Positions 1-64,000 of a stretch of 64,000 nucleotides of DNA are shown here, in pieces. The position numbers were made by a program, and so were the translations under genes. Each line of letters begins with the position of its first letter. Within the stretch, counting starts at the first letter, position 1. This stretch comes from Alphaproteobacteria bacterium (GTDB taxonomy: Bacteria > Pseudomonadota > Alphaproteobacteria > RF32 > CAG-239): NCBI GenBank assembly GCA_017626035.1, contig JAGAJR010000012.1, positions 124,001 through 188,000 on the forward strand, in the 5' to 3' direction. The notes under the pieces are model-generated. The model made no database searches. It was not told the origin of the DNA and worked only from the letters and a program-made list of their open reading frames with translations.

Positions 1-62
1 AAACCTTTTGGCAGGGGTTTGCAAATATTTTGACTTTCTGAAGCAGCAGACAACTGTACCAT
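1..62 (-). CDS. 5' end of an unidentified gene running off the window
   Basis: On the minus strand an ATG at 62-60 opens a frame that stays open to base 1 (about 20 codons; the peptide begins MVQLSAASESQNICKPLPKG). A purine-rich GAGAG lies about 7 bases upstream, as expected for a ribosome binding site. The gene would be divergent from grpE. Too little is visible to name a family, and a chance frame of this length is possible. Confidence 0.4.
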   Translation of the reverse strand, partial: MVQLSAASESQNICKPLPKG

Positions 63-155
63 TTTAAATCTCTCAACATCTAAAAAATAATTAAGCATAT
101 TATAACAACTTTTTTACAAAAGTATAGCTTTTTAAGCTATAAAAAACTTCTGCTC

Positions 156-170
156 TTGACTTGTTATACT
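156..170 (+). promoter_or_regulatory. putative grpE promoter
   Basis: An extended -10 element, TGTTATACT, lies at 162-170 with a TTGACT immediately before it at 156-161. TTGACT is also spaced 17 bases from TAAATT at 179-184, so two overlapping sigma70-type readings exist. A perfect 8-bp palindrome (TATAGCTT, TTT, AAGCTATA at 123-141) sits just upstream and could be an operator. No CIRCE element is visible, so HrcA control is not supported here. Confidence 0.35.
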
Positions 171-229
171 TTAATTACTAAATTTCCTAATATATACACG
201 CCTTGTGAATTAATTTAAAGAGGAAAAAG

Positions 230-799
230 ATGAAAAAGGATAAAAAAGACTTCAAAAACGAGGAAGAAAATCTGAAGGAAGAACTTAACGAAGCTTCCGA
301 AGAAATCTCTGAAGAAGAAGCCTCTGACGAAGCCGCAGAATTTGATGAAGAACTGGAAAAACTCAAAGCCGAAAACCGCCAGTTAAAAGAGGATTTTCTA
401 AGAGCCTATGCCGATGCCGAAAACACTAAAAAACGCTGTGCTCAGGAAATCGAAAAAAACAATAAATACGCTATTTCATCTTTCGCCAAAGATTTGCTCT
501 CCGTTGCCGATAATCTTCACCGGGCAATTACTTCCGTTACCGAAGACAGCAAAGAAAACTGCGAAGGTCTTCTCAAAGGCGTGGAATTAACCGAAAACGA
601 ACTTATGAAAGTTTTCGACAAATTCGGTATCAAGAAAATGGAAATTCTGGACACCGTTTTTGATCCGAACTTCCATCAGGTTATCCAGGAAGTTGAAGAC
701 AAAACCAAACCTGCCGGCACAATTATCGCCGAAGTTCAGACCGGATATATGATTAATGACCGTATTTTAAGAGAAGCCATGGTCGTTGTAACAAAATAA
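230..799 (+). CDS. grpE: nucleotide exchange factor GrpE
   Basis: GrpE releases ADP from DnaK and resets the Hsp70 cycle in the cytoplasm. The 189-aa length is normal. The first 40 residues are an acidic Glu/Asp-rich tail, followed by a long heptad-type helix (about 45-95) and the C-terminal beta domain (about 125-189) with family hallmarks such as FDPNFHQ and the closing GYMINDRILREAMVVV. The ATG is preceded by AAGAGG at 218-223. dnaK and dnaJ are not adjacent in this window. A strong terminator follows, so it appears to be a single-gene unit. Confidence 0.96.
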   Translation: MKKDKKDFKNEEENLKEELNEASEEISEEEASDEAAEFDEELEKLKAENRQLKEDFLRAYADAENTKKRCAQEIEKNNKYAISSFAKDLLSVADNLHRAITSVTEDSKENCEGLLKGVELTENELMKVFDKFGIKKMEILDTVFDPNFHQVIQEVEDKTKPAGTIIAEVQTGYMINDRILREAMVVVTK

Positions 800-820
800 G
801 CCGAAAAAACAATTCTAAAA

Positions 821-853
821 AAAACACTCCGTTCAAAAAACGGGGTGTTTTTT
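821..853 (+). terminator. rho-independent terminator of grpE
   Basis: A nine-pair stem, AACACTCCG (823-831) with CGGGGTGTT (841-849) and one G-U pair, closes a nine-base loop and runs into a T tract, 22 bases after the grpE stop. Confidence 0.85.
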
Positions 854-942
854 GTCTATTATTGTCAACAAAAGATTTGAACAATTCTTTTCTTTGTGAT
901 ATGATTAGACCATAAAGACTAATTCTTACGAAAGAAACTGAA

Positions 943-3060
943 ATGTCCACTAAACTTTTCCTTACTGAATCCGGCTTTTTCTTTATAACAAAGGATGTAC
1001 CTGATAACGGAGAAAATCACCCCTTCAATCAAATAGACTATGCCCAGTTCAAAAATCTTCCGAAAGACAATCCGAATATTTATTATGACATAACAGAACT
1101 TCTCAATACGGAATTCCCGCCGCAAAGCTTTCCTTTCAGAAGAAGAACTTTCAAAAACGGACTAAACCGTTTTCCGGATTTACCTCCGATTGAAAACTAT
1201 ACCGCCTTGTTTGAATACAAACCCGTTTCAGATGACGATTATCTCCTGATGATAAGAAAACTCGGCTATACAATTGAAAAAGACATCCGGGACATTTATG
1301 TAGACTTTGATGAGCTTGGCTATACATCTTACTTTGACAAAGATAAAAACGAGCTGTTCAGTAACGATGACTATCTGGGAACCAATGCTTATGTACAATC
1401 CCAAAACCTGTTTATGAACTTTAATACACCCAGATATCTTTTCAAAAAAGAAGACTATCAAAGATATCAAGAAATAGAAAAACAGAAACAAAAAGACCCC
1501 GCTTCTTTAAACAATCTTTCTCTCAGAGATGAAAACCTTTATCTAACTATCCAAAACTGCTTATCCAGACAAAAAAACTATCTTTTAACCATCACACATG
1601 AAAGCAAACATCAAAAAAACCGTTTTTTAAGAGAAAGAAGACAACTAAAAGCTGATGCAAAAAAACTCTCCTGCGAAGACATCTACAAAATAAACGTTGA
1701 AGATGAACGTTCTGCAAAATTCTCTGAAATACTGGAGGCGGTAAACAACTATTTCAAAACCGGGAAAAATGACTTATTAAATATCTGCAAAGAGGATAAT
1801 CCTTGGCTGAAAGACGCTTTAGAGGGAAAGTCCCCCGAAGAAATTAAAACCTTTTTATCTGACCATTCTTTTCTGCTCAATGCCTGCTTAAAAGATTGGA
1901 ATACTAATTTTGCACCACTATATTACGATCAATTTTCATACAATTGCCCGGAGGATGCCAAACACTACCTTACCCTTCCGGATGACGTTAATCACGAAGA
2001 ATACAACAAACAACGTTCTTTATATTATAGTTTCGAGGTTTATAATCCCGAAACCGGAAAAACAGAAACCAAAGACTTCTCCAAACTGATGACTGTTGAC
2101 GTAACTATCGGAAATGAAGAACAAAACATAATTCAAAAAAGTGAAAGAGAAAGAAAAATTACCGGTAGTGTTTTTCTTGACCCCCAAACTAAAAAAACAC
2201 TTCTTGGAATAATTCAACAAGCCAAAGAAATGCTTAAGGAAAAAATCCGGGTTATGGACAATCTGGAAGAAACCCGTTTGGATGAACATCAAACAGAAAA
2301 AGACTCTTCCGAAACAAATATTAAGCCGCAGCCGGAAATAAAACAGGAACCAAAGGGTAAACCGCAACCAGAACCAAAGGCCTTACCACAACCTAAAACC
2401 AAACCAAAACCAAAGATTTCTGTAGAGGAAAATATCTCCGAACCGAAAGAAAAGACGCCTCCGGAAAACAAACCTCACAACAAAGACTTTGCCGAACCTT
2501 ACCGCAAATTCTATAAAAACGTTGCCAAACAGGAAAACTCCACATATTCCGAAGATGAAAATTCTCCTTACTATAACGCAACATTAACCCGCAAGAACGG
2601 CGAAGAGCTCAACATTGTCGCCACACCGGAAAACCGTATCAGTCTTGGCAGCAAAGATAAAGATAAAAAGCCTAAAATCCCTGATTACAAAGACTTTAAC
2701 GATTTAGCTTTGTTAGCGAAGAAAACCGGTCAAAAAATTATTTTCGGAAATATTAAATCTCCGGAATTCAAAGCACGATTAATGCTGGCCTGTCTGGAAA
2801 ACGGTATTGAAATGAATAATCTTCCAAATTTCTCGGAACTGAAAGGGATTGAACCGGAAACAAAGGAACGGCTCAAAAAGAAACTGAAAGAGCAAACTGC
2901 CGCTGACAAACAATCCAATAATCAGAAAGAAACTCAGGAAAAAAGAAGTAAAATCGAACACAATCGGGACACTGTTCGTCAACAGCAAAAACAAGCTACC
3001 GAAAACAGAAAAGTTATCCAAAATCCGCGTTTCTTGTTAAAACAAGCAGAAAGACAATAA
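943..3060 (+). CDS. unknown 705-aa protein with HExxH motif and LPD7-like C-terminal domain
   Basis: I do not recognise the full-length family. No signal peptide or membrane helix is seen. Residues 219-223 read HESKH, a zincin-type HExxH, and about 30 residues later comes DERSAKFSEIL (about 254-264), which could hold a third metal ligand; a metallopeptidase-like core around 195-270 is therefore possible but unproven. Residues about 455-495 are a Pro/Lys/Gln-rich linker. The segment around 580-630 (DFNDLALLAKKTGQKIIFGN, then SPEFKARLMLACLENGIEM) resembles the LPD7-type domain found at the ends of relaxases and polyvalent proteins. The tail is Lys/Gln-rich. It stands alone between the grpE terminator and convergent ftsK, and only 11 bases separate the two stop codons. 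Confidence 0.8.
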   Translation: MSTKLFLTESGFFFITKDVPDNGENHPFNQIDYAQFKNLPKDNPNIYYDITELLNTEFPPQSFPFRRRTFKNGLNRFPDLPPIENYTALFEYKPVSDDDYLLMIRKLGYTIEKDIRDIYVDFDELGYTSYFDKDKNELFSNDDYLGTNAYVQSQNLFMNFNTPRYLFKKEDYQRYQEIEKQKQKDPASLNNLSLRDENLYLTIQNCLSRQKNYLLTITHESKHQKNRFLRERRQLKADAKKLSCEDIYKINVEDERSAKFSEILEAVNNYFKTGKNDLLNICKEDNPWLKDALEGKSPEEIKTFLSDHSFLLNACLKDWNTNFAPLYYDQFSYNCPEDAKHYLTLPDDVNHEEYNKQRSLYYSFEVYNPETGKTETKDFSKLMTVDVTIGNEEQNIIQKSERERKITGSVFLDPQTKKTLLGIIQQAKEMLKEKIRVMDNLEETRLDEHQTEKDSSETNIKPQPEIKQEPKGKPQPEPKALPQPKTKPKPKISVEENISEPKEKTPPENKPHNKDFAEPYRKFYKNVAKQENSTYSEDENSPYYNATLTRKNGEELNIVATPENRISLGSKDKDKKPKIPDYKDFNDLALLAKKTGQKIIFGNIKSPEFKARLMLACLENGIEMNNLPNFSELKGIEPETKERLKKKLKEQTAADKQSNNQKETQEKRSKIEHNRDTVRQQQKQATENRKVIQNPRFLLKQAERQ

Positions 3061-3071
3061 CTTTTTAAACT

Positions 3072-5339
3072 TTAAAGAACCTCACGGCGTCCGACATGAT
3101 CTGCGGCGGAAACCACGCCTTCTTCTTCCATTCTGTCAATGATTGAAGCGGCTCTGTTATATCCAATTCGCAACCGGCGTTGAATATAGCTGGTTGAAGC
3201 CTTTTTATCATTCCGGACAATTTCCACCGCCTGCCGATACAAATCATCATCGCTGTCCCCGCTGCCGAAATCGCCTTTGTCAAAAACGGACCCCTTGTCT
3301 TTTTCGTTAAGTTCTCCCTGCGTAACGGCTTCCACATATTCCGGAGCTTTCTGGGATTTCAAAAATTCGACGATTTTTTCGACTTCACTGTCTTTTACAA
3401 AACTTCCGTGCACACGTATCGGGCGTTGTCCGGCCGGCATATAAAGCATATCGCCTCGACCGAGAAGCTGTTCGGCTCCTTGTTCTCCCAAAATCGTCCG
3501 GCTGTCGATTTTAGAAGTAACCTGAAAGCTGATACGGGTCGGGAAGTTGGCCTTAATCGTTCCGGTAATAACATCCACCGATGGCCTTTGCGTTGACATA
3601 ATCAAATGCAAACCGGCAGCACGAGCCATCTGAGCCAAACGCTGAATGGCGGCTTCCACCTCTTTTCCGGCAACCAACATCAAATCGGCCATTTCATCAA
3701 CCACAATGACAATATACGGCAGCGGCGTCAAATCCAGATTTTGTTCCTCATAAATCGGCTTTCCCGTCTCAGAATCAAAACCAACCTGCACCGTCCGCTT
3801 AACCGTTTTGCCGCTGGCTCTCAATTCTGCCAATTTCTGATTATATCCGGCAATATTGCGAACATTCATCTGAGCCATGGCCCGATACCTGTCTTCCATT
3901 TCCTTTACAGCCCATTTAAGGCCGATAACCGCCTTGGCCGGATCGGTAATAACCGGCGTTAACAAATGCGGAATACCGTTATACATTGAAAACTCAAGCA
4001 TTTTCGGGTCAATCATGATGAGTTTGCATTCATCCGGACGCATACGGAACAGCAAAGACAAAATCATTGAGTTTACCCCGACGGATTTACCGGAACCGGT
4101 AGTACCGGCAACCAGCAAGTGCGGCATCTTCGCCAAATCGGCATAAACATTGCGGCCGCCGATATCTTTACCCAAAACGATATTCAAATCATTTTTGGAC
4201 ACTTTGAAATTATCATCTTCAAACAGTTCCCTCAGCCATACGGTTTCCCTGTTGGAGTTCGGCATCTCAATACCTATGGTATTAGATCCCGGAACCACGG
4301 CAATACGAACGGAAACCACCGACATCGAACGGGCAATATCATCGGCAAGACCGATAACACGGGCGGTTTTTGTTCCCGGTGCCGGTTCAAGTTCATACAA
4401 TGTAACGACCGGACCCGGACGAACTTTAACAATTTTTCCGTTAACCCCGAATTCCTGCAACACGTTTTCTAAATCACGGGCGATTTTATCCAACTCTTTC
4501 TCTGAAACGGCATTGCCTGATTTCTTCTCCGGTTTGGAAATTAAGTTAATATCCGGATACTGATAACCGTCATCAACCGAAGCCACATTGACGGCCAGTT
4601 TTTCCGCCTGTTTATCCTCATCTTTAAACTTAGGTTCTTTGCGGACTTTCGGTTCTTTGGTTTTCTTCTTACGGGCAGAAACTTCTTTTTCTTCCGCTAC
4701 CTCGCGTTTTTTAAACAAAGCTTTTATACCCGAAACAAAGAACATCACAACAACGCCAATTCCCTTGGCTGCTGCGGCAAAACACCGCCACCAGCTTTTA
4801 CAGGTAATCCCCGCGGCATAATTAAAACCGAGCCACGCCAGAATAAATAAAATCCCGGCAGCAATCTGCCTGCTGTAAGCATAAGTATATAAACTATTAA
4901 TAAAACTCATCAAATGAGAAGCACAAAACTTTCCGGCAATGCCTCCCAGCTTGGCAGCTCCCCACTGGCTCGGCAACAAAGCCAAAAAAGCGGCAAAGAA
5001 AAGAACTCCGGTTACAAAGGCAAACAAACGGGAATAAACATTCACAAATTCTCTCAATCGCAAAAAATTATATCCCCAAATAATCGGAGCAATCAAAAAA
5101 ACCGGCAAAGCCACACCAAACCAAGACAGCGTAAAACCGGCACTTGCCGCCCCGAAAATACCAAGATAATTCTGCACGTCGCCCGAAGCCGCCACATTGT
5201 ACGAACTGTCACCTTCGTCAAAAGAAAAAATACTGGCAATCACCGCCAGACACAAAGTAATTAAAAGTGCTCCGAACAAACGCCAAACCAATTTTGTCAG
5301 AAAAGTTTTTTCTTTTTTGCTGTTTTTACCTTTCGCCAT
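3072..5339 (-). CDS. ftsK: DNA translocase FtsK
   Basis: FtsK pumps DNA at the septum, resolves chromosome dimers with XerCD and anchors in the divisome. Four hydrophobic segments (about 20-200) form the membrane part. A short charged linker (about 205-270) is followed by the RecA-like motor with Walker A GTTGSGKS near 412-419, Walker B IVVDEMADLM, and a C-terminal winged-helix gamma domain (about 690-755) that reads KOPS. The linker is far shorter than in E. coli. Two ATGs lie in tandem at 5342 and 5339. The second is preferred because AAGGTGA ends four bases before it, against one base for the first. xerD lies in this window at 21.2 kb. Confidence 0.96.
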   Translation of the reverse strand: MAKGKNSKKEKTFLTKLVWRLFGALLITLCLAVIASIFSFDEGDSSYNVAASGDVQNYLGIFGAASAGFTLSWFGVALPVFLIAPIIWGYNFLRLREFVNVYSRLFAFVTGVLFFAAFLALLPSQWGAAKLGGIAGKFCASHLMSFINSLYTYAYSRQIAAGILFILAWLGFNYAAGITCKSWWRCFAAAAKGIGVVVMFFVSGIKALFKKREVAEEKEVSARKKKTKEPKVRKEPKFKDEDKQAEKLAVNVASVDDGYQYPDINLISKPEKKSGNAVSEKELDKIARDLENVLQEFGVNGKIVKVRPGPVVTLYELEPAPGTKTARVIGLADDIARSMSVVSVRIAVVPGSNTIGIEMPNSNRETVWLRELFEDDNFKVSKNDLNIVLGKDIGGRNVYADLAKMPHLLVAGTTGSGKSVGVNSMILSLLFRMRPDECKLIMIDPKMLEFSMYNGIPHLLTPVITDPAKAVIGLKWAVKEMEDRYRAMAQMNVRNIAGYNQKLAELRASGKTVKRTVQVGFDSETGKPIYEEQNLDLTPLPYIVIVVDEMADLMLVAGKEVEAAIQRLAQMARAAGLHLIMSTQRPSVDVITGTIKANFPTRISFQVTSKIDSRTILGEQGAEQLLGRGDMLYMPAGQRPIRVHGSFVKDSEVEKIVEFLKSQKAPEYVEAVTQGELNEKDKGSVFDKGDFGSGDSDDDLYRQAVEIVRNDKKASTSYIQRRLRIGYNRAASIIDRMEEEGVVSAADHVGRREVL

Positions 5340-5508
5340 CATCTCACCTTATCATTTCATAATTACCCGGATTATACGCCGCAAATCATCAAAAGATTGT
5401 TAATAAACACTTGGATAAAATGATAAAATTGATTAAAAACTTGACTTTTTACACAATTCCGCTAAAGCTGAAACCCGATATATTTAATAATATAAAGGTT
5501 TTTTATTG

Positions 5509-6453
5509 ATGAAATATACATTTGTATTTCCCGGTCAAGGCTCACAATTCGTGGGTATGGGAAAAGAACTGGCTGACAATTTTCAGTCTGCCAAAGAAGT
5601 ATTTCAGGAAGTTAATGACGCCATCAATCAGGATTTATTTAAATTAATGACCGAAGGTCCGGAAAACGAGCTGACGCTCACCGCGAACGCTCAACCGGCT
5701 TTAATGGCTAATTCCATGGCGATTGTCCGCGTTTTGGAAAAAGACTTCGGAATCAAACTTAAAGATAAAGCGGCTTTTGTCGCCGGACACTCTCTGGGCG
5801 AATATTCCGCCGCTTGTGCCGCCGGAGTATTTTCTTTGGAAGATACGGCTAAATTACTCCGTATCCGCGGGGATGCCATGCAAAAGGCCGTGCCGGTAGG
5901 CGTAGGCGGTATGGCTGCCGTTATGGGAATGTCATTCAAAGACGTTTCCGCTCTGGCTGAAGCTGCCGCTGACGGCAAATACACCTGTGTCGCCGCCAAT
6001 GACAATTCCGACGGACAGGTTGTCCTTTCCGGTCATATTCAGGCAATTGAAAAAGCTGTTGAAATAGCCCCTGAATTTGGTGCTAAAAGATGTATCAAAC
6101 TTCCGGTCAGTGCTCCGTTCCATAGCCCGTTAATGCAGCCGGCCGCTGAGGTTATGGCTCACGCCTTAATGCAGGTTGAAGCCCGCAAACCGGAAATTCC
6201 GCTCATTTCAAATGTTCTGGCTTATGCCGTTAACGACGAAAAAGAAATCGTCAAAAGACTAATTGAACAGGTAACAGGTTCCGTTCGTTGGCGTGAAACC
6301 GTTCTTTATCTGAAAGAAGAAGGCATAACAGACGTTGTGGAACTCGGAGCCGGAAAAGTTCTCTCCGGAATTATCAAGAGAAGTGATAAGGAAATGAATG
6401 CTTTCTCTGTCGGCACTGTTGCTGAAATTGAAGCATTGGCTAAAGATTTATAA
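5509..6453 (+). CDS. fabD: malonyl-CoA:ACP transacylase FabD
   Basis: FabD transfers malonyl from CoA to acyl carrier protein, supplying extender units for fatty acid synthesis. In the 314-aa protein the oxyanion-loop motif GQGSQ is at 9-13, the nucleophile elbow GHSLG has Ser95 after His94, and the second catalytic histidine is His205 in SAPFHSPL. All are intact. ATG 5509 is chosen over the in-frame TTG at 5506; AAAGG at 5494-5498 is the ribosome site. fabG follows after 22 bases, so the two form a fab operon; fabF and acpP are not in the window. Confidence 0.96.
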   Translation: MKYTFVFPGQGSQFVGMGKELADNFQSAKEVFQEVNDAINQDLFKLMTEGPENELTLTANAQPALMANSMAIVRVLEKDFGIKLKDKAAFVAGHSLGEYSAACAAGVFSLEDTAKLLRIRGDAMQKAVPVGVGGMAAVMGMSFKDVSALAEAAADGKYTCVAANDNSDGQVVLSGHIQAIEKAVEIAPEFGAKRCIKLPVSAPFHSPLMQPAAEVMAHALMQVEARKPEIPLISNVLAYAVNDEKEIVKRLIEQVTGSVRWRETVLYLKEEGITDVVELGAGKVLSGIIKRSDKEMNAFSVGTVAEIEALAKDL

Positions 6454-6475
6454 CAACTTAAAAAAGGAAAACAAA

Positions 6476-7213
6476 ATGTTTGAATTACATGATAAAGTAG
6501 CCTTAATTACCGGTGCTGCCGGCGGTCTGGGCGACAAAATTGCCCGCACATTGCACAAACAAGGTGCAACTCTGGCTTTAACGGATATGCGTGCCGAACC
6601 AATGGAAAAACTCAAAGCCGAACTCGGCGACCGCGTAGAAGTTTTCACAGCCAACCTGACCAATCCGGAAGACGTTAAAAATCTGGTATCTCAAGTTGAA
6701 GAAAAACTTGGCCGTATTGATATTTTGGTAAACAATGCCGGCTTAACCCGCGACAATCTCTTCATCCGTATGAGCGATGAAGATTGGCAGTTAGTTTTGG
6801 ACGTTAACCTTTCCGCCGGTTTCAAATTGGCTAAGGCTGCCGTTCGCGGTATGATGAAACGCCGTTTCGGCCGTATCATCGGTATTGCTTCCGTTGTCGG
6901 TGTTACCGGAAACGCCGGACAAGCCAACTACTCTGCTTCCAAAGCCGGTATGATTGCCATGAACAAATGTTTGGCTCAGGAAGTCGGCTCCCGCGGCATT
7001 ACCGTAAACTCCATTGCTCCGGGCTTTATCAGAACTCCGATGACCGATGTTCTGCCGGAAGATGTAAAAGCAGTTCTGCTGGCTAAAATTCCGGAAGCCA
7101 AACTCGGCGAAGCTCAGGATATCGCCAATGTCGTGGCTTTCCTTGCTTCCGACGAAGCTCAGTATATTACCGGCCAGACGATTAACATCAACGGCGGTAT
7201 GGCCATGATTTAA
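6476..7213 (+). CDS. fabG: 3-oxoacyl-ACP reductase FabG
   Basis: FabG performs the NADPH-dependent reduction of 3-ketoacyl-ACP. This 245-aa short-chain dehydrogenase has the cofactor glycine motif GAAGGLG (13-19), NNAG (86-89) and the catalytic triad Ser139, Tyr152, Lys156. The start at 6476 gives the canonical FabG length and has AAAAAGGAAA 6-15 bases upstream. A longer in-frame reading starting inside fabD would add an unrelated tail and is rejected. It ends before two successive terminators. Confidence 0.96.
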   Translation: MFELHDKVALITGAAGGLGDKIARTLHKQGATLALTDMRAEPMEKLKAELGDRVEVFTANLTNPEDVKNLVSQVEEKLGRIDILVNNAGLTRDNLFIRMSDEDWQLVLDVNLSAGFKLAKAAVRGMMKRRFGRIIGIASVVGVTGNAGQANYSASKAGMIAMNKCLAQEVGSRGITVNSIAPGFIRTPMTDVLPEDVKAVLLAKIPEAKLGEAQDIANVVAFLASDEAQYITGQTININGGMAMI

Positions 7214-7235
7214 TTTCGAATTTATTTCGAAGATA

Positions 7236-7263
7236 AAAGCCTCCTTCTCGGAGGCTTTTGTTT
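7236..7263 (+). terminator. terminator of fabD-fabG
   Basis: Stem AAAGCCTCC (7236-7244) with GGAGGCTTT (7250-7258), five-base loop TTCTC, followed by TTTTG-type T-rich sequence, 22 bases after the fabG stop. Confidence 0.85.
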
Positions 7264-7315
7264 TGCCGAGTTTTCTTAAAAAGAAAATTAAAATAGAACT
7301 CACTGACTAATATCA

Positions 7316-7341
7316 AAAGCCCTCTCCTTAGAGAGGGCTTT
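7316..7341. terminator. bidirectional hairpin between fabG and the XRE gene
   Basis: An 11-bp perfect stem, AAAGCCCTCTC (7316-7326) with GAGAGGGCTTT (7331-7341), has loop CTTA. It lies four bases beyond the stop of the minus-strand XRE gene and can serve as that gene's terminator; its symmetric A and T ends also allow use from the fabG side. Confidence 0.75.
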
Positions 7342-7344
7342 GTC

Positions 7345-7689
7345 CTAAATAGCCAACAAAAATTTGCACAAATTCCTGCGGATATCCGGCCGCTGTTTTC
7401 GAATATTGGCAATTAAAATAAGCTCTTCATTTGACAGCTTTGTCCGTTCCCCCTCCAAAATCTCTTCAAAGAAATCCTGCAAGCCAATACCCAAAGCATC
7501 TGCAATTTCCACTAATTTGGAACAACTGATACGATTCTGAGCCCGTTCATATTTTTGTATCTGTTGAAAAGTCAAACCGACCCGACCTGCCAAATCGACT
7601 TGGGTAATCCCTTTCATTTCCCTGAAAAGCCTTAAACGCCGGCCGATTTCAGCATCTATTTGTCTTGTTCTTTCTGTTCCTCTTTTCAT
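7345..7689 (-). CDS. XRE-family transcriptional regulator
   Basis: A 114-aa cytoplasmic DNA-binding protein. Residues about 14-70 form a Cro/CI-type helix-turn-helix (IGRRLRLFREMKGITQVDLA, then VGLTFQQIQKYERAQNRISC), followed by a short helical tail. This layout is common in alphaproteobacterial single-domain XRE regulators whose targets are often unknown. It is transcribed alone, convergent to fabG and downstream of the GNAT gene with 100 bases between. Its regulated genes cannot be inferred. Confidence 0.9.
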   Translation of the reverse strand: MKRGTERTRQIDAEIGRRLRLFREMKGITQVDLAGRVGLTFQQIQKYERAQNRISCSKLVEIADALGIGLQDFFEEILEGERTKLSNEELILIANIRKQRPDIRRNLCKFLLAI

Positions 7690-7789
7690 ATGTCTTACTC
7701 CTGTCTGCTAAAAAACTTTAACACACCTTTTCCGAATAGCACACATATTACTAGATTTTTTTTAATATTACAAATAAATAATACATATT

Positions 7790-8299
7790 TTACAATTGAA
7801 AATTGAAACACTCTTCTTTAAGAACACAACCTGAAATTTGTAAACTGCGATTCAATTCTCGATTTTTAACACCGCCAAGTTTTTTATAAAATTTCTCCGC
7901 CGCAACATTTCCTTCAGCCATAAACAAATAAAAAGGTTTATGCCCGATAAAATCCCGAAAAACATTCACCAACATTTTGCCAACACCTCTCTTTTGACAA
8001 TCCGGATGAACATACAAGGCATAAATTTCATAATCATAACCGGCAAAATCATCTCTGCTTTTTCCGCCGCAGAGATAGCCCTGAATTTTTCCGTAATCGT
8101 CCTCGGCCACCCAAACCCTTATTCCTCTGGATTCCGCCTCTTCTATTGTCTTTTTCCAATTGGAAATTCGCCGGTCATCAGCTTTCTTTTCCGCTAATAG
8201 TTTTTCCGGAATAATTCCTTTATAAGCAGAATGCCAGGTTTCCACGTTAATTCTGGTTATCTCCTGCTCATCGCCGGATTTTGCAACTCGTACTTTCAT
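7790..8299 (-). CDS. GNAT-family N-acetyltransferase
   Basis: A 169-aa GNAT-fold protein. The acetyl-CoA pyrophosphate-binding motif is seen in YALYVHPDCQKRGVGKMLV (about 91-110), with the usual beta strand LFMAEGNVAAEKFYKKLG (about 130-148) following. The N-terminus (VRVAKSGDEQEITRINVETW) is typical of the RimI/YjgM-like groups. The acceptor is unknown. It is separated from the hydrogenase genes by a strong hairpin and so is probably an independent unit. Confidence 0.9.
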   Translation of the reverse strand: MKVRVAKSGDEQEITRINVETWHSAYKGIIPEKLLAEKKADDRRISNWKKTIEEAESRGIRVWVAEDDYGKIQGYLCGGKSRDDFAGYDYEIYALYVHPDCQKRGVGKMLVNVFRDFIGHKPFYLFMAEGNVAAEKFYKKLGGVKNRELNRSLQISGCVLKEECFNFQL

Positions 8300-8316
8300 C
8301 TCTTCCCCTTAAAAAT

Positions 8317-8342
8317 AAGGCAGGATATTGAAATCCTGCCTT
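8317..8342 (-). terminator. terminator of the hydCBA operon
   Basis: A perfect 10-bp stem, AAGGCAGGAT (8317-8326) with ATCCTGCCTT (8333-8342), lies 11 bases beyond the hydA stop. On the minus strand it is followed by ATTTTTAAGG, a short T tract, and it precedes the GNAT start. Confidence 0.8.
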
Positions 8343-8353
8343 AAATTCAATTT

Positions 8354-10123
8354 CTATTTTTTATACAAAGAACGAGGAACATAATGCGTATGCAACAGTT
8401 CATGTGCTTTGTGAGAACCGGCCTTGCCCAAATATTCGTCATACAGGGTTTTAACCGCTTCGTTTTTATGAGACAAACGGTTTTTAGCTTGCAAATCTTC
8501 ATTTAACAAACCTTTTGCCCGTTTCCGGCGAATATCGTCGGTAATGCCTCTCGGCTTAGGCTGTCCCGGCATCATTACCCGCGGTTGTCCGCCGCCGGCA
8601 ACACATCCGCCGCGGCAAGCCATAACCTCAATAAAGTGGTAAGGCATCTCTTCCCCGTTGGCTTTGGCTTCGCGAACCCGGTTCAAAACCTCCTCGACAT
8701 TGCCTATGCCATGGGCAACGGCTATACGGACTTTTGTTCCTTTAATGTCGATTTCGGCTTCTTTAATTCCTTCCAGACCTTCAATTTCCGTGAAATTAAT
8801 ATCTTTCAGTTCCTCTCCGGTAATATAGTAATAAGCCGTCCTCAAAGCCGCGGTCATAACACCGCCGGTTGTTCCGAAAATTGTTCCGGCACCGGAATAT
8901 TCGCCCAACGGACTGTCGGCATCTTCTGCTTCCAAATCACGGAAACTGATACCGGCCTGCTTAATCATACGAGCCAACTCACGGGTTGTCAAAGACACAT
9001 CCACATCTTGGAAACCGGAACTGCTCATGTCCTCACTGCGGACAATTTCCCACTTTTTGGCCGTGCAAGGCATAATGGAGATAACTCTGATTTTAGCCGG
9101 ATCAATTGCCATTTTCTCGGCATAATAAGTTTTTGCCAAAGCACCGACCATAGATTGCGGAGACTTGCAGGTTGAAAAGTGAGGAATCATATCATGATGA
9201 TATTTTTCCAGCAAATCCACCCAAGCCGGACAACAAGACGTCATCATCGGCAGGCTTTCCGGATTATTTTTGAAACGTTCTACAAATTCGGAAGCTTCTT
9301 CAATAATCGTCAAGTCAGCACCGAAGTTGGTGTCAAAAATCCGGTTAAAGCCCAAACGACGCAATGCCGCATAGGTTTTTCCGGTAAGATTTTCGCCAAA
9401 CTCATAACCGAATTCTTCACCGATAGCCACGCGAACGGCCGGAGCAATTTGAACAATCGTATAAATATCCGGATCATTCAGCATATCCCAAACTTTTTGA
9501 GTTTCATCATATTCAACAATGGCACCCGTCGGGCAGTGTGCAGAACATTGTCCGCATTTGATACACGGACTGTCGGCAAGATTAATGCCGCCGGCAGCGG
9601 TAATTCGCGTTGCCAAACCACGGTTAAGATAACTCAAAGCCCAAACATTCTGCTGATTCTGGCAAACTTCGACACATCTGCCGCAAACAACACATTTGGA
9701 AGAATCCAAAACAATAGACTTAGTAGAATCATCCAACGGATATTTTTTATTCAAACTCGGCAGACGGGAATTTGAAATACCGAAAGTATTAGCCAAATCC
9801 TGCAATTCGCAATGACCGGAACGAATACAAGTCAAACATTCATTCGGATGGTTACTCAAAATCAGTTCCAAAACAGTCCGGCGGACATTCACAATCTCCG
9901 GATCGGAAGTAATAACTTCCATACCTTCGCCGACCGGTGTACAGCAGGAACGTAAAATTCTGCCGTTAACCTTAACAATACAAATACCGCACCCTGCTGT
10001 CGGGTCAACATCCGGATGTTTGCAAAGGGTCGGAATATCAATCTGGACTTTTCTTGCCGCTTCAAGAATAGACGTACCGGCAGGAACTTCAACTTCATGA
10101 TTGTCAATTTTCAGTTTTACCAT
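8354..10123 (-). CDS. hydA: [FeFe]-hydrogenase catalytic subunit HydA
   Basis: Makes or consumes H2 at the H-cluster; with the next two genes it should form a NADH-linked, probably electron-bifurcating (group A3-like) enzyme. In the 589-aa protein, a 2Fe-2S domain uses Cys34, 45, 48 and 60/61; a His-Cys3 4Fe-4S site uses His92, Cys96, 99, 105; two ferredoxin clusters use Cys144/147/150/154 and 187/190/193/197. The H-cluster motifs TSCCPAW (Cys297/298), MPCTAKK (Cys353) and ACRGGC (Cys503/507) are all intact. Start ATG 10123 has GAGGAG upstream; a longer reading overlapping hydB is rejected. The maturation genes hydEFG are not in the window. Confidence 0.95.
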   Translation of the reverse strand: MVKLKIDNHEVEVPAGTSILEAARKVQIDIPTLCKHPDVDPTAGCGICIVKVNGRILRSCCTPVGEGMEVITSDPEIVNVRRTVLELILSNHPNECLTCIRSGHCELQDLANTFGISNSRLPSLNKKYPLDDSTKSIVLDSSKCVVCGRCVEVCQNQQNVWALSYLNRGLATRITAAGGINLADSPCIKCGQCSAHCPTGAIVEYDETQKVWDMLNDPDIYTIVQIAPAVRVAIGEEFGYEFGENLTGKTYAALRRLGFNRIFDTNFGADLTIIEEASEFVERFKNNPESLPMMTSCCPAWVDLLEKYHHDMIPHFSTCKSPQSMVGALAKTYYAEKMAIDPAKIRVISIMPCTAKKWEIVRSEDMSSSGFQDVDVSLTTRELARMIKQAGISFRDLEAEDADSPLGEYSGAGTIFGTTGGVMTAALRTAYYYITGEELKDINFTEIEGLEGIKEAEIDIKGTKVRIAVAHGIGNVEEVLNRVREAKANGEEMPYHFIEVMACRGGCVAGGGQPRVMMPGQPKPRGITDDIRRKRAKGLLNEDLQAKNRLSHKNEAVKTLYDEYLGKAGSHKAHELLHTHYVPRSLYKK

Positions 10124-10124
10124 T

Positions 10125-11825
10125 TTATTTCTCCTCTGCCTCTGAATTATCTTTTTTACCCTCACCGACTTTTTCCAGATACTCATTTTCATAGAACTTC
10201 AGTGTTGATAAAACAGGGTTCGGAGCTGTCTGACCCAAACCGCATAGCGAAGCTTTCTGCATAGCTGTCGCAATTCTCTTCAAATCGGCAATATCCTGTT
10301 TAGTGCCTTTGCCTTTGTTGATTTTCTCCAAAAGCAACAGCATTTGTTTTCCGCCGATACGGCACGGAGCACATTTTCCGCAGGATTCGTCAACCGTAAA
10401 ATCAAGATAGAAATTGGCGATATTAACCATATTGGCGGTCTCGTCCATAACAATCATACCGCCGGAACCCATGATTGAACCGACCTTTTTCAATTCTTCG
10501 TAACATACCGGCAAATCCATATATTCCAAAGGAATAACCCCTCCGGAAGGACCACCGGTCTGAACGGCTTTCAATTGCTTGCCGTTTGGCACGCCGCCGC
10601 CGATTTCCTCGACAATTTCCCGAATAGTTGTTCCCATCGGAACTTCAATCAAGCCGGAATGTTCAACCTGTCCTGTCAAAGCAAACACTTTCGTTCCTTT
10701 GGAAGTTTCCGTACCGAAAGAAGCAAACCAGTCGGCCCCTTTCAGAATAATTGTCGGAATATTGCCTAAAGTCTCCACATTGTTAACGCAGCTTGGCTTG
10801 CCCCACAATCCCTTGTCTGTCGGATAAGGCGGACGAGGTCTCGGTGTTCCGCGTTTACCTTCAATGGAATGGATTAAAGCCGTTTCCTCACCGCAGACAA
10901 ACGCTCCGGCACCCAAACGAATATCAATATTAAAGCAAAAATCCGTTCCCATAATATTGTTGCCGAGCAAACGGGTTTTCTTACAAGCCTTGATAGCCTT
11001 TTCCAGACGTTCCACTGCCAAAGGATATTCGGCACGAACATAAAACCAGCCTTCTGTCGCTCCGATAGCATAAGCGGCAATCATCATCCCTTCAATAACC
11101 GCGTGCGGATTTCCTTCCAGAATGGAACGATCCATATAAGCTCCCGGATCGCCCTCGTCTCCGTTACAGATAATGAACTTTTCATCCACAGTCGGTGTTT
11201 TGGCTGCAATTTCCCATTTCATACCGGTAGAAAAACCGCCGCCCCCGCGTCCGCGAAGACCGGATTTTTTAATTTCCTGAACCACATCTTCCGGCTTCAT
11301 TGTTTTCAAAACTTTTTCCAAAGCCAGGTAACCGCCGTGAGCGATATATTCCTGAATGTCTTCCGGATCCAAATGGCCGGCATCTTTCAAAACAACTTTT
11401 TCCTGCTTGGTAAAGAACGGCAAATCCAAAGACAAAACATGCTGAGCCAAAAACTCAGGAATTTCAAAAGGTTCCCCTTCTTTCAGTTTCAAAGCCGGAG
11501 CAATATGTTCCGTAACAATCATACGGGCAACCAAAGGCTCCAAACGTTTATACAAAACATCCTTCTGTCCCTTGATTTCCACTCTCATTAACGGACCTTG
11601 AGCACACAACCCCATACATCCGGTCGGAACAATGCGAACCTGCCCTTCCAAATCGTGGTCAGCCAAAGCGGATTTTACAATATCAATAATATCATCGCTT
11701 CCCGAAGATTTACAGCCGGTAGAATGACAAATATAAACATTGCAGTCAAAACGCTCCAAATCTTTGTTTTTTTCTTTGGCGATTTCATGAATATCAAATC
11801 TCTTGTCAATATTTGCGTCAGCCAT
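10125..11825 (-). CDS. hydB: NuoF-like NADH/flavin subunit HydB of the hydrogenase
   Basis: This subunit carries FMN, binds NAD(H) and passes electrons to HydA. The 566-aa chain starts with a thioredoxin-like 2Fe-2S domain (Cys in NVYICHSTGCKSSG and PTGCMGLC), then the NuoF core with the glycine-rich GRGGGGF loop (about 193-199) and the 4Fe-4S motif ESCGKCAPCRIGG with a partner Cys in CGLGQTAPNP. It ends soon after (KKDNSEAEEK), so the extra C-terminal ferredoxin domain known from Thermotoga-type HydB is missing. Its stop is one base before the hydA ATG, indicating translational coupling. Confidence 0.94.
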   Translation of the reverse strand: MADANIDKRFDIHEIAKEKNKDLERFDCNVYICHSTGCKSSGSDDIIDIVKSALADHDLEGQVRIVPTGCMGLCAQGPLMRVEIKGQKDVLYKRLEPLVARMIVTEHIAPALKLKEGEPFEIPEFLAQHVLSLDLPFFTKQEKVVLKDAGHLDPEDIQEYIAHGGYLALEKVLKTMKPEDVVQEIKKSGLRGRGGGGFSTGMKWEIAAKTPTVDEKFIICNGDEGDPGAYMDRSILEGNPHAVIEGMMIAAYAIGATEGWFYVRAEYPLAVERLEKAIKACKKTRLLGNNIMGTDFCFNIDIRLGAGAFVCGEETALIHSIEGKRGTPRPRPPYPTDKGLWGKPSCVNNVETLGNIPTIILKGADWFASFGTETSKGTKVFALTGQVEHSGLIEVPMGTTIREIVEEIGGGVPNGKQLKAVQTGGPSGGVIPLEYMDLPVCYEELKKVGSIMGSGGMIVMDETANMVNIANFYLDFTVDESCGKCAPCRIGGKQMLLLLEKINKGKGTKQDIADLKRIATAMQKASLCGLGQTAPNPVLSTLKFYENEYLEKVGEGKKDNSEAEEK

Positions 11826-11830
11826 AGTCC

Positions 11831-12310
11831 TTACTCCTTATCATCCGCAAGTTTATTTCTCCATTCGTCCAAAATACCGCGGACGTCATTCGGAGTAACT
11901 CGGCCGTAAGTTTTGCCGTTCACAACACAAACCGGGGCCAAACCGCAGCAGCCGACACAACGAACACACTGCAAATGGAACATCCGGTCGGCAGTGCTTT
12001 CTCCTTCGCCGATGCCCAATTCTTTCTTGAACTCTTCCAGAACCTTGTCATTTCCTTTTAAATAACAAGCCGTACCAGTACATACTGAAATTACGGCTTT
12101 TCCCGGAGCTTCTAACTTGAAAAAGTTATAAAAAGTAAGCACTTCATAAATCCGTGCCAAAGGAATATTCATTCCGACGGCGATTTCCATCGCATCGTCC
12201 CACGGAATATATCCTTTTATATCTTGAATTTCATGCAAGGCCATAATCAATGACCCGCGTTTCTTACGCCACTTTGCAGCAACTTGGGAAGCTACAGACC
12301 CTTCACTCAT
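11831..12310 (-). CDS. hydC: NuoE-like 2Fe-2S subunit HydC of the hydrogenase
   Basis: A 159-aa thioredoxin-like ferredoxin homologous to NuoE/HydC. Its 2Fe-2S ligands lie in VCTGTACYLKG and LQCVRCVGCCGLAPV. It passes electrons between the flavin of HydB and the iron-sulfur chain of HydA. ATG 12310 is chosen because AAGGGTGG lies six bases before it; an in-frame GTG at 12319 is inside that site. hydC-hydB-hydA are separated by 5 and 1 bases, a single operon whose promoter should lie in 12311-12455. Confidence 0.94.
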   Translation of the reverse strand: MSEGSVASQVAAKWRKKRGSLIMALHEIQDIKGYIPWDDAMEIAVGMNIPLARIYEVLTFYNFFKLEAPGKAVISVCTGTACYLKGNDKVLEEFKKELGIGEGESTADRMFHLQCVRCVGCCGLAPVCVVNGKTYGRVTPNDVRGILDEWRNKLADDKE

Positions 12311-12455
12311 TAATTCCACCCTTCTTTACTAAAGTTCCATTTATCCAATCCGAACAAGTTACTCGACTGGAGGGTTATTTTTTCATAAAAATGATAATAA
12401 CAGGATATTAGTAAAGAAATCCTTATTCAAGAACTATTTAGTTTTATAAGAAAAA

Positions 12456-14111
12456 TTAACCGGTACGTTTACCGCCTTGCATATATTTTTGCTGTGCATA
12501 TTCCTGCATATTAATTGTTCGGCCTTGTCCGTCTGATGAATGATTTTTATTCTTTTCCATTTCAAAACGGTTTCTCTGGGCTTTATCATTGAGATTAACA
12601 CCCATTCTCATCATTTCTGCAACCTCTTCCGGAGACAATGTTTTTTCTTCTTGTTCTGAATTCTCAGATTCTGATTGCTGTTCTCCATTTCGAGCATCTT
12701 TTTCTTTCCACTTATTTTTGAAATCTTCAGTCATATAGTCAGGACGAAGTTCTAATTTATCACCTTTTCCTTTAGCCGCCGCCGGAGAATCTATCTCATT
12801 AAGCCTGTTGTTAACATCTTCTTGAGCCTCTTTAATTTTTTCTTGCATTTCAGGAGCCATGTTTTTAACGTCAAGATTCTGAGAAACTCTGGCTAAATCA
12901 TTTTTCAAAACACCACCTGTATCTTGTCCACGCAACTCTTTCAAATGATTCATTGTTTGTTTTTTGGTCTCTTTCACTTCAGATTTAACTTCATTTATAA
13001 CTTTTTCCGCTTCTTCTTTAGCCTGTTCTGAAACTTTATTATTTTGAGATCCGTCTAAAACCATCGTTTGATTAGCTTTGTCTTCTTCCTTTACTTTATT
13101 TTTATGACTAATTTTCTCTCTTAAAGAATTTAACTTTTCTCGACGTATATTGTTCTGATTATGCCTGCTGGCAAGCTCATTTATTGCCTTATCAGTTTCT
13201 TTGTTTTGTTTTTCAAGCTCTTTTTCTTGTTTTCTTTCTTGTTCTCTTTTTTTCCTGTCTTCTTCCTCTAACTTTTGCCTTTTTTCTCTCTCTGCAGCCA
13301 GTTTTTCATTACGTCTTGCTTCTTCTTTTTTTCGTTCGTTTTCTCGTTTTCTCTTTATTTCTTCTTGTTTTCTGGCTTCTTCTTGTCTGTTTCGGCCTTG
13401 TTCTTGGTTAACCTTTAAAGCATTTCCCAACCGAAAAACCTGTTCTCTTTGATGAGAAACATCATTTTCTTTAACCTTAACAGCCCTTGCTTGCTGTTGA
13501 CTTGTGTTTGCTTTGATAGGATTTTCAGCCACTATTTTCTTTTTAGCTTTAGCACCGATTTCTTGAATCCCATTCTTTTGAGCAGGATTCTTCTGTTCAG
13601 CACCAATTGGTTTATTTTTTCCTTTTTTCTTTTTATTGTTATTTTTTCTTGCCGGAATAGATATCATCCTTGACGGAATTTCTTCAGCTTTCACATCTAC
13701 AATAACATCCTTAGGCCCGGTAGTGCCAGATTTCAAAGCTGTCTCCATACCCTGTTTTTGAGTTTGAATTTCATTCCCCACTTTTTTTGCCACAATTTTT
13801 AACAACGCAGCATAGCAAGCATTATAAACTCTTCCTGAAAAATGTTTCCCTTTTTTCACAGCCTCACTAAGTTTCTTTATTATTTCTCTATTTTTTTTAA
13901 GAATATTTGCTGCTTTTTGAACAATAACTTTTGTCTGTTCCATGGCATGTTTTACTCTTGGCAAAGTCTTTTTGGCAAAATCAAAATAAGACTTAAAAGT
14001 TTTTCGAAAACTTTTTATATCAATCCTTACTCCATATTTAGACGCAAAACGTTCTGTTTCTTTATTGTCTTTTTCTCGTTTTTCATCTTCCGGATTATTT
14101 TCTTCTGCCAT
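12456..14111 (-). CDS. long charged coiled-coil protein of unknown function
   Basis: Not recognised. The 551-aa protein is almost entirely hydrophilic. Residues about 30-110 are basic helices (SFRKTFKSYFDFAKKTLPRV), about 220-330 are a Glu/Lys/Arg-rich coiled coil with many QEEARKQEE-like heptads, and the C-terminal 120 residues are Glu/Gln/Asn-rich with the conserved-looking ending MQEYAQQKYMQGGKRTG. There is no signal peptide or transmembrane helix. ATG 14111 is preferred since GGAG lies eight bases upstream; the ATG at 14144 has no such site. It stands alone between the hydrogenase and lptF. An orphan cytoskeletal or scaffold-like role is only a guess from composition. Confidence 0.78.
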   Translation of the reverse strand: MAEENNPEDEKREKDNKETERFASKYGVRIDIKSFRKTFKSYFDFAKKTLPRVKHAMEQTKVIVQKAANILKKNREIIKKLSEAVKKGKHFSGRVYNACYAALLKIVAKKVGNEIQTQKQGMETALKSGTTGPKDVIVDVKAEEIPSRMISIPARKNNNKKKKGKNKPIGAEQKNPAQKNGIQEIGAKAKKKIVAENPIKANTSQQQARAVKVKENDVSHQREQVFRLGNALKVNQEQGRNRQEEARKQEEIKRKRENERKKEEARRNEKLAAEREKRQKLEEEDRKKREQERKQEKELEKQNKETDKAINELASRHNQNNIRREKLNSLREKISHKNKVKEEDKANQTMVLDGSQNNKVSEQAKEEAEKVINEVKSEVKETKKQTMNHLKELRGQDTGGVLKNDLARVSQNLDVKNMAPEMQEKIKEAQEDVNNRLNEIDSPAAAKGKGDKLELRPDYMTEDFKNKWKEKDARNGEQQSESENSEQEEKTLSPEEVAEMMRMGVNLNDKAQRNRFEMEKNKNHSSDGQGRTINMQEYAQQKYMQGGKRTG

Positions 14112-14260
14112 GAATTTTCTCCAAAAACCATCATTTTTGTCCATTATAGCATAAAAATATTAAAACAACAATTAATAAGCATACCAAATTTATAAAAAAT
14201 CTTTGGCAGAAACAAAAAATTTTAGTGTTTTTCTAATATATTTTGTTTATAATCCCCGCT

Positions 14261-15385
14261 ATGAAGAAACTTAACCTATATATAGTAAAACAAATCATTG
14301 TCGGATTTCTGCTGGTAACCTTTTCCCTGATGTCAATCATCTGGCTCACCCAATCCCTTCGTTTTGTTGAACTAATTACCAATAAAGGCCTGCCGGTCAG
14401 CATTTTTGTAAAAATGACATCGCTGCTCATGCCTCGTATCTTCATTATTCTTTCCCCGATTTCCCTTTTTGTATCCACCTTATTCGTTTATAACCGGATG
14501 ATTGCCGACCGGGAACTCTCTGTTATGATGGCTGCCGGCATCAGCCCTTGGCAATGTGCAAAACCGGCCTTTTACATCGGAATATTCATGACCCTTTTTT
14601 GCATTTATACCAACAATATCGGTATTCCCGCCGCGGAAAAAGCTTTTAACGAATTGGAATGGCAGGTAAAAAATGACGTCTCGCACTTAATGTTCCGGGA
14701 AGGCGAATTTACCACCATGCAAAATAATCTGACCGTTTTCATTACCACACACGAAAAAGACGGTTCAATCAGCGGCATTCTTGTTAACGACGAAAGAAAC
14801 CCAAAAACAAAAGTAACTCTGTCCGCGGAAAAAGGACGTATTGTTTATACGGAAAAAGGCCCGAGAATTATTATGATTAACGGCGTCCGCCAAGAAATCA
14901 ACCGTACCAATGCTCAGTTTTCATCCCTGAGTTTTGACCGTTATTCCGTGGATTTCGGAACGGTCGGTTCCAAAAAGGCAAAAGAAACCGGTGCCCGGGA
15001 AAAAAGCTTATGGGAACTTTTAACCGCAAAAAATGACACCAGCCTGACCCCGAAAGAAGTAAACCGTTATATCGTAGAGGGCTGCCGCAGAATTTTAACG
15101 CCTTTGTATAATCTGCTTTTTGCTTTGGTTGCCTGCACCGGCTTACTGGTCGGAAACTTCAACCGCCGGGGACAAACCAAACTGATTTCCGTGTCAATCG
15201 TTGCTATGGTTCTGATTCAGGCCGGAGATTTGGCTTTCGGAAACATCTCCGTCAAAAATTTATATTTTCTTCCTTTGCTGTTTATAAACTTTTTCATTCC
15301 GCTGACAATTTGTTTTTATATGCTTTTGTTCTATAACCCGGCAGCTCAGAGAAAAAAACATAAAGGATTGGAAAGTAATGAATAA
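14261..15385 (+). CDS. lptF: LPS export permease LptF
   Basis: LptF and LptG form the inner-membrane permease that lifts lipopolysaccharide toward LptA/LptD using LptB. The 374-aa protein has the YjgP/YjgQ layout: three N-terminal helices (about 10-120), a periplasmic jellyroll (about 130-255) and three C-terminal helices. The motif WLTQSLRFVELITNKGLP matches LptF better than LptG. It overlaps lptD by eight bases. No lptG lies between, unlike the usual alphaproteobacterial order, so the partner must be elsewhere. No clear Shine-Dalgarno is seen before this ATG. Confidence 0.9.
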   Translation: MKKLNLYIVKQIIVGFLLVTFSLMSIIWLTQSLRFVELITNKGLPVSIFVKMTSLLMPRIFIILSPISLFVSTLFVYNRMIADRELSVMMAAGISPWQCAKPAFYIGIFMTLFCIYTNNIGIPAAEKAFNELEWQVKNDVSHLMFREGEFTTMQNNLTVFITTHEKDGSISGILVNDERNPKTKVTLSAEKGRIVYTEKGPRIIMINGVRQEINRTNAQFSSLSFDRYSVDFGTVGSKKAKETGAREKSLWELLTAKNDTSLTPKEVNRYIVEGCRRILTPLYNLLFALVACTGLLVGNFNRRGQTKLISVSIVAMVLIQAGDLAFGNISVKNLYFLPLLFINFFIPLTICFYMLLFYNPAAQRKKHKGLESNE

Positions 15386-17654
15386 ATCCTTTTTTAAATC
15401 ATTGTTCCTTATGGTTGCCGGTTGCTTTCTGACAGAAACGCCTGCCGCTCTCGCTCAATTATATATGGACGCGGGAACACTGCCTAACAATGATAAAAAG
15501 AAAATATCGCCTTATGTTGCCATTGACCCGGAAAAAAACATAACCAATGTTTTCCCTTCCGCTGAAAAAAACAATAAAATTGAAACGGAAACACCGGAAA
15601 TTTACTTCAGTGCCGATGAATTGGAAGACAATCAGGATTTAGAAACCATAACAGCCAGCGGAAATGTCAACATCATTCGTAAAAATCTCAGCCTGATTGC
15701 CGACAAGGTCATTTACAATCAAAAAGATGACATCATTACTGCCGTAGGAAATGTAACTCTTGTAGAAAAAGACGGAAACGTCATGTTCTCGGACTATGTC
15801 GTTTTGAGCGACAAAATGAGCCGTGGAGAAATGCAGAATATCAAGGTTATCATGAAAGATGAAACCAGGATGGCTGCAAGAAAAGTCCGTCAGCTGAAAA
15901 ATAAAAACAAAATTTTGGATCAGGTTGTCTATTCTCCTTGCAACGTCTGCCAAACCACAGATCCTCTCTGGCAGTTAAAAGCCCGTCAGGTAAAACACGA
16001 TGCCGCAAGCCAGGATGTTTATTACAAAGACGCTTTTCTGGAAGTAAAAGGGGTTCCGGTCTTTTATACGCCGTTTTTCTCACACCCGGATCCTCAGGTT
16101 ACCCGAAGAACAGGTTTTCTGCCGCCGAAACTTTCCAGTAACAGCTATTTGGGTGCAGCTTTACAGCCAAATTATTTCTGGGATATTTCAGATAACGAAG
16201 ATTTTCTGTTTTCTCCGATTCTCAGTTCTGACAAAGGATTAATTCTCGGCGGTACTTACAAAAAATATTTTTCCCGCGGAGATTTCAATTTCAGCGGAAC
16301 AATCATGACTGATAAAGATAATGATGAAAACCGAGGAAATTTGTTTGGAACGGCTCGTTATGAAATAAATGATTTCTGGTTAGCGGATTTAGACATTAAT
16401 TACGCTTCTGACGGAGCTTACCTAAAAGACCTGTCTCTGCCGAAAAAAGACGACGCATGGTTAACCAGCCGTGCCAGAATGCAAGGTTTCGACAACAGAA
16501 ATTACGCGGCTATTGAAGCTTATTATTACAAACAAATCAGCAGCAGCCTCATAAAATATGACAAACCTTATGTTGTTCCGGTCTTTACTTATGAAAATCT
16601 CAGCGAACCGGGAGCTTATGGTTCATACAGCAAAACAACTTTTGACTTTGCTTCCGTTTACAGAGAACAAGACGATTCTTCCCAACGGGCAACCATGATT
16701 AATTCCTGGGTATTGCCGTACACCAGCCCTTACGGAGAAAAGTACCGTATGGTTGCGTCTTTAAAATCTGATTTATATTACGTTGACAATTATCTTAACC
16801 CTCAAGACGAAATATATACGGGATCAGTCGGAAGAATGATGCCGCAAGTCGGATTGGAATGGAAACTGCCGTTTGTTCGGGCAACGGAATCCTCCCGACA
16901 GATTTTGGAACCGACCGTTGTTGCTGTTGCCGCACCAAACGGCGGAAACAAAATCAATAAAATTCCAAATGAAGACAGCATGAATATTGAACTTGACGAT
17001 ACAAACGTCTTGGATTTGGATCGTTATGCCGGATATGACCGAAACGATACCGGAAGTCGCGTCAGTTACGGTTTAAATTGGAGTTCTTACGGAGATATAA
17101 CCGGACGTTCCTCAGCCTTCATTGCCCAAAGTTATTACTTTGATTCGGACGAAAGCTTCTCCCGCAGTATCGGAACCAAAGAACGTTTCAGCGATTATGT
17201 CGGACGAATTTATGCCAATCCGCATAAATATCTGGACTTAAACTATCGTTTCCGCATGGATAAAGATAACTTTGAAATGCAATACAGCGAACTGTCAACA
17301 AGCATCGGCCCGGAAATTTTCAGTTCTTATATTTCCTATATCTATTTACAGGGAAAAGGCCGCGAAACCATAAAAGAAGGCTATAACGAACGTAAAGAAC
17401 TTTATCTGGCCTTCAAATCCAAATTAACCAAAGATTGGAGCATTGAAGTTTTTGACCGCATAGACTTGGCTCCAAACGGCGGAACCCTGGAATACGGCGG
17501 AAACATAATTTATGAAGACGAATGCTTGAAGTTAATAACTTCCTTGCGTAAATATAACTCAAATTACAATGAAGAATATGACAGCGACGGCGGAAACTAC
17601 GAAATAAGTTTCTCCTTCCTGCTTAAAACGCTCGGCGGATTCGGCTCAAACTAA
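15378..17654 (+). CDS. lptD: LPS-assembly outer-membrane protein LptD
   Basis: LptD is the outer-membrane barrel that inserts lipopolysaccharide. A signal peptide covers about 1-27 (cleavage near PAALAQL). An OstA/LptA-like beta-jellyroll repeats over about 85-200 (ITASGNVNIIRKNLSLIADK and similar). The rest, with alternating aromatic and polar residues, is the barrel, ending SFLLKTLGGFGSN. At 758 aa it is typical for the family. Cys186 and Cys189 are close together, but the disulfide pattern of E. coli cannot be judged by eye. It is translationally coupled to lptF and followed by surA after 17 bases. Confidence 0.94.
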   Translation: MNKSFFKSLFLMVAGCFLTETPAALAQLYMDAGTLPNNDKKKISPYVAIDPEKNITNVFPSAEKNNKIETETPEIYFSADELEDNQDLETITASGNVNIIRKNLSLIADKVIYNQKDDIITAVGNVTLVEKDGNVMFSDYVVLSDKMSRGEMQNIKVIMKDETRMAARKVRQLKNKNKILDQVVYSPCNVCQTTDPLWQLKARQVKHDAASQDVYYKDAFLEVKGVPVFYTPFFSHPDPQVTRRTGFLPPKLSSNSYLGAALQPNYFWDISDNEDFLFSPILSSDKGLILGGTYKKYFSRGDFNFSGTIMTDKDNDENRGNLFGTARYEINDFWLADLDINYASDGAYLKDLSLPKKDDAWLTSRARMQGFDNRNYAAIEAYYYKQISSSLIKYDKPYVVPVFTYENLSEPGAYGSYSKTTFDFASVYREQDDSSQRATMINSWVLPYTSPYGEKYRMVASLKSDLYYVDNYLNPQDEIYTGSVGRMMPQVGLEWKLPFVRATESSRQILEPTVVAVAAPNGGNKINKIPNEDSMNIELDDTNVLDLDRYAGYDRNDTGSRVSYGLNWSSYGDITGRSSAFIAQSYYFDSDESFSRSIGTKERFSDYVGRIYANPHKYLDLNYRFRMDKDNFEMQYSELSTSIGPEIFSSYISYIYLQGKGRETIKEGYNERKELYLAFKSKLTKDWSIEVFDRIDLAPNGGTLEYGGNIIYEDECLKLITSLRKYNSNYNEEYDSDGGNYEISFSFLLKTLGGFGSN

Positions 17655-17671
17655 GTTAAAAGGAGAAAATC

Positions 17672-18745
17672 ATGATAAAAAAAATGCTGCTGATTTTAGG
17701 ATTGATGATTCTTTCATCTCCGGGACAAGCTTATGATTTTTCATCATTAAACGCCTCTCAGCCATCCTCTGAAACAGGAAAATCCGTGGTTTTCAAGAAA
17801 GCAGCTCCAACCCCGGCTGCCGCTCCGGAAAAAGAACCGGCTCCACAGCCGCAGGCTCCCGTAATTCCGCAGAGAATAAAACTTTATAACGGAAACATCA
17901 AAATCGTCGCTTTGGTAAACGGAGAAATCATCTCGACCGAAGATATGGAAAACAGAGTCAACGCTTTTGTTATGACAACGCAAATTCCGCTTAATCACCA
18001 AACAAAAAATATGATTAAACAGCGTGTTTTACAAGCGGCAATCGACGAAAAATTAAAAATTCAGGATGCCGAAAAGAACGGTATCAATATCAGTGAAAAA
18101 GAAATTGATGCCTCGATTCGCAATTTTGAATTAACCAACAAAATTCCGGCCGGACAACTCAAAAATATCCTGAAAAAAGAACGGGTAAGCGAAGATGTTT
18201 TCCGCAGCCAAATGAAATCCGACCTGGCCTGGATAAGATTGGTAAAAAGAAAAACCGCGACAGATGCCCAACCAACCGCCAAAGAAGTTGAAGAAGCAAT
18301 TCAAAAAGCCGAAAAAGACGCATCCCTTCGCAAATACAAAGTATCAGAAATCGTCATTCCGGTAAAAGAAGCCCAAAATATTCAAGCCTTGGTTTCTAAC
18401 TTACGCAGTGATCCGAGATTCGAGCTTTACGCCATGCAATTCTCCCAGAGCCCGAGTTCCTCCAGCGGCGGAAAACTCGGCTGGGTAAATGAAGGACAAC
18501 TGCCGGAAGTTTTGGAAGCCAAACTCAAAAAAATGTATGCGGGAACCATTTCCGATCCGATAAAATCCGGAAACAATTACTATATTCTCAAACTGGAAAA
18601 GGCTTATGACCCGAAAAAAGACAAACCGGAAATTCCAAGCCGCAAAGAAATGGAAACATTTATTGAGAACCAAAGAATGGAAGAATTTGCCAACCGGCAT
18701 CTTCAGCATCTTCGCCAACAGGCTGTTATAGAATTGAGAAACTGA
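17672..18745 (+). CDS. surA: periplasmic chaperone / parvulin isomerase SurA
   Basis: SurA escorts outer-membrane proteins such as LptD through the periplasm. The 357-aa protein has a signal peptide (about 1-20, ending GQA), a Pro/Ala-rich linker (about 40-68), a SurA N-terminal helical domain (about 75-200) and one parvulin domain (about 220-315; motifs YKVSEIVIP, GGKLGWVNEGQLPE, GNNYYILKLE). E. coli SurA has two parvulin domains. AAGGAG precedes the start. It overlaps rsmA (TGATG). The pdxA gene that often lies between surA and rsmA is missing. Confidence 0.9.
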   Translation: MIKKMLLILGLMILSSPGQAYDFSSLNASQPSSETGKSVVFKKAAPTPAAAPEKEPAPQPQAPVIPQRIKLYNGNIKIVALVNGEIISTEDMENRVNAFVMTTQIPLNHQTKNMIKQRVLQAAIDEKLKIQDAEKNGINISEKEIDASIRNFELTNKIPAGQLKNILKKERVSEDVFRSQMKSDLAWIRLVKRKTATDAQPTAKEVEEAIQKAEKDASLRKYKVSEIVIPVKEAQNIQALVSNLRSDPRFELYAMQFSQSPSSSSGGKLGWVNEGQLPEVLEAKLKKMYAGTISDPIKSGNNYYILKLEKAYDPKKDKPEIPSRKEMETFIENQRMEEFANRHLQHLRQQAVIELRN

Positions 18746-19596
18746 TGACAAGCGTTGCCGAACTTATAGATACGCTCCCGAGTTTAAGAGAAACCGTTGA
18801 AAATCATGGACTTATGGCCAAAAAAGCTTTAGGCCAAAACTTTCTGCTCGACCGAAATATCACGGACAAAATCATCCGTTTATCACTAAATGCTCAAAAC
18901 AAAAATGATTTTAACAATGAATTTGTATATGAAATCGGACCGGGTCCCGGCGGGCTGACTCGCTCGATTCTCTCCAATAATCCGCAAAAATTGACTGTTG
19001 TGGAAATGGACGAGCGTTGCATTGCCATAATGAACGAAATCAAAGGCAAAGTCGGCGAAAAACTGGAAATTATCAACGGAGACGCTCTGAAAGAAAATTT
19101 CGGCACAAAAGATAAATCTCCCCGCCATATCATTAGCAACCTGCCTTATAATATTTCCGTTCCTCTTTTGGTTGGCTGGCTCAAAGACATCCAAAGCTTT
19201 TCCAGCTTAACGCTTATGTTTCAAAAGGAAGTCGCAGACAGAATTACCGCTCCGACAAAATGCAAAGATTACGGACGAATATCCATTCTTTCCCAACTTC
19301 TTTGTAAAATCGACCGCTTGTTGGACATTAATCCGAACTGTTTCGTTCCTGCTCCTAAAATCTGGTCCAGTGTTCTGTTGTTTCGTCCGTTGGATAACAT
19401 TTTAACCGAAAAGCAAATCAATAACATCGAAAAACTGACAAGCCTTGCCTTTGGTCAAAGAAGAAAAATGATTCGTCAAAGTTTAAAATCAATTCCGGAT
19501 ATTGAGAATAAATGTTCTCAAATCGGAATATTAATGACTTCCCGGGCCGAAGAAATTACACCTCAACAATATCTGGCTTTGGCAGATTTGATATAA
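18745..19596 (+). CDS. rsmA: 16S rRNA (A1518/A1519) dimethyltransferase RsmA/KsgA
   Basis: Dimethylates two adjacent adenines in helix 45 of 16S rRNA during small-subunit assembly, using S-adenosylmethionine. In the 283-aa protein the family N-terminus KKALGQNFLLDRNI is at about 27-40, the SAM site EIGPGPGGLT at about 65-74 and the catalytic NLPYNIS at about 130-136. Its ATG overlaps the surA stop, so it is the last gene of the lptF-lptD-surA-rsmA unit. Confidence 0.96.
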   Translation: MTSVAELIDTLPSLRETVENHGLMAKKALGQNFLLDRNITDKIIRLSLNAQNKNDFNNEFVYEIGPGPGGLTRSILSNNPQKLTVVEMDERCIAIMNEIKGKVGEKLEIINGDALKENFGTKDKSPRHIISNLPYNISVPLLVGWLKDIQSFSSLTLMFQKEVADRITAPTKCKDYGRISILSQLLCKIDRLLDINPNCFVPAPKIWSSVLLFRPLDNILTEKQINNIEKLTSLAFGQRRKMIRQSLKSIPDIENKCSQIGILMTSRAEEITPQQYLALADLI

Positions 19597-19681
19597 ATTT
19601 GACAAAATTGTTGTTTTTTTCGAAAAAATAGTATATAAACAATTCTGATAAAACTATAATTATCACTAAATACCATAAAAT

Positions 19682-20188
19682 ATGAAAAAAACAGTCATTG
19701 GAATCTTCACGAGAAAGACCCAATTCAAAAACAGCAAACTGGCGACGATTACCGTTCATGACGGCAAAATTGACTTCAATTTTCTGAAATCAATCATCGA
19801 AATGGTCAAAGAACGTATCGGCAGCATGGAGTTTAACAAAAACTCTCGCAACACTTGGATATGGAACAACGTATCTATCGAAAAGATTATCAATCTTTTT
19901 ACGACCTCGCCAAGAAATGCCGCCATGCTGAGAGGACAAATCATTTCTCCGCAAATCCCGAGAGAAATCATCCGCCTCTATCTGGCTAACGCTATTGAAG
20001 TGCCCGTGGAATCTCTTGACGAGAATCAACCGGTTACCGGTCTCACGCTTCCTGTCTGCGGAAAAGAAAAAAACTCTTACTTAACCACCGTCTTCTGGTG
20101 CGAAGAGTTCTTTCAAAAACGTATTCCCGTTGAACTTATCGAGAGAGGAACCGTCGGACAGCTGATTGATTTTCTTCAGAAAAATTAA
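19682..20188 (+). CDS. paralog 1 of a degenerate tandem ACP-fold family (unknown function)
   Basis: No named family recognised. The C-terminal 80 residues follow the helix pattern of acyl carrier proteins: a first helix (PREIIRLYLANAIEVPVESL), a long loop, a second helix (TTVFWCEEFFQKRIP) and a closing GTVGQLIDFLQ, like the TVGDLIDYI ending of ACPs. Ser at the NSY position could be a phosphopantetheine site but the DSL context is absent. Residues about 35-75 look like the second half of another module (FLKSIIEMVKERIG, then SIEKIINLF). It is 168 aa and aligns with the next gene over its last 135 residues. There is no Shine-Dalgarno before the ATG, and its own terminator follows. Confidence 0.75.
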   Translation: MKKTVIGIFTRKTQFKNSKLATITVHDGKIDFNFLKSIIEMVKERIGSMEFNKNSRNTWIWNNVSIEKIINLFTTSPRNAAMLRGQIISPQIPREIIRLYLANAIEVPVESLDENQPVTGLTLPVCGKEKNSYLTTVFWCEEFFQKRIPVELIERGTVGQLIDFLQKN

Positions 20189-20209
20189 AGAGCAAAGTTT
20201 CTCTTTTTC

Positions 20210-20246
20210 AACAGCTGCATGAACAAATATCATGCAGCTGTTTTTT
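20210..20246 (+). terminator. strong terminator after ACP-like paralog 1
   Basis: A perfect 13-bp stem, AACAGCTGCATGA (20210-20222) with TCATGCAGCTGTT (20230-20242), has a seven-base loop and continues into Ts. Confidence 0.9.
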
Positions 20247-20406
20247 CATCCCGAATAAAATTATTAAAAAAATAAAAATTTTGTCAATTTTTGACTTAAA
20301 AAGGGTTGTCAAATTATTTTCTTTGTGTTATTTCTAATAATACTTTTTCTATTATGAAGTAACAAAAATCTAGATAACGGAATACTCACTCTAAATTTTT
20401 ATCATT

Positions 20407-21180
20407 ATGGACGTAAACGTAAAACTGATCCCGCTGTATTTCGGCTTGAAAGCAAAGTACAGCAACAAAGCATTGGAAAATGCCAGTCGCGAAGAAATTC
20501 TCAAATCGCCGATCATCATGATGCCCAAAAAGGATTTCATCCTTGCGGTGCAAAAAGTCAACGACAAGTATCAAACCTCCGTAGACCCCCAAAAGCTCTA
20601 CAAGCTTGGTCGAGCCGTTCTCATCTGTGAACTGGGAAACATCTTCGCCGAGTATCCCCGCCTGCATCGCAAACAGGTTATTCGTCTCTTTGAGACTCAC
20701 GCCTGCATCAGCAAGGATACCACCATCTCCGGGGGAGCCATTACCAGGCCGTACCTTATCGACCTTGTCGATCTGCTTGAGTCTTACACCGGCCGCAAGC
20801 TGTCTGACAACTCGTTAGCACCGCTGGCTTACCTCGAAAGAGCTTGTGAGAAAGGGGAAGTCATCACGATTATGGACATCGCCGACTTCATCTGTGCCAA
20901 AGAGGGCCGCAAGATAGGAAAAATCCTGTCCCGCATCGCCCGTCCGCGAATTTCCCGCGAAACAGTCAAAAGCTACATCGCCGACTGTTGCGAGAAAAGC
21001 ACCGAAGAGATAGACGAAGAAGCACCCATTACCACGCTCGTTCCTACCATAGGAAGCTGCGGAAAGAACGACTACTACGTTGTCGTCATGTGGTGTGAAG
21101 GCGAATTCAACAAGATCGTCAGCAACGATTTCGTCGAAACACGAACCATCGGAGATCTCATCACGTTCTTAATACAGTAA
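20407..21180 (+). CDS. paralog 2 of the degenerate tandem ACP-fold family, three modules
   Basis: Not a named family. The 257 aa can be read as three ACP-like modules: about 40-90 (FILAVQKVNDKYQTSV ... LICELGNIF), about 95-165 (RKQVIRLFETHACISKD ... YLIDLVDLLESYTGRKL ... ITIMDIADFI) and about 178-257 (RETVKSYIADCCEKSTEEI ... VVVMWCEGEFNKIV ... TIGDLITFLI). The serine position of the last module is Asp (NDY), so it should not carry phosphopantetheine. Unlike its neighbours the gene uses C- or G-ending codons (ATC, TTC, GAC, AAG, CTG), a sign of different origin or strong expression. There is no Shine-Dalgarno; TTGACT-18-TATTTT lies upstream near 20291-20320. Confidence 0.75.
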   Translation: MDVNVKLIPLYFGLKAKYSNKALENASREEILKSPIIMMPKKDFILAVQKVNDKYQTSVDPQKLYKLGRAVLICELGNIFAEYPRLHRKQVIRLFETHACISKDTTISGGAITRPYLIDLVDLLESYTGRKLSDNSLAPLAYLERACEKGEVITIMDIADFICAKEGRKIGKILSRIARPRISRETVKSYIADCCEKSTEEIDEEAPITTLVPTIGSCGKNDYYVVVMWCEGEFNKIVSNDFVETRTIGDLITFLIQ

Positions 21181-21232
21181 CAGCGATGAGCTGACTTTTT
21201 CAAATTTTTTTTTGCTTTTCAAAAACAATCAG

Positions 21233-21264
21233 ACGAGGCTGTCGTGAGACACCCTCGTTTTTTT
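21233..21264 (+). terminator. terminator after ACP-like paralog 2
   Basis: ACGAGG (21233-21238) pairs with CCTCGT (21253-21258), with an inner TGTC/GACA stem around loop GTGA and a T tract after it. It overlaps the 3' end of convergent xerD. Confidence 0.8.
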
Positions 21265-22165
21265 ATTGTTTTAATTTTGCCAACGGATGTTTCTTCTTAA
21301 CCGTTTCAATCAATTGCTCGGAAACAATATGCGTATAAATTTCCGTGGTGGCAATATCTTCATGTCCCAGCATTTTCTGCACTGATCGTAAATCAACATC
21401 TTTATTCAACAAATGCGTGGCAAAGGAATGGCGTAAAACATGGGGGGAAATTCTGGCCGGAGAAATCCCGGCTTTCACGGCTATCGTTTTTATCTGCTTA
21501 AAAAAAGCATCTCTGGTTAAATGCCCGCAGGCAGATGTTTTTGAAGGAAACAGCCAAACAGATTTTCGACCCGCTCTTAAAAAAAACTCCCGATAATTAA
21601 AATAACTGTCTACCGCATCCAAAACCACACCCGCTACGGGAACGATTCGCTCTTTGCTTCCCTTACCTCTTATCAGAATTTGGCCTTTTTCAAAATTAAT
21701 ACAGTTTTCCGGCAGAGAAACCAATTCGGAAACCCGCAAACCACAGGCATACATCAGTTGCAGCATAACAGCCGTTCTTTTATGATTTAAATCATCATAA
21801 CTTTCCGCCGCTTCAATCAAACGGGTTATCTCTTCCCTGGTTAAAAACTTAGGCAGCGGCTTTTCCTGCTTCGGGGTTAAAATATTGGCAGCCGGATTAT
21901 CCCTAATGTCTTTTTCCGAAAACAAAAACTTAAAAAATTCCCGAATGGCGGAAAGTTTGCGGGATACGCTTTTGGCCGCATATCCTTTTTTGCTTAAATA
22001 CCGAATAAACTCTGTTACATCCTGTTTTGTAATCAGAGACAAATCCTTATTTTCCGCAAAATCGTAAAATTGTTCCAAATCCCGGCGATAAGCCTCTGTC
22101 GTATTTTGCGACGCTCCCTTTTCCGCCGTCAGCATCTCCAGAAAATTATCAACCGGATTTTTCAT
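21263..22165 (-). CDS. xerD: tyrosine recombinase XerD
   Basis: XerC/XerD act at dif to resolve chromosome dimers under FtsK control. In the 300-aa protein the N-terminal SAM-like core-binding domain spans about 1-90, and the catalytic domain holds Arg in ACGLRVSEL, the HVLRHSF box, LGHEDI and the nucleophile in TEIYTHI. Whether it is XerC or XerD is judged by similarity of motifs and the divergent aroK neighbour, as is common in Alphaproteobacteria. Its ATG directly follows the stop of the 47-aa ORF upstream. Confidence 0.9.
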   Translation of the reverse strand: MKNPVDNFLEMLTAEKGASQNTTEAYRRDLEQFYDFAENKDLSLITKQDVTEFIRYLSKKGYAAKSVSRKLSAIREFFKFLFSEKDIRDNPAANILTPKQEKPLPKFLTREEITRLIEAAESYDDLNHKRTAVMLQLMYACGLRVSELVSLPENCINFEKGQILIRGKGSKERIVPVAGVVLDAVDSYFNYREFFLRAGRKSVWLFPSKTSACGHLTRDAFFKQIKTIAVKAGISPARISPHVLRHSFATHLLNKDVDLRSVQKMLGHEDIATTEIYTHIVSEQLIETVKKKHPLAKLKQ

Positions 22166-22309
22166 TTATTTATTCAAAAAAGTATTTTCCAAAGGCTGTT
22201 CCACGGTTTCAACGCTGACAGGAACTTCTCTGGATGCCATGAAAAGAATTGCCAATAAAATTGCTGCCCCGGCAACATAAAAAATTGCTTTTGATTTTTT
22301 CTGTCTCAT
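22166..22309 (-). CDS. 47-aa single-pass membrane protein
   Basis: A frame too short for usual gene finders. It begins MRQKKSKAIFYVAGAAILL, has a transmembrane helix at about 9-25 and a short acidic periplasmic tail. AGAGG precedes the ATG at 22309 by about nine bases, and its TAA stop is immediately followed by the xerD ATG, so the two are translationally coupled. Function unknown; positive-inside charge suggests an N-in orientation. It is divergent from aroK with 95 bases between. Confidence 0.72.
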   Translation of the reverse strand: MRQKKSKAIFYVAGAAILLAILFMASREVPVSVETVEQPLENTFLNK

Positions 22310-22404
22310 TTGCTATAACCTCTGTAAAAATATATTGATAAAATACTCAAACATCTTCTATATTGTTAGCATAATAAAGATGAAAGAAAAATAAAAAAAC
22401 AACA

Positions 22405-22944
22405 ATGAGTGATAAAATAAACAAAATAATTTTGCTGGTAGGCCTTATGGGCAGCGGTAAAACCAGCGTAGGCAAACGCTTGGCAAAAAAATTAAATCTG
22501 CCGTTTGTCGACGGCGATCAGGAAATCGAAAAAGCAGCCGGATTATCTTTGGTTGACGTTTTAAAATGTTTCGGCGAAGAAGAATATCGTGCCGGCGAAA
22601 TGCGGGTAATGAAACGTCTTTTACAGGGAGAGCCTTGTGTTTTGGCCTCTGGAGGCGGTTCTTTTGTAGCGGCACAAACCCGAAAACTGGCGAAAGAACA
22701 CGCCATAACCATCTGGCTCAAAGCGGACATAGATGTTTTATACAATCGCACCGCAGGCAGAAAACACCGCCCGTTTTTGGAAGGCGATGACAGCCATCTC
22801 AAAAACAAACTCGAAAAATACATCAGCGAAGAATATCCTTATTATTCCGAAGCTGATATTGTTGTCGAAACAAGAGAAGAACAGGTGGACAATACGGTAA
22901 ACAGGGTTATCTCGGCAATCAACGGCTTCATAACGGAAAAATAA
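22405..22944 (+). CDS. aroK: shikimate kinase AroK
   Basis: Phosphorylates shikimate at the 3-hydroxyl in aromatic amino acid synthesis. The 179-aa P-loop protein has Walker A GLMGSGKTSVG (about 13-23), the shikimate-binding Asp in FVDGDQEIE, Arg in EEEYRAGE, the GGG loop in LASGGGSFV and the lid Arg in RKHRPFL. aroB, normally its neighbour in Alphaproteobacteria, is absent here. The next ORF starts directly after its stop. Confidence 0.95.
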   Translation: MSDKINKIILLVGLMGSGKTSVGKRLAKKLNLPFVDGDQEIEKAAGLSLVDVLKCFGEEEYRAGEMRVMKRLLQGEPCVLASGGGSFVAAQTRKLAKEHAITIWLKADIDVLYNRTAGRKHRPFLEGDDSHLKNKLEKYISEEYPYYSEADIVVETREEQVDNTVNRVISAINGFITEK

Positions 22945-23787
22945 GTGTCTTACGTCATTTTCAACATATTCATCCTGTGTTGCATTTTCTTGGCAGCTTT
23001 CCTTACAAACAGAAAGAACACCCAAAAAAACAATTTTTGCGAAGAAAACCCCAACAAAGAAGAGGAAGATATGCTTAAAAGCGTCCTCGACTTGGATGAA
23101 GTTGAAGTTTATGACGTTATGAACCACCGCAAAAATCTTTTTTCCATAAACGTTGAACTGCCGACAGAAGAAATCGTCAAAAAAATTAAAGATTGCCCAT
23201 TCTCCAGAATCCCCCTTTACAAAAACAAACCGGACAATATTGTCGGCGTTATCCGGGTCAGACACCTTTTGCAGGAATGTGTCGATAAAAACAACAACTT
23301 TTCCAAAATAAAAATTGCGGAATTAATGTCAAAACCATGGTTTATTCCCGACAATACCACTTTAATCCAGCAATTGCAGCTTTTTCAGGCTCGCAGAGAG
23401 CATTTTGCCTTTGTCGTGGATGAATATGGCGATTTGCAGGGAATTGTTACTCTGGAGGATATTTTAGAGGAAATTGTCGGAGACATTAACGATGAAAGCG
23501 ACATCTCTTCTCTGGACATTATGGGGATTCGCAAAATCGGAGAAAAAACTTATTTGGTTGACGGACAAGTTCCCATCCGGGACTTAAACCGTAAATTTGA
23601 CTGGAACATCAGTGATGAAAACGCCGCTACCATTGCCGGCTATCTTTTGGATATGACTCAATCCATTCCGGAACAAGGACAAAAATTCGTTTTTGGCGAC
23701 TTTGAATTTGAAATAATCAAACGCAACAAAAACCAAATCAGCCAGATAAAAATCTCTAAGATAGAAAATCAGCCAACTCTGCAATAA
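22945..23787 (+). CDS. CorC-like CBS-domain protein with one N-terminal membrane helix
   Basis: A 280-aa protein of the HlyC/CorC class. A transmembrane helix (about 3-21) replaces the three- or four-helix DUF21 domain of full-length relatives (about 430 aa). Two CBS motifs follow (about 62-185; PFSRIPLYKNKPDNIVGVIR and HFAFVVDEYGDLQGIVTLED), then the CorC_HlyC domain (about 200-275). Roles proposed for the family are in magnesium/cobalt efflux. The start is a GTG directly after the aroK TAA with GGA eight bases before it. Its 3' end overlaps the convergent gene by 32 bases. Confidence 0.88.
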   Translation: MSYVIFNIFILCCIFLAAFLTNRKNTQKNNFCEENPNKEEEDMLKSVLDLDEVEVYDVMNHRKNLFSINVELPTEEIVKKIKDCPFSRIPLYKNKPDNIVGVIRVRHLLQECVDKNNNFSKIKIAELMSKPWFIPDNTTLIQQLQLFQARREHFAFVVDEYGDLQGIVTLEDILEEIVGDINDESDISSLDIMGIRKIGEKTYLVDGQVPIRDLNRKFDWNISDENAATIAGYLLDMTQSIPEQGQKFVFGDFEFEIIKRNKNQISQIKISKIENQPTLQ

Positions 23788-24376
23788 AAGGGATTGTCTG
23801 CTCCAAAACTTTTTCCGGACAAGCATAAAAATTTCGAAAATCCTGCCGCCATTCCAATTGCAAAACCTGCGGCAAACCGAATTCTTTCTGATAACGCCCC
23901 GTCAATCCCCTGATACCTCTGTAATCAGGATGATTCAACACCATTTTTATTTTATATTTTTCCGTCAATTCACGGATTTTTTCAATTTCTCTCCGATAAA
24001 CATCTGCGGAAAAATACCCTGTCCCTAAAGCCAAATCAAACTCCCGGCCGTTATCCATTCCGTGAATATCCAAAAAATATTTGCTGCCGAGATTATTCTC
24101 TTTTATAAAATCGCTGATTAAAGCCTTTTGAGGGCAAAAACCTGTTCTAACCAAAGAAGAATACCCGAAACGTTTGCCGATAACCGTGGCCAAAGCTCCC
24201 GTAAACAAATCCGGAGCTTTTACTTTTTTACAAACAAAAGTTCTCGTTGCATGAGGAGCGGATAAAACAACCCGGCTTCCCCGGTCTTCAAAATAAAAAA
24301 ATTCTTCACCGTTTTCTTGCCCGAAATATTCATTGCAAGAAAAAGCCTCTTCAGAAATTTTCAATATTTCAAGCAT
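23756..24376 (-). CDS. N-formylglutamate amidohydrolase-like (FGase/HutG family) protein
   Basis: A 206-aa protein with the FGase fold signature: VVLSAPHATRTF (about 35-46) for the metal-binding start and FLDIHGMDNGREFDLALGTG (about 121-140) for the HG motif. True FGases deformylate N-formylglutamate in histidine breakdown, but no hut gene is near, and many family members have other, unknown amide substrates. Its ATG overlaps the stop of the ADP-dependent kinase gene upstream, so the two are made together. A second family member lies at 38.9 kb. Substrate unknown. Confidence 0.82.
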   Translation of the reverse strand: MLEILKISEEAFSCNEYFGQENGEEFFYFEDRGSRVVLSAPHATRTFVCKKVKAPDLFTGALATVIGKRFGYSSLVRTGFCPQKALISDFIKENNLGSKYFLDIHGMDNGREFDLALGTGYFSADVYRREIEKIRELTEKYKIKMVLNHPDYRGIRGLTGRYQKEFGLPQVLQLEWRQDFRNFYACPEKVLEQTIPFIAELADFLS

Positions 24377-25773
24377 TACCGGGCACCCAACAGAGATAAC
24401 GAAGAAATCGTATCTCCCATGCCAACCAAAGTAACCGGTTTTTCAATCAAAATTGTCGGAACCGCAATAACATCAAAACCGTCATATTCGCCCAAACCGG
24501 TTTTGAGCAAAGCTTCATTTCCGACATAATCGGCAAGAGTCCTTAATTCTTCCAGCCCAATATCAGAAACCTCCTGCCCTTGAGCCCACAATAACGTATT
24601 TCTGTCGTTCAAACTTCCCGTTCCGGCTTTTCCGGCAGCAAGCGTGGCCGCCATCATCATTCCTCTCAGATTTGCTTCCGGAGAGATTTTAAATCCCTTA
24701 TCCTGCAACGTAATATACAAACCAAACATATGCATTTGAACACGTCCGCATTTAATATGCTTTTTTATCTCTAAAATCGCTTTAAACAAATTCACGCTGT
24801 GGGTGTTTTTCTCACAAGCTTTTGCCAAATCCTCTTTACCGAGAGCCTCTAAAATATCTATTGTTTCCCGTTCGTTAACCCCAATGGAATCCACCTCGGG
24901 AGCTATGGTGCCGATAACGGCTTTTCTGACGGCAATATCTTGCGTTGAAGCCACTTCAAGATGAACCACCACCCCGTTTTTTCTCCAGGATTGAATAATC
25001 GGCAAAGTCTCCCTTTGAAGACGAAGGCCCTCATTTTTCTCTGTAAGAGCATGATAACCGGACAAAATCACATAATCCATTGCCTGCCCGGTTGTTGCCT
25101 TGATAAAAGCTTCATCTTTAACCAAACGCAGATTAAGCGGATCATAAGTGGCAATAAAACGGTTCGCTTTCGGACAAACAAATTTTTGTCCGTCAACTTC
25201 CACATAGTCTCCTTTGTCAAATTCAATAATCCAGTGAATCAGGGGAATGTCTTCTTTCCTGTCAATTTTATAAGCAGAGGCCTCTTTTCCTTCAGAATCA
25301 AAAGAAACCAAATTGTCCAGCGTCAAAAATTGCTCCGCTTGTAACTTTGGCAGCGAATTAGTATGGGCATAAACTTTTTTTACTCCGGTAACAGCCAAAA
25401 CATTGGCGACAATTCCGCCTTGTCCGCCCATTTGCAATCGGTCATATCCCAAATTAGCCACCATCCAGTCAAAAACAGCCTTGTCTTCCGTCAGCCATTC
25501 TTCGGCAATTCCTTTGGTAAAACACTTAAAAATACCTTTTATCACATCTTCTGGAGCATTTAGTCTTGTTTCCCGAATATGTTCCAGCATCACCAAAGAC
25601 AATCCGGATTCGTTTATTAATTTGGAAATTCCCTTTCCGCTGATTTTCAACACCGCATCAATATTTGTATTAAAAGCCGTTGCCGCGGTATTAATATCCG
25701 ACATGGATTTCAATACATCCGGAACAATTGAATATTTTTTCAGCCAATCTCGTTTCAATTCGGAATTATTCAT
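24376..25773 (-). CDS. ADP-dependent sugar kinase (ADP-PFK/glucokinase family)
   Basis: A 465-aa ribokinase-fold kinase of the ADP-dependent phosphofructokinase/glucokinase family, which uses ADP instead of ATP. Diagnostic motifs are visible: AFNTNIDAV near the N-terminus, GGQGGIVANV, the metal motif NERE (NxxE) in SIGVNERE, the HxE motif in VVVHLEVAST and the catalytic loop GMGDTISS. The family is best known from archaea and animals, with scattered bacterial members. Whether it acts on glucose, fructose-6-phosphate or another sugar cannot be told by eye. ATG 25773 is preferred over 25785 because GGTGA lies five bases before it. Confidence 0.87.
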   Translation of the reverse strand: MNNSELKRDWLKKYSIVPDVLKSMSDINTAATAFNTNIDAVLKISGKGISKLINESGLSLVMLEHIRETRLNAPEDVIKGIFKCFTKGIAEEWLTEDKAVFDWMVANLGYDRLQMGGQGGIVANVLAVTGVKKVYAHTNSLPKLQAEQFLTLDNLVSFDSEGKEASAYKIDRKEDIPLIHWIIEFDKGDYVEVDGQKFVCPKANRFIATYDPLNLRLVKDEAFIKATTGQAMDYVILSGYHALTEKNEGLRLQRETLPIIQSWRKNGVVVHLEVASTQDIAVRKAVIGTIAPEVDSIGVNERETIDILEALGKEDLAKACEKNTHSVNLFKAILEIKKHIKCGRVQMHMFGLYITLQDKGFKISPEANLRGMMMAATLAAGKAGTGSLNDRNTLLWAQGQEVSDIGLEELRTLADYVGNEALLKTGLGEYDGFDVIAVPTILIEKPVTLVGMGDTISSLSLLGAR

Positions 25774-25865
25774 CTGACTCACCATATTTATATATAAAAA
25801 CGCTATACAAAAAATAACATTTTCATACCTAAAAAAAACTTAACGATAAACAAATCCAAGATATA

Positions 25866-25894
25866 AAAAAGGCGGGAAAACATCCCGCCTTTTT
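25866..25894 (-). terminator. terminator of the Mic60/HemY-like unit
   Basis: GGCGGGA (25871-25877) pairs with TCCCGCC (25883-25889), extended by A/T pairs to 12 bp, with a T run on the minus strand. It lies 15 bases beyond the HemY-like stop. Confidence 0.85.
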
Positions 25895-25908
25895 GCTTAT
25901 TTTGAATA

Positions 25909-27336
25909 TTAATCCTCGTCATCTTCCTCTTCGGCCTTCTGTTCTTCAACTTCCGGCTCCTGATTTTCAACATACAAATGCCATCTTTCCTGCCCGAAAG
26001 CTCCGCAGGAAGGACAAACAGAATGCCATTCGTGAGAAGTTTCTCCACAGGATTCGCAAACCCATTCGCCGTCATCAGCCATGGTTTTGACTTTTTCTCT
26101 CCACTCTTTTGCGGCATTCTTGTCATTATTGTAATATTCCTCGTGCTTAGCTATCAATTCAGCCACTTTGCGGGTACACGGATTATTAATCAAAAAGACT
26201 TCTATCTCGCCTTTGGCCTTGCCCCACAATCCTGCTTCAGAACACAACTCTGCTAAAATACGGTTATTCAAAGACGGCCTTAAACCATTCAACAAAGCGA
26301 AAGTTTCCATTTTCTGAATACGGGCCAAAACATCGTCTTTCGGATACAAATTCAAATAAGCATAAGCAATTTCATCCGTCGGATTTTTCTTCCAAGCGGT
26401 TGTCAATACTTTTGCAGCTTTACGGAATTGATTATCATTCTCAACATAATACTGTGCCATGGCCAAAGCTGCCGGAACCAAAGTATCATCAGCCTCAATT
26501 GCCTGTGAACATAATCTGAAAAAGTTAACGTCATCGCCTTTTTTGCGGGCTTCCAATGCTCTTTCATAGAAAACAATTGCTTTCAAACGTTTATGCTTTT
26601 CGACCGGAACGATTTTCTTCTTAATTCCGGCATCCAGAACCTGCATGGCACCATCCCAGTCTCCGGCTTTGGCACGAAGTTCAAAAGCACTTTCAATAAC
26701 CCAATACAAATCCTGACGAAGTTCAAAAGCCTTGTTTGCCGTAGCCAAAGCTTCGGCAAATTCTTTTTTCTGCATTTGGGCTTCAACGGCGGCTTTCATT
26801 CCCACAATTTGAATATCTTCATTCTTCATCAACTTGGCAGAAAGTTTTTCCATACTGTCAAAATCTTTTTCGCCTTTATAAATTTTCATGGTCAAAACAT
26901 CAATAATCGGATCTTTGCCAATGAGTTTTTTCAATGCTCTGATATTAGCCCGTGCTTCTTTCATATCACCGGCCGTAATGGAAGTCATTGCTCGTAAAAC
27001 ATATAACAGCGACTTATCAAAGTCCTTCCGGTCAATAATGATTTTTTCGCTGATTTTTCCGGCCAAAACATCGATAGCCTCATTTTCTTTTACACTCTCG
27101 GCATAATTGCTCTTATATGCCTCCCGAACTTGAAGACTGAGCAAGCGGCGGAAAATACGGTTAAGAAAATCAACCACGGCAACAAACAACAATACCAACA
27201 GCATTGCCTCCGGAACGGAAAATTCCAGATTATACAGCCGCCAGTCAACTGTTATCAGGCTGTTTTTATCCCCCATCCATACGGCTACGGTAAAAATTAA
27301 GCCTATAAAGATAAAAGTTGATATCTTCCTAGTCAT
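25909..27336 (-). CDS. HemY-like membrane TPR protein with C-terminal zinc ribbon
   Basis: The family (HemY_N plus TPR) is anchored in the inner membrane and named from its place in heme operons; its biochemical role is not settled. In this 475-aa protein two hydrophobic helices (about 5-22 and 42-62) are followed by TPR-like helical repeats (about 85-420) and a CxxC...CxxC ribbon (CESCG and CPSCG, about 430-448), recalling the rubredoxin-like end of LapB. The tail is acidic. It overlaps the Mic60-like gene by eight bases. hemC and hemD, usual partners, are absent. Confidence 0.85.
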   Translation of the reverse strand: MTRKISTFIFIGLIFTVAVWMGDKNSLITVDWRLYNLEFSVPEAMLLVLLFVAVVDFLNRIFRRLLSLQVREAYKSNYAESVKENEAIDVLAGKISEKIIIDRKDFDKSLLYVLRAMTSITAGDMKEARANIRALKKLIGKDPIIDVLTMKIYKGEKDFDSMEKLSAKLMKNEDIQIVGMKAAVEAQMQKKEFAEALATANKAFELRQDLYWVIESAFELRAKAGDWDGAMQVLDAGIKKKIVPVEKHKRLKAIVFYERALEARKKGDDVNFFRLCSQAIEADDTLVPAALAMAQYYVENDNQFRKAAKVLTTAWKKNPTDEIAYAYLNLYPKDDVLARIQKMETFALLNGLRPSLNNRILAELCSEAGLWGKAKGEIEVFLINNPCTRKVAELIAKHEEYYNNDKNAAKEWREKVKTMADDGEWVCESCGETSHEWHSVCPSCGAFGQERWHLYVENQEPEVEEQKAEEEDDED

Positions 27337-28387
27337 TAATAGTCTCCTTTTTAATATAATTGACTTTCATCAGGGCAAGAGAATAAGAGGAAATTTTTGT
27401 AACGGCATTATCAAATTCAACTCTAGCTCTGGCATTGGCAATCCATTTCTTTAACGAAGCATTTTCAAGCAATTCAGGATTCTCATTTTTATCAATTTCT
27501 TTCAAAGCCTTATACAAATCGCCGCCCTTAACCAAGCGGTAAACCAAATCCAATTCTTTTTCGGCTTCAAATTCCTGAGCATCCTTGTTAACTCTTTTAA
27601 CTTTGATGATTTCGTTAAATTTGTTGTTGATTCTGTCTTTCCAAGTTTGTCCCAATTCCTTTTTCTGCTCTTTTAATAAAGCCTTATAAATACTTTCAAA
27701 TTCGTTAATAATATAATTTTTAGTATGAATACCTTCTTTGGCATATTTAACAAAAACGGCTATCGGTTCTTTTAGTTTCAAATCTCCGTCGGCCAACTGC
27801 TGTAAAATTTCTGTCTCATATTCAAAATTTTGCCCGTTGTCTCCGGCCTCTTTAATCATCATCGTGGCACTGAGAACCAACGCTCCCTGATCTGTAACCT
27901 TGGCAACTTTTTCCAGTTGGTCTTCCAGCTTGTCCAGTCGTGTTACAAGACCGAGAACCGTTGCCACATCGGCTTTAGAGTCAATGACGTTAACATTGTG
28001 CTTTTCAATGGCATCCAATCTGTTTTCAAAACCGCTCAAATCAACCGGAGCTGCCGGAACGGTATTGTTTTGGACTTGGCGGATTGCATAAACCTCGTTT
28101 TGCAAACGCACAAACTGCTCGGAAAGCTCATTCAAAGAATTGTTTTCGGAAGCGGTTTCTTCTGTTGTTGTCGTATTATTGTCGGAAAGCTGAAGAGATT
28201 TTGCATAATTAATATACTTGTCCAAGACGGAAGGATTTTGCCAAATAAAATAAATCACCAATAAAACGGCAACCCAATAAATCGTTTTAAAAACGGATTT
28301 TTTTGCATTTACGGGAGGGTTTTCCGGAGATTTTTCAATAAGATTATCCTGTTCGGATTGCTTTTTAGATTCTTTAATTTTGGCCAT
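27329..28387 (-). CDS. mitofilin/Mic60-like inner-membrane protein
   Basis: Bacterial Mic60 homologs occur in Alphaproteobacteria beside heme genes and are the presumed ancestors of the mitochondrial cristae protein; they can bend membranes. In the 352-aa chain a Lys/Glu-rich start is followed by one transmembrane helix (about 37-55), a coiled coil (about 75-165) and a helical C-terminal domain (about 180-350). The start at 28387 has GAGGA seven to eight bases upstream; the longer frame to 28483 adds a hydrophobic tail with no ribosome site. Divergent from tsaD with a 96-base gap. Confidence 0.82.
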   Translation of the reverse strand: MAKIKESKKQSEQDNLIEKSPENPPVNAKKSVFKTIYWVAVLLVIYFIWQNPSVLDKYINYAKSLQLSDNNTTTTEETASENNSLNELSEQFVRLQNEVYAIRQVQNNTVPAAPVDLSGFENRLDAIEKHNVNVIDSKADVATVLGLVTRLDKLEDQLEKVAKVTDQGALVLSATMMIKEAGDNGQNFEYETEILQQLADGDLKLKEPIAVFVKYAKEGIHTKNYIINEFESIYKALLKEQKKELGQTWKDRINNKFNEIIKVKRVNKDAQEFEAEKELDLVYRLVKGGDLYKALKEIDKNENPELLENASLKKWIANARARVEFDNAVTKISSYSLALMKVNYIKKETIND

Positions 28388-28483
28388 TTTAAAATCCTCT
28401 ACATAATTCTTGAAAGACAAATTCTTGTGATGTATCTTAATAAAAAAATTGAAGAATAGCAATATAATTAGTGGAATATTCAA

Positions 28484-29560
28484 ATGATTGTTTTAGGGAT
28501 AGAAAGCAGCTGCGACGAGACCGCGGCCGCCATAGTCAACGATAAAAGGGAAATTCTCGGGGAAAGCCTGCTTTCTCAGGAAGAACACAAAGCATTTGGA
28601 GGGGTAGTCCCGGAAATTGCCGCCCGTTCACACCTCGAACACATTGACGAAATCATAGAAAGCTGTGTTAAAAAAGCCGGTATAGAACTAAAAGATATAG
28701 ACGCTGTCGCCGCCTCTTCCGGACCGGGGTTAATCGGCGGAGTTGTCATCGGCGTAATGGCGGCAAAAGCCATCGCTCTGGCCCTGAACAAACCTTTTGT
28801 CGCCGTCAACCATTTGGAAGGACACGCTCTTGCCGCTCGCTTAACCAGCGATGTCGAATATCCTTACTTATTATTGCTCGTTTCCGGCGGACACTGCCAA
28901 ATTCTTGTTGTTAAAAATGTCGGAGAATACGAACGTCTCGGCACAACAATTGACGATGCAGCCGGAGAAGCCTTTGACAAAGTGGCAAAAATGCTCAACT
29001 TAGGTTACCCGGGCGGCCCGATGATTGAAAAAATGGCCGCTGTCGGCAATCCCGACCGTTTTGTTTTGCCTCGTCCGTTATACGGAACCAAAGATTGTAA
29101 CCTTTCTTTCTCCGGATTAAAAACCGCTGTCCGTAAAATCATTGAATCTTATTCTCCGGACGGAAACATTGAACACGCCATTATGCGAAAAAGAGAAGCC
29201 GCTGATATTTGTGCCTCTTTCCAGGTTGCAGCAACCGATTGTCTTGTCCGCAAACTTGAAAAAGCCATAAAATATTTCAAAGAAAACTATCCGGAAGGTA
29301 AAGATTTGGTCGTTTCCGGCGGTGTTGCCGCCAATACTTTCCTTAGAGAAAGACTCAAAAATCTGGCTCAAAAACACAAACTTGAATTTTCGGCACCTCC
29401 TGTTCGTTTTTGCACGGACAATGGCGTTATGATTGCTTGGGCCGGATTGGAAAGATTCTCCAAAGGCCTGACAAACGACTTGGATTTCAAACCGCGGCCG
29501 CGTTGGCCTCTGGATGAAAATGCACCCAAAGCCGCCGGTGCCGGAGGAGTAAAAGCCTGA
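28484..29560 (+). CDS. tsaD: tRNA N6-threonylcarbamoyladenosine transferase subunit TsaD
   Basis: With TsaB/TsaE it puts threonylcarbamoyl on A37 of tRNAs reading ANN codons. The 358-aa ASKHA protein begins VLGIESSCDETAAA and has the metal-binding histidines in VNHLEGHALAA, the LLLVSGGHCQ phosphate motif and the DDAAGEAFDKVAKML segment. TsaE is encoded at 51.8 kb in this window; TsaB is not. It overlaps nth (TGATG). Confidence 0.97.
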   Translation: MIVLGIESSCDETAAAIVNDKREILGESLLSQEEHKAFGGVVPEIAARSHLEHIDEIIESCVKKAGIELKDIDAVAASSGPGLIGGVVIGVMAAKAIALALNKPFVAVNHLEGHALAARLTSDVEYPYLLLLVSGGHCQILVVKNVGEYERLGTTIDDAAGEAFDKVAKMLNLGYPGGPMIEKMAAVGNPDRFVLPRPLYGTKDCNLSFSGLKTAVRKIIESYSPDGNIEHAIMRKREAADICASFQVAATDCLVRKLEKAIKYFKENYPEGKDLVVSGGVAANTFLRERLKNLAQKHKLEFSAPPVRFCTDNGVMIAWAGLERFSKGLTNDLDFKPRPRWPLDENAPKAAGAGGVKA

Positions 29561-30201
29561 TGAGAAAACAATCCGAAATTCTCGAAATAATGAAAATTTT
29601 TGAGAGCAGAGATCCCAATCCCCGCTGCGAGTTAAACTATTCCAACGCTTACACGCTTCTGGTTGCCGTAGTCCTCTCCGCCCAAAGTACCGACAAAGGC
29701 GTTAATAAAGCAACGGAAGAACTATTTAAAATAGCCGACACACCGCAAAAAATGCTCGATTTAGGAATAGAAAAACTCAAAAATTATATCAAAACCATCG
29801 GCCTTTACAATAATAAGGCTAAAAACATCATCGCCTTAAGTGAAGATTTGGTAAAAAAACACAATGGCGAAGTTCCTCACCAAAGAGAAGCTTTAGAAAG
29901 CTTGGCCGGTGTCGGACGCAAAACCGCCAATGTTGTTTTAAACGTTTGGTTTAATGAACCGACCCTCGCCGTAGATACCCATGTAACCAGAATTTCCCAC
30001 CGTTTGGATTTCAGCCAAGGAAAAACGCCTTTGGAAATAGAAAAAGACTTGGTAAAAAACCTCCCTGACAAATATATAAAAAACGCCAACCACTGGCTGG
30101 TTCTCTTCGGAAGATATATTTGCAAGGCTCAAAAACCTGATTGTTCATCCTGTCCGGTTTTTGAATATTGCAAATCAAAAGATAAAATAAAAAACTATTA
30201 A
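29560..30201 (+). CDS. nth: endonuclease III
   Basis: A bifunctional DNA glycosylase/AP lyase for oxidised pyrimidines. In the 213-aa protein the helix-hairpin-helix ESLAGVGRKTANVVLN includes the catalytic Lys, the catalytic Asp is in LAVDTHVTR, and a 4Fe-4S cluster is ligated by the C-terminal cysteines in CKAQKPDCSSCPVFEYC (C-x6-C-x2-C-x5-C). It is translationally coupled to tsaD and ends at a bidirectional terminator. Confidence 0.96.
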   Translation: MRKQSEILEIMKIFESRDPNPRCELNYSNAYTLLVAVVLSAQSTDKGVNKATEELFKIADTPQKMLDLGIEKLKNYIKTIGLYNNKAKNIIALSEDLVKKHNGEVPHQREALESLAGVGRKTANVVLNVWFNEPTLAVDTHVTRISHRLDFSQGKTPLEIEKDLVKNLPDKYIKNANHWLVLFGRYICKAQKPDCSSCPVFEYCKSKDKIKNY

Positions 30202-30230
30202 AAAAGCCCTCAAAATGAGGGCTTTTTTTT
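30201..30230. terminator. bidirectional terminator between nth and secB
   Basis: AAAAAGCCCTC (30201-30211) pairs perfectly with GAGGGCTTTTT (30217-30227) around AAAAT. T tracts occur on both strands, so it can serve the two convergent genes. Confidence 0.88.
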
Positions 30231-30697
30231 TAATCTTTAGGCTGATTGTCCTGAGCGTTTTTTCTGGCCTGATACATAGCCACAAAATCAATCGGATTCA
30301 ACATAAACGGCGGCAATCCCCCTTCAACCAGATTATTGGTAATAATACTGCGGGCAAACGGAAAAATCATCCGCGGAATTTCCACCAAAAGAACAGGTTC
30401 TACATGCTCTTGCGGAACATTCAATGAAACGACGGCGGCATAAACCAATTCCAAAATAAACAATTTTTTTTCATTAACATCACCGTCCATTTTAATACTT
30501 AAAGACACATTAAAAAAGTTGTCATGCAAATGTTCGGCTTTAACGTCAACATTAATATCCATTTTCGGTGCAGAGTTAATCTCACGGAAAATTTCCGGGG
30601 CAAAAGGAATTTCCAAAGATAAATCTTTAACATATTGGGTATTGATTACAATTGCCGGAACATTGGCATTTTCCTGATTATTATTCTCTTCACTCAT
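30230..30697 (-). CDS. secB: protein-export chaperone SecB
   Basis: A homotetrameric cytoplasmic chaperone that keeps preproteins unfolded and delivers them to SecA. The 155-aa length and conserved stretches are typical: INTQYVKDLSLEIPFAPEIF at the substrate groove, LFILELVYAAVV, and FPFARSIITNNLVEGGLPPF near the C-terminus. TAGGAG precedes the ATG. In Alphaproteobacteria it is often next to dnaQ and the Tim44-like gene, as here. Confidence 0.96.
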   Translation of the reverse strand: MSEENNNQENANVPAIVINTQYVKDLSLEIPFAPEIFREINSAPKMDINVDVKAEHLHDNFFNVSLSIKMDGDVNEKKLFILELVYAAVVSLNVPQEHVEPVLLVEIPRMIFPFARSIITNNLVEGGLPPFMLNPIDFVAMYQARKNAQDNQPKD

Positions 30698-30749
30698 AAA
30701 AAATCTCCTAATTTAGAAAAAGTTACCTTAAGTGATACAACATTAAATT

Positions 30750-30778
30750 TTGCACGTCAAATATTTACTGTTGATAAT
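30750..30778 (+). promoter_or_regulatory. putative promoter of the Tim44-like/mltA/smr operon
   Basis: TTGCAC (30750-30755), a 17-base spacer and GATAAT (30773-30778) make a good sigma70-type match. It lies about 55 bases upstream of the Tim44-like start in the secB divergent gap. Confidence 0.5.
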
Positions 30779-30839
30779 AGACTGATTTACAGCTATATAT
30801 TAATAAAAAAGCAAATTGAAAGTTATTGAAGAGGAAAAA

Positions 30840-31496
30840 ATGGCTCAGTATTTTGATATTATAATTCTTTTGGTTGTTGTTATTCTTGTTTTTCAAAGAC
30901 TTAAAAGCGTTCTTGGTTCAAAACCGGATGAATATACACAAAATCAGATTACTGATGAAAACGCCGCCAAAATTTTTGATATGATTATTCAGGAAGCTGA
31001 AAAAAATGCGGTTGAACAAACAAAAGAAAATACTGTTGAAAATCAAGAAGAATTAAATTCAACGGATAAAGTTCTGTCCCTCATTCCCGGCTTTAACAAA
31101 GAGAAATTTCTTAACGGTGCCCAAAGGGCTTTTGAAATCATCGTAACTTCTTTTTCCAAAGGAGACACTCAAACGCTTGAAATGCTCGTCAGCAAAACTT
31201 TGATTAAAAAATTTCAGGAAATAATAGAAAAACGCAAAGCGGAAGGCATTGTCTCCGAAACAGATTTTATCGGATTTGAAAATACCGAAATCACGGATGC
31301 AAAAATTTCTAAAAACGATATCGCAAAAATCACCGTTAAATTCGTTTCCGAACAGGTTAATATCTTAAAAAACAGCAAAGACGAAGTCATTGAAGGCGAT
31401 GAAAATTTTATTCAAAATATCACCGACGTTTGGACTTTTGAACGCAGCTTAACTTCAACAAACCCTAACTGGCTATTGGTATCAACTAAAAAATAA
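30840..31496 (+). CDS. Tim44-like domain membrane-anchored protein
   Basis: A 218-aa protein with a single N-terminal transmembrane helix (about 4-22), an acidic linker (about 30-75) and a Tim44-like domain (about 80-218; FLNGAQRAFEIIVTSFSKGD, then TLEMLVSKTLIKKFQEII). Mitochondrial Tim44 tethers Hsp70 to the import channel; the bacterial relatives are membrane proteins of uncertain function. GAGG at 30831-30834 supports ATG 30840. It overlaps mltA (TAATG). Confidence 0.88.
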   Translation: MAQYFDIIILLVVVILVFQRLKSVLGSKPDEYTQNQITDENAAKIFDMIIQEAEKNAVEQTKENTVENQEELNSTDKVLSLIPGFNKEKFLNGAQRAFEIIVTSFSKGDTQTLEMLVSKTLIKKFQEIIEKRKAEGIVSETDFIGFENTEITDAKISKNDIAKITVKFVSEQVNILKNSKDEVIEGDENFIQNITDVWTFERSLTSTNPNWLLVSTKK

Positions 31497-32689
31497 TGAA
31501 AAAAATCGTCTGCACACTTCTTTTCTCGGCACTTCTTTTTTCTTGCGAAAAAAAAGAACAGGAACAACCGCAAATTCCTGAAACGCCGTTACCGCAACAA
31601 GAAACCCCAAAAGAATTGGAATTAAAACAAGTCAGTTTTAATGATTTACAAAATTGGAACAACGATAATTTTCAAGAAATAGTCAAAGCTTTCAAAGCTT
31701 CTTGTGCCCGCATAAAGAATGAAAAGAACCGGTTTTTATCCAATTCACTAATACAAATACCGACAATAAATTACCAAAAAACTTGTAATTTGTTTGAAAA
31801 AGAAAATCCTCAAAAAAACGCTGAAATAAAAGGCTTTTTTGAAAAAAACTTTACACCTTACGCTATTTATCAAAATGGAGATAATAAAGGAAAATTCACA
31901 TCATATTATGAATCTGCTCTAAACGCTTCTTATACTCAAAACAGTGTTTACAAATATCCTGTTTACGGAAAACCTGCAGATTTAATTGAAATTAATTTAA
32001 AAGATTTTGATAACGAACTTCCGGCTAAGCGTTTGGTCGGCAGAATACAAAATAACAAATTAATTCCTTATTATACCCGCAAAGAAATAGAAAATACAAA
32101 AATAAAAGCACCTGTCCTTCTCTGGGCTGACAGCCATATAGACATTTACGTTATGCAAATTCAGGGATCGGCTGTCGCTTATATGCCTGACGGTTCTCGT
32201 GTTCGCATAGGCTATGCCGACAATAACGGACACCCTTTCCGCGGCATTGGCAGTATTCTTCTTGAAAAAGGACTGATAAAACCGGGCGAAGCTTCCATGG
32301 GTAAAATAAAACAATGGCTGGCTAAAAATGATAAGTTAGCTAAAGAAAATATGGCCGAAAACAAACGCTATGTTTTTCACAGACTGGTTGAAGCTGACGG
32401 ACCGATAGGAGCACAGGGTGTTCCCCTCACCGCCGGAAGAAGTCTGGCCGTGGACAAGAAATTTATTCCTCTGGGAGCATTGCTTTGGTTGGAAACAACA
32501 GGTCCCGACCAAGAAAAAATTGAAAAAATGGTCATTGCCCAAGATATCGGCGGAGCAATAAAAGGAGCTGTCAGAGGCGATTATTTCTGGGGTTCCGGAA
32601 AAGATGACATTCTTGAAAAAGCCGGAAAAATGAACTCTTCCGGACAATATTTTATTTTAATTCCCAATAATTCGGAGAATAACCGATAA
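31496..32689 (+). CDS. mltA: membrane-bound lytic murein transglycosylase A
   Basis: Cleaves peptidoglycan glycan strands to 1,6-anhydro products. The 397-aa protein has a lipoprotein signal (ALLFSC, Cys about 17), the MltA domain (about 125-270; GSAVAYMPDGSRVRIGYADN) and a C-terminal 3D/barwin-like domain (about 300-390) with the aspartates of AQDIGGAIKGAVRGDYFWG. Start and stop overlap those of both neighbours, so translation is coupled throughout this four-gene unit. Confidence 0.94.
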   Translation: MKKIVCTLLFSALLFSCEKKEQEQPQIPETPLPQQETPKELELKQVSFNDLQNWNNDNFQEIVKAFKASCARIKNEKNRFLSNSLIQIPTINYQKTCNLFEKENPQKNAEIKGFFEKNFTPYAIYQNGDNKGKFTSYYESALNASYTQNSVYKYPVYGKPADLIEINLKDFDNELPAKRLVGRIQNNKLIPYYTRKEIENTKIKAPVLLWADSHIDIYVMQIQGSAVAYMPDGSRVRIGYADNNGHPFRGIGSILLEKGLIKPGEASMGKIKQWLAKNDKLAKENMAENKRYVFHRLVEADGPIGAQGVPLTAGRSLAVDKKFIPLGALLWLETTGPDQEKIEKMVIAQDIGGAIKGAVRGDYFWGSGKDDILEKAGKMNSSGQYFILIPNNSENNR

Positions 32690-33195
32690 TGACTGAACTC
32701 AAAAAGCCCAGTAAAGCAGACAAATTAATATACAAAGCCCTGAAAAAAGCCGTAGAACTGGATAAACTCCGTATCTATCTGGATTACGGAAAAATTAACA
32801 GGCCCTTATCTCCCGTATATGACCCGTGGGAATGCCTGCTGCCGATATTGGTTCCGGTAATGATAGGTCTGGCTCTCATCCTTTCCGTCGGTGTTTTTTT
32901 CGGCTTGGCTTTTATTGTTGCCATGATTCTCGTTTACAGCACCTATTTCAAAAAGAAAGTATACAGACACCTTATAGAAAGAACAAAAAATTATCTGACA
33001 AGAGATTATTCCAACTGCGAAAAATTATGGAATTTCGGCGGCATTGTTCTTGTTAACGCTGAAAATAAAAAATTGGGCTGCGTTTCTCCGGAAGGAGACT
33101 GGAAAGAATTTGTCGTTCGTAATTTTTCCGAGTATATGACTGACAAAGAAGAAACGGAAAACAAAGAAAATGAAACCATCAAAACCTCAGTTTAA
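32689..33195 (+). CDS. small integral membrane protein of unknown function
   Basis: Not recognised. 168 aa; residues about 47-90 are a strongly hydrophobic stretch that can form two close helices (LLPILVPVMIGLALILSVGV and FFGLAFIVAMILVYSTYF). The N-terminus is a basic helix and the C-terminal half is soluble, ending in an acidic tail. It starts in the mltA stop (TAATG) and overlaps smr by 26 bases, so it belongs to the same operon. It may be a lineage-specific insertion between mltA and smr, which are usually adjacent. Confidence 0.8.
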   Translation: MTELKKPSKADKLIYKALKKAVELDKLRIYLDYGKINRPLSPVYDPWECLLPILVPVMIGLALILSVGVFFGLAFIVAMILVYSTYFKKKVYRHLIERTKNYLTRDYSNCEKLWNFGGIVLVNAENKKLGCVSPEGDWKEFVVRNFSEYMTDKEETENKENETIKTSV

Positions 33196-33712
33196 CCCGA
33201 CAGAAGATGACGCCTGGAAAGAATTAACCAAAGGAATAAAAAAAATATCCCAACCGGAGCCACCGTCATCCAAACCATTGATAATAAAAGAAATAAAACC
33301 TCATATAAATATGTCTGACGTTTACAAAGGAAACGCCCTGGATACCTTGGAACTCAACGTAACAGACAATATAGACAACAACACGGCCAAAAGATTCAAA
33401 AGGGAAGAATTTCCCGTTGAAGCAACTTTAGATTTGCACGGCTGCACGGAAGACCAAGCTTATAATAAAGTTTTTGATTTTGTAAAAACGTCATATATCA
33501 GACAAAAACGCTGCATATTGATTATCACGGGAAAAGGGTTGCAAAAAAAGGACGATGAAGACTTTTTTGCCACAAAAGGCATCTTAAAAGAAAGAGTGCC
33601 TTTATGGTTAAATACACCGGAACTCAGGCCTTTAATTCTTTCTTTTCGCCACCCATCCGCAAAAAACGGCGGCGAAGGAGCCTTATATATTTTATTAAGA
33701 AGAAAAAGATAA
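33170..33712 (+). CDS. Smr-domain protein
   Basis: A 180-aa protein with an unstructured basic N-terminus and a C-terminal Smr domain (about 80-180). The hallmark LDLHG is in EATLDLHGCTEDQAY and the second motif in LIITGKG, with the PLILSFRHPSAKNGGEGALY ending. Smr domains are nucleases or nicking enzymes linked to ribosome rescue or DNA repair; the exact role of the alphaproteobacterial form is unclear. It shares no spacer with convergent dnaQ: their stop codons abut. Confidence 0.9.
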   Translation: MKPSKPQFNPTEDDAWKELTKGIKKISQPEPPSSKPLIIKEIKPHINMSDVYKGNALDTLELNVTDNIDNNTAKRFKREEFPVEATLDLHGCTEDQAYNKVFDFVKTSYIRQKRCILIITGKGLQKKDDEDFFATKGILKERVPLWLNTPELRPLILSFRHPSAKNGGEGALYILLRRKR

Positions 33713-34402
33713 TTATTTCAACCAAATAGCTTCTTTTATTTTGCCTGACAAAAATGCTTCATGAGCCTTAAGTTCTTCCTCATCAATCGGAAAATCCCTG
33801 GCTTCTCGGAAAGCCTTTTCCATTTTTCCTTCAAAAAATTCGGTTTTGGAAGTTGTTTTTTTCTCTCCGCCCAGCATGGTCGGTTCAACACCACCCAAAA
33901 GTTCAAGATATACTTTTGCCAAAAGTTCAGCATCAAGCAAAGCTCCGTGCAATGTTCGCTCGGTATTATCAATATTAAAACGCTTACACAAAGCATCCAA
34001 ATTTACTCTGGAACCCGGAAACAAATTTCGGGCAATTTCCAAAGTATCGACAACTCTGTCCCAGGAAAACTGCGGACGATTAATTTGCTTTAGTTCATAA
34101 TTAAGAAAGTTAATATCGAATGAAGCGTTATGAGCAACCAAAACAGCATCTTCACCGACAAACTCCAACCATTCGTCGGCCACTTCCGAAAATATAGGAT
34201 AATCCTTCAAAAAATCATAAGACAATCCGTGAACTTTAAAAGCCTCTTCAGGAACTTCTTTTTGAGGATTAATATATTGATGATATGTTTTTCCGGTAGG
34301 AATATGGTTAATCAGTTCAACAGCACCTATTTCAACCAGCTTTTCCCCTTCTTCGGCTTTAAAACCGGTTGTTTCCGTATCAAAAACAATCTCTCTGACC
34401 AT
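33713..34402 (-). CDS. dnaQ: DNA polymerase III epsilon (proofreading) subunit
   Basis: A 3'-5' exonuclease of the replicative polymerase. Exo I is FDTETTGF (residues 7-14), Exo II HNASFDINFLN (about 114-124) and Exo III HGALLDAELL (about 161-170), all with intact acidic and histidine residues. The 229-aa length is normal and the C-terminus should hold the alpha-binding segment. It lies four bases after coaE on the same strand. Confidence 0.96.
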   Translation of the reverse strand: MVREIVFDTETTGFKAEEGEKLVEIGAVELINHIPTGKTYHQYINPQKEVPEEAFKVHGLSYDFLKDYPIFSEVADEWLEFVGEDAVLVAHNASFDINFLNYELKQINRPQFSWDRVVDTLEIARNLFPGSRVNLDALCKRFNIDNTERTLHGALLDAELLAKVYLELLGGVEPTMLGGEKKTTSKTEFFEGKMEKAFREARDFPIDEEELKAHEAFLSGKIKEAIWLK

Positions 34403-34405
34403 TCC

Positions 34406-34984
34406 TTATTCCAATCCGTCCATCAAACAAGCCAATTCAACCAACAAAAGATTTTTAGGTTTGTCCGTATTAATAACAACATCCGCCAAAAGGATTTTAT
34501 CTGAATTTTTCATTTGAACATTATTAATCTTGTCAAAATCTTCCGCGGAAATATGATCTCTGTTCATAACTCTTTGCTTCTGAATTTCATAATCGACATC
34601 GGCAACAATCACACAGTCGCAATATTTATTCCACCCCATTTCGTAAAGCAAAGCGGCGTCGATAAAATATAAATCATTGTAATAATGATTTTTTCTGACT
34701 AACTGTTTCAACGTCTGCTTCAAAAAAGGATGAATTAGGGCTTCCAGTTTTTTAAGCTGCTCATTATGTGTAAAAACAATATTGCGAAGAGCTCTTTTAT
34801 CAACTTTTCCGTCTTTGACAACTTGAGGAAAGTTCTTTTCTATAACGGCAATAAAATCTTTTTTATAATATAAACGCCTTACCCAGCCATCCACGTCATA
34901 AACGCTATATCCCAGTTTTTTAACCAATCCGGCCAATGTTGTTTTTCCGCAGCCGATAGATCCGGTAATACCGATGATTTTCAT
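34406..34984 (-). CDS. coaE: dephospho-CoA kinase
   Basis: Last step of coenzyme A synthesis: phosphorylates the ribose 3'-OH of dephospho-CoA. A 192-aa P-loop kinase with Walker A GSIGCGKTT (about 8-16), the DVDGWVRRL substrate motif, and the lid with QRVMNRDHI. It forms the coaE-dnaQ pair common in Alphaproteobacteria, and its start borders the putative origin region. Confidence 0.95.
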   Translation of the reverse strand: MKIIGITGSIGCGKTTLAGLVKKLGYSVYDVDGWVRRLYYKKDFIAVIEKNFPQVVKDGKVDKRALRNIVFTHNEQLKKLEALIHPFLKQTLKQLVRKNHYYNDLYFIDAALLYEMGWNKYCDCVIVADVDYEIQKQRVMNRDHISAEDFDKINNVQMKNSDKILLADVVINTDKPKNLLLVELACLMDGLE

Positions 34985-35493
34985 AAATTATTCCTTAAAA
35001 CAAAAGCATAGAGAGTTATCAACAAAACAGGCTTTTTCTGTGTATAACTGCCCTTTCCCTAATATTTATACAAATTAATCACCGTAATGTAAAATCTAAT
35101 ATACTGACTTACACACAAGTTGAACAACGGATAACAAAAACGGGAATAAAAAAGTTATTAACAAAACCTTGAAATTTTTATTTACGAATTTAAATATATG
35201 AATTTGAAAAAGAATGGCTGAAAGTAAAAAAAGAGTTAACATTTTTATTAACAAACCGTTAACCTTTGGATAACTCTGTTAACACGGCATTTATACACAA
35301 GACTCACAGGAATAAACAAACAACTACTAAAACTTTTAAATATTATTTATGAGGAGTTTGACTGTGCATAAAAAACCTCCAACATTTATTTGACTCAAAA
35401 GATTTTAAATCATATAACAGTCATATGCTAATCAAAGATTAGTCCTACCTTATTAATAAATATTTACTCAAATCTGATTTTCAAGGTTTCCCC
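34985..35493. other. oriC: candidate chromosomal replication origin (oriC)
   Basis: A 509-base AT-rich gap without an ORF between divergent coaE and rho. It contains three exact DnaA boxes of the form TTATNCACA: 35039-35047 (minus), 35291-35299 (plus) and 35363-35371 (minus). One-mismatch boxes lie at 35016, 35066, 35109, 35155, 35245 and 35265. Repeated GTTAAC/TTAACA and A/T-only runs (35165-35210, 35330-35350) could serve for unwinding. parAB and three parS sites lie 6-15 kb away, and base composition changes side here. dnaA itself is not nearby, which is normal in this class. Inference only. Confidence 0.68.
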
Positions 35494-36747
35494 ATGCATT
35501 TAAAAGAATTAAAGCAAAAAAGTCCTACTGAGCTTTTGACTCAGGCTGAAGATTTAGGCATTGAAGACGCTTCTTCAATGCGTAAACAAGATTTAATGTT
35601 CGCTATTTTGAAAAAAGTGGCATCTGAAGACAACATTATTTATGGCGACGGTGTTATTGAAGTTATGCAAGACGGTTTTGGTTTTTTGCGTTCTTCAGCT
35701 TCCAATTATCTGGCCGGCCCTGACGATATTTATGTTTCTCCGGCACAGGTAAAAAAATTCGGTTTAAGAACCGGAGATACGGTTGAAGGAGAAATCCGCG
35801 GTCCAAAAGATAATGAAAGATATTTTGCTTTAACAAAAATCAATAAAATAAATTTTGAAGATCCGGAAAAATCAAAATTAAGAGTCAATTTTGACAACTT
35901 AACCCCGCTTTATCCTACCGAAAAGTTAAATTTTGACATCATCAACGGTGAAAAAGACTACACAACCCGCATTATTGATTTGATTTCACCGCAAGGTAAA
36001 GGTCAGCGTGGTTTGATTGTGGCTCCTCCTCGTACAGGTAAAACCGTTATGCTGCAAAATATTGCTCATGCCATTTCGGCCAATCACCCGGAAGTTTATT
36101 TAATGGTGCTTTTAATTGATGAACGTCCGGAAGAAGTTACGGATATGACCCGTTCCGTTAAGGGAGAAGTTATATCCTCAACCTTTGATGAACCGGCCAG
36201 CCGCCATGTTCAAGTTGCCGAAATGGTGGTTGAAAAAGCCAAGCGGTTGGTTGAAAGCAAAAAAGACGTGGTTATTCTTTTGGATTCCATTACCAGACTG
36301 GGGCGTGCTTATAACACGGTTATTCCTTCATCCGGAAAAGTTTTAACCGGTGGTGTGGATGCTAATGCTTTGCAGCGTCCGAAACGTCTGCTGGGTGCTG
36401 CCCGTAATGTGGAAGAAGGCGGATCTTTGACAATTATTGCTACGGCTTTGATTGATACGGGATCTCGTATGGATGAGGTTATCTTTGAAGAATTCAAAGG
36501 AACAGGCAACTCTGAAATCATTTTGGATAGAAAATTGACTGATAAACGTTTGTTCCCGACTATTGATATTACCCGCTCCGGTACTCGTAAAGAAGAGCTT
36601 TTGGTTGATAAAGCCACCTTGTCTAAAATGTGGGTATTGCGTCGTGTCTTAATGCAGATGGGAATGACTGACGGTATGGAATTCTTGCTTGATAAACTGC
36701 GTTTATCTAAAGATAATCAAGACTTCTTTAATACGATGAACAGTTAA
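35494..36747 (+). CDS. rho: transcription termination factor Rho
   Basis: A hexameric RNA-dependent ATPase that terminates untranslated transcripts. In the 417-aa protein the N-terminal helical domain (1-45) is followed by the cold-shock-like RNA-binding domain (about 50-120; [17 protein letters not shown]), then the RecA-like motor with Walker [11 protein letters not shown] (about 176-185), [10 protein letters not shown], and the Q/R loops near [14 protein letters not shown] lies six bases before the ATG. Its own strong hairpin follows. Confidence 0.97.
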
Positions 36748-36768
36748 TTGTTCATACACTTTCAAAAA

Positions 36769-36809
36769 AATGTCAGTAATTTTACAAATAAATTATTGAC
36801 ATTTTTTTT
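36769..36809 (+). terminator. terminator of rho
   Basis: A 14-bp stem, AATGTCAGTAATTT (36769-36782) with AAATTATTGACATT (36790-36803) and one G-U pair, runs into eight Ts, 22 bases after the rho stop. Confidence 0.9.
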
Positions 36810-36854
36810 GAAAAATAAAATAATCTTCTTCAGATTTTTTATAAAAAGGCACAA

Positions 36855-36977
36855 ATGAGAAAATTTGGTAACATATATCAAACTTCAGAAATGTTAAATG
36901 ACAAGCATTTAACATCATTTGTTGCTGTTTCCTTATCTTTTTTGCTTATTAACATTTTGCTCATTATGAGCCTCTAG
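36855..36977 (+). CDS. 40-aa ORF with a membrane helix, leader of the amidoligase locus
   Basis: ATG 36855 has AAAAGG six bases upstream. The peptide starts MRKFGNIYQTSEM and ends in a hydrophobic segment of about 21 residues (FVAVSLSFLLINILLIMSL). Its TAG stop lies inside the left arm of the hairpin 36971-37014. It could be a real small membrane protein or a translated leader; only coding-signature analysis in relatives could separate these. Confidence 0.5.
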   Translation: MRKFGNIYQTSEMLNDKHLTSFVAVSLSFLLINILLIMSL

Positions 36978-37014
36978 GCGTTTTCGTTCTAAATCAGCTT
37001 TGGACGCTTAGAGG
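36971..37014 (+). promoter_or_regulatory. hairpin spanning the stop of the 40-aa ORF
   Basis: CCTCTAGGCG (36971-36980) pairs with CGCTTAGAGG (37005-37014), with one G-U pair and a 24-base loop. Only a weak T run follows, so it may be a regulatory structure or a leaky terminator. Confidence 0.5.
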
Positions 37015-37064
37015 GTATTTTCAACAAACTGAGAATATTAACAAATTTCATAATGAGGAAAATA

Positions 37065-37148
37065 ATGAGTAATAATAATCAAAAATCTTTTAATTTTACC
37101 ACCTGCGGACAATTTTCAAAAACATTGATTCTGCTTACCAACCCTTGA
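37065..37148 (+). CDS. 27-aa ORF, possible leader or precursor peptide
   Basis: ATG 37065 follows a well-placed GAGGA. The peptide is Asn/Gln-rich at first (MSNNNQKSFNF), then TTCGQFSKTLILLTNP with a single Cys. The stop codon lies in the left arm of the terminator at 37142-37187, the arrangement of a transcription-attenuation leader. Being directly upstream of an amidoligase, a ribosomally made substrate peptide is an alternative. Reality of the gene is unproven. Confidence 0.5.
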   Translation: MSNNNQKSFNFTTCGQFSKTLILLTNP

Positions 37149-37187
37149 TTATTTTCGTAATTGGGTAATCAAGGGGGTTATTTTTTT
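37142..37187 (+). terminator. terminator or attenuator upstream of the amidoligase
   Basis: CCCTTGATTA (37142-37151) pairs perfectly with TAATCAAGGG (37166-37175), followed by GGTTA and seven Ts. It ends about 50 bases before the amidoligase ATG, so it either closes a small-ORF transcript or controls read-through. Confidence 0.75.
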
Positions 37188-37238
37188 GAAAATTACAAAA
37201 AACAATAATCACATTTTTCAAAAATTATAGAGGATACA

Positions 37239-38945
37239 ATGTTTCAACAAAATACAATATTTGATACGGTTTCAGAAGTAAAAGACACATTTGACGGTTA
37301 TTTTGAAATGACCGGAAGTAAGAATTTTAAGCAATTTTATTTTGATTGGCATATAGATGCCATGAGCCAGCCTTTTGCCGAATTAACAACCTATTTCTGT
37401 GAAAACTATAAAGAAGAAGCTCCTGAAAAATTCTCTGAATTTGTCAAAGAATTTAAAGAGCGAGTTTCAACTTATAATGCGGACGATCCGACAAACAGTT
37501 CTCTTAAATGCAAAGATTTTGCCGTAACCAAAGACGGTAAACTGTCAAAAATCATTGATGAAATAGAGAGTTTCAGCTTTCAATATCGTCAGTTTATTTA
37601 TTCTTTTGCCAGTAAAAAAGACCATGACAATGAATTTTGCAATTGGCCGATAAAAACAAATATGCCATATAGTCATCAACACGGATTAAATACGGCTTGC
37701 GGTATTTTGGATTATCTGGATAAGAATTTTTATTCTGTTCAAAATGCAGAAGACAAGGAAGATAAAACCAGATTTTTGACAGATGCTTATTTAAGAAAAA
37801 ACGTTGTCAAAGATTATAAATATAATCAAAATTATACTTATGCCAAAAGATGTGATTTTGTTCAAAAAGTATGTGATTTAAGAGAAAAATTAAGCCGGGA
37901 ATATCAACAAAATCAAAATAATGATAGCTTTGATTTTGTAAATATGTTCCAAAAGGAAACAAAATCGGGGGCTACCTTCGGACAATATACGCCGAATGGA
38001 TTTGAATTGGAATTTTATGTTCCTGAAAATATGGGCAATTATAGTGTGTTGATAGACTATTTAAAAAGTAAAAACGGCTGGAAAAACATCTATACCAGCA
38101 ATAAAAACGCAGATGTGTATAATGACGGAGATTCTGCCGGTGTGATAATGAGAGATGAAAGTTTAACTCCTTATAACCAGTTGGCACCTGTTGAATATGC
38201 TTCCAAAATAATGCGGTCAAAAGCCGATGAGCAAAGCTGTTTGAAACTTTTTGATTCTTTTGATAAAGGATTTGTAAATGTCCATTGTTCTCTGCATCAG
38301 CACGTTTCTGCAGCCGGATTGGATTTTAACGGCTATAAAAGACTGGTAAAAAGAATGATGCAGCATGAAAAATATATCGTTGATAATTTTGCCGCACCGG
38401 AACGTCGGGACGGAAGATTATTATATGCCACTTACATAAGCCATAATTTAAGCACAAATTCCCAAAGGGATTATCCTTTGCTTTGTGTTATGGTTGATAT
38501 GTGTGATAATAAAGACGAGCTGATTGATATGAGTTGTTTCGGGCATAAATACAAAACGCTGAATATTGTTCCGAAACATACGGTGGAGTTTCGTTTTATG
38601 AATGCTCACTTCAATAAGGAATTTGTTTCTGCCTTTTTGCAGTTTAACCGGGATATGGTTAACAGTGCCGTCAATAATGAAGGGACGCATATCAATCGTC
38701 CTTTAGCGAATAAATACAGTTGGACAAGAAATCGGGCGACAGATAATAAAACAGTTTATAAACCGCTGTTTTACTACTACGAACATAATTATGACGAGTA
38801 TCGTCCGCAAAAAACAGTTTCCAAAAAGACGATAGACGGTGAGCAAAGATATGCCCAATCTGTTGTTCAGGCTTTGACACAAACCGGAAAACTGCCTTAT
38901 GTTAATCCTGTGATGATGAAAAGGATGAAGGGCCATGCAAAATAA
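37239..38945 (+). CDS. putative amidoligase (glutamine-synthetase fold, PF12224-like)
   Basis: Amidoligases join amino groups to carboxylates using ATP, in peptide tagging or small-molecule synthesis. In this 568-aa protein the first 240 residues are of unknown type, largely helical and Lys/Glu/Tyr-rich. The core shows the expected order: GFELEF with Glu256/Glu258, a GVIMRDESL strand, VHCSLHQHVS with His353/His355, and TVEFRFMNAHFN with Glu450/Arg452. These match the metal/nucleotide-binding pattern of the family as I know it. AGAGG precedes the ATG. It overlaps the FGase-like gene by 11 bases. No signal peptide. Substrates unknown. Confidence 0.72.
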   Translation: MFQQNTIFDTVSEVKDTFDGYFEMTGSKNFKQFYFDWHIDAMSQPFAELTTYFCENYKEEAPEKFSEFVKEFKERVSTYNADDPTNSSLKCKDFAVTKDGKLSKIIDEIESFSFQYRQFIYSFASKKDHDNEFCNWPIKTNMPYSHQHGLNTACGILDYLDKNFYSVQNAEDKEDKTRFLTDAYLRKNVVKDYKYNQNYTYAKRCDFVQKVCDLREKLSREYQQNQNNDSFDFVNMFQKETKSGATFGQYTPNGFELEFYVPENMGNYSVLIDYLKSKNGWKNIYTSNKNADVYNDGDSAGVIMRDESLTPYNQLAPVEYASKIMRSKADEQSCLKLFDSFDKGFVNVHCSLHQHVSAAGLDFNGYKRLVKRMMQHEKYIVDNFAAPERRDGRLLYATYISHNLSTNSQRDYPLLCVMVDMCDNKDELIDMSCFGHKYKTLNIVPKHTVEFRFMNAHFNKEFVSAFLQFNRDMVNSAVNNEGTHINRPLANKYSWTRNRATDNKTVYKPLFYYYEHNYDEYRPQKTVSKKTIDGEQRYAQSVVQALTQTGKLPYVNPVMMKRMKGHAK

Positions 38946-39663
38946 TAATTTTAAAATAATAAATAAGGATTCCAAGCAATCTCTGATTCTCACTTGTGAG
39001 CACGCATCTGAGAAAATACCTGAGGAATACAATAATTTGGGATTAGAAAAAAAATATTATGACACGCACATCGCCCGGGATAAAGGTTGCGGAAAATTAA
39101 CGGAGCTTTTAGCGGAAAAACTGGGCGTTACGGCATTTATAGGCGAATATTCCAGATTGTTGGTAGATTTGAATCGCCGTGAAAATGAAGAAGAATTGAT
39201 TGTAAAAGAAAGCGATAAAATCACGATTCCCGGAAATGCGGATATTTCGCCGGAAGAAAAGGAAAAAAGGCTGTCTGTTTATTATCGTCCGTATCATCAG
39301 GCAATTGAGAATAAAATTACCGAATTAAAAAAGGCGGGAATAACGCCGCGGGTTTTTTCCGTCCACGGGTTTACACCGCAGCTGCAAGGCGGAAGTTATC
39401 GTCCTTGGAATGCCGGAATACTTTATTTGGAAGAAAATCCTCTTGTAAATAAAGTAAATCAACGAATTTCAGAATTTAAAAATTTGGTTGTCGGGCAAAA
39501 CGTCCCTTATGATTTACGGCGTTATAAAACCGGAGCATCCGTCGTTCACGGAGCTGAAAACAACCTGGAAAACTGCCTGATTGAAATTCGTGATGACGAG
39601 TTTGACAACCTGGAAAAAGGCGTTGCCAAATGGTGTGATATTCTGGCTTATGCTTTAGCCTGA
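38935..39663 (+). CDS. N-formylglutamate amidohydrolase-like (FGase family) protein
   Basis: A 242-aa FGase-fold enzyme: LILTCEHASEKIP (about 16-28), HIARDKGCG (about 48-56), FSRLLVDLNR-type strand (YSRLLVDLNRRENEE), VFSVHGFTP (about 141-149) and IEIRDDEF near the C-terminus. Family members hydrolyse amide bonds of N-acylated acidic amino acids. It is translated with the amidoligase, so one may build and the other may break or edit an amide bond (inference). Its 3' end overlaps the convergent HAD gene by 16 bases. Confidence 0.88.
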   Translation: MQNNNFKIINKDSKQSLILTCEHASEKIPEEYNNLGLEKKYYDTHIARDKGCGKLTELLAEKLGVTAFIGEYSRLLVDLNRRENEEELIVKESDKITIPGNADISPEEKEKRLSVYYRPYHQAIENKITELKKAGITPRVFSVHGFTPQLQGGSYRPWNAGILYLEENPLVNKVNQRISEFKNLVVGQNVPYDLRRYKTGASVVHGAENNLENCLIEIRDDEFDNLEKGVAKWCDILAYALA

Positions 39664-40340
39664 GAAAGTTTCTTTTCCAAAAAAACTTTTAATTCATCCA
39701 TATTGTAGAAAATGTCCTTAATACCCAGGTTCTCCACTTGTTTTTTATAAGCGGAAGAGTGGTATATTTCACTGCCGAGAAAAGCGGCAACGGGGATTTT
39801 AGCCCGAATAGCCGCCGTCATTCCGGCAATTGAATCTTCCACAACCAAACAATTTTCCGGTTTTTCCTTCATTTTTTCTGCAGCAAGCAGGAATAAATCT
39901 GGTTCGGGTTTTCCGTGTTCCACCATATCTGCGGTAAAAATGTTTTGTTTACTAAAAAATTTTTCAAAGTTTACGGCTTTTATTTTATCAATCGTTTTTT
40001 CATATAATCCGCCGGTTGCGATACATTGCTTTATGGAAAGGGTTTTGAAAATATTTTCAACGCCGGGTGTGGCCTTCATCTCTTTGGCCATGGAAATGTA
40101 ATCGAGTTTAAGAGATTCTTCTTCAAAGTCATCTTTAAGAATAATGCCCATATTTTGTAAAACGATTCTTTTGGTCTTATCACTCATTCCGCCGAGATGT
40201 TTGTTAACCGTTTCAAAATCCCAATTCAGCCCGTAATCCCGATTTAAAATTTCCATTCTGTTTTTCAGCCAAAGTTTTTCACTGTCGGCAATAACACCGT
40301 CAAAATCCCATATTATAAGTTTTAATAAATTTTCTTTCAT
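39648..40340 (-). CDS. HAD-superfamily hydrolase (beta-phosphoglucomutase-like)
   Basis: A 230-aa HAD phosphatase or mutase. Motif I is IWDFDGVIADSEKLW (nucleophile Asp in DFDG), motif II the Thr/Ser region CIATGG, motif III the Lys in HGKPEPDLFLLAA and motif IV VVEDSIAGM. An alpha-helical cap (about 20-85) places it with the PGMB/YcjU-like group; the sugar phosphate is unknown. ATG 40340 is chosen because the remaining upstream frame is hydrophobic and has no ribosome site. Confidence 0.9.
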   Translation of the reverse strand: MKENLLKLIIWDFDGVIADSEKLWLKNRMEILNRDYGLNWDFETVNKHLGGMSDKTKRIVLQNMGIILKDDFEEESLKLDYISMAKEMKATPGVENIFKTLSIKQCIATGGLYEKTIDKIKAVNFEKFFSKQNIFTADMVEHGKPEPDLFLLAAEKMKEKPENCLVVEDSIAGMTAAIRAKIPVAAFLGSEIYHSSAYKKQVENLGIKDIFYNMDELKVFLEKKLSQAKA

Positions 40341-40442
40341 TTTTACAACCTTTGATTTAAAAATAATGAGTCCGAAAAACAGCCGCACAGAGAATTTTTG
40401 AGACATTTATGAAGAAACATCCGTCGCCGTAGCAAAAACCTC

Positions 40443-41027
40443 TCAGAGAGTCTGAAAAACGTCTTTATAGACATATATGTTTTTTACAAACAAAAAACGG
40501 TTGGTTTCTATTTTCTCAGATAATTTGATATTCGGAATTTCAAAACTGTTGGAAAAAACGATTAAATCTTTTTTAGCGTCTTCTTTTACTTTTTTGCCGA
40601 AACGTTCCATTAGCGGCTGCATCAGAAAACAAACAATAATATCGGCTTCTTTAAAAGAGCATTTGAACATATCGTTGTGAATAACGGTAAGGTTCTTTAA
40701 TTTTCTTCCTTTTAGCTTTGTGATTAAATAAGGAATATATCCCCATTCAATACCGATAAAATTATGTTGAGGAAATTTTTTTGCCAAAGAAATAAGCAAG
40801 GTTCCTGTTCCGCATCCCGGATCAAGAATAGTTTTTGTTTCTGTCGTATTGGCCAATATTTCGCCGACCCTTTGCGTAATAAACTTTTTTTCTTGTCCGA
40901 AACTCGGAACATATGGCGGACATTCTCTGTATTCTTTGATGAAAAGGAGTTTAATCATAACCCAAATCATAAACAAAGAAAAAAGCATATTAAAAATATT
41001 GAGAAAATAGTATAGAAAATTGGTCAT
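40443..41027 (-). CDS. membrane-anchored class I SAM methyltransferase-like protein
   Basis: In 194 aa, an N-terminal transmembrane helix (about 5-30) is followed by a Rossmann methyltransferase core with the SAM-binding loop ILDPGCGTGTLLISLA (about 68-83) and acidic loop IGIEWG. The start at 41027 (MTNFLYYF) has GAAAG upstream. The substrate is unknown; proteins of this shape may act on membrane lipids or quinones. It stands divergent from mnmE. Confidence 0.82.
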   Translation of the reverse strand: MTNFLYYFLNIFNMLFSLFMIWVMIKLLFIKEYRECPPYVPSFGQEKKFITQRVGEILANTTETKTILDPGCGTGTLLISLAKKFPQHNFIGIEWGYIPYLITKLKGRKLKNLTVIHNDMFKCSFKEADIIVCFLMQPLMERFGKKVKEDAKKDLIVFSNSFEIPNIKLSEKIETNRFLFVKNIYVYKDVFQTL

Positions 41028-41089
41028 GATAAAACTTTCATTAAATAATTTTATAATACAATAAAACATATTGAATTAAAGGAAAGTAA

Positions 41090-42433
41090 ATGGACGACAA
41101 AACAATTTATGCACTTTCTACGGTTTACGGTAAATCAGGCGTAGCCGTTATTCGTATTTCCGGGCAGAAAGCTTTGGATGCCGTAAAAAGAATGACCACG
41201 ATTGATACGGCAAAAATAAAACCCAGATATGCCTATTTTACGGATATAAAAGATATTGTTACACGTGAAACATTGGATAAATGCCTGTTGATTTATTTTA
41301 AATCGCCGAATTCATTTACCGGGGAAGATATTGTGGAAATTCAAACACACGGCTCTAAAGCTGTTGTGTCCGGCGTATTGGACAATTTAAGCCGGCTGGA
41401 TGATTTTCGAATGGCAGAACCGGGGGAATATTCTAAACGGGCTTTTTATAACGGAAAAATGGATTTGACCGAAGCCGAAGGATTGGCCGACTTAATTGAT
41501 TCCGAAACATCGGAACAAAGAAAATACGCTTTAAGGCAAATGGAGGGAAACTTAAAAAATCTCTATGAAACTTGGCGGGAAGAATTGATAAAAGTTTTGG
41601 CTTATCTGGAAGCTTATATTGATTTTCCTGATGAAGATATTCCTGAAGACACTGTATTTAAACTTGAAAACACTGTATTTAAACTTGCGGAGGCCATAAA
41701 AGAACATTTGCAGGGAGATAAAATAGGAGAACGCCTGAGAGAAGGCTTCCGGGTTGTTATTGTCGGCCCTCCGAATGCCGGAAAATCCAGTTTATTAAAT
41801 GCTATTGTTAAAAGAGAGGCTGCCATTGTTTCCGATATTGCCGGAACAACCCGCGATGCAATAGACATTCATTTGGATATTAAAGGTTATCCGGTAATGT
41901 TTACCGATACGGCTGGTTTAAGGGAAACGGAAGAAGAAATTGAACAACTGGGTATAAAATTGGCTTACAGTAAAATACAAGATGCCGATTTGGTGTTATG
42001 TTTGTTTGACGCTTCAAAAGACTCTGTTCAAATCTTTGATAAAATTAAAAAATCATTTAAAAACAAAATACTGTTTATCGCGAATAAATGTGATAATTTA
42101 ACTTTTGAACAGTGTTCTGATTTGGAAAAACAAAATTGTGTAGCTATTTCTGCCAAACAGCGTCAAGGAATAGAGGCTCTGCTGGATAAGATTCACTCTT
42201 ATATAGAAGAACAGTTTACTTCTAATTCCAATTTATTAATTACCCGCACCCGTTATCGGGAGGCTCTTAAAGAAACTTTGGAAAATCTGGAGATGTTTAA
42301 TCTCAAAAAAGAAATAGAGCTTTCTGCTGAAGATATTCGTCTTGCTGCCCGGGGTTTGGGAAAAATTACCGGAAGAATAGAGGTAGATGATATTCTGGAT
42401 AAAATTTTTGGAAGTTTTTGTATTGGTAAATAG
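41090..42433 (+). CDS. mnmE: tRNA modification GTPase MnmE
   Basis: With MnmG it makes the (carboxymethyl)aminomethyl group at U34 of several tRNAs. The 447-aa protein has the N-terminal folate-binding domain (1-115), helical domain with an inserted G domain (Walker A GPPNAGKSSLL about 225-235, DTAG, NKCD) and the C-terminal CIGK, whose Cys is catalytic. A parS site lies at 41257-41272 inside the gene, and a 21-base in-frame tandem duplication (TVFKLEN/TVFKLAE) at 41649-41690. AAAGGA precedes the ATG. Confidence 0.97.
   Translation: MDDKTIYALSTVYGKSGVAVIRISGQKALDAVKRMTTIDTAKIKPRYAYFTDIKDIVTRETLDKCLLIYFKSPNSFTGEDIVEIQTHGSKAVVSGVLDNLSRLDDFRMAEPGEYSKRAFYNGKMDLTEAEGLADLIDSETSEQRKYALRQMEGNLKNLYETWREELIKVLAYLEAYIDFPDEDIPEDTVFKLENTVFKLAEAIKEHLQGDKIGERLREGFRVVIVGPPNAGKSSLLNAIVKREAAIVSDIAGTTRDAIDIHLDIKGYPVMFTDTAGLRETEEEIEQLGIKLAYSKIQDADLVLCLFDASKDSVQIFDKIKKSFKNKILFIANKCDNLTFEQCSDLEKQNCVAISAKQRQGIEALLDKIHSYIEEQFTSNSNLLITRTRYREALKETLENLEMFNLKKEIELSAEDIRLAARGLGKITGRIEVDDILDKIFGSFCIGK
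41257..41272 (+). promoter_or_regulatory. parS: parS site 1 (inside mnmE)
   Basis: TGTTACACGTGAAACA matches the consensus TGTTNCACGTGAAACA at every position. Within mnmE it encodes part of DIVTRETL. Confidence 0.88.
41649..41683 (+). repeat. 14-bp origin-domain motif, copies 1 and 2 (tandem)
   Basis: ACACTGTATTTAAA at 41649-41662 and again at 41670-41683, in a 21-bp direct duplication inside mnmE (frame Thr-Val-Phe-Lys). About 390 bases after parS site 1. Confidence 0.8.
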
Positions 42434-42461
42434 TTGACAGATACGTTTTTCTGAATAAAAT
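42434..42461 (+). promoter_or_regulatory. promoter of the 137-aa orphan gene
   Basis: A perfect -35 TTGACA (42434-42439), a 16-base spacer and TAAAAT (42456-42461). It starts immediately after the mnmE TAG, giving the next gene its own transcript. Confidence 0.6.
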
Positions 42462-42507
42462 GCCTCAGACTTTTTTGATTATTCTAAACTAATATATTTT
42501 TGTGCTT

Positions 42508-42921
42508 ATGAACAATGGATGCAATCACGTCAGGTTTTACAACCGGGAAATGATACGCCATCTTGTCGGAGAAAATTTACAACCTCCCGAAAATTGGCGT
42601 CCGGCTGTTAAAACTGTTTGTGATTTCAAAGAATGTTCCTTGTCTCAGATTTCTGAGATATTGGATAATCTGGACAAACTGGATAAAGTGCCGGATAACT
42701 TGGAAACAAGGATAACTGAAGAAAATATCCGCAGAGGTTATACAATCATTTTATTTGATGTTTCATGCTTCATCAAATTTAAGGATATTGTTTCTGAAGA
42801 AGTGGTAACGGCCATACGGTTTTTGCTTTCACTCTATTATTTCAATCCTTCTTTGATTGATGATGATACGATCAAAATCTTTTTAAGAACGATTCGGGAT
42901 AGAGATTTGAAACTGGATTAA
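42508..42921 (+). CDS. unknown 137-aa protein
   Basis: No family recognised. The soluble protein has a Leu/Asp-rich middle (SQISEILDNLDKLDKVPDNL, about 49-68) and a helical C-terminal half (EEVVTAIRFLLSLYYFNPSL, about 97-116), ending in charged residues. There is no Shine-Dalgarno before ATG 42508, although a strong promoter lies close upstream; an in-frame GTG at 42502 is the other possible start. It sits between mnmE and mnmG and is followed by a hairpin, so it is a single-gene unit. Confidence 0.7.
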   Translation: MNNGCNHVRFYNREMIRHLVGENLQPPENWRPAVKTVCDFKECSLSQISEILDNLDKLDKVPDNLETRITEENIRRGYTIILFDVSCFIKFKDIVSEEVVTAIRFLLSLYYFNPSLIDDDTIKIFLRTIRDRDLKLD

Positions 42922-42935
42922 ACAAGTATTCACTT

Positions 42936-42968
42936 AATACCGCTGAGTTTATAAACTTAGCGGTATTT
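42936..42968 (+). terminator. terminator after the 137-aa gene
   Basis: AATACCGCTGAGTTT (from 42936) pairs with AAACTTAGCGGTATT (to about 42967), interrupted by one G-U pair, and leads into TTTCGCTTT. Its T run is short. Confidence 0.75.
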
Positions 42969-43066
42969 CGCTTTAAATAGAGATTGATTTTATAAAATTT
43001 TGACGGTTTCTTAATTTTTTTTTGTTAAGTTAAACTGAAAAATTTTCTATGTAAGGCACAATAATA

Positions 43067-44923
43067 ATGAATAATAACAGCTTTGAATATGACGTTATTG
43101 TTATCGGCGGCGGCCATGCCGGATGTGAAGCCTGTGCGGCGGCAGCCCGGGTCGGAGCTAAAACGGCTTTGATAACGCATAAAATTTCGACAATTGGAGA
43201 AATGTCCTGTAATCCGGCAATCGGCGGTTTGGGAAAAGGACATCTTGTTCGTGAAATTGATGCTTTAGACGGGTTAATGGCTCGGGTTATTGACAAAGCC
43301 GGAATACAATTTCGTATTTTGAATGCTTCAAAAGGACCGGCGGTAAGAGGACCCAGGGCTCAGGCAGATAGAGAATTATATAAAAAATATATGCTTGAGG
43401 CTTTGCAAAATCAAAAAAATCTGGACTTGATAGAAGGAGCTGTTGAAGGATTATCTTTTGACGGAGATAAAATTACCGGAGTAACTTTGGCAGATGGCAG
43501 AAGTTTTTCTGCCCGTTCCGTTGTTTTAACTTCCGGAACATTTCTGAACGGAGTTATGTTTATTGGGCATGAAACAACTGTCGGCGGCCGCGTTAATGAT
43601 ATTTCCTGTTCAGGAATAACACCGTATTTAAAGAAAAAGGGCTTAAAGGTCGGCCGATTGAAAACAGGAACCCCTGCCCGTTTGAACGGCAAAACAATAA
43701 ATTGGGATATATTGGAAGTTCAGGAAGGAGATAACCCTCCGGTGCCTTTTTCATATATGACCAAGAAAATAAGCAATCCGCAAATAAAATGCTATATAAC
43801 GCATACCAACGAACAAACGCACAAAATTATCCGGGATAATTTTTCCAAATGTGCTTTGTTTTCCGGATTAATAACCGGTGTCGGACCAAGATATTGTCCG
43901 AGTATTGAAGACAAACTGGTAAAGTTTGCCGACAGAACCAGTCATCAAATTTTTCTGGAGCCGGAAGGTTTGAATACGGATGTGGTTTACCCGAATGGAA
44001 TTTCCACGTCTTTGCCGGCAGATGTGCAGCATGAATTTATTCATACCATGAAGGGATTGGAGAATGTGGAAATTTTACGTCCCGCTTATGCGATAGAATA
44101 TGATTATGTTGATCCTCAGGAATTAAATAATCGCCTGGAAACTAAAAAAGTATCCGGATTATTTTTAGCCGGACAGATTAACGGAACGACAGGCTATGAA
44201 GAAGCTGCTGCCCAAGGGCTTCTTGCCGGAGTAAATGCCGCATTAAAAGCTTTGAACGTGCAGAAAGAGTTTGTTGTTGACCGTAGCTTGGGATATTTAG
44301 GGGTTATGGTTGATGACTTGATAACCAAGGGTGTGGATGAGCCTTACCGAATGTTTACCTCTCGTTCGGAATATCGTTTGTTGCTTCGGGCAGATAATGC
44401 TGATGCCAGATTAACGCAGCTTGGTTATGATATCGGTTGTGTCGGAGAGGAAAGATACAGTGTATTTAAAGAAAAATATGCCAAGATTAACCATTATAGG
44501 GATTTGTGTGAAAGTTTAAAAATAACCCCGAATGAACTGGAAACTTTTGGCGTGAAAACCAAAAAAGACGGATTAAAACGTTCAGCCTTTAATGTGATGT
44601 CTTATGAAGACGTTTCACGTGAAACAATTAACAATATTTGGCCGGAATTAAAAGAAATACCGGATGATGTTTTTGAAGAAATAGAGATTGAAGCAAAATA
44701 TTCCGGTTACTTGAAACGCCAGTTGGCAGATGTGGAAATATTTAAGAAGGACGAGAAATTAAAAATCCGCGAGGATATAGATTATACCAAAATCGGCGGC
44801 CTTTCCCGAGAAATGGTTGCTAAATTAACAAAAGTAAAACCGGCGACAATCGGTGAGGCTTCTCGTATTCCGGGAGTAACACCGGCCGCAATAACAGCAA
44901 TTTTAGGTTATGTAAAAAGGTGA
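43067..44923 (+). CDS. mnmG: tRNA uridine-5-carboxymethylaminomethyl enzyme MnmG (GidA)
   Basis: The FAD-dependent partner of MnmE. The 618-aa protein begins with the Rossmann motif [13 protein letters not shown] (about 11-23) and has the family blocks [32 protein letters not shown] and, in the C-terminal half, [13 protein letters not shown] and [16 protein letters not shown]. The helical C-terminus, the MnmE contact, is intact. A parS-like site at 44611 lies within it, and two copies of the 14-bp motif. The ATG has AAGG about nine bases upstream. Confidence 0.97.
43619..43632 (+). repeat. 14-bp origin-domain motif, copy 3
   Basis: ACACCGTATTTAAA inside mnmG, here read in the frame Thr-Pro-Tyr-Leu-Lys, different from copies 1 and 2. 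Confidence 0.75.
44457..44470 (+). repeat. 14-bp origin-domain motif, copy 4 (variant)
   Basis: ACAGTGTATTTAAA inside mnmG (frame Tyr-Ser-Val-Phe-Lys), one base different from copies 1 and 2 and about 150 bases before parS site 2. Confidence 0.7.
44611..44626 (+). promoter_or_regulatory. parS: parS site 2 (inside mnmG)
   Basis: CGTTTCACGTGAAACA has the complete 14-bp palindromic core GTTTCACGTGAAAC and differs from the consensus only at the first outer base. It encodes DVSRETI. Confidence 0.85.
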
Positions 44924-44926
44924 GTT

Positions 44927-45556
44927 ATGAAAATACCATCAATGACAGAAGCTTTGAATTTGTTTGATGAGGGATTAAAAGTCTTAAGTGCCAATCATCC
45001 GAAGTTTCCTCCGTCAATTATTAACACTTATCGGGTTCATGGAACTTTGGTTGCCTTTTGTGCAGAAATAATTGCCTCGAAAATTCCTGAATTAGACGGC
45101 CGGGCGGCTTATATATTGGGATTGCTTCATGATTACGGAAAATTAATTACCATTGAGGAAAAGGGAGATACTTTTCATGGTGTCAGCGGATATGAGGCCT
45201 TTTTAGAAAAAGGGTATGATGATGTGGCTCGTATTTGCCTGTCTCACAGCTTCCCTAACAAGAAGTTCAAAATTCGTGATTATGCTTCTTATCCGGTAAA
45301 GGAATTATGTAAAGCCAGACGCCTGCTTCGGAAGATTGAATATAATGACTACGACCGATTGATACAATTGTGCGATATGTTTGTTGCCGGACTTGGTTTG
45401 GTTAATCTGAAAGACCGTATGGATTTCATTCGGGATAAATATCGAATTTCCTCTCTGATTATCAAACGAAAATATCGGGAAGCTTTAGAGTTAAAACGCT
45501 ATTTTGATAAAAAATGCGGTTGCGATATATATATGCTCCTTGGGGTGGATAGATGA
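44927..45556 (+). CDS. HD-domain phosphohydrolase-like protein, paralog A
   Basis: A 209-aa HD-fold protein; such proteins usually hydrolyse nucleotides or phosphoesters at a metal centre. His38, the doublet His68-Asp69 in GLLHDYGK, the His of CLSHSFPN and the C-terminal EYNDYDRLIQLCD make up the expected metal site. It starts three bases after the mnmG stop, with the mnmG tail supplying AAGGTGAG as ribosome site, so it is co-expressed with mnmG. It aligns over its full length with the next two genes. Substrate unknown. Confidence 0.88.
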   Translation: MKIPSMTEALNLFDEGLKVLSANHPKFPPSIINTYRVHGTLVAFCAEIIASKIPELDGRAAYILGLLHDYGKLITIEEKGDTFHGVSGYEAFLEKGYDDVARICLSHSFPNKKFKIRDYASYPVKELCKARRLLRKIEYNDYDRLIQLCDMFVAGLGLVNLKDRMDFIRDKYRISSLIIKRKYREALELKRYFDKKCGCDIYMLLGVDR

Positions 45557-46170
45557 CCTCTTTTCCGGATAAACAAACAGCTCGAGAGTTGTTTGAAAAT
45601 GTTATAAATTTGAGAAACGGCAGTAATTGCCCTTTTGTAGACAATCAGGAATATACGTTTAGAAAACATTGTCAAGGGGTTGCTCTTGCTGCTGAAAAAA
45701 TAGCTGCAGCTGCAGGATTGGATAAAAACAAAGCTTATGTTTTCGGCTTGCTTCATGATGCCGGCAGAATCCTTGATGAAAAAACAAATAATGTTTATCA
45801 TTTTTACACCGGCTATAAATATCTCAACAAGCTTGGTTATCCTGAAATTGCCCGTATCTCCCTCACCCATTCTTTTTATGGAAAAATCATTGATGAAAGC
45901 CTGTATATGAAAATTCCGGATATTCAGGAATGTAAAAAGTTACTTTCAAATGTGGAATATGATGATTATGACCGCTTAATTCAATTGTGCGATCAAATGA
46001 ATAATCTGGGAGAATTTTGCACCATAGAAGAACGTTTTGATGATGTGTTCCGCCGTTATCAACGTCCGCAATCCAAGTTGAAACAATATATTGATATTGT
46101 GAATGAAATAAAAAAAGATTTTGATGAAAAATGCGGATGTGATGTTTATGTTTTGTTGGGAATAAAATAA
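45553..46170 (+). CDS. HD-domain phosphohydrolase-like protein, paralog B
   Basis: 205 aa. The HD doublet appears in GLLHDAGR (Ala-Gly-Arg where the sisters have Tyr-Gly-Lys), followed by the HSF motif and EYDDYDRLIQLCDQ; the N-terminal His is in FRKHCQGVALAAEKIA. All metal ligands appear present. Its ATG overlaps the stop of paralog A (ATGA). The ending CGCDVYVLLGIK resembles the CGCDIYMLLGVD of A. Confidence 0.87.
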   Translation: MTSFPDKQTARELFENVINLRNGSNCPFVDNQEYTFRKHCQGVALAAEKIAAAAGLDKNKAYVFGLLHDAGRILDEKTNNVYHFYTGYKYLNKLGYPEIARISLTHSFYGKIIDESLYMKIPDIQECKKLLSNVEYDDYDRLIQLCDQMNNLGEFCTIEERFDDVFRRYQRPQSKLKQYIDIVNEIKKDFDEKCGCDVYVLLGIK

Positions 46171-46793
46171 TGTCTGCCGGATACCCTTGTCTTTCCGAAG
46201 CTTTAAAAATATGGGAGGAAGGCATTGCCTTTCGTCTTGCTCAAGGGACTTTTTCCAAAGAGGAAGAATATCGTTTTCATACCAGAAAAGTAGCAGAGAT
46301 AGCTTCTGCAATTGCCTCAAAAAGCGGGATGAATGAAGAAAAAGCTTATATTTTTGGTTTGTTGCATGATTACGGGAAACGTATTGATGAAAGAAAATCC
46401 GGAAAATTTCATGGGCTGGAAGGATATCGGGAAATGCTGAAAAAAGGTTATCCTGAAATGGCCGGAATATGCCTCAGTCATTGTTTTCCCCGGCGGGATT
46501 TTGATATTGACAATTACCCGGCTTATAGCAGATCGGATATGGAAGAAAGTAAAAAGATTTTGGCCTCCTTGGAATATAATGATTATGACCGGTTGATACA
46601 ATTTAGCGATATGTTTCCGGAGGGAATGAATGTTGTAACGATTGAAAAGCGGTTGTCTGCCATCCAAAAAAGATATGGTTTGTCAGAAATGGAAATAAAA
46701 GACATTTCGGAAAATGCCCGATATTTAAAAAGGTATTTTTCGGATTTATGCCGCTGTGATGTTTATACGCTGATTGATTTTGATTGCTGCTAA
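46170..46793 (+). CDS. HD-domain phosphohydrolase-like protein, paralog C
   Basis: 207 aa, with GLLHDYGKRIDE, CLSHCFPRRDF and EYNDYDRLIQFSDM. The conserved LCD of the sisters is FSD here, keeping Asp. The C-terminal CRCDVYTLIDFD corresponds to their CGCD ending. It starts in the paralog B stop (TAATG), so A, B and C are translated in series. Divergence among the three suggests an old duplication or distinct substrates. Confidence 0.87.
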   Translation: MSAGYPCLSEALKIWEEGIAFRLAQGTFSKEEEYRFHTRKVAEIASAIASKSGMNEEKAYIFGLLHDYGKRIDERKSGKFHGLEGYREMLKKGYPEMAGICLSHCFPRRDFDIDNYPAYSRSDMEESKKILASLEYNDYDRLIQFSDMFPEGMNVVTIEKRLSAIQKRYGLSEMEIKDISENARYLKRYFSDLCRCDVYTLIDFDCC

Positions 46794-46847
46794 TAAAATC
46801 TTAAAAAGTTATCTCTATAATACAAATATAATAAATTGGAAAATAAA

Positions 46848-47678
46848 ATGATTCAAAAGTTCTCATATCACACACACACGAATTTTTCTGACGGAAGAAA
46901 CAGCTTGGAAGAAATGTTGGAACAAGCTGTCAAATTGGGATTTGAAGAAATAGGCATTTCAGATCATTTTATTGTTCATAAAGGGTTTCCTCAAAGCCCG
47001 TCATTAAATTTGCTCCAAGACTATCATGCACCGCATATCTATCGGGTAGATTTTGAAAAAGCGGTAAAAGATTTTAAGGCTCATTATGAGCATATCCATA
47101 CTGTTGCAAATAAATATCCTCTGAAAATTTATGTTGGAGCGGAAGTCGATTATTTTGATTATGACGGCTGGAAAGAAGGGTTTGAATATTTCAAGTCTGA
47201 ATGTCGGCCGGATTATTGCTTGAGTGGAAATCATTTTTTGTTTTTACCTGACGGACGAATTATTGATCCGAGAGATTTATCTTTGGCCGGCAGCATTGAA
47301 GAGCAAAAGAAAGTCGTGTCCAATCACTATAAAATGTTATGCAAAGCTATTGCCAGCGGCTTGTTTGACTTTATTGCCCATATAGATTATATGCGGCGGG
47401 TTGAAAAGAATCTCAATGAAGACTTCCGACAAGACAAGGAAAATGTTGTTGAGTGCTTAGCCAAACACAATATCCCGACAGAATTAAGTACCAAAGGATT
47501 AAGAAAAGAGAATCCTGATTATTATCCGGCCGTATGGTTGGCTGATTTATTAATTGAAAAAAACATTCCCATAGTCATTAGTGATGATGCTCATCAAATA
47601 TCGGAACTCGGAAGCCAATTTGATAAAGCCGAATCTTACTTGCAATCACGCAATTATACCAACCGTTGGAAACTTTAA
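46848..47678 (+). CDS. PHP-family phosphatase (histidinol-phosphatase-like)
   Basis: A 276-aa metal-dependent phosphoesterase of the PHP family. Metal-binding motifs are visible in order: YHTHTNFSDGRN (about 6-17), GISDHF, the Glu of GAEVDYFDYDGW, SGNHFLF, FIAHIDYMRRVEKN and SDDAHQI. It resembles HisK-type histidinol phosphatase, but no his gene is near, so the substrate is open. ATG 46848 with GGAAAAT upstream is chosen over the in-frame TTG at 46836. Confidence 0.87.
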   Translation: MIQKFSYHTHTNFSDGRNSLEEMLEQAVKLGFEEIGISDHFIVHKGFPQSPSLNLLQDYHAPHIYRVDFEKAVKDFKAHYEHIHTVANKYPLKIYVGAEVDYFDYDGWKEGFEYFKSECRPDYCLSGNHFLFLPDGRIIDPRDLSLAGSIEEQKKVVSNHYKMLCKAIASGLFDFIAHIDYMRRVEKNLNEDFRQDKENVVECLAKHNIPTELSTKGLRKENPDYYPAVWLADLLIEKNIPIVISDDAHQISELGSQFDKAESYLQSRNYTNRWKL

Positions 47679-47696
47679 TCTCCAGTTTTTTCTTAA

Positions 47697-47710
47697 ACGG
47701 TGTATTTAAA
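47697..47710 (+). repeat. 14-bp origin-domain motif, copy 5 (variant, intergenic)
   Basis: ACGGTGTATTTAAA in the gap between the PHP gene and rsmG, the only copy outside a gene. The final ten bases are identical to copies 1, 2 and 4. Confidence 0.65.
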
Positions 47711-47862
47711 ATGAAAAATATTCATAATGAGAGTCAATAAACGGTGTTTAACTTATTGATTTAAGATTCTTTTGTCTGTTGAGTTCTTTTTCTCTGAAAT
47801 AAGTGTTTATAACTTCTGTTTTTGTATTTTAAATTTTATATAAAAAATATATAAATATTTTT

Positions 47863-48489
47863 ATGAAAAATACAGTGGTAGAAAATAGTGTTTCACGTGA
47901 AACATTGGAGCGTTTGAAAGCTTATGAGGTTTCTTTGCACGAGTGGCAAAAGAAGTTTAATTTAGTCAGCAACGCCTCTCTGGAAGATGCTTGGAATCGC
48001 CATTTTTTAGATTCAATGCAACTATTCAATTTTATTCCGAAAACAGCAAGAACCCTTTGCGACTTTGGCTCCGGAGCTGGTTTTCCGGGAATGGTTCTGG
48101 CGATAATGGCTAAAGAAAAAACACCGTATTTAAAAGTAAGCTTGATAGAAAGTATTAGAAAGAAAACACTGTATTTAAATGAGGTCAATAAAATTACGGA
48201 GGCAAATGCTGTCATAATCAATGACAGAATAGAAAATATTCCGCCCCAATCTTTTGATGTTATCACTTCCCGGGCGATGGCCTCTTTGAAAGATTTGTTG
48301 AACTATACAAAAAAGTTTTTCGGGAAAAACACAGTTTGTATTTTTCCTAAAGGTAAAAGTTACGCTGAAGAAATTGCCGAAGCTGAAAAGTTTTGGAAAT
48401 TTGACTGCAAGATTGTTCCCAGCGAAATGAGCAGAGAAGGCGTAATTTTGATTATAACGAATTTATCTGCAATTAAAGGAGTTAAATAA
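47863..48489 (+). CDS. rsmG: 16S rRNA (G527)-N7-methyltransferase RsmG (GidB)
   Basis: Methylates G527 of 16S rRNA. The 208-aa protein has HFLDSMQL (about 44-51), the SAM loop CDFGSGAGFPGMVLAI (about 66-81) and the catalytic region VITSRAMASL. parS site 3 is in its first codons and two copies of the 14-bp motif follow. No Shine-Dalgarno is seen before the ATG. It normally follows mnmG directly; here four genes intervene. Its stop overlaps the parA start. Confidence 0.94.
   Translation: MKNTVVENSVSRETLERLKAYEVSLHEWQKKFNLVSNASLEDAWNRHFLDSMQLFNFIPKTARTLCDFGSGAGFPGMVLAIMAKEKTPYLKVSLIESIRKKTLYLNEVNKITEANAVIINDRIENIPPQSFDVITSRAMASLKDLLNYTKKFFGKNTVCIFPKGKSYAEEIAEAEKFWKFDCKIVPSEMSREGVILIITNLSAIKGVK
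47889..47904 (+). promoter_or_regulatory. parS: parS site 3 (start of rsmG)
   Basis: TGTTTCACGTGAAACA is a perfect 16-bp palindrome and an exact consensus parS. It encodes SVSRETL and lies 600 bases before parA. Confidence 0.92.
48121..48134 (+). repeat. 14-bp origin-domain motif, copy 6
   Basis: ACACCGTATTTAAA in rsmG, frame Thr-Pro-Tyr-Leu-Lys, about 220 bases after parS site 3. Confidence 0.75.
48166..48179 (+). repeat. 14-bp origin-domain motif, copy 7
   Basis: ACACTGTATTTAAA in rsmG, frame Thr-Leu-Tyr-Leu-Asn, 32 bases after the end of copy 6. The same 14 bases are read in another frame in mnmE. Confidence 0.75.
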
Positions 48490-49268
48490 TGCCAAGAATA
48501 ATAGCAATAGCCAACCGCAAAGGCGGGGTCGGAAAAACCACAACGACGGTTAACGTGGCAACAGCCATGGCTGCCGCCGGAAAAAAAGTATTGGTGGTCG
48601 ATTTGGATCCTCAGGGAAACGCTTCCACCTCTATGGGGGTTGATAAACGCGGCCGCATGGCTTCTTCTTATGAAGTTCTTCTTGGCGATAAAAGATTAGC
48701 GGAAGCAATTGTTTGGACAGAGATACCAAATTTTTCTCTGGTTCCGTCTTCTGCTGATTTAGCCGGAGCTGAAGTTGAATTGGTTGATATGGAAAATCGG
48801 GAATATGCTCTGAAAAACGCCTTGAAGAAAGACGCGGTTAATTATGACTATATTCTGATTGACTGCCCGCCTTCCCTAAGCTTGGTAACAATTAATGCCT
48901 TGGTTGCAGCCGATGCGGTTATTGTTCCTTTGCAATGTGAATTTTTGGCATTGGAAGGCATTACGGATTTGATTCGCAACATTAATCAGATTAAGCGAAA
49001 ATTTAATCCGAAATTGGAATTGCAAGGTGTTGTTCTGACGATGTATGACCGTCGCAATAATTTAAGCCAAATGGTTGAAGATGATGTCCGCAATTTCTTT
49101 GGCAAAAAAGTTTATCAGACCGTTATTCCGAGAAATGTCCGTATTTCGGAGGCCCCTTCTCACGGCAAACCGGTTTTGATTTATGATTTTAAATGTCCGG
49201 GCTCTCAAGCATATATCAGTTTAACCGGTGAAGTTTTGAAAAGAGAAAAGGAATTGTTGGCATGTTAG
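48489..49268 (+). CDS. parA: chromosome partitioning ATPase ParA
   Basis: ParA forms ATP-dependent nucleoid gradients that pull ParB-parS complexes apart. The 259-aa protein has the deviant Walker A KGGVGKTT (about 11-18), VVDLDPQGN (switch I) and LIDCPPSLSL (Walker B). It lacks the N-terminal regulatory domain of plasmid ParA types, as usual for chromosomal forms. Start and stop overlap those of rsmG and parB. Confidence 0.97.
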   Translation: MPRIIAIANRKGGVGKTTTTVNVATAMAAAGKKVLVVDLDPQGNASTSMGVDKRGRMASSYEVLLGDKRLAEAIVWTEIPNFSLVPSSADLAGAEVELVDMENREYALKNALKKDAVNYDYILIDCPPSLSLVTINALVAADAVIVPLQCEFLALEGITDLIRNINQIKRKFNPKLELQGVVLTMYDRRNNLSQMVEDDVRNFFGKKVYQTVIPRNVRISEAPSHGKPVLIYDFKCPGSQAYISLTGEVLKREKELLAC

Positions 49269-50296
49269 ATTTAGAAAAAGAATTGGCAGATATTGATATC
49301 GTTAAAGATAAAGAAGAAACATCTCACAATCCGAAACGCAAGAGCCTTGGCCGCGGGTTGGGGGCTTTGCTGGGAGAAGACGGCATAGATTTGGATATGG
49401 AACTCAGCAATATAGAAACACATGCAGAAAAAGGCGGTGCCGATTATGTTGACATCAATGCCATTCAGCCGAGCAAATATCAGCCGCGTACGGAATTTGA
49501 CGAAGAGGCTTTAAATGCTCTGGTAGAATCCATTAAAGAAAAAGGCGTTCTGCAACCGTTATTAGTCAGAAAACAAGGCGATAAATTTGAATTAATTGCC
49601 GGAGAACGCCGTTGGCGGGCTTCTAAACTTGCCGGCTTGGATAAAGTTCCGGTTATTGAAAAAGAATTAAGCGACAAAGAGGTTCTTGAAGTTGCATTGG
49701 TTGAAAACCTGCTGCGTGAGAATTTGTCGGCGATTGAAGAGGCCGAAGGTTTTCAGAGACTGATAGATGAGTTTGCCCATACGCAGGAAGCATTGTCTCA
49801 AATTGTCGGAAAATCCCGCAGCCATATTGCCAATACATTAAGATTGCTCAATTTGCCGGAAAGCGTCAAAACTTTTGTAAAAGAAGGCAAAATTTCCGCA
49901 GGTCATGCCAGAGCGTTGGTCGGTTTGGAAAATGCCGAAGAAATTGCCCGTCAGATTATTGCCAAGGATTTAAGCGTTCGTCAGGTTGAAGAATTGGTTG
50001 CCAAACAAAAAGAAGGCAAAAAAGAACCAAAGGAAAAGGTCGAAAAAGATGAAGATTTGGCTGATATTGAACGCAGTTTGGTCGAAAGTCTGGGGCTTCG
50101 CATTAAAATCAGTCCGAGCAAACAAGGCGGCGGTAAAGTTGTTTTACAATATGCTTCGGCGGCCGAACTTGATATGATTGTTGACATTCTGGAACAAAAG
50201 CGTAAGAATGACAGCAGAAATTATCAGGAAAATTTAACACAAAACAATCCTTCGTCATCCGGCGGAGAAAAGTTTACAATGAAAATAATCGATTAA
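49262..50296 (+). CDS. parB: chromosome partitioning protein ParB
   Basis: ParB binds parS, slides as a CTP-dependent clamp and loads SMC. In this 344-aa protein the N-terminus holds the ParA-contact KSLGRGLGALLGED, then the CTP domain with the GERRWRAS (about 114-121) and ENLLRENLSAIEEAEG motifs, a helix-turn-helix (about 175-235; KSRSHIANTLRLLNLP) and the C-terminal dimerisation domain. Its targets, three parS sites, lie 1.4-8 kb upstream. Confidence 0.97.
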   Translation: MLDLEKELADIDIVKDKEETSHNPKRKSLGRGLGALLGEDGIDLDMELSNIETHAEKGGADYVDINAIQPSKYQPRTEFDEEALNALVESIKEKGVLQPLLVRKQGDKFELIAGERRWRASKLAGLDKVPVIEKELSDKEVLEVALVENLLRENLSAIEEAEGFQRLIDEFAHTQEALSQIVGKSRSHIANTLRLLNLPESVKTFVKEGKISAGHARALVGLENAEEIARQIIAKDLSVRQVEELVAKQKEGKKEPKEKVEKDEDLADIERSLVESLGLRIKISPSKQGGGKVVLQYASAAELDMIVDILEQKRKNDSRNYQENLTQNNPSSSGGEKFTMKIID

Positions 50297-50305
50297 GAGG
50301 AAAAA

Positions 50306-50533
50306 ATGACTATTCTTGAAAAAATGTTGGAAAATTGTGCCAAAGCCGGTTACACCACCACCAAAAACGTTGAAAAAATTGCTAAAGCCAAAACAATGAT
50401 GTTCGGCGATGCCGAATGGCAAAGATGCCCTTGCGACGGACAAAATCCGGAACGTTATTGTATTTCCGAATTGTGCCGCAGTGATATTGAGCGTGATGGT
50501 ATTTGCCATTGCAACTGTTACACAAAAAAGTAA
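50306..50533 (+). CDS. small Cys-rich protein, ferredoxin-thioredoxin reductase catalytic-domain-like
   Basis: 75 aa with seven cysteines: CPCDGQNPERYC, LCRSDIERDG and CHCNC. The CPC...C...CHC pattern resembles the catalytic subunit of ferredoxin-thioredoxin reductase, a 4Fe-4S plus disulfide enzyme, but the spacing is not identical and the second CPC is altered. AAGAGG precedes the ATG, ten bases after the parB stop, so it is probably read with parAB. Its role beside segregation genes is unknown. A terminator follows. Confidence 0.75.
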   Translation: MTILEKMLENCAKAGYTTTKNVEKIAKAKTMMFGDAEWQRCPCDGQNPERYCISELCRSDIERDGICHCNCYTKK

Positions 50534-50556
50534 TAAAATCAGGGGAGATTTAAGCG

Positions 50557-50586
50557 AAGGCAGAGCGGGGAACTCTGCCTTTTCTT
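50557..50586 (+). terminator. terminator of the parA-parB unit
   Basis: AAGGCAGAG (50557-50565) pairs with CTCTGCCTT (50573-50581) and leads into TTCTTTTT. Confidence 0.85.
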
Positions 50587-50734
50587 TTTATTTATTTCAA
50601 AAATGAAAATTTATGGAGAAAAAGCCGCTTGGTAACTATATATTTACCTTAGGAAATTATTTTAAAAAAAGCTTGGAATATATCTGCCGATATGTTCTAA
50701 TAGGTTACACAAACAACCAAAAGGAAAGACGACC

Positions 50735-51745
50735 ATGCTTTTTCTTAAGAAATTTATTTTAGGTTTTGCGGCCATAGCTTTGATTTTTGTCGGCGGTTCC
50801 GGAACGCAGAGCAGCAGTTTGTTATTGCAGGGCGGCGGATTTATCGGCCTGATAGTCGGTTTGGTTGTTTTATATATCTTTATGAAGATGGCGTGGCGTG
50901 CAATGGGATGCCTGCCGTCTTTTTTGGTTTTTTCGGCCATCATAACCTTTATCTTGTATGCTATCGGAGCGTTTAACAACGGTATCGGTGGAATAGGGCA
51001 GACAATCCGGACTTTCTTGGGACAACAGGGCTCTGCTCAGCAACAGCAGCCGGAAAGCAGTGCTTCTCTTAATTTGTTGGAAGAGGGCGACTATGCTCCG
51101 GCACTTGAAGACGGAATGGCTTCCAATCAGGTCTCCTTAGGCGAAAACATGCAGTCTCCAGAACCTCCGGCCGCTGCACAGCCTCAGGAACAAAGCGGCT
51201 TCCAAAAACTGTTGAGTTCCTTTGGCGGAGAAAGCGAAAGTGCTAACCAAGGTTTTGATCCTTCTAATTTGCCGGCTGTTTACGGACAAGTCAGGGTTAT
51301 TAACGGAGATACTTTGCAAATTAACGGAAAATATATGAAGCTTTATGCCGTAGATGCTCCTGAAGCCAATCAGACCTGTGCCGACAGAAGCGGCCGTTCT
51401 TATGCCTGCGGAAGACAAGCCGCCGCATGGCTGAAAGGCTGGCTGGCCGATAATGTTGTTGAATGCCGGGTAATGCAGCAGGATTCTAAAGGAAATATGC
51501 TCGGAGTTTGTTCTTTGGGACAGTATGATATCGGGGCCGCTTTGGTAAATGCAGGCTGGGCGGTAGCATATCGTAAATACAGCGATGTTTATGCTCCGTA
51601 TGAAGAACAGGCTAAAATGGACAACCGAGGTTTGTGGCAGGGACAATTTTATATGCCTTGGGACTGGAGAAAAGTTCAGGCCAGAAAGCCGAAAATCAAA
51701 ATCATTAAGCCAAAAGTAAAACGCAAAGGCATTTTGGATTTGTAA
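50735..51745 (+). CDS. membrane protein with a thermonuclease (SNase)-like domain
   Basis: 336 aa. Three hydrophobic helices (about 5-80) are followed by a Gln/Ser/Pro-rich linker (about 95-175) and a staphylococcal-nuclease-like domain (about 182-320). The Asp of NGDTL and the Asp/Glu of VDAPE are kept, but the Arg before the latter is Lys (MKLYAVDAPE), and the second catalytic Arg is Asn (DSKGNMLG, where nucleases have DxxGR). It may be a weak or inactive nuclease. AAGGAAAG precedes the ATG. It starts a run toward tsaE. Confidence 0.85.
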   Translation: MLFLKKFILGFAAIALIFVGGSGTQSSSLLLQGGGFIGLIVGLVVLYIFMKMAWRAMGCLPSFLVFSAIITFILYAIGAFNNGIGGIGQTIRTFLGQQGSAQQQQPESSASLNLLEEGDYAPALEDGMASNQVSLGENMQSPEPPAAAQPQEQSGFQKLLSSFGGESESANQGFDPSNLPAVYGQVRVINGDTLQINGKYMKLYAVDAPEANQTCADRSGRSYACGRQAAAWLKGWLADNVVECRVMQQDSKGNMLGVCSLGQYDIGAALVNAGWAVAYRKYSDVYAPYEEQAKMDNRGLWQGQFYMPWDWRKVQARKPKIKIIKPKVKRKGILDL

Positions 51746-51757
51746 TTCGGGGCAAAA

Positions 51758-52222
51758 ATGGAAAAAACTTATACGGTAATTTGTCCTGATGAGCAAAAAA
51801 CCATGGAATTTGGCCGTCAATTGGCTCAAATAGCCCGAATAGGAGATTGTTTTGCTTTGTTTGGCACTTTGGGAATGGGAAAATCCGTTCTTGCCCGCTC
51901 TTTTATTCAAACCTTGACCGGAGCACAAGAAGTGCCAAGTCCGACGTTTACATTGGTTCAAAGTTATGAAACGCCGGGTTTTGAAATTTATCACTTTGAT
52001 TTATATCGAATAAAGTGTCCTGATGAGATTTTTGAATTGGGAATGGAAGAGGCTTTATATCAGGGCGTCAGTTTAATTGAATGGCCGGAAAAAATGGCCG
52101 GTTATTTGCCCAGAGATGTTTTTCGGGTAAATATCACACCTTTTGAAACCGGACGAAAGATAGAAATTAGCACGACTTCCGAAGAAAAATATCATCGTCT
52201 TTTAGATTTGAAAGCTCGTTAA
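51758..52222 (+). CDS. tsaE: tRNA threonylcarbamoyladenosine ATPase TsaE
   Basis: Drives the TsaBD complex in t6A synthesis. The 154-aa P-loop protein has GTLGMGKSVLA (about 32-42; Ser where most have Thr), the PSPTFTLVQSYE switch and HFDLYRI. Its partner TsaD is at 28.5 kb. It overlaps hprK (TAATG). Confidence 0.92.
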   Translation: MEKTYTVICPDEQKTMEFGRQLAQIARIGDCFALFGTLGMGKSVLARSFIQTLTGAQEVPSPTFTLVQSYETPGFEIYHFDLYRIKCPDEIFELGMEEALYQGVSLIEWPEKMAGYLPRDVFRVNITPFETGRKIEISTTSEEKYHRLLDLKAR

Positions 52223-52638
52223 TGCAGAATATTCATGCCGGTTGTATCTCATATAAGAACAAAGGAATTTTGATTTTGGGAGATTCCGGCACCGGAAAGT
52301 CTGATTTGGCATTGCGGATGATAATGGATAAGGGGGCGGAACTGGTTTCCGACGACAGGACGGATATTGAAAATATTGACGGCCGTTTATTTGCTTCCGC
52401 ACCGCAAAATCTTGCCGGATTGATGGAAGTTCGCGGTGTTGGAATACTTAACTTTCCTTTTAAGAAAAAAACGCAAATAGATTTGCTCGTTCAACTTGTT
52501 AAAAATCCGCAGGAAATAGAACGGCTTCCGGAAAAGGAAAACAGCACGTTGGAAAATGTTATTCTGCCGCAAATAAAATTATATGCATTTGAATCTTCGG
52601 TTTTAAATAAGCTTATTTTGGCTTTGGGTGTAAGTTAG
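52222..52638 (+). CDS. hprK: short HPr kinase/phosphorylase
   Basis: 138 aa, only the catalytic half of classical HprK, as is normal in Alphaproteobacteria, where it regulates the nitrogen-type phosphotransferase system. Walker A is GDSGTGKSDLALR (about 21-33); LVSDDRTD and GLMEVRGVGI are the phosphate/HPr-contact regions. Genes for PTS enzymes or a ChvI/ExoS-type two-component pair, its usual neighbours, are absent here. Confidence 0.88.
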   Translation: MQNIHAGCISYKNKGILILGDSGTGKSDLALRMIMDKGAELVSDDRTDIENIDGRLFASAPQNLAGLMEVRGVGILNFPFKKKTQIDLLVQLVKNPQEIERLPEKENSTLENVILPQIKLYAFESSVLNKLILALGVS

Positions 52639-52708
52639 GTTGTTATTGATTTAAAGATTTCCATGCCTTAATATACAAACAAATCACTTAATTATCAGAG
52701 AGAAAACA

Positions 52709-53500
52709 ATGGCTAAAAATATTGTTGAAAATTTTTTAAGAAAACTCGGCAAACCTTTGGTTGTTTTTATTCAAAGGTTGGGTGAGTTGTCTTTATTTAT
52801 TGCAAAAGCGGTTTACAATTGTGTAACGCCGCCTTTTTATATTAAACTTCTCGGCCGCCAATTTTTGGATATTGGTTTTTATTCCCTTCCCGTAGTTGCC
52901 TTGACAACGATTTTTGCCGGTATGGTTATTGCTTTGCAGACATATTCCGGTTTTTCCAGTTATGGTGCCGAAAGTGCTATTGCTTCGGTCGTTCTCATTT
53001 CCGTAACCCGTGAATTGGCACCGGTTTTCTGCGGCTTGATGGTTGCCGGACGTATTGGTGCGGCAATGGCGGCTGAAATCGGAACAATGAAAGTAACCGA
53101 ACAAATTGACGCGTTGGTTACATTGTCTACCAATCCGTTCAAATACCTGTTTACACCGCGTCTTTTGGCCGGAATTTTTGTTTTGCCGTTGTTGGTTATG
53201 ATTGGCGACATTATCGGTATTTTCGGCGGTTTTTTGGTCAGTGTTTACCAATTGGGCTTTAACCCGGCAAATTATATTACCAACACGATAAATGAATTGC
53301 AGGCGATTGATATTAATATCGGTCTGACCAAAGGGGCTGTTTTCGGTTTTATCATTGCCTTGATGGGATGTTATAACGGTTACAAATCCCGCGGCGGTGC
53401 TCAGGGTGTGGGTGAAGCAACAACAAATGCCGTTGTGGCTTCTTCAATCCTGATTTTGATTTTTAACTATATCATTACCGGTATGTTCTTTACAAAATAA
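52709..53500 (+). CDS. mlaE: phospholipid transport ABC permease MlaE
   Basis: The permease of the Mla system, moving phospholipids between inner and outer membranes. The 263-aa MlaE-type protein has five or six helices and the family block FCGLMVAGRIGAAMAAEIGTM (about 108-128). It is followed 14 bases later by mlaF. No mlaD (substrate-binding MCE protein) is present in the window. Confidence 0.93.
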   Translation: MAKNIVENFLRKLGKPLVVFIQRLGELSLFIAKAVYNCVTPPFYIKLLGRQFLDIGFYSLPVVALTTIFAGMVIALQTYSGFSSYGAESAIASVVLISVTRELAPVFCGLMVAGRIGAAMAAEIGTMKVTEQIDALVTLSTNPFKYLFTPRLLAGIFVLPLLVMIGDIIGIFGGFLVSVYQLGFNPANYITNTINELQAIDINIGLTKGAVFGFIIALMGCYNGYKSRGGAQGVGEATTNAVVASSILILIFNYIITGMFFTK

Positions 53501-53514
53501 TCTGGAGATAAAAA

Positions 53515-54279
53515 ATGAGCGAAAATAAAATTGAAATTAAAAATCTCCATAAGGCTTTTGGAAAAAAAGTCGTCTTAGACGGCATTGATTTGGAAATCAA
53601 AAAAGGAGAGTCTTTGGTTGTTATCGGTGGCTCCGGTACCGGAAAATCGGTTTTGATTAAATGTATTCAGGGAATTTTGGTGCCTGATTCCGGTTCAATT
53701 AAAGTTGACGGACAGGAAATCGTTAATGCCAATGAAGAAATCCGCGATGCCATGCACGGCAAAATGGGAATGTTGTTCCAAGGCGGAGCTTTATTTGACA
53801 GCTTGACCGTTTGGGAAAACGTTGCTTTCGGATTGATTGAAAATAAAAGAATGCCGAGAAAAGAAGCAAAAATGGAAGCTGTCCGCTTGTTGCGTCAGGT
53901 CGGTTTAACCCCTGATGTTGCAGATTTGTCTCCGAGTGAACTTTCCGGCGGTATGCAAAAACGTGTTAGTTTGGCACGAGCCATTGCCACCCGTCCGGAG
54001 ATCATTTTCTTTGATGAGCCGACAACGGGATTGGATCCGATTATGTCCGACGTGATTAACGATTTGATTATCGAATCCGCCAAAGGATTGGGGGCAACCG
54101 CTCTCACCATTACGCATGATATGGCTTCCGCACGAAAAATTGCGGATAAAATCGCCATGTTGTATAAAGGAAAAATCATCTGGCAGGGAACGGTTAAAGA
54201 AATGGATAATACCGAAAACCCTTATGTCAGACAATTTATCAACGGATGTTCTCAGGGACCTATTAAAGTAGAGATTTAA
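53515..54279 (+). CDS. mlaF: phospholipid transport ABC ATPase MlaF
   Basis: The ATPase partner of MlaE. 254 aa with Walker A GGSGTGKSV (about 39-47), Q loop GMLFQGGALFDSLTV, signature ELSGGMQKRV, Walker B IIFFDEPTTG and the switch His in LTITHDMASA. GGAG precedes its ATG. The next gene, radA, starts two bases after its stop. Confidence 0.94.
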   Translation: MSENKIEIKNLHKAFGKKVVLDGIDLEIKKGESLVVIGGSGTGKSVLIKCIQGILVPDSGSIKVDGQEIVNANEEIRDAMHGKMGMLFQGGALFDSLTVWENVAFGLIENKRMPRKEAKMEAVRLLRQVGLTPDVADLSPSELSGGMQKRVSLARAIATRPEIIFFDEPTTGLDPIMSDVINDLIIESAKGLGATALTITHDMASARKIADKIAMLYKGKIIWQGTVKEMDNTENPYVRQFINGCSQGPIKVEI

Positions 54280-54280
54280 T

Positions 54281-55651
54281 ATGGCAAAAAAAGGCGGAAA
54301 CGAATACGTTTGTCAGAATTGCGGCAGTGTTTATCCCAAATGGCAGGGAAAATGCGATGCCTGCGGAGAATGGAATACCATTGTTGAAGAAAAAGTAGGC
54401 GGGGAAGGTTTTTCCAATTTTGCTCCCAAGAAAAAAGGACATCTTTTGGAATTTGTTCCTCTCAGCGGTTCTGAACAAGCGTTAAGCCGTCTGGAAACAA
54501 ATATTAAAGAGTTGGATAGGGTTTCCGGCGGAGGACTGGTTCCCGGTTCTGCCATTTTAGTCGGAGGCGATCCCGGTATCGGTAAATCTACGTTGCTTTT
54601 GCAGGCTTGTGCCAGCATTTCCAATCTTCCGACACATCCCGAATGTTATTATATCTCCGGAGAAGAAGCCATTGATCAGGTCCGTATCCGTGCCAAAAGG
54701 CTGAAATTGGAACAATCGCCGGTTAATTTGGCCAGTGCGACGGATGTTCGGGATATTATTACGACACTGGAAAAATCCAACGCCGCCGTAGTAATTATTG
54801 ATTCTATCCAAACAATGTATCTTGAAGATGTGGATTCGACGCCGGGCAGTGTTAACCAAGTCCGGGCTTGTGCTTATGAATTAATAAAATTGGCTAAGAA
54901 AAAAGGATTCGTTTTATTCTTGGTCGGCCATGTAACCAAGCAGGGAGCAATAGCCGGACCGAGAGTTTTGGAACACATGGTTGATACGGTTTTGTATTTT
55001 GAAGGAGAACGGGGACATCATTTCCGTATTCTTCGGGCTGTAAAAAACCGTTACGGTGCCACAGATGAAATAGGTGTTTTTGAAATGCAGGATCAAGGAC
55101 TTGTGGAAGTAGAAAACCCTTCCGCCTTGTTTTTGGCCGAAAGGCAGGGAAACGTGTCCGGTTCTTGTGTTTTTGCCGGAATTGAAGGCTCCCGTCCGGT
55201 CTTGGTAGAAATTCAAGCCTTGGTCAGCCCGACAGGATATGCCAGCCCGAAAAGGGCAGTGGTTGGTTGGGATTCTAACCGTTTGGCAATGGTTTTGGCT
55301 GTTTTGGAAGCCCGCTGCGGAATGAATTTAAGCTCTCAGGATATTTACTTAAATATTGCCGGCGGTTTGAAAATTTCTGAACCGGCAGCAGATTTGGCCG
55401 TAGCGATGGCAGTTATTTCTTCTTTGACAAACAAGCCTCTGCCGGCAGATATGGTTATTTTCGGCGAAATCGGTTTATCCGGAGAAATCAGAGCCGTCAG
55501 CCAGCCGAATTCCCGCTTGAAAGAAGCTTATAAGCTTGGTTTTACAAGTGCAATTACACCGCCGAGCCATAATGACAAAAAACAAAATAAACTGGATATT
55601 AACCTGTATGAGATAGGAAATGTCCAGAGATTAATCAATTGGTTTAATTAG
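54281..55651 (+). CDS. radA: DNA repair protein RadA (Sms)
   Basis: A RecA-related helicase that aids branch migration in recombination. In the 456-aa protein the N-terminal zinc finger is CQNCG...CDACG (about 12-30), Walker A is GGDPGIGKST (about 90-99), the RadA-specific KNRYG is at about 250-254, and a Lon-protease-like C-terminal domain runs from about 275. The order mlaE-mlaF-radA-cvpA is a known alphaproteobacterial arrangement. Confidence 0.96.
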   Translation: MAKKGGNEYVCQNCGSVYPKWQGKCDACGEWNTIVEEKVGGEGFSNFAPKKKGHLLEFVPLSGSEQALSRLETNIKELDRVSGGGLVPGSAILVGGDPGIGKSTLLLQACASISNLPTHPECYYISGEEAIDQVRIRAKRLKLEQSPVNLASATDVRDIITTLEKSNAAVVIIDSIQTMYLEDVDSTPGSVNQVRACAYELIKLAKKKGFVLFLVGHVTKQGAIAGPRVLEHMVDTVLYFEGERGHHFRILRAVKNRYGATDEIGVFEMQDQGLVEVENPSALFLAERQGNVSGSCVFAGIEGSRPVLVEIQALVSPTGYASPKRAVVGWDSNRLAMVLAVLEARCGMNLSSQDIYLNIAGGLKISEPAADLAVAMAVISSLTNKPLPADMVIFGEIGLSGEIRAVSQPNSRLKEAYKLGFTSAITPPSHNDKKQNKLDINLYEIGNVQRLINWFN

Positions 55652-55662
55652 GAACAAATAAA

Positions 55663-56403
55663 ATGCACCAGTTAAATAATTTGGATGTGATAATTTTAAT
55701 TATCGTCGGTATTTCAGCCTTGATAGCTTTAAGCAGAGGGCTGATAAAAGAAGTCTTGTCGATTATCGGCTGGGTGCTTGGCACGGCGTCCATTATTTAT
55801 CTGCTTCCGGTTTTAAGTCCGATTGCGGAATTGTATATCCAAACCGGATGGATGGTTGGTGTTGTAACCTCCTTGTTTATTTTAATAACGTTTTTGATTA
55901 TCTGGATTTTGTTAACCGGACGTATTGTCAGTAAGATTCGCTCCAGCAAATTAAGCAATATTGACCGCATATTAGGCTTGTTTTTTGGAATTGCCCGGGC
56001 GTTTTTATTGGTAACGTTGTTTTATATTTTGCTGAATTGGATGGTTCCGAGAGACAGGCAGTCTCCGGTATTTACGGAATCTAAGTATTTTAACATTGCC
56101 GGGTCTTTCGCTCAACCGATAGAAGCCCTGATTCCAAAAGAAACGCTTGATACAATCCGTAAGAAGACGCAGGAAGCGGCAGGCGAAGAAAAAGCGGATA
56201 ATGATTCGGAAAAATCTAAAAACGCGTCTGAAAAGGCTAAAAAAGACGATGTTGATGCTTTGTTTGAAAAGTTTGCCCGCCCTCAAGTTGAAAAACTGCG
56301 GGAAGACAGGAAAAAACTGGAAAAAATCAAAGAAGATTTTGACGGTTACAATAATAGCGAGAGAGATAATCTTGACCGCTTGATAGAAAATACATTGGAA
56401 TAA
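55663..56403 (+). CDS. cvpA: CvpA family membrane protein
   Basis: A 246-aa protein with four hydrophobic helices (about 8-25, 30-55, 65-85, 103-125) typical of CvpA, needed in some species for colicin V export and bile resistance. The C-terminal 100 residues are a charged Lys/Glu-rich coiled tail, longer than in E. coli CvpA. purF, which commonly follows cvpA, is missing; a terminator lies directly behind. Confidence 0.9.
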   Translation: MHQLNNLDVIILIIVGISALIALSRGLIKEVLSIIGWVLGTASIIYLLPVLSPIAELYIQTGWMVGVVTSLFILITFLIIWILLTGRIVSKIRSSKLSNIDRILGLFFGIARAFLLVTLFYILLNWMVPRDRQSPVFTESKYFNIAGSFAQPIEALIPKETLDTIRKKTQEAAGEEKADNDSEKSKNASEKAKKDDVDALFEKFARPQVEKLREDRKKLEKIKEDFDGYNNSERDNLDRLIENTLE

Positions 56404-56406
56404 AAT

Positions 56407-56436
56407 AAAGGCCCCGAAAAGGGGCTTTTATTTTAC
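56407..56436. terminator. terminator after cvpA (also serves the DUF1796 gene)
   Basis: AAAGGCCCC pairs with GGGGCTTTT around GAAAA, with a T run to 56434. It overlaps the 3' end of the convergent DUF1796 gene by four bases. Confidence 0.85.
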
Positions 56437-57200
56437 CGGTCAAAAACACAACGGTTGGTTTTAAACTTCTTTCGCAGTTTTTTTCTGATTTGTTTGCTTG
56501 GAATAAACATACAAACAAGACTGACAGAAATCCTTTTCATATTAAAAGAAAACTTGTCAAAGATATTTTTAAGACGTTTTTCCCAGGAAGCTATCTGATA
56601 ATTCTGAAAAATCTCATTAAAAGATTCTTTTCTTCCGGAATATAAATCATGTTCCAAATCAAATTCCATCTTTATAAAAAGAACATTTTTGCTGATTTCC
56701 TTTGTTTCAATGCCGCTGTAATCCTTTTTCAAGTCCAAAACCAGTAAATCAATTCTTTTGTTTGGATAATTGACCTTAAGAATTTCATAGGCCTCTAAAG
56801 CTTCTTGAGGAGAAATAGATTCGTTGTTGGCATAAACAAATAAAATGCTTTTGGCCTTGTTTATTTTATCAAATACCCGGTTAATTCTTCGGTCGAACAT
56901 GGCTCTGGCTTTGGCATAACCTTCATCAAAAGGCAAATCCTTGTCTATGCAATGAAAAAATGCCACATGATTCGGCTTATCCATATAAGCATTATGCGTT
57001 CCGTTAACATTTTCAAAAACCAGATTTTCTTTTTGAAAGAAACCGTCAAATTTGTTTTTTATTAATTCAGCGGCTTGCTTGATTTTCCAAACGCCAATCC
57101 AGTCCAAAGGCAAAGCCTCTGTCTGCAAATTGCAGTGTCGCAAATGATATGAGGTAGCACAAAAAGCTCCGATAGGGATAAATAAGTCGTAATATTTCAT
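56433..57200 (-). CDS. DUF1796-family papain-like cysteine peptidase, copy 1
   Basis: 255 aa. The N-terminus LFIPIGAFCATSYHLRHCNL (Cys near residue 14) and the ALPLDWIG motif (about 34-41) are the family mark of DUF1796, predicted papain-like cysteine peptidases. A plausible His lies in HVAFFHCID and an Asp/Asn pair further along. The last 70 residues are basic with a hydrophobic stretch. No signal peptide. About 40% alike with the next gene by eye. Members often occur near surface-glycan genes, but none are near. Confidence 0.8.
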   Translation of the reverse strand: MKYYDLFIPIGAFCATSYHLRHCNLQTEALPLDWIGVWKIKQAAELIKNKFDGFFQKENLVFENVNGTHNAYMDKPNHVAFFHCIDKDLPFDEGYAKARAMFDRRINRVFDKINKAKSILFVYANNESISPQEALEAYEILKVNYPNKRIDLLVLDLKKDYSGIETKEISKNVLFIKMEFDLEHDLYSGRKESFNEIFQNYQIASWEKRLKNIFDKFSFNMKRISVSLVCMFIPSKQIRKKLRKKFKTNRCVFDR

Positions 57201-57283
57201 TTCTCTCGCTTTTTAAGAATTAATTTTCTTAAAAAGCGATAACACAATTAGACAAATATTACAACTTTTATTAAGGGTAATTT

Positions 57284-58051
57284 TTATTTGTCAAAAATAG
57301 AATTATTTCCGTGAAATTTTTTACGCAAAACTTTACGTTTTTCTTTATTGAAGATAAACATACAAATAATTTTTACAAAATAACGTCTGAAGTTATTCCA
57401 ATAGATATTCATAGTAGAAGCAATAATGCCTTTATTAAAGGTTTGATGATAATTCTTCAAAACATTTTTAAATTCTTTGGCTTTTCCGGAAAAAGTGTCT
57501 TTTTGCAATTCGAAATTAATTTTTGCTACGGTAATATTTTTACCAATAGAATAGGTTTCAGAGTATTTATGTTCTGGGCTTAAATCAAAAATAAGCAAAT
57601 CAATATTTTTTTCAGGATAAATTCTTTGTAGTTTTGAAAGGGATGATTGAATGATTTCTAAATTCAATTCTTTATTTTCGGTATAAACAAGCAAGATGCT
57701 TTGAGCCTTTTGTATTTTTTCAAGAAGTCTTGCACAACGACGATTTAAAGTGTTTTTGGCTTTTTTATACGCATCATCAAAAGGGAGGGAACAATCCATA
57801 TGATGAAGAAAACCTAAATCATATTTAGTATCTAAACAGCAAATATTCGGACCTTCAATTTTCAAGAATTTAAGGTTTTCTTTCTTAAAAAAATCCTCAA
57901 ATCGAGAAGCAATAAAATCAATGGATTTAGAAAATGTTAAATCAGCAATCCAATCAAAAGGTAAAGCTTCAATTTGTAAATTAGACCGGCGTAAATGATA
58001 TGATGCAGCACAAAAGGATCCTACAGGTATAAATAAATCATAATATCTCAT
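57284..58051 (-). CDS. DUF1796-family papain-like cysteine peptidase, copy 2
   Basis: 255 aa, the same length as copy 1 and aligning end to end: LFIPVGSFCAASYHLRRSNL, ALPFDWIADLTF, LGFLHHMDCSLPFDDAY, ILLVYTENKELN, IDLLIFDLSPEHKY. Both keep the Cys and the HH/FHC region. The gene is noticeably more A/T-rich than copy 1. It lies between recR and copy 1 on the same strand with an 83-base gap, and a ribosome site AAGG. Confidence 0.8.
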   Translation of the reverse strand: MRYYDLFIPVGSFCAASYHLRRSNLQIEALPFDWIADLTFSKSIDFIASRFEDFFKKENLKFLKIEGPNICCLDTKYDLGFLHHMDCSLPFDDAYKKAKNTLNRRCARLLEKIQKAQSILLVYTENKELNLEIIQSSLSKLQRIYPEKNIDLLIFDLSPEHKYSETYSIGKNITVAKINFELQKDTFSGKAKEFKNVLKNYHQTFNKGIIASTMNIYWNNFRRYFVKIICMFIFNKEKRKVLRKKFHGNNSIFDK

Positions 58052-58060
58052 TTTATAGCC

Positions 58061-58654
58061 TTATAAAACCTTTCGGGAATTCAATGCCAGTTGGATAGTT
58101 CCTTCATCCATATAATCAAGTTCGGCCCCCATCGGAATTCCCTGAGCCAAAGTAGTAACTTTGACATTGCTGTCTTTAAGTCTGGAAACCAAATAGTGGG
58201 CAGTAATTTGTCCGTCAACGGTTGCCGGCAGAGCCAGAATAACTTCGGTAATTTCTTCTTTCTTTATTCTGTAAAGCAGGCTTTCAATATTCAAATCCTC
58301 GGGAGCAACACCGTCCAAGGCCGATAAAACACCGCCCAAAACGTGATATTTTCCTTTGAAAAAAGCAACTCTTTCCATCGCCCATAAATCAGCCACATCC
58401 TGAACAACGCAAATCTGATGTTGTTCTCTTTTATCGGATGAACAAACGGAACAAGGGGAGGTGGTGTCAAAATTGCCGCAAACTTCACAGGTTTTAATGT
58501 TTTGGGCAACCTCGTTAAGAGATTCGATTAAAGGGAGAAACAGACTTTCTCTTTTTTTCAAGAGCTGCAAAACAATACGCCGTGAAGACCTTGTTCCCAA
58601 AGACGGAAGTTTGGCGATGATTTTTATCAGCTTTTCTATTTCTTTGCCGGCCAT
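58061..58654 (-). CDS. recR: recombination mediator RecR
   Basis: RecR with RecO/RecF loads RecA at gaps. In 197 aa: an N-terminal helix-hairpin-helix (about 10-30, IAKLPSLGTRSSRRIV), a C4 zinc finger (CEVCGNFDTTSPCSVC, about 57-72) and a TOPRIM domain (about 80-175; ICVVQDVADLWAME and LALPATVDGQITAHYL). The usual recR-ybaB-dnaX cluster follows on the same strand. Confidence 0.95.
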   Translation of the reverse strand: MAGKEIEKLIKIIAKLPSLGTRSSRRIVLQLLKKRESLFLPLIESLNEVAQNIKTCEVCGNFDTTSPCSVCSSDKREQHQICVVQDVADLWAMERVAFFKGKYHVLGGVLSALDGVAPEDLNIESLLYRIKKEEITEVILALPATVDGQITAHYLVSRLKDSNVKVTTLAQGIPMGAELDYMDEGTIQLALNSRKVL

Positions 58655-58668
58655 TTTTCTGTTCCTGA

Positions 58669-58989
58669 TTAGAAAGGAAGTTTTAATCCGCCTAAATTAA
58701 GTCCGCCGGTAACATCCTGCAAACCTTCAGCCATCATGGCATCTGCTTTGGCTTTGGCATCGTTGAATGCGGCAACGATTAAATCTTCGAGAATATCAGC
58801 TTCATCCGCAACAATAAGGGACTTGTCTAGTTCGATTTTTTTCATTTCAAATTTGCCGTTAAGCGTAACTTTAACCATACCGCCGCCGCTGGAACCCATA
58901 ACTTCTTGCTGGGCAAGTTTAGCCTGAGCTTCTTCCATTTTTTTCTGCATCATTTGAGCTTGTTTCATAATGCCTTGAATATTCATCAT
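58669..58989 (-). CDS. ybaB: nucleoid-associated protein YbaB/EbfC
   Basis: A 106-aa DNA-binding dimer of the YbaB/EbfC family. The N-terminal helix is a Met/Gln/Lys-rich coiled coil (MKQAQMMQKKMEEAQAKLAQ), followed by beta strands (GMVKVTLNGKFEMKKIELDK). Placed between recR and dnaX, as in most bacteria. It starts 23 bases after the dnaX stop. Confidence 0.95.
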   Translation of the reverse strand: MMNIQGIMKQAQMMQKKMEEAQAKLAQQEVMGSSGGGMVKVTLNGKFEMKKIELDKSLIVADEADILEDLIVAAFNDAKAKADAMMAEGLQDVTGGLNLGGLKLPF

Positions 58990-59011
58990 TTTTATTTATC
59001 CTTTTCTAAAA

Positions 59012-60739
59012 TTATTCCCCGTTGTCAAAAAAGACCTCATCCTCATCTTCTTCAGCGGATTCGGAGGTTATTTTGCGGGTTAAAGTTTCTATTTTTGCCC
59101 CTTTGAATTCAGCTAAAATAGCCTTGACCAAAGGATATTCGGAAATGCTGCGTTTATCTTCTTCCAACTCGGCACGTTCCTGATCAGCCAGTGTTTCGCC
59201 GACACAGCCGCGTAAAATGTCAATTTTCCAGGTTAAACCGGTCGCTTCCGTCAGAATTTTATGCAGATTCATAATAAAATCCGGATGAATTTTATCTGAA
59301 ACGTTCATTTTCATTGAACCGTTGGAAAACTCGCTGACGGAAACATCATTTTTCAAAGAATAAGATACCAGCATTTTCCGGTTGCTTTCCAAATAAGCAA
59401 CTAATTCGCTTAAAGAATTAAAAACCAGATTACCGGCAGGAACTTCTGAAGCCTTATCCTTTTTTTCTTCTTCAATTACCGGAGATTGCCTGGAAGAAAC
59501 CTGAATGGCGGGATTCTCAGACACAGGCCGGGAAACGGCTGCCTGAGGAATACTAACGCTTAAATTAGAGTTTTTTTTTACGTCGTTCAAAAGCTCATAA
59601 GGTGTCGGCAGATTGGCGGAATATGCAATACGGATTAAAATCATCTCCAAAGCGTCAATCTGAACCGGAGCGATTTGCAGTTCGCTGAGACCTTTTATCA
59701 GCATTTGCCAGATTTTTGAGAGAACGGCAATAGGAACCGTGCCGCTGTGTTTCTGACAGAATGTTTTTTCCATTTCAGTCATGCTGACATCATTGATTGA
59801 GTTTGGAATAATCCGGGATTTTGCCAGCATATGGGTTATATTAATCAAATCTTGCAGGAGAGTTGTCGGATTAGCTCCGTTTTTATATTGTTCCTGAAGT
59901 TTGGTAATAACGGTCGAAACATCGCCTTGAACAAGAGATTCAAACAATTCGAAAGTCTGATTTTTATCTGCCAGCCCAATCATGTCTTTAACGACATCGG
60001 TTTTAACCACGCCGGCACCGAGCGAAATAGCCTGATCCAACAAGGAAAGCCCGTCGCGGGCAGAACCGTCGGCCGCTTTGGCGATAATATGCAAAGCTTC
60101 GTCTTCAGCCTTTAGATTTTCTGCCGCAATAATCTTATTGAAAAGGGTCATCAGATTTTCAATGGACAATCTTTGCAAATCAAACCGTTGGCAACGGGAT
60201 AAAACCGTAATCGGCACTTTGCGAATTTCCGTTGTCGCAAAAATGAACTTAACATGTGAAGGCGGTTCTTCCAACGTTTTTAACAAGGCGTTAAAAGCGT
60301 TTTTGGAAAGCATGTGGACTTCGTCGATGATGTATATTTTGTAGCGGGCATTGGTCGGTTTATAACGAACCCCGTCCAAAATTTCGCGAATATCGTCAAC
60401 GCCGGTGCGGGAAGCGGCATCCAGCTCCATAACGTCAATATGACGCCCTTCGGTAATGGCTTTGCAGTTTTCACAAACGCCGCAGGGGTGAATGGTTGGA
60501 CCGCTTTTGCCGTCAAGACCGGTACAGTTTAAAGCTTTTGCAATGATTCTGGCGGTGGTTGTTTTACCGATACCGCGAATTCCCGTTAAAATATAAGCAT
60601 GATGCAGACGATTGTTTTTTATAGCATTGGTTAAAGTCTGAACCAATGCTTCCTGCCCCAGCAAATCATCAAAATTTTGCGGGCGGTATTTTCTTGCTAA
60701 AACAACATATTGATTGTCTTTATTTTCTTCGTCTGCCAT
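59012..60739 (-). CDS. dnaX: DNA polymerase III tau/gamma subunit
   Basis: The clamp-loader ATPase. In the 575-aa protein Walker A is GIRGIGKTTTA (about 45-55), a four-Cys zinc site lies at about 64-83 (CTGLDG... CGVCENC), DEVHMLSKNAF is Walker B, and ATTEIRKVPITVLSRCQRF sensor I. Domain III and a tau-like tail with an acidic end (SAEEDEDEVF) follow. No obvious slippery frameshift site was noticed, so whether a short gamma form is made is unknown. ATG 60739 is chosen; the earlier in-frame start would overlap the SRP RNA. Confidence 0.95.
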   Translation of the reverse strand: MADEENKDNQYVVLARKYRPQNFDDLLGQEALVQTLTNAIKNNRLHHAYILTGIRGIGKTTTARIIAKALNCTGLDGKSGPTIHPCGVCENCKAITEGRHIDVMELDAASRTGVDDIREILDGVRYKPTNARYKIYIIDEVHMLSKNAFNALLKTLEEPPSHVKFIFATTEIRKVPITVLSRCQRFDLQRLSIENLMTLFNKIIAAENLKAEDEALHIIAKAADGSARDGLSLLDQAISLGAGVVKTDVVKDMIGLADKNQTFELFESLVQGDVSTVITKLQEQYKNGANPTTLLQDLINITHMLAKSRIIPNSINDVSMTEMEKTFCQKHSGTVPIAVLSKIWQMLIKGLSELQIAPVQIDALEMILIRIAYSANLPTPYELLNDVKKNSNLSVSIPQAAVSRPVSENPAIQVSSRQSPVIEEEKKDKASEVPAGNLVFNSLSELVAYLESNRKMLVSYSLKNDVSVSEFSNGSMKMNVSDKIHPDFIMNLHKILTEATGLTWKIDILRGCVGETLADQERAELEEDKRSISEYPLVKAILAEFKGAKIETLTRKITSESAEEDEDEVFFDNGE

Positions 60740-60765
60740 AAAAAATCTTCTGTTTAACGTTAAGG

Positions 60766-60855
60766 TGGAGAGCAATCGACCCCGGCAAATTCCGTTACGG
60801 CTGCTTCCTTCCGAACCTGACCGGATTGGCGGATTGCCGGCCCGAAGCCCTCCAT
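60766..60855 (-). ncRNA. ffs: signal recognition particle RNA (4.5S, small bacterial type)
   Basis: Read on the minus strand, the highly conserved Ffh-binding segment GTCAGGTTCGGAAGGAAGCA (about 60823-60804) is present, with the GGAA tetraloop and the symmetric/asymmetric internal loops. The ends pair: GGAGGGC (60853-60847) with GCTCTCC near 60773-60767, and GCCGGCAA with TTGCCGG. The RNA is about 88 nt, so it lacks the Alu domain. It lies just upstream of dnaX on the same strand, as in other Alphaproteobacteria. Confidence 0.92.
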
Positions 60856-60930
60856 GAAAATCTATTCCTCAATATCGTCGAAATTCGCTTATTTTTCAAG
60901 GAAAAAATTCATAATTAACATGATGTCCGA

Positions 60931-62400
60931 TTACATGTCAGGAATAACAACATTGTATTGTTTCAGGGAATCTTTTACCAATTGATGTTCTTCCGCGGCC
61001 GGAATATATCCGAACGGCTGATTTTCCGGATTAAGTTGATACCCGTAAATCAGGGTTTGGGCCAGATATTTGTCTTTTCCGAAGATTCTCGGAGCTCGGT
61101 AGTTTTCGTCAACAACAATGGTTTCAGCTCCTTTGTGTTCTGAAGAAGATAGGAATTTATGAGGGGATTTTTCAATAACCTCATCACCGCTTTGCCGAAC
61201 CTCGACAATATCCAGACTATGTTCGTTTGTTCCGTTTTCGAAAAGGCGGAAAGCTCCGTTTATGCCGATATAACCGTCCGGATTTGTAATCTGTTCATTC
61301 AAATCGCCATCTGCGTTTTTGGCCAAAGCGGCGGACAAAGCGATGGCATCATAAGCCAAGGAATAAAGGCTGCTCGGACGTTCACCGAATAAATCGGCAT
61401 ATTTGTTGGAAAAATAAATGCTGTGCGTTCTGGAAAGGGACGGATACCAACTGCCGTTTAGAGTTGTTTCTTTGTTGAGATTGGTATTTTCCCAAACTGC
61501 CATGCCCAAAAACTTAACTTTTGGCGAAAAGACGTCATAATACCCGAACATGGAAGCGGCAGATTTTAATCTCGGACCGTATTCCGGAATTAAAACGGCG
61601 TCAAAATCAACATCGCCCATGGTATCAAGCGTTTGCAGGCGTCTTAATACTTTTGCCGCGTTGGCATCACCGTTTTGAGCCTTGTAAGATAAGTTGGAAC
61701 GAATTTTATCCAGACGGGCTTTTCTCTGCGGATAATCGGTCATGGCTTTGAGAATTTCCGAAAAATCGGTTGTGTTTGGCGGATAAAAAGCGATACGTTT
61801 AATTTCAACGTCATTTTTTTGTGCGGCGATAACGGCAGCTTTGGCAACGGCAATACCGGTATTGTTGTCCGGAACCAGAAGGGCGAATTTTGAACGTCCG
61901 TTTTGAGCCGCATAACCGATAATCCGGTTAACTTGCTCACTGACCAATAAACCCAAGGTATAGATTCCCGGCTGTAAAACCTCCTCGGATGTTCCGAAAG
62001 CGATAACCGGAACATTTTTTGCGGTGGTTTGCTCGGTAATGGCTCTGGTGGAACCGCTCATTAAAGGGCCGATAATCAGCTGTGCTCTTTGGTTTAAAGC
62101 ATTTTCCGCCGCAATTCTGGCACCGCTCGGCGTGCTTTTGGTATCATAAAACTGCAAAATCATATTAGGGTTTTTAACATCTTCCAAAGCCATCATTGTT
62201 GCATTTTTAAGGCCTTGTCCGTGCTTTGCGGCTTCTCCGCTCAACGGCAGCAAAACGCCGACGCGAAAATTTGTGGTAGAACCGAAATTAACTTCGCTGA
62301 TATCGGAATTGAAAGCGTCAAACCCGCTGCGGCTGGAAGAGTTTGTTGAACAACCGGCTAAAACCAAACCCAAAAAGAGAATACTAAATTTTTTTAACAC
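60931..62400 (-). CDS. LpoA-like periplasmic lipoprotein (penicillin-binding protein activator family)
   Basis: 489 aa starting at GTG, with a lipoprotein signal (LGLVLAGCS, Cys 17). The body is a type I periplasmic-binding fold (FRVGVLLPLSGEAAKHGQGL at about 46-65; later LIIGPLMSGSTRAITEQ, SKFALLVPDNNTGIAVAKAA and VLIPEYGP). This is the family often annotated as penicillin-binding protein activator in Alphaproteobacteria. Whether it binds a PBP or a small ligand is unknown. It is divergent from rsmI, and rsmI-yraN beside an LpoA-like gene is a common arrangement. Confidence 0.85.
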   Translation of the reverse strand: MLKKFSILFLGLVLAGCSTNSSSRSGFDAFNSDISEVNFGSTTNFRVGVLLPLSGEAAKHGQGLKNATMMALEDVKNPNMILQFYDTKSTPSGARIAAENALNQRAQLIIGPLMSGSTRAITEQTTAKNVPVIAFGTSEEVLQPGIYTLGLLVSEQVNRIIGYAAQNGRSKFALLVPDNNTGIAVAKAAVIAAQKNDVEIKRIAFYPPNTTDFSEILKAMTDYPQRKARLDKIRSNLSYKAQNGDANAAKVLRRLQTLDTMGDVDFDAVLIPEYGPRLKSAASMFGYYDVFSPKVKFLGMAVWENTNLNKETTLNGSWYPSLSRTHSIYFSNKYADLFGERPSSLYSLAYDAIALSAALAKNADGDLNEQITNPDGYIGINGAFRLFENGTNEHSLDIVEVRQSGDEVIEKSPHKFLSSSEHKGAETIVVDENYRAPRIFGKDKYLAQTLIYGYQLNPENQPFGYIPAAEEHQLVKDSLKQYNVVIPDM

Positions 62401-62487
62401 TTGCTTTTTGCCCTAAAATATAACAAAGATACTAAATAAGTAACAGATTTAAGTTAAAAAAGTCATAATGTAAAGAATATAGATACA

Positions 62488-63324
62488 ATGAAAAACGGAT
62501 TATATGTCATCGCCACGCCGATAGGAAATTTGGGGGATATTTCCGCCCGAGCTCGGGAAACCCTGGAAAATGCCGATGTTATTGCCTGCGAAGATACCCG
62601 GGTTACCAAAAAACTTTTCAGCTTGTTGAACATAAGCACGAAAAAAACTTTTATAACCCTTCATGACCATAATGAAGAGGAGCAGGCGGCAAAACTGGCA
62701 GATTTAATTCTGCTGGAAAGAAAATCCGTTGCTCAGGTCAGCGATGCCGGATCTCCGCTGATTTCCGATCCCGGATATAAGTTAATCAAACATTGCCGCA
62801 AAGAAGGCATATATGTAACGGTTATTCCGGGTTGTTGTGCTCTGATTTGTGCTCTTCAGTTGTCCGGTTTGCCGACCAATCGTTTTCTTTTTGCCGGATT
62901 CATTCCCAATAAGGATAAAGCCCGAAAAGATAATTTTGAAGATTTGAAAAATATAAAAGCGACTTTGGTATTTTATGAAACGGCAAACCGTATTGTCAAA
63001 ACCCTGACCGTTGCCGGAGAAGTTTTCGGCGGCAGGGAAATGGCCGTTGCCAGAGAAATTACCAAAATGTATGAAGAGTGTGTCAACGGAACGGCGGAAG
63101 AATTAATAAAACACTTTGAAGAAAAAGAACCGAAAGGCGAAATGGTGTTGATGATAGCCCCTGCTGAAGAAAAACAAAACGATGAGGTGGATGTAACGGC
63201 TCTTTTACGAAAGAAGTTGGCAGAAATGCCGTTGAAAACAGCGGTAAAAGAAATCGTCGGCGAATATAAGCTCAACAAAAACGATGTCTATGAACAGGCT
63301 CTGCGAATAAAGAATGAACAATAA
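62488..63324 (+). CDS. rsmI: 16S rRNA (C1402)-2'-O-methyltransferase RsmI
   Basis: Methylates the ribose of C1402 of 16S rRNA. In the 278-aa protein the N-terminal tetrapyrrole-methylase fold begins YVIATPIGNLGDISARA and contains ACEDTRVTKKL, VSDAGSPLISDPG and VIPGCCAL. The C-terminal helical domain is present. It overlaps yraN by 11 bases. Confidence 0.96.
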   Translation: MKNGLYVIATPIGNLGDISARARETLENADVIACEDTRVTKKLFSLLNISTKKTFITLHDHNEEEQAAKLADLILLERKSVAQVSDAGSPLISDPGYKLIKHCRKEGIYVTVIPGCCALICALQLSGLPTNRFLFAGFIPNKDKARKDNFEDLKNIKATLVFYETANRIVKTLTVAGEVFGGREMAVAREITKMYEECVNGTAEELIKHFEEKEPKGEMVLMIAPAEEKQNDEVDVTALLRKKLAEMPLKTAVKEIVGEYKLNKNDVYEQALRIKNEQ

Positions 63325-63670
63325 CAACAGCGGTAAATTGGCGGAATTTCTGGCCAGAATGTTAATGAGGTGCAAAGGTTACCGGATAATCTGCGGTAAT
63401 TATGTAACCGGAAAAGGAACCCGTGCCGGAGAAATAGACTTTATTGCCCGCAGAGGAAAAACAATAGCCTTTGTTGAAGTGAAAAAACGGCAAAATCTGG
63501 AAAAAGCGGCTTACGCGATTTCCGAACAGCAAAAGAGAAGGATAATTAACGGAGCACAAGCTTTTTTAACCAAACATCCGCAATATGCAGGTTATGATAT
63601 GAGGTTTGATGCCGTTTTGGTAAAACTGCCTTTTTCCTTAAAGCATATTCCCAATGCGTGGCTAAGCTGA
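63314..63670 (+). CDS. yraN: YraN family (UPF0102) nuclease-like protein
   Basis: 118 aa, with a PD-(D/E)xK nuclease-like core: GEIDFIARRGKTIAFVEVKKR (Asp in EID, Glu and Lys in EVK) after the N-terminal GKLAEFLARMLM helix. The function is not established; family members are linked to DNA uptake and repair. It is translated with rsmI and ends nine bases inside the convergent gene. Confidence 0.92.
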   Translation: MNNNNSGKLAEFLARMLMRCKGYRIICGNYVTGKGTRAGEIDFIARRGKTIAFVEVKKRQNLEKAAYAISEQQKRRIINGAQAFLTKHPQYAGYDMRFDAVLVKLPFSLKHIPNAWLS

Positions 63671-64000
63671 TTTAGATTTAACCAGTTCGGCAGCAATTTG
63701 CAAAAGTTCGTCTCTTGTTGCAGAAAAATTATCTTTAATCCAAATTTCTTGCAGTTCATCAAGAATAATGCCGATATTATGATGATTTTGTACGCCGGCA
63801 TTGATAATATCTTTGCCTTTGACCGGAAAAATCGGAACAATTGCGTCATTAATGAATTTAAGAGTTTCCGACAAGTGCGGAATTTTATTCATCTGAGCGG
63901 CCTGGAGCAGCAACAGTTTGTTTTGGCAGAAATCTTTTCCGTATTTATAAATCAAAACCAAAAGGGATTCTTCATTCATAAATTCGGATAATTGCGGATG
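63662..64000 (-). CDS. cca: CCA tRNA nucleotidyltransferase / poly(A) polymerase-type, C-terminal part (cut by window end)
   Basis: The minus frame stays open to base 64000, so the apparent internal start at 63979 is probably not the true one. The visible 112 residues are the helical C-terminus of class II CCA-adding enzymes: LVLIYKYGKDFCQNKLLLL, then FPVKGKDIINAGVQNHHNIG and LDELQEIWIKDNFSATRDEL. The catalytic head lies outside the window, and its integrity cannot be judged. It is convergent with yraN, overlapping by nine bases. Confidence 0.85.
   Translation of the reverse strand, partial: HPQLSEFMNEESLLVLIYKYGKDFCQNKLLLLQAAQMNKIPHLSETLKFINDAIVPIFPVKGKDIINAGVQNHHNIGIILDELQEIWIKDNFSATRDELLQIAAELVKSKSA

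Follow-up and report, generated by a model that had tools for sequence, protein, structure and literature searches.

Introduction

In ribosome-mediated attenuators, a short leader peptide enriched in certain residues is encoded ahead of metabolic genes, and the stop codon of this peptide lies in the first RNA stem. The leader that we describe here has the same arrangement, and metabolic genes likewise lie downstream of it. It differs from the attenuators in that it forms an H-type pseudoknot instead of alternative hairpins, has no conserved terminator, occurs in places as tandem units, precedes genes other than those of branched-chain biosynthesis and belongs to no Rfam family.

The enzymes behind the leader also have counterparts in operons that have been described before. 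RimK/RimB and RloC/RloA of Pseudomonas each bring together an ATP-grasp ligase and a protease in one operon (PMC12239564), and in the NAGGN operon (asnO-ngg-peptidase) the enzymes for a dipeptide osmolyte stand beside a peptidase gene (PMC8070244). By analogy, these operons are precedents for the pairing of a ligase with a hydrolase, although the Pseudomonas ligases are accompanied by aspartic proteases, which are unrelated to the hydrolase families found here, and the NAGGN operon consists of other enzymes and is controlled by a MarR-type repressor. The PF12224 operons of other alphaproteobacteria likewise encode a predicted amidoligase of the glutamine synthetase (GS) fold; the two neighbouring partners that were run against Pfam are Peptidase_C26/GATase proteins, and this is an amide hydrolase family too.

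Organisation of the locus

The stretch of DNA analysed here, which we call the window, comprises 64,000 nucleotides of contig JAGAJR010000012.1 from an uncultured member of the alphaproteobacterial order RF32. Its region 36855-39663, correctly delimited by the original prediction, contains two tiny ORFs followed by the gene of an amidoligase and that of an N-formylglutamate amidohydrolase-like (FGase-like) enzyme. A sigma-70-like promoter, TTGACA-17-AATAAT, precedes them at 36796-36824 on the forward strand and matches at 11 of 12 positions. Judging from the sequence, a single transcript that runs from this promoter through two leader units, each built around one of the tiny ORFs, into the amidoligase and FGase genes is the best explanation of this layout. 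The promoter overlaps the rho terminator hairpin (36766-36806, fold z -4.8), with the TTGACA box lying within the 3' arm of the hairpin. Neither the promoter nor the pseudoknots and the shared leader described below were part of the original prediction. Elsewhere in the window, a bacterial small SRP RNA (Rfam RF00169) is found at 60761-60856 on the reverse strand.

The amidoligase and its hydrolase partner

The amidoligase (37239-38945, forward strand) is 568 residues long. Its core, residues 299-473 (38133-38657), matches PF12224 as had been predicted, with 30.3 bits against a cut-off of 22, and aligns to positions 72-244 of the 245 in the profile; several relatives span positions 6-244, and all 23 relatives that were aligned match the family. 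By this membership the enzyme is predicted to be a GS-fold amidoligase. A search of the PDB with its AlphaFold model (pLDDT 78.5, pTM 0.82) gave no significant fold match; glutamine synthetases and gamma-glutamylmethylamide synthetase were among the best matches, yet weak, with E > 0.1. The helical domain that makes up residues 1-240, which the original prediction had been unable to place, indeed matches no known family and is modelled as all-helical. An enzyme of this family would couple an amine to a carboxylate in an ATP-dependent reaction.

The amidoligase is present in 24 of the 153 genomes of the order. In a scan of 84,980 species, with one genome each, close relatives (at least 51% identity) were found only in uncultured Alphaproteobacteria or proteobacteria, and several of these records come from rumen or gut. 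Upstream of one amidoligase locus (L032) lie genes that resemble Cas9 (1002 aa), Cas1 and Cas2 by the start of their sequences.

The FGase-like amidohydrolase (242 aa, 38935-39663, forward strand) matches PF05013 at 111.9 bits, passing the gathering threshold and covering profile positions 2-216 of 219, and it matches the solved protein PDB 2odf with an E-value of 1.2e-28. By sequence it belongs to the family that includes HutG and 2odf (Atu2144), but it is not a HutG, because its score of 32.7 bits with the HutG equivalog TIGR02017 is far below the cut-off of 278.75. Its gene overlaps that of the amidoligase by 11 nt, and in most of the relatives that were measured the FGase start overlaps the ligase stop. 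The original prediction would have fallen if the enzymes were not neighbours in relatives; an FGase gene stands directly behind the amidoligase gene in all 24 amidoligase-bearing genomes. The FGase would hydrolyse the amide made by the amidoligase, or a similar one, and the pair would thus make and unmake a small amide, which may be an N-acyl amino acid or a dipeptide-like solute.

The PF12224 frames of other alphaproteobacteria are mostly 310-410 aa long and score strongly with PF12224; the protein of the window has 568 aa, a helical N-terminal domain and an FGase as its partner. None of the loci sampled elsewhere in the class matches the profile of the present amidoligase subfamily, and no FGase relative was found within 1.5 kb of them. 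Since the two neighbours tested there are Peptidase_C26/GATase proteins, the amide hydrolase partner appears as a recurring theme whose family varies.

A translated leader peptide

The first tiny ORF (sORF1, 36855-36977, forward strand) encodes the leader peptide of unit 1, which is 40 aa long and has a hydrophobic C-terminus rich in Leu and Ile. An ORF of 37-42 aa with a hydrophobic end was found beside every homologous amidoligase that has its complete upstream region on the same contig. The original prediction had pointed to conservation of both tiny ORFs beside homologous amidoligases as worth checking; this holds for the 40-aa ORF but not for the 27-aa ORF, which is absent from the other amidoligase loci that were compared.

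Length (40.4 +/- 1.6 aa), position and C-terminus of the sORF are conserved in 38 leaders, and the N-terminal half of the peptide is nearly unconserved. Between close pairs, pN/pS is 0.34 and 40 of 76 changes fall at codon position 3, an excess that marks a translated peptide under purifying selection. Leu and Ile make up 60% of the last 18 residues and Val 2%, whereas the corresponding shares are 37% and 13% in the other membrane-like segments that these loci encode; the leaders are mutually related, so that the P value for this enrichment overstates their independence, and a membrane peptide together with common ancestry could account for it. An exact TTGACA lies upstream of the sORF in 36 of the 38 leaders, and the best promoter score reaches at least 10 of 12 in 30 of them, as against 11% of shuffled sequences.

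A stop codon built into a pseudoknot

The stop codon of sORF1 (TAG, 36975-36977) lies in the 5' strand of an RNA stem whose loop pairs with sequence further downstream, which gives an H-type pseudoknot (PK1). On the forward strand, stem 1 (36971-37014) pairs 36971-36981 with 37004-37014, and stem 2 (36994-37032) pairs 36994-36997 and 36999-37002 with 37025-37032, with one bulged C. Stem 1 of the window comprises 11 pairs with a fold z of -3.8, and the covariance model R2 matches here with an E-value of 3.9e-11; the 8-bp stem 2 with its one bulge was read by eye and by homology and does not reach significance by itself.

The comparison of 33 leaders from all cassette types shows stem 1 to be 99.7% paired and stem 2 89% paired. 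These leaders contain 131 doubly changed cells; the mean of shuffled alignments is 42.3, none of 500 shuffles reaches as high a count, and controls in which the pairing was slid reach at most 36. Double changes occur in all 10 pairs of stem 2 across the leader family, and in 14 pairs within the amidoligase leaders alone (23). The register in which CTC is followed by the stop is the same in 35 of 38 leaders, with TAA, TAG and TGA all in use; in L031, L039 and L043 the stop codon, as read by eye, lies just before the stem and not inside it.

A compact H-type pseudoknot of conserved geometry ahead of metabolic enzymes could also be a ligand-binding, riboswitch-like RNA or a binding site for a protein, with the sORF as an incidental standby reading frame. 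We hold this to be improbable. The sequence of stem 2 changes freely between genera, so that no conserved binding core is evident. A model with only a ligand does not call for conservation of the stop register and of the peptide, yet both are conserved. Nor did Rfam yield a gathering-score match at the leaders, where weak matches appear only at relaxed E-values.

Four unrelated cassettes behind one leader

Among the 153 genomes of the order, the leader covariance model has 48 strong matches in 43 genomes, and it has no match in about 380 other alphaproteobacteria. Every strong match in the order precedes one of four cassette types: the amidoligase with its FGase (24 genomes), an orphan protein of 611 aa (11 genomes), an ATP-grasp enzyme with a deacylase of the AstE/AspA type (7 genomes) or a GNAT protein with an M20 deacylase (1 genome). 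Profile comparison detects no homology or shared domain among the three large cassette enzymes. The 611-aa family, detected with strong E-values in 11 of the order's genomes and with highly conserved motifs (for example at L106:5109-6941, reverse strand), has no match in Pfam, NCBIfam or the PDB and no recognised enzyme fold; an S66 LD-carboxypeptidase stands behind it in 6 genomes, and 5 of its 11 loci are without a hydrolase partner. For the ATP-grasp enzyme of the sister cassette, the best NCBIfam equivalog is the L-aspartate-L-methionine ligase LdmS; the score of 25.5 bits is far below the cut-off of 475 bits, and only the ATP-grasp motif region aligns.

In three of the four types, an enzyme recognisable as a ligase or transferase is accompanied by an amidohydrolase or a peptidase, which speaks for the idea, put forward in the original prediction, that such enzymes make and unmake an amide. 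The probable task of the cassette enzymes is to form a small amide and to cleave it. None of the eight proteins encoded by the four cassettes has a meaningful match to a PADLOC defence model, and an anti-phage defence system was rejected for this reason; a phage origin was rejected as well, as none of the three large enzymes is found in viral contigs.

Several ATP-grasp loci show features of their own. In L169, L170, L171 and L172, where the ATP-grasp genes are more distant relatives in another genus, the gene has a different, well conserved leader without the pseudoknot, with a short ORF beginning MMNIEILHIES (slightly different in L172). A very short ORF precedes the ATP-grasp genes in L163, L164 and L166 together with a pseudoknot-like structure (CCTTTTAAGCA / TGCTTAAAAGG, GGGAAGC / GCTTCCC) of another sequence, which escapes the model. 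A second ATP-grasp paralogue lies downstream of the ATP-grasp/AstE pair in L111 and L112, and a weak leader match (E 0.02) precedes such a second paralogue in G127.

The strict association of leader and cassette bears on a further explanation, in which each sORF is an independent gene for a toxin-like or membrane peptide with a stabilising 3' structure and the enzymes are mere neighbours. The sORF does have its own promoter and its own ribosome site, and its hydrophobic peptide ends in a membrane-like segment. Yet no strong leader match in the 153 genomes is without an enzyme cassette close behind it, and the distance from the sORF stop to the enzyme start stays within 92-116 nt wherever there is a single unit; we regard an independent peptide gene as very unlikely.

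The leader and its cassette lie between rho and the HAD and mnmE genes in the window, and the same slot is occupied in genomes with each of the other cassette types. In many relatives it is empty, with rho followed directly by HAD and mnmE. The leader of the window is closer to the leaders of other enzymes in this slot than to those of other amidoligases: a start region AAGG.CACAAATGA is common to it and the GNAT locus, and a stem CCTCTAGGCG is common to it, the GNAT locus and one ATP-grasp locus. This resemblance suggests that cassettes have been exchanged behind a resident leader.

The second leader unit

The second tiny ORF (sORF2, 37065-37148, forward strand) encodes 27 aa, has a GAGGA ribosome site before its ATG and forms a second leader unit. 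Its stop codon lies within the stem of a pseudoknot (PK2, 37142-37196, forward strand, fold z -3.9) that has the same design as PK1: stem 1 pairs 37142-37154 with 37163-37175, and the loop GUAAUU (37157-37162) can pair with the downstream AAUUAC (37191-37196) as stem 2. In four loci of another genus (L106, L108, L109 and L110) the sORF of a second unit has the same position, and L106, L108 and L110 have the same two helices, with changes in stem 1. According to the covariance model, ATP-grasp loci also carry tandem leader units, and the peptides of tandem units are very different from one another.

The PK2 hairpin also scores as a terminator, and in the window a U-run stands behind it, so that hairpin and U-run could end transcription. 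As a conserved terminator, the hairpin (37142-37175) was rejected, since the U-run is not common to homologous second units. With regard to the origin of the 27-aa ORF, both it and the amidoligase gene begin with ATG-A(G/A)T-AAT-AAT; its reading as the remnant of an old amidoligase start was dropped once other cassettes proved to have second leader units that carry this pseudoknot. An insertion from elsewhere in the genome was also rejected, given that bases 37033-37238 have no second full copy.

The original prediction had offered the 27-aa peptide as a possible substrate of the enzymes. This was rejected on account of its absence beside other amidoligases, and the ORF is part of a leader unit whose stop codon lies in a pseudoknot. 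The same question arises for the 40-aa peptide, which might itself be the product, a small membrane peptide modified by the amidoligase or its analogues and trimmed by the hydrolases in the manner of a RiPP or of peptide tagging, the pseudoknot merely protecting or pacing the mRNA. The purifying selection on the peptide and its fixed length fit such a role, as does the constant place of the tiny ORF in the transcript unit of an amide-forming or orphan enzyme; amidoligases are, moreover, known for peptide modification, to judge by the title of Iyer et al. 2009, cited in PMC12239564. We nevertheless consider a peptide product unlikely: peptides of one kind stand before unrelated enzymes without regard to enzyme type, the N-terminal half of the peptide is nearly unconserved, tandem units differ strongly in their peptides, and a substrate role gives no reason for a stop codon in a covarying pseudoknot. 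The place of the 40-aa ORF before unrelated enzyme pairs favours regulation over a substrate role, and the two tiny ORFs are probably two leader units and not enzyme substrates.

Proposed mechanism

We put it at slightly better than even that the enzyme pairs are interchangeable, make and cleave an amide, and are controlled by a leader that senses translation. The leader would be a cis-regulatory device that senses the passage of the ribosome over the Leu/Ile-rich end of the sORF. Stem 1 of the pseudoknot contains the stop codon and would therefore have to be unwound by a ribosome that arrives at this codon; a ribosome that is held several codons earlier, or is absent, would leave the pseudoknot folded. 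The enzyme genes begin about 100 nt further downstream, and their output would then depend on the state of the pseudoknot. The Leu and Ile residues that account for 60% of the last 18 codons before the stop-containing stem 1 are putative control codons, and the signal may be Leu/Ile or the nascent peptide.

Set against the attenuators, the leader has its candidate control codons directly before the structure that the ribosome would open, as the Leu/Ile codons run up to a stem that contains the stop. No alternative fold that would terminate transcription or cover the ribosome site was found, either among terminators or in nested folds: no conserved terminator follows the pseudoknot across the leaders, and the ribosome site of the enzyme genes is not clearly masked (mean unpaired 0.58 versus 0.62 in nested folds with or without the 5' strand of stem 1). 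Masking of the ribosome site was rejected as the output step, since the nested folds show no consistent difference. Simple reinitiation at the enzyme start was rejected too, because the gap of 92-116 nt exceeds the reported peak distance of 10-16 bp (PMC4833913).

Significance

We see an even chance that these elements constitute a new leader class, in which four unrelated and interchangeable cassettes are under the control of a Leu/Ile-rich peptide of fixed length that has its stop codon within an H-type pseudoknot. If this is true, a leader RNA that uses a stop codon as the hinge of a pseudoknot would be a design not found in Rfam. Most of the cassettes would make and cleave an amide, and a single sensor would govern unrelated enzymes that were recruited time and again for one physiological task; four unrelated enzyme pairs under one signal would be strong evidence that they do equivalent work. 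The leader would thereby offer a route to the function of the amidoligase/FGase operons and of the 611-aa family in uncultured gut and rumen bacteria.
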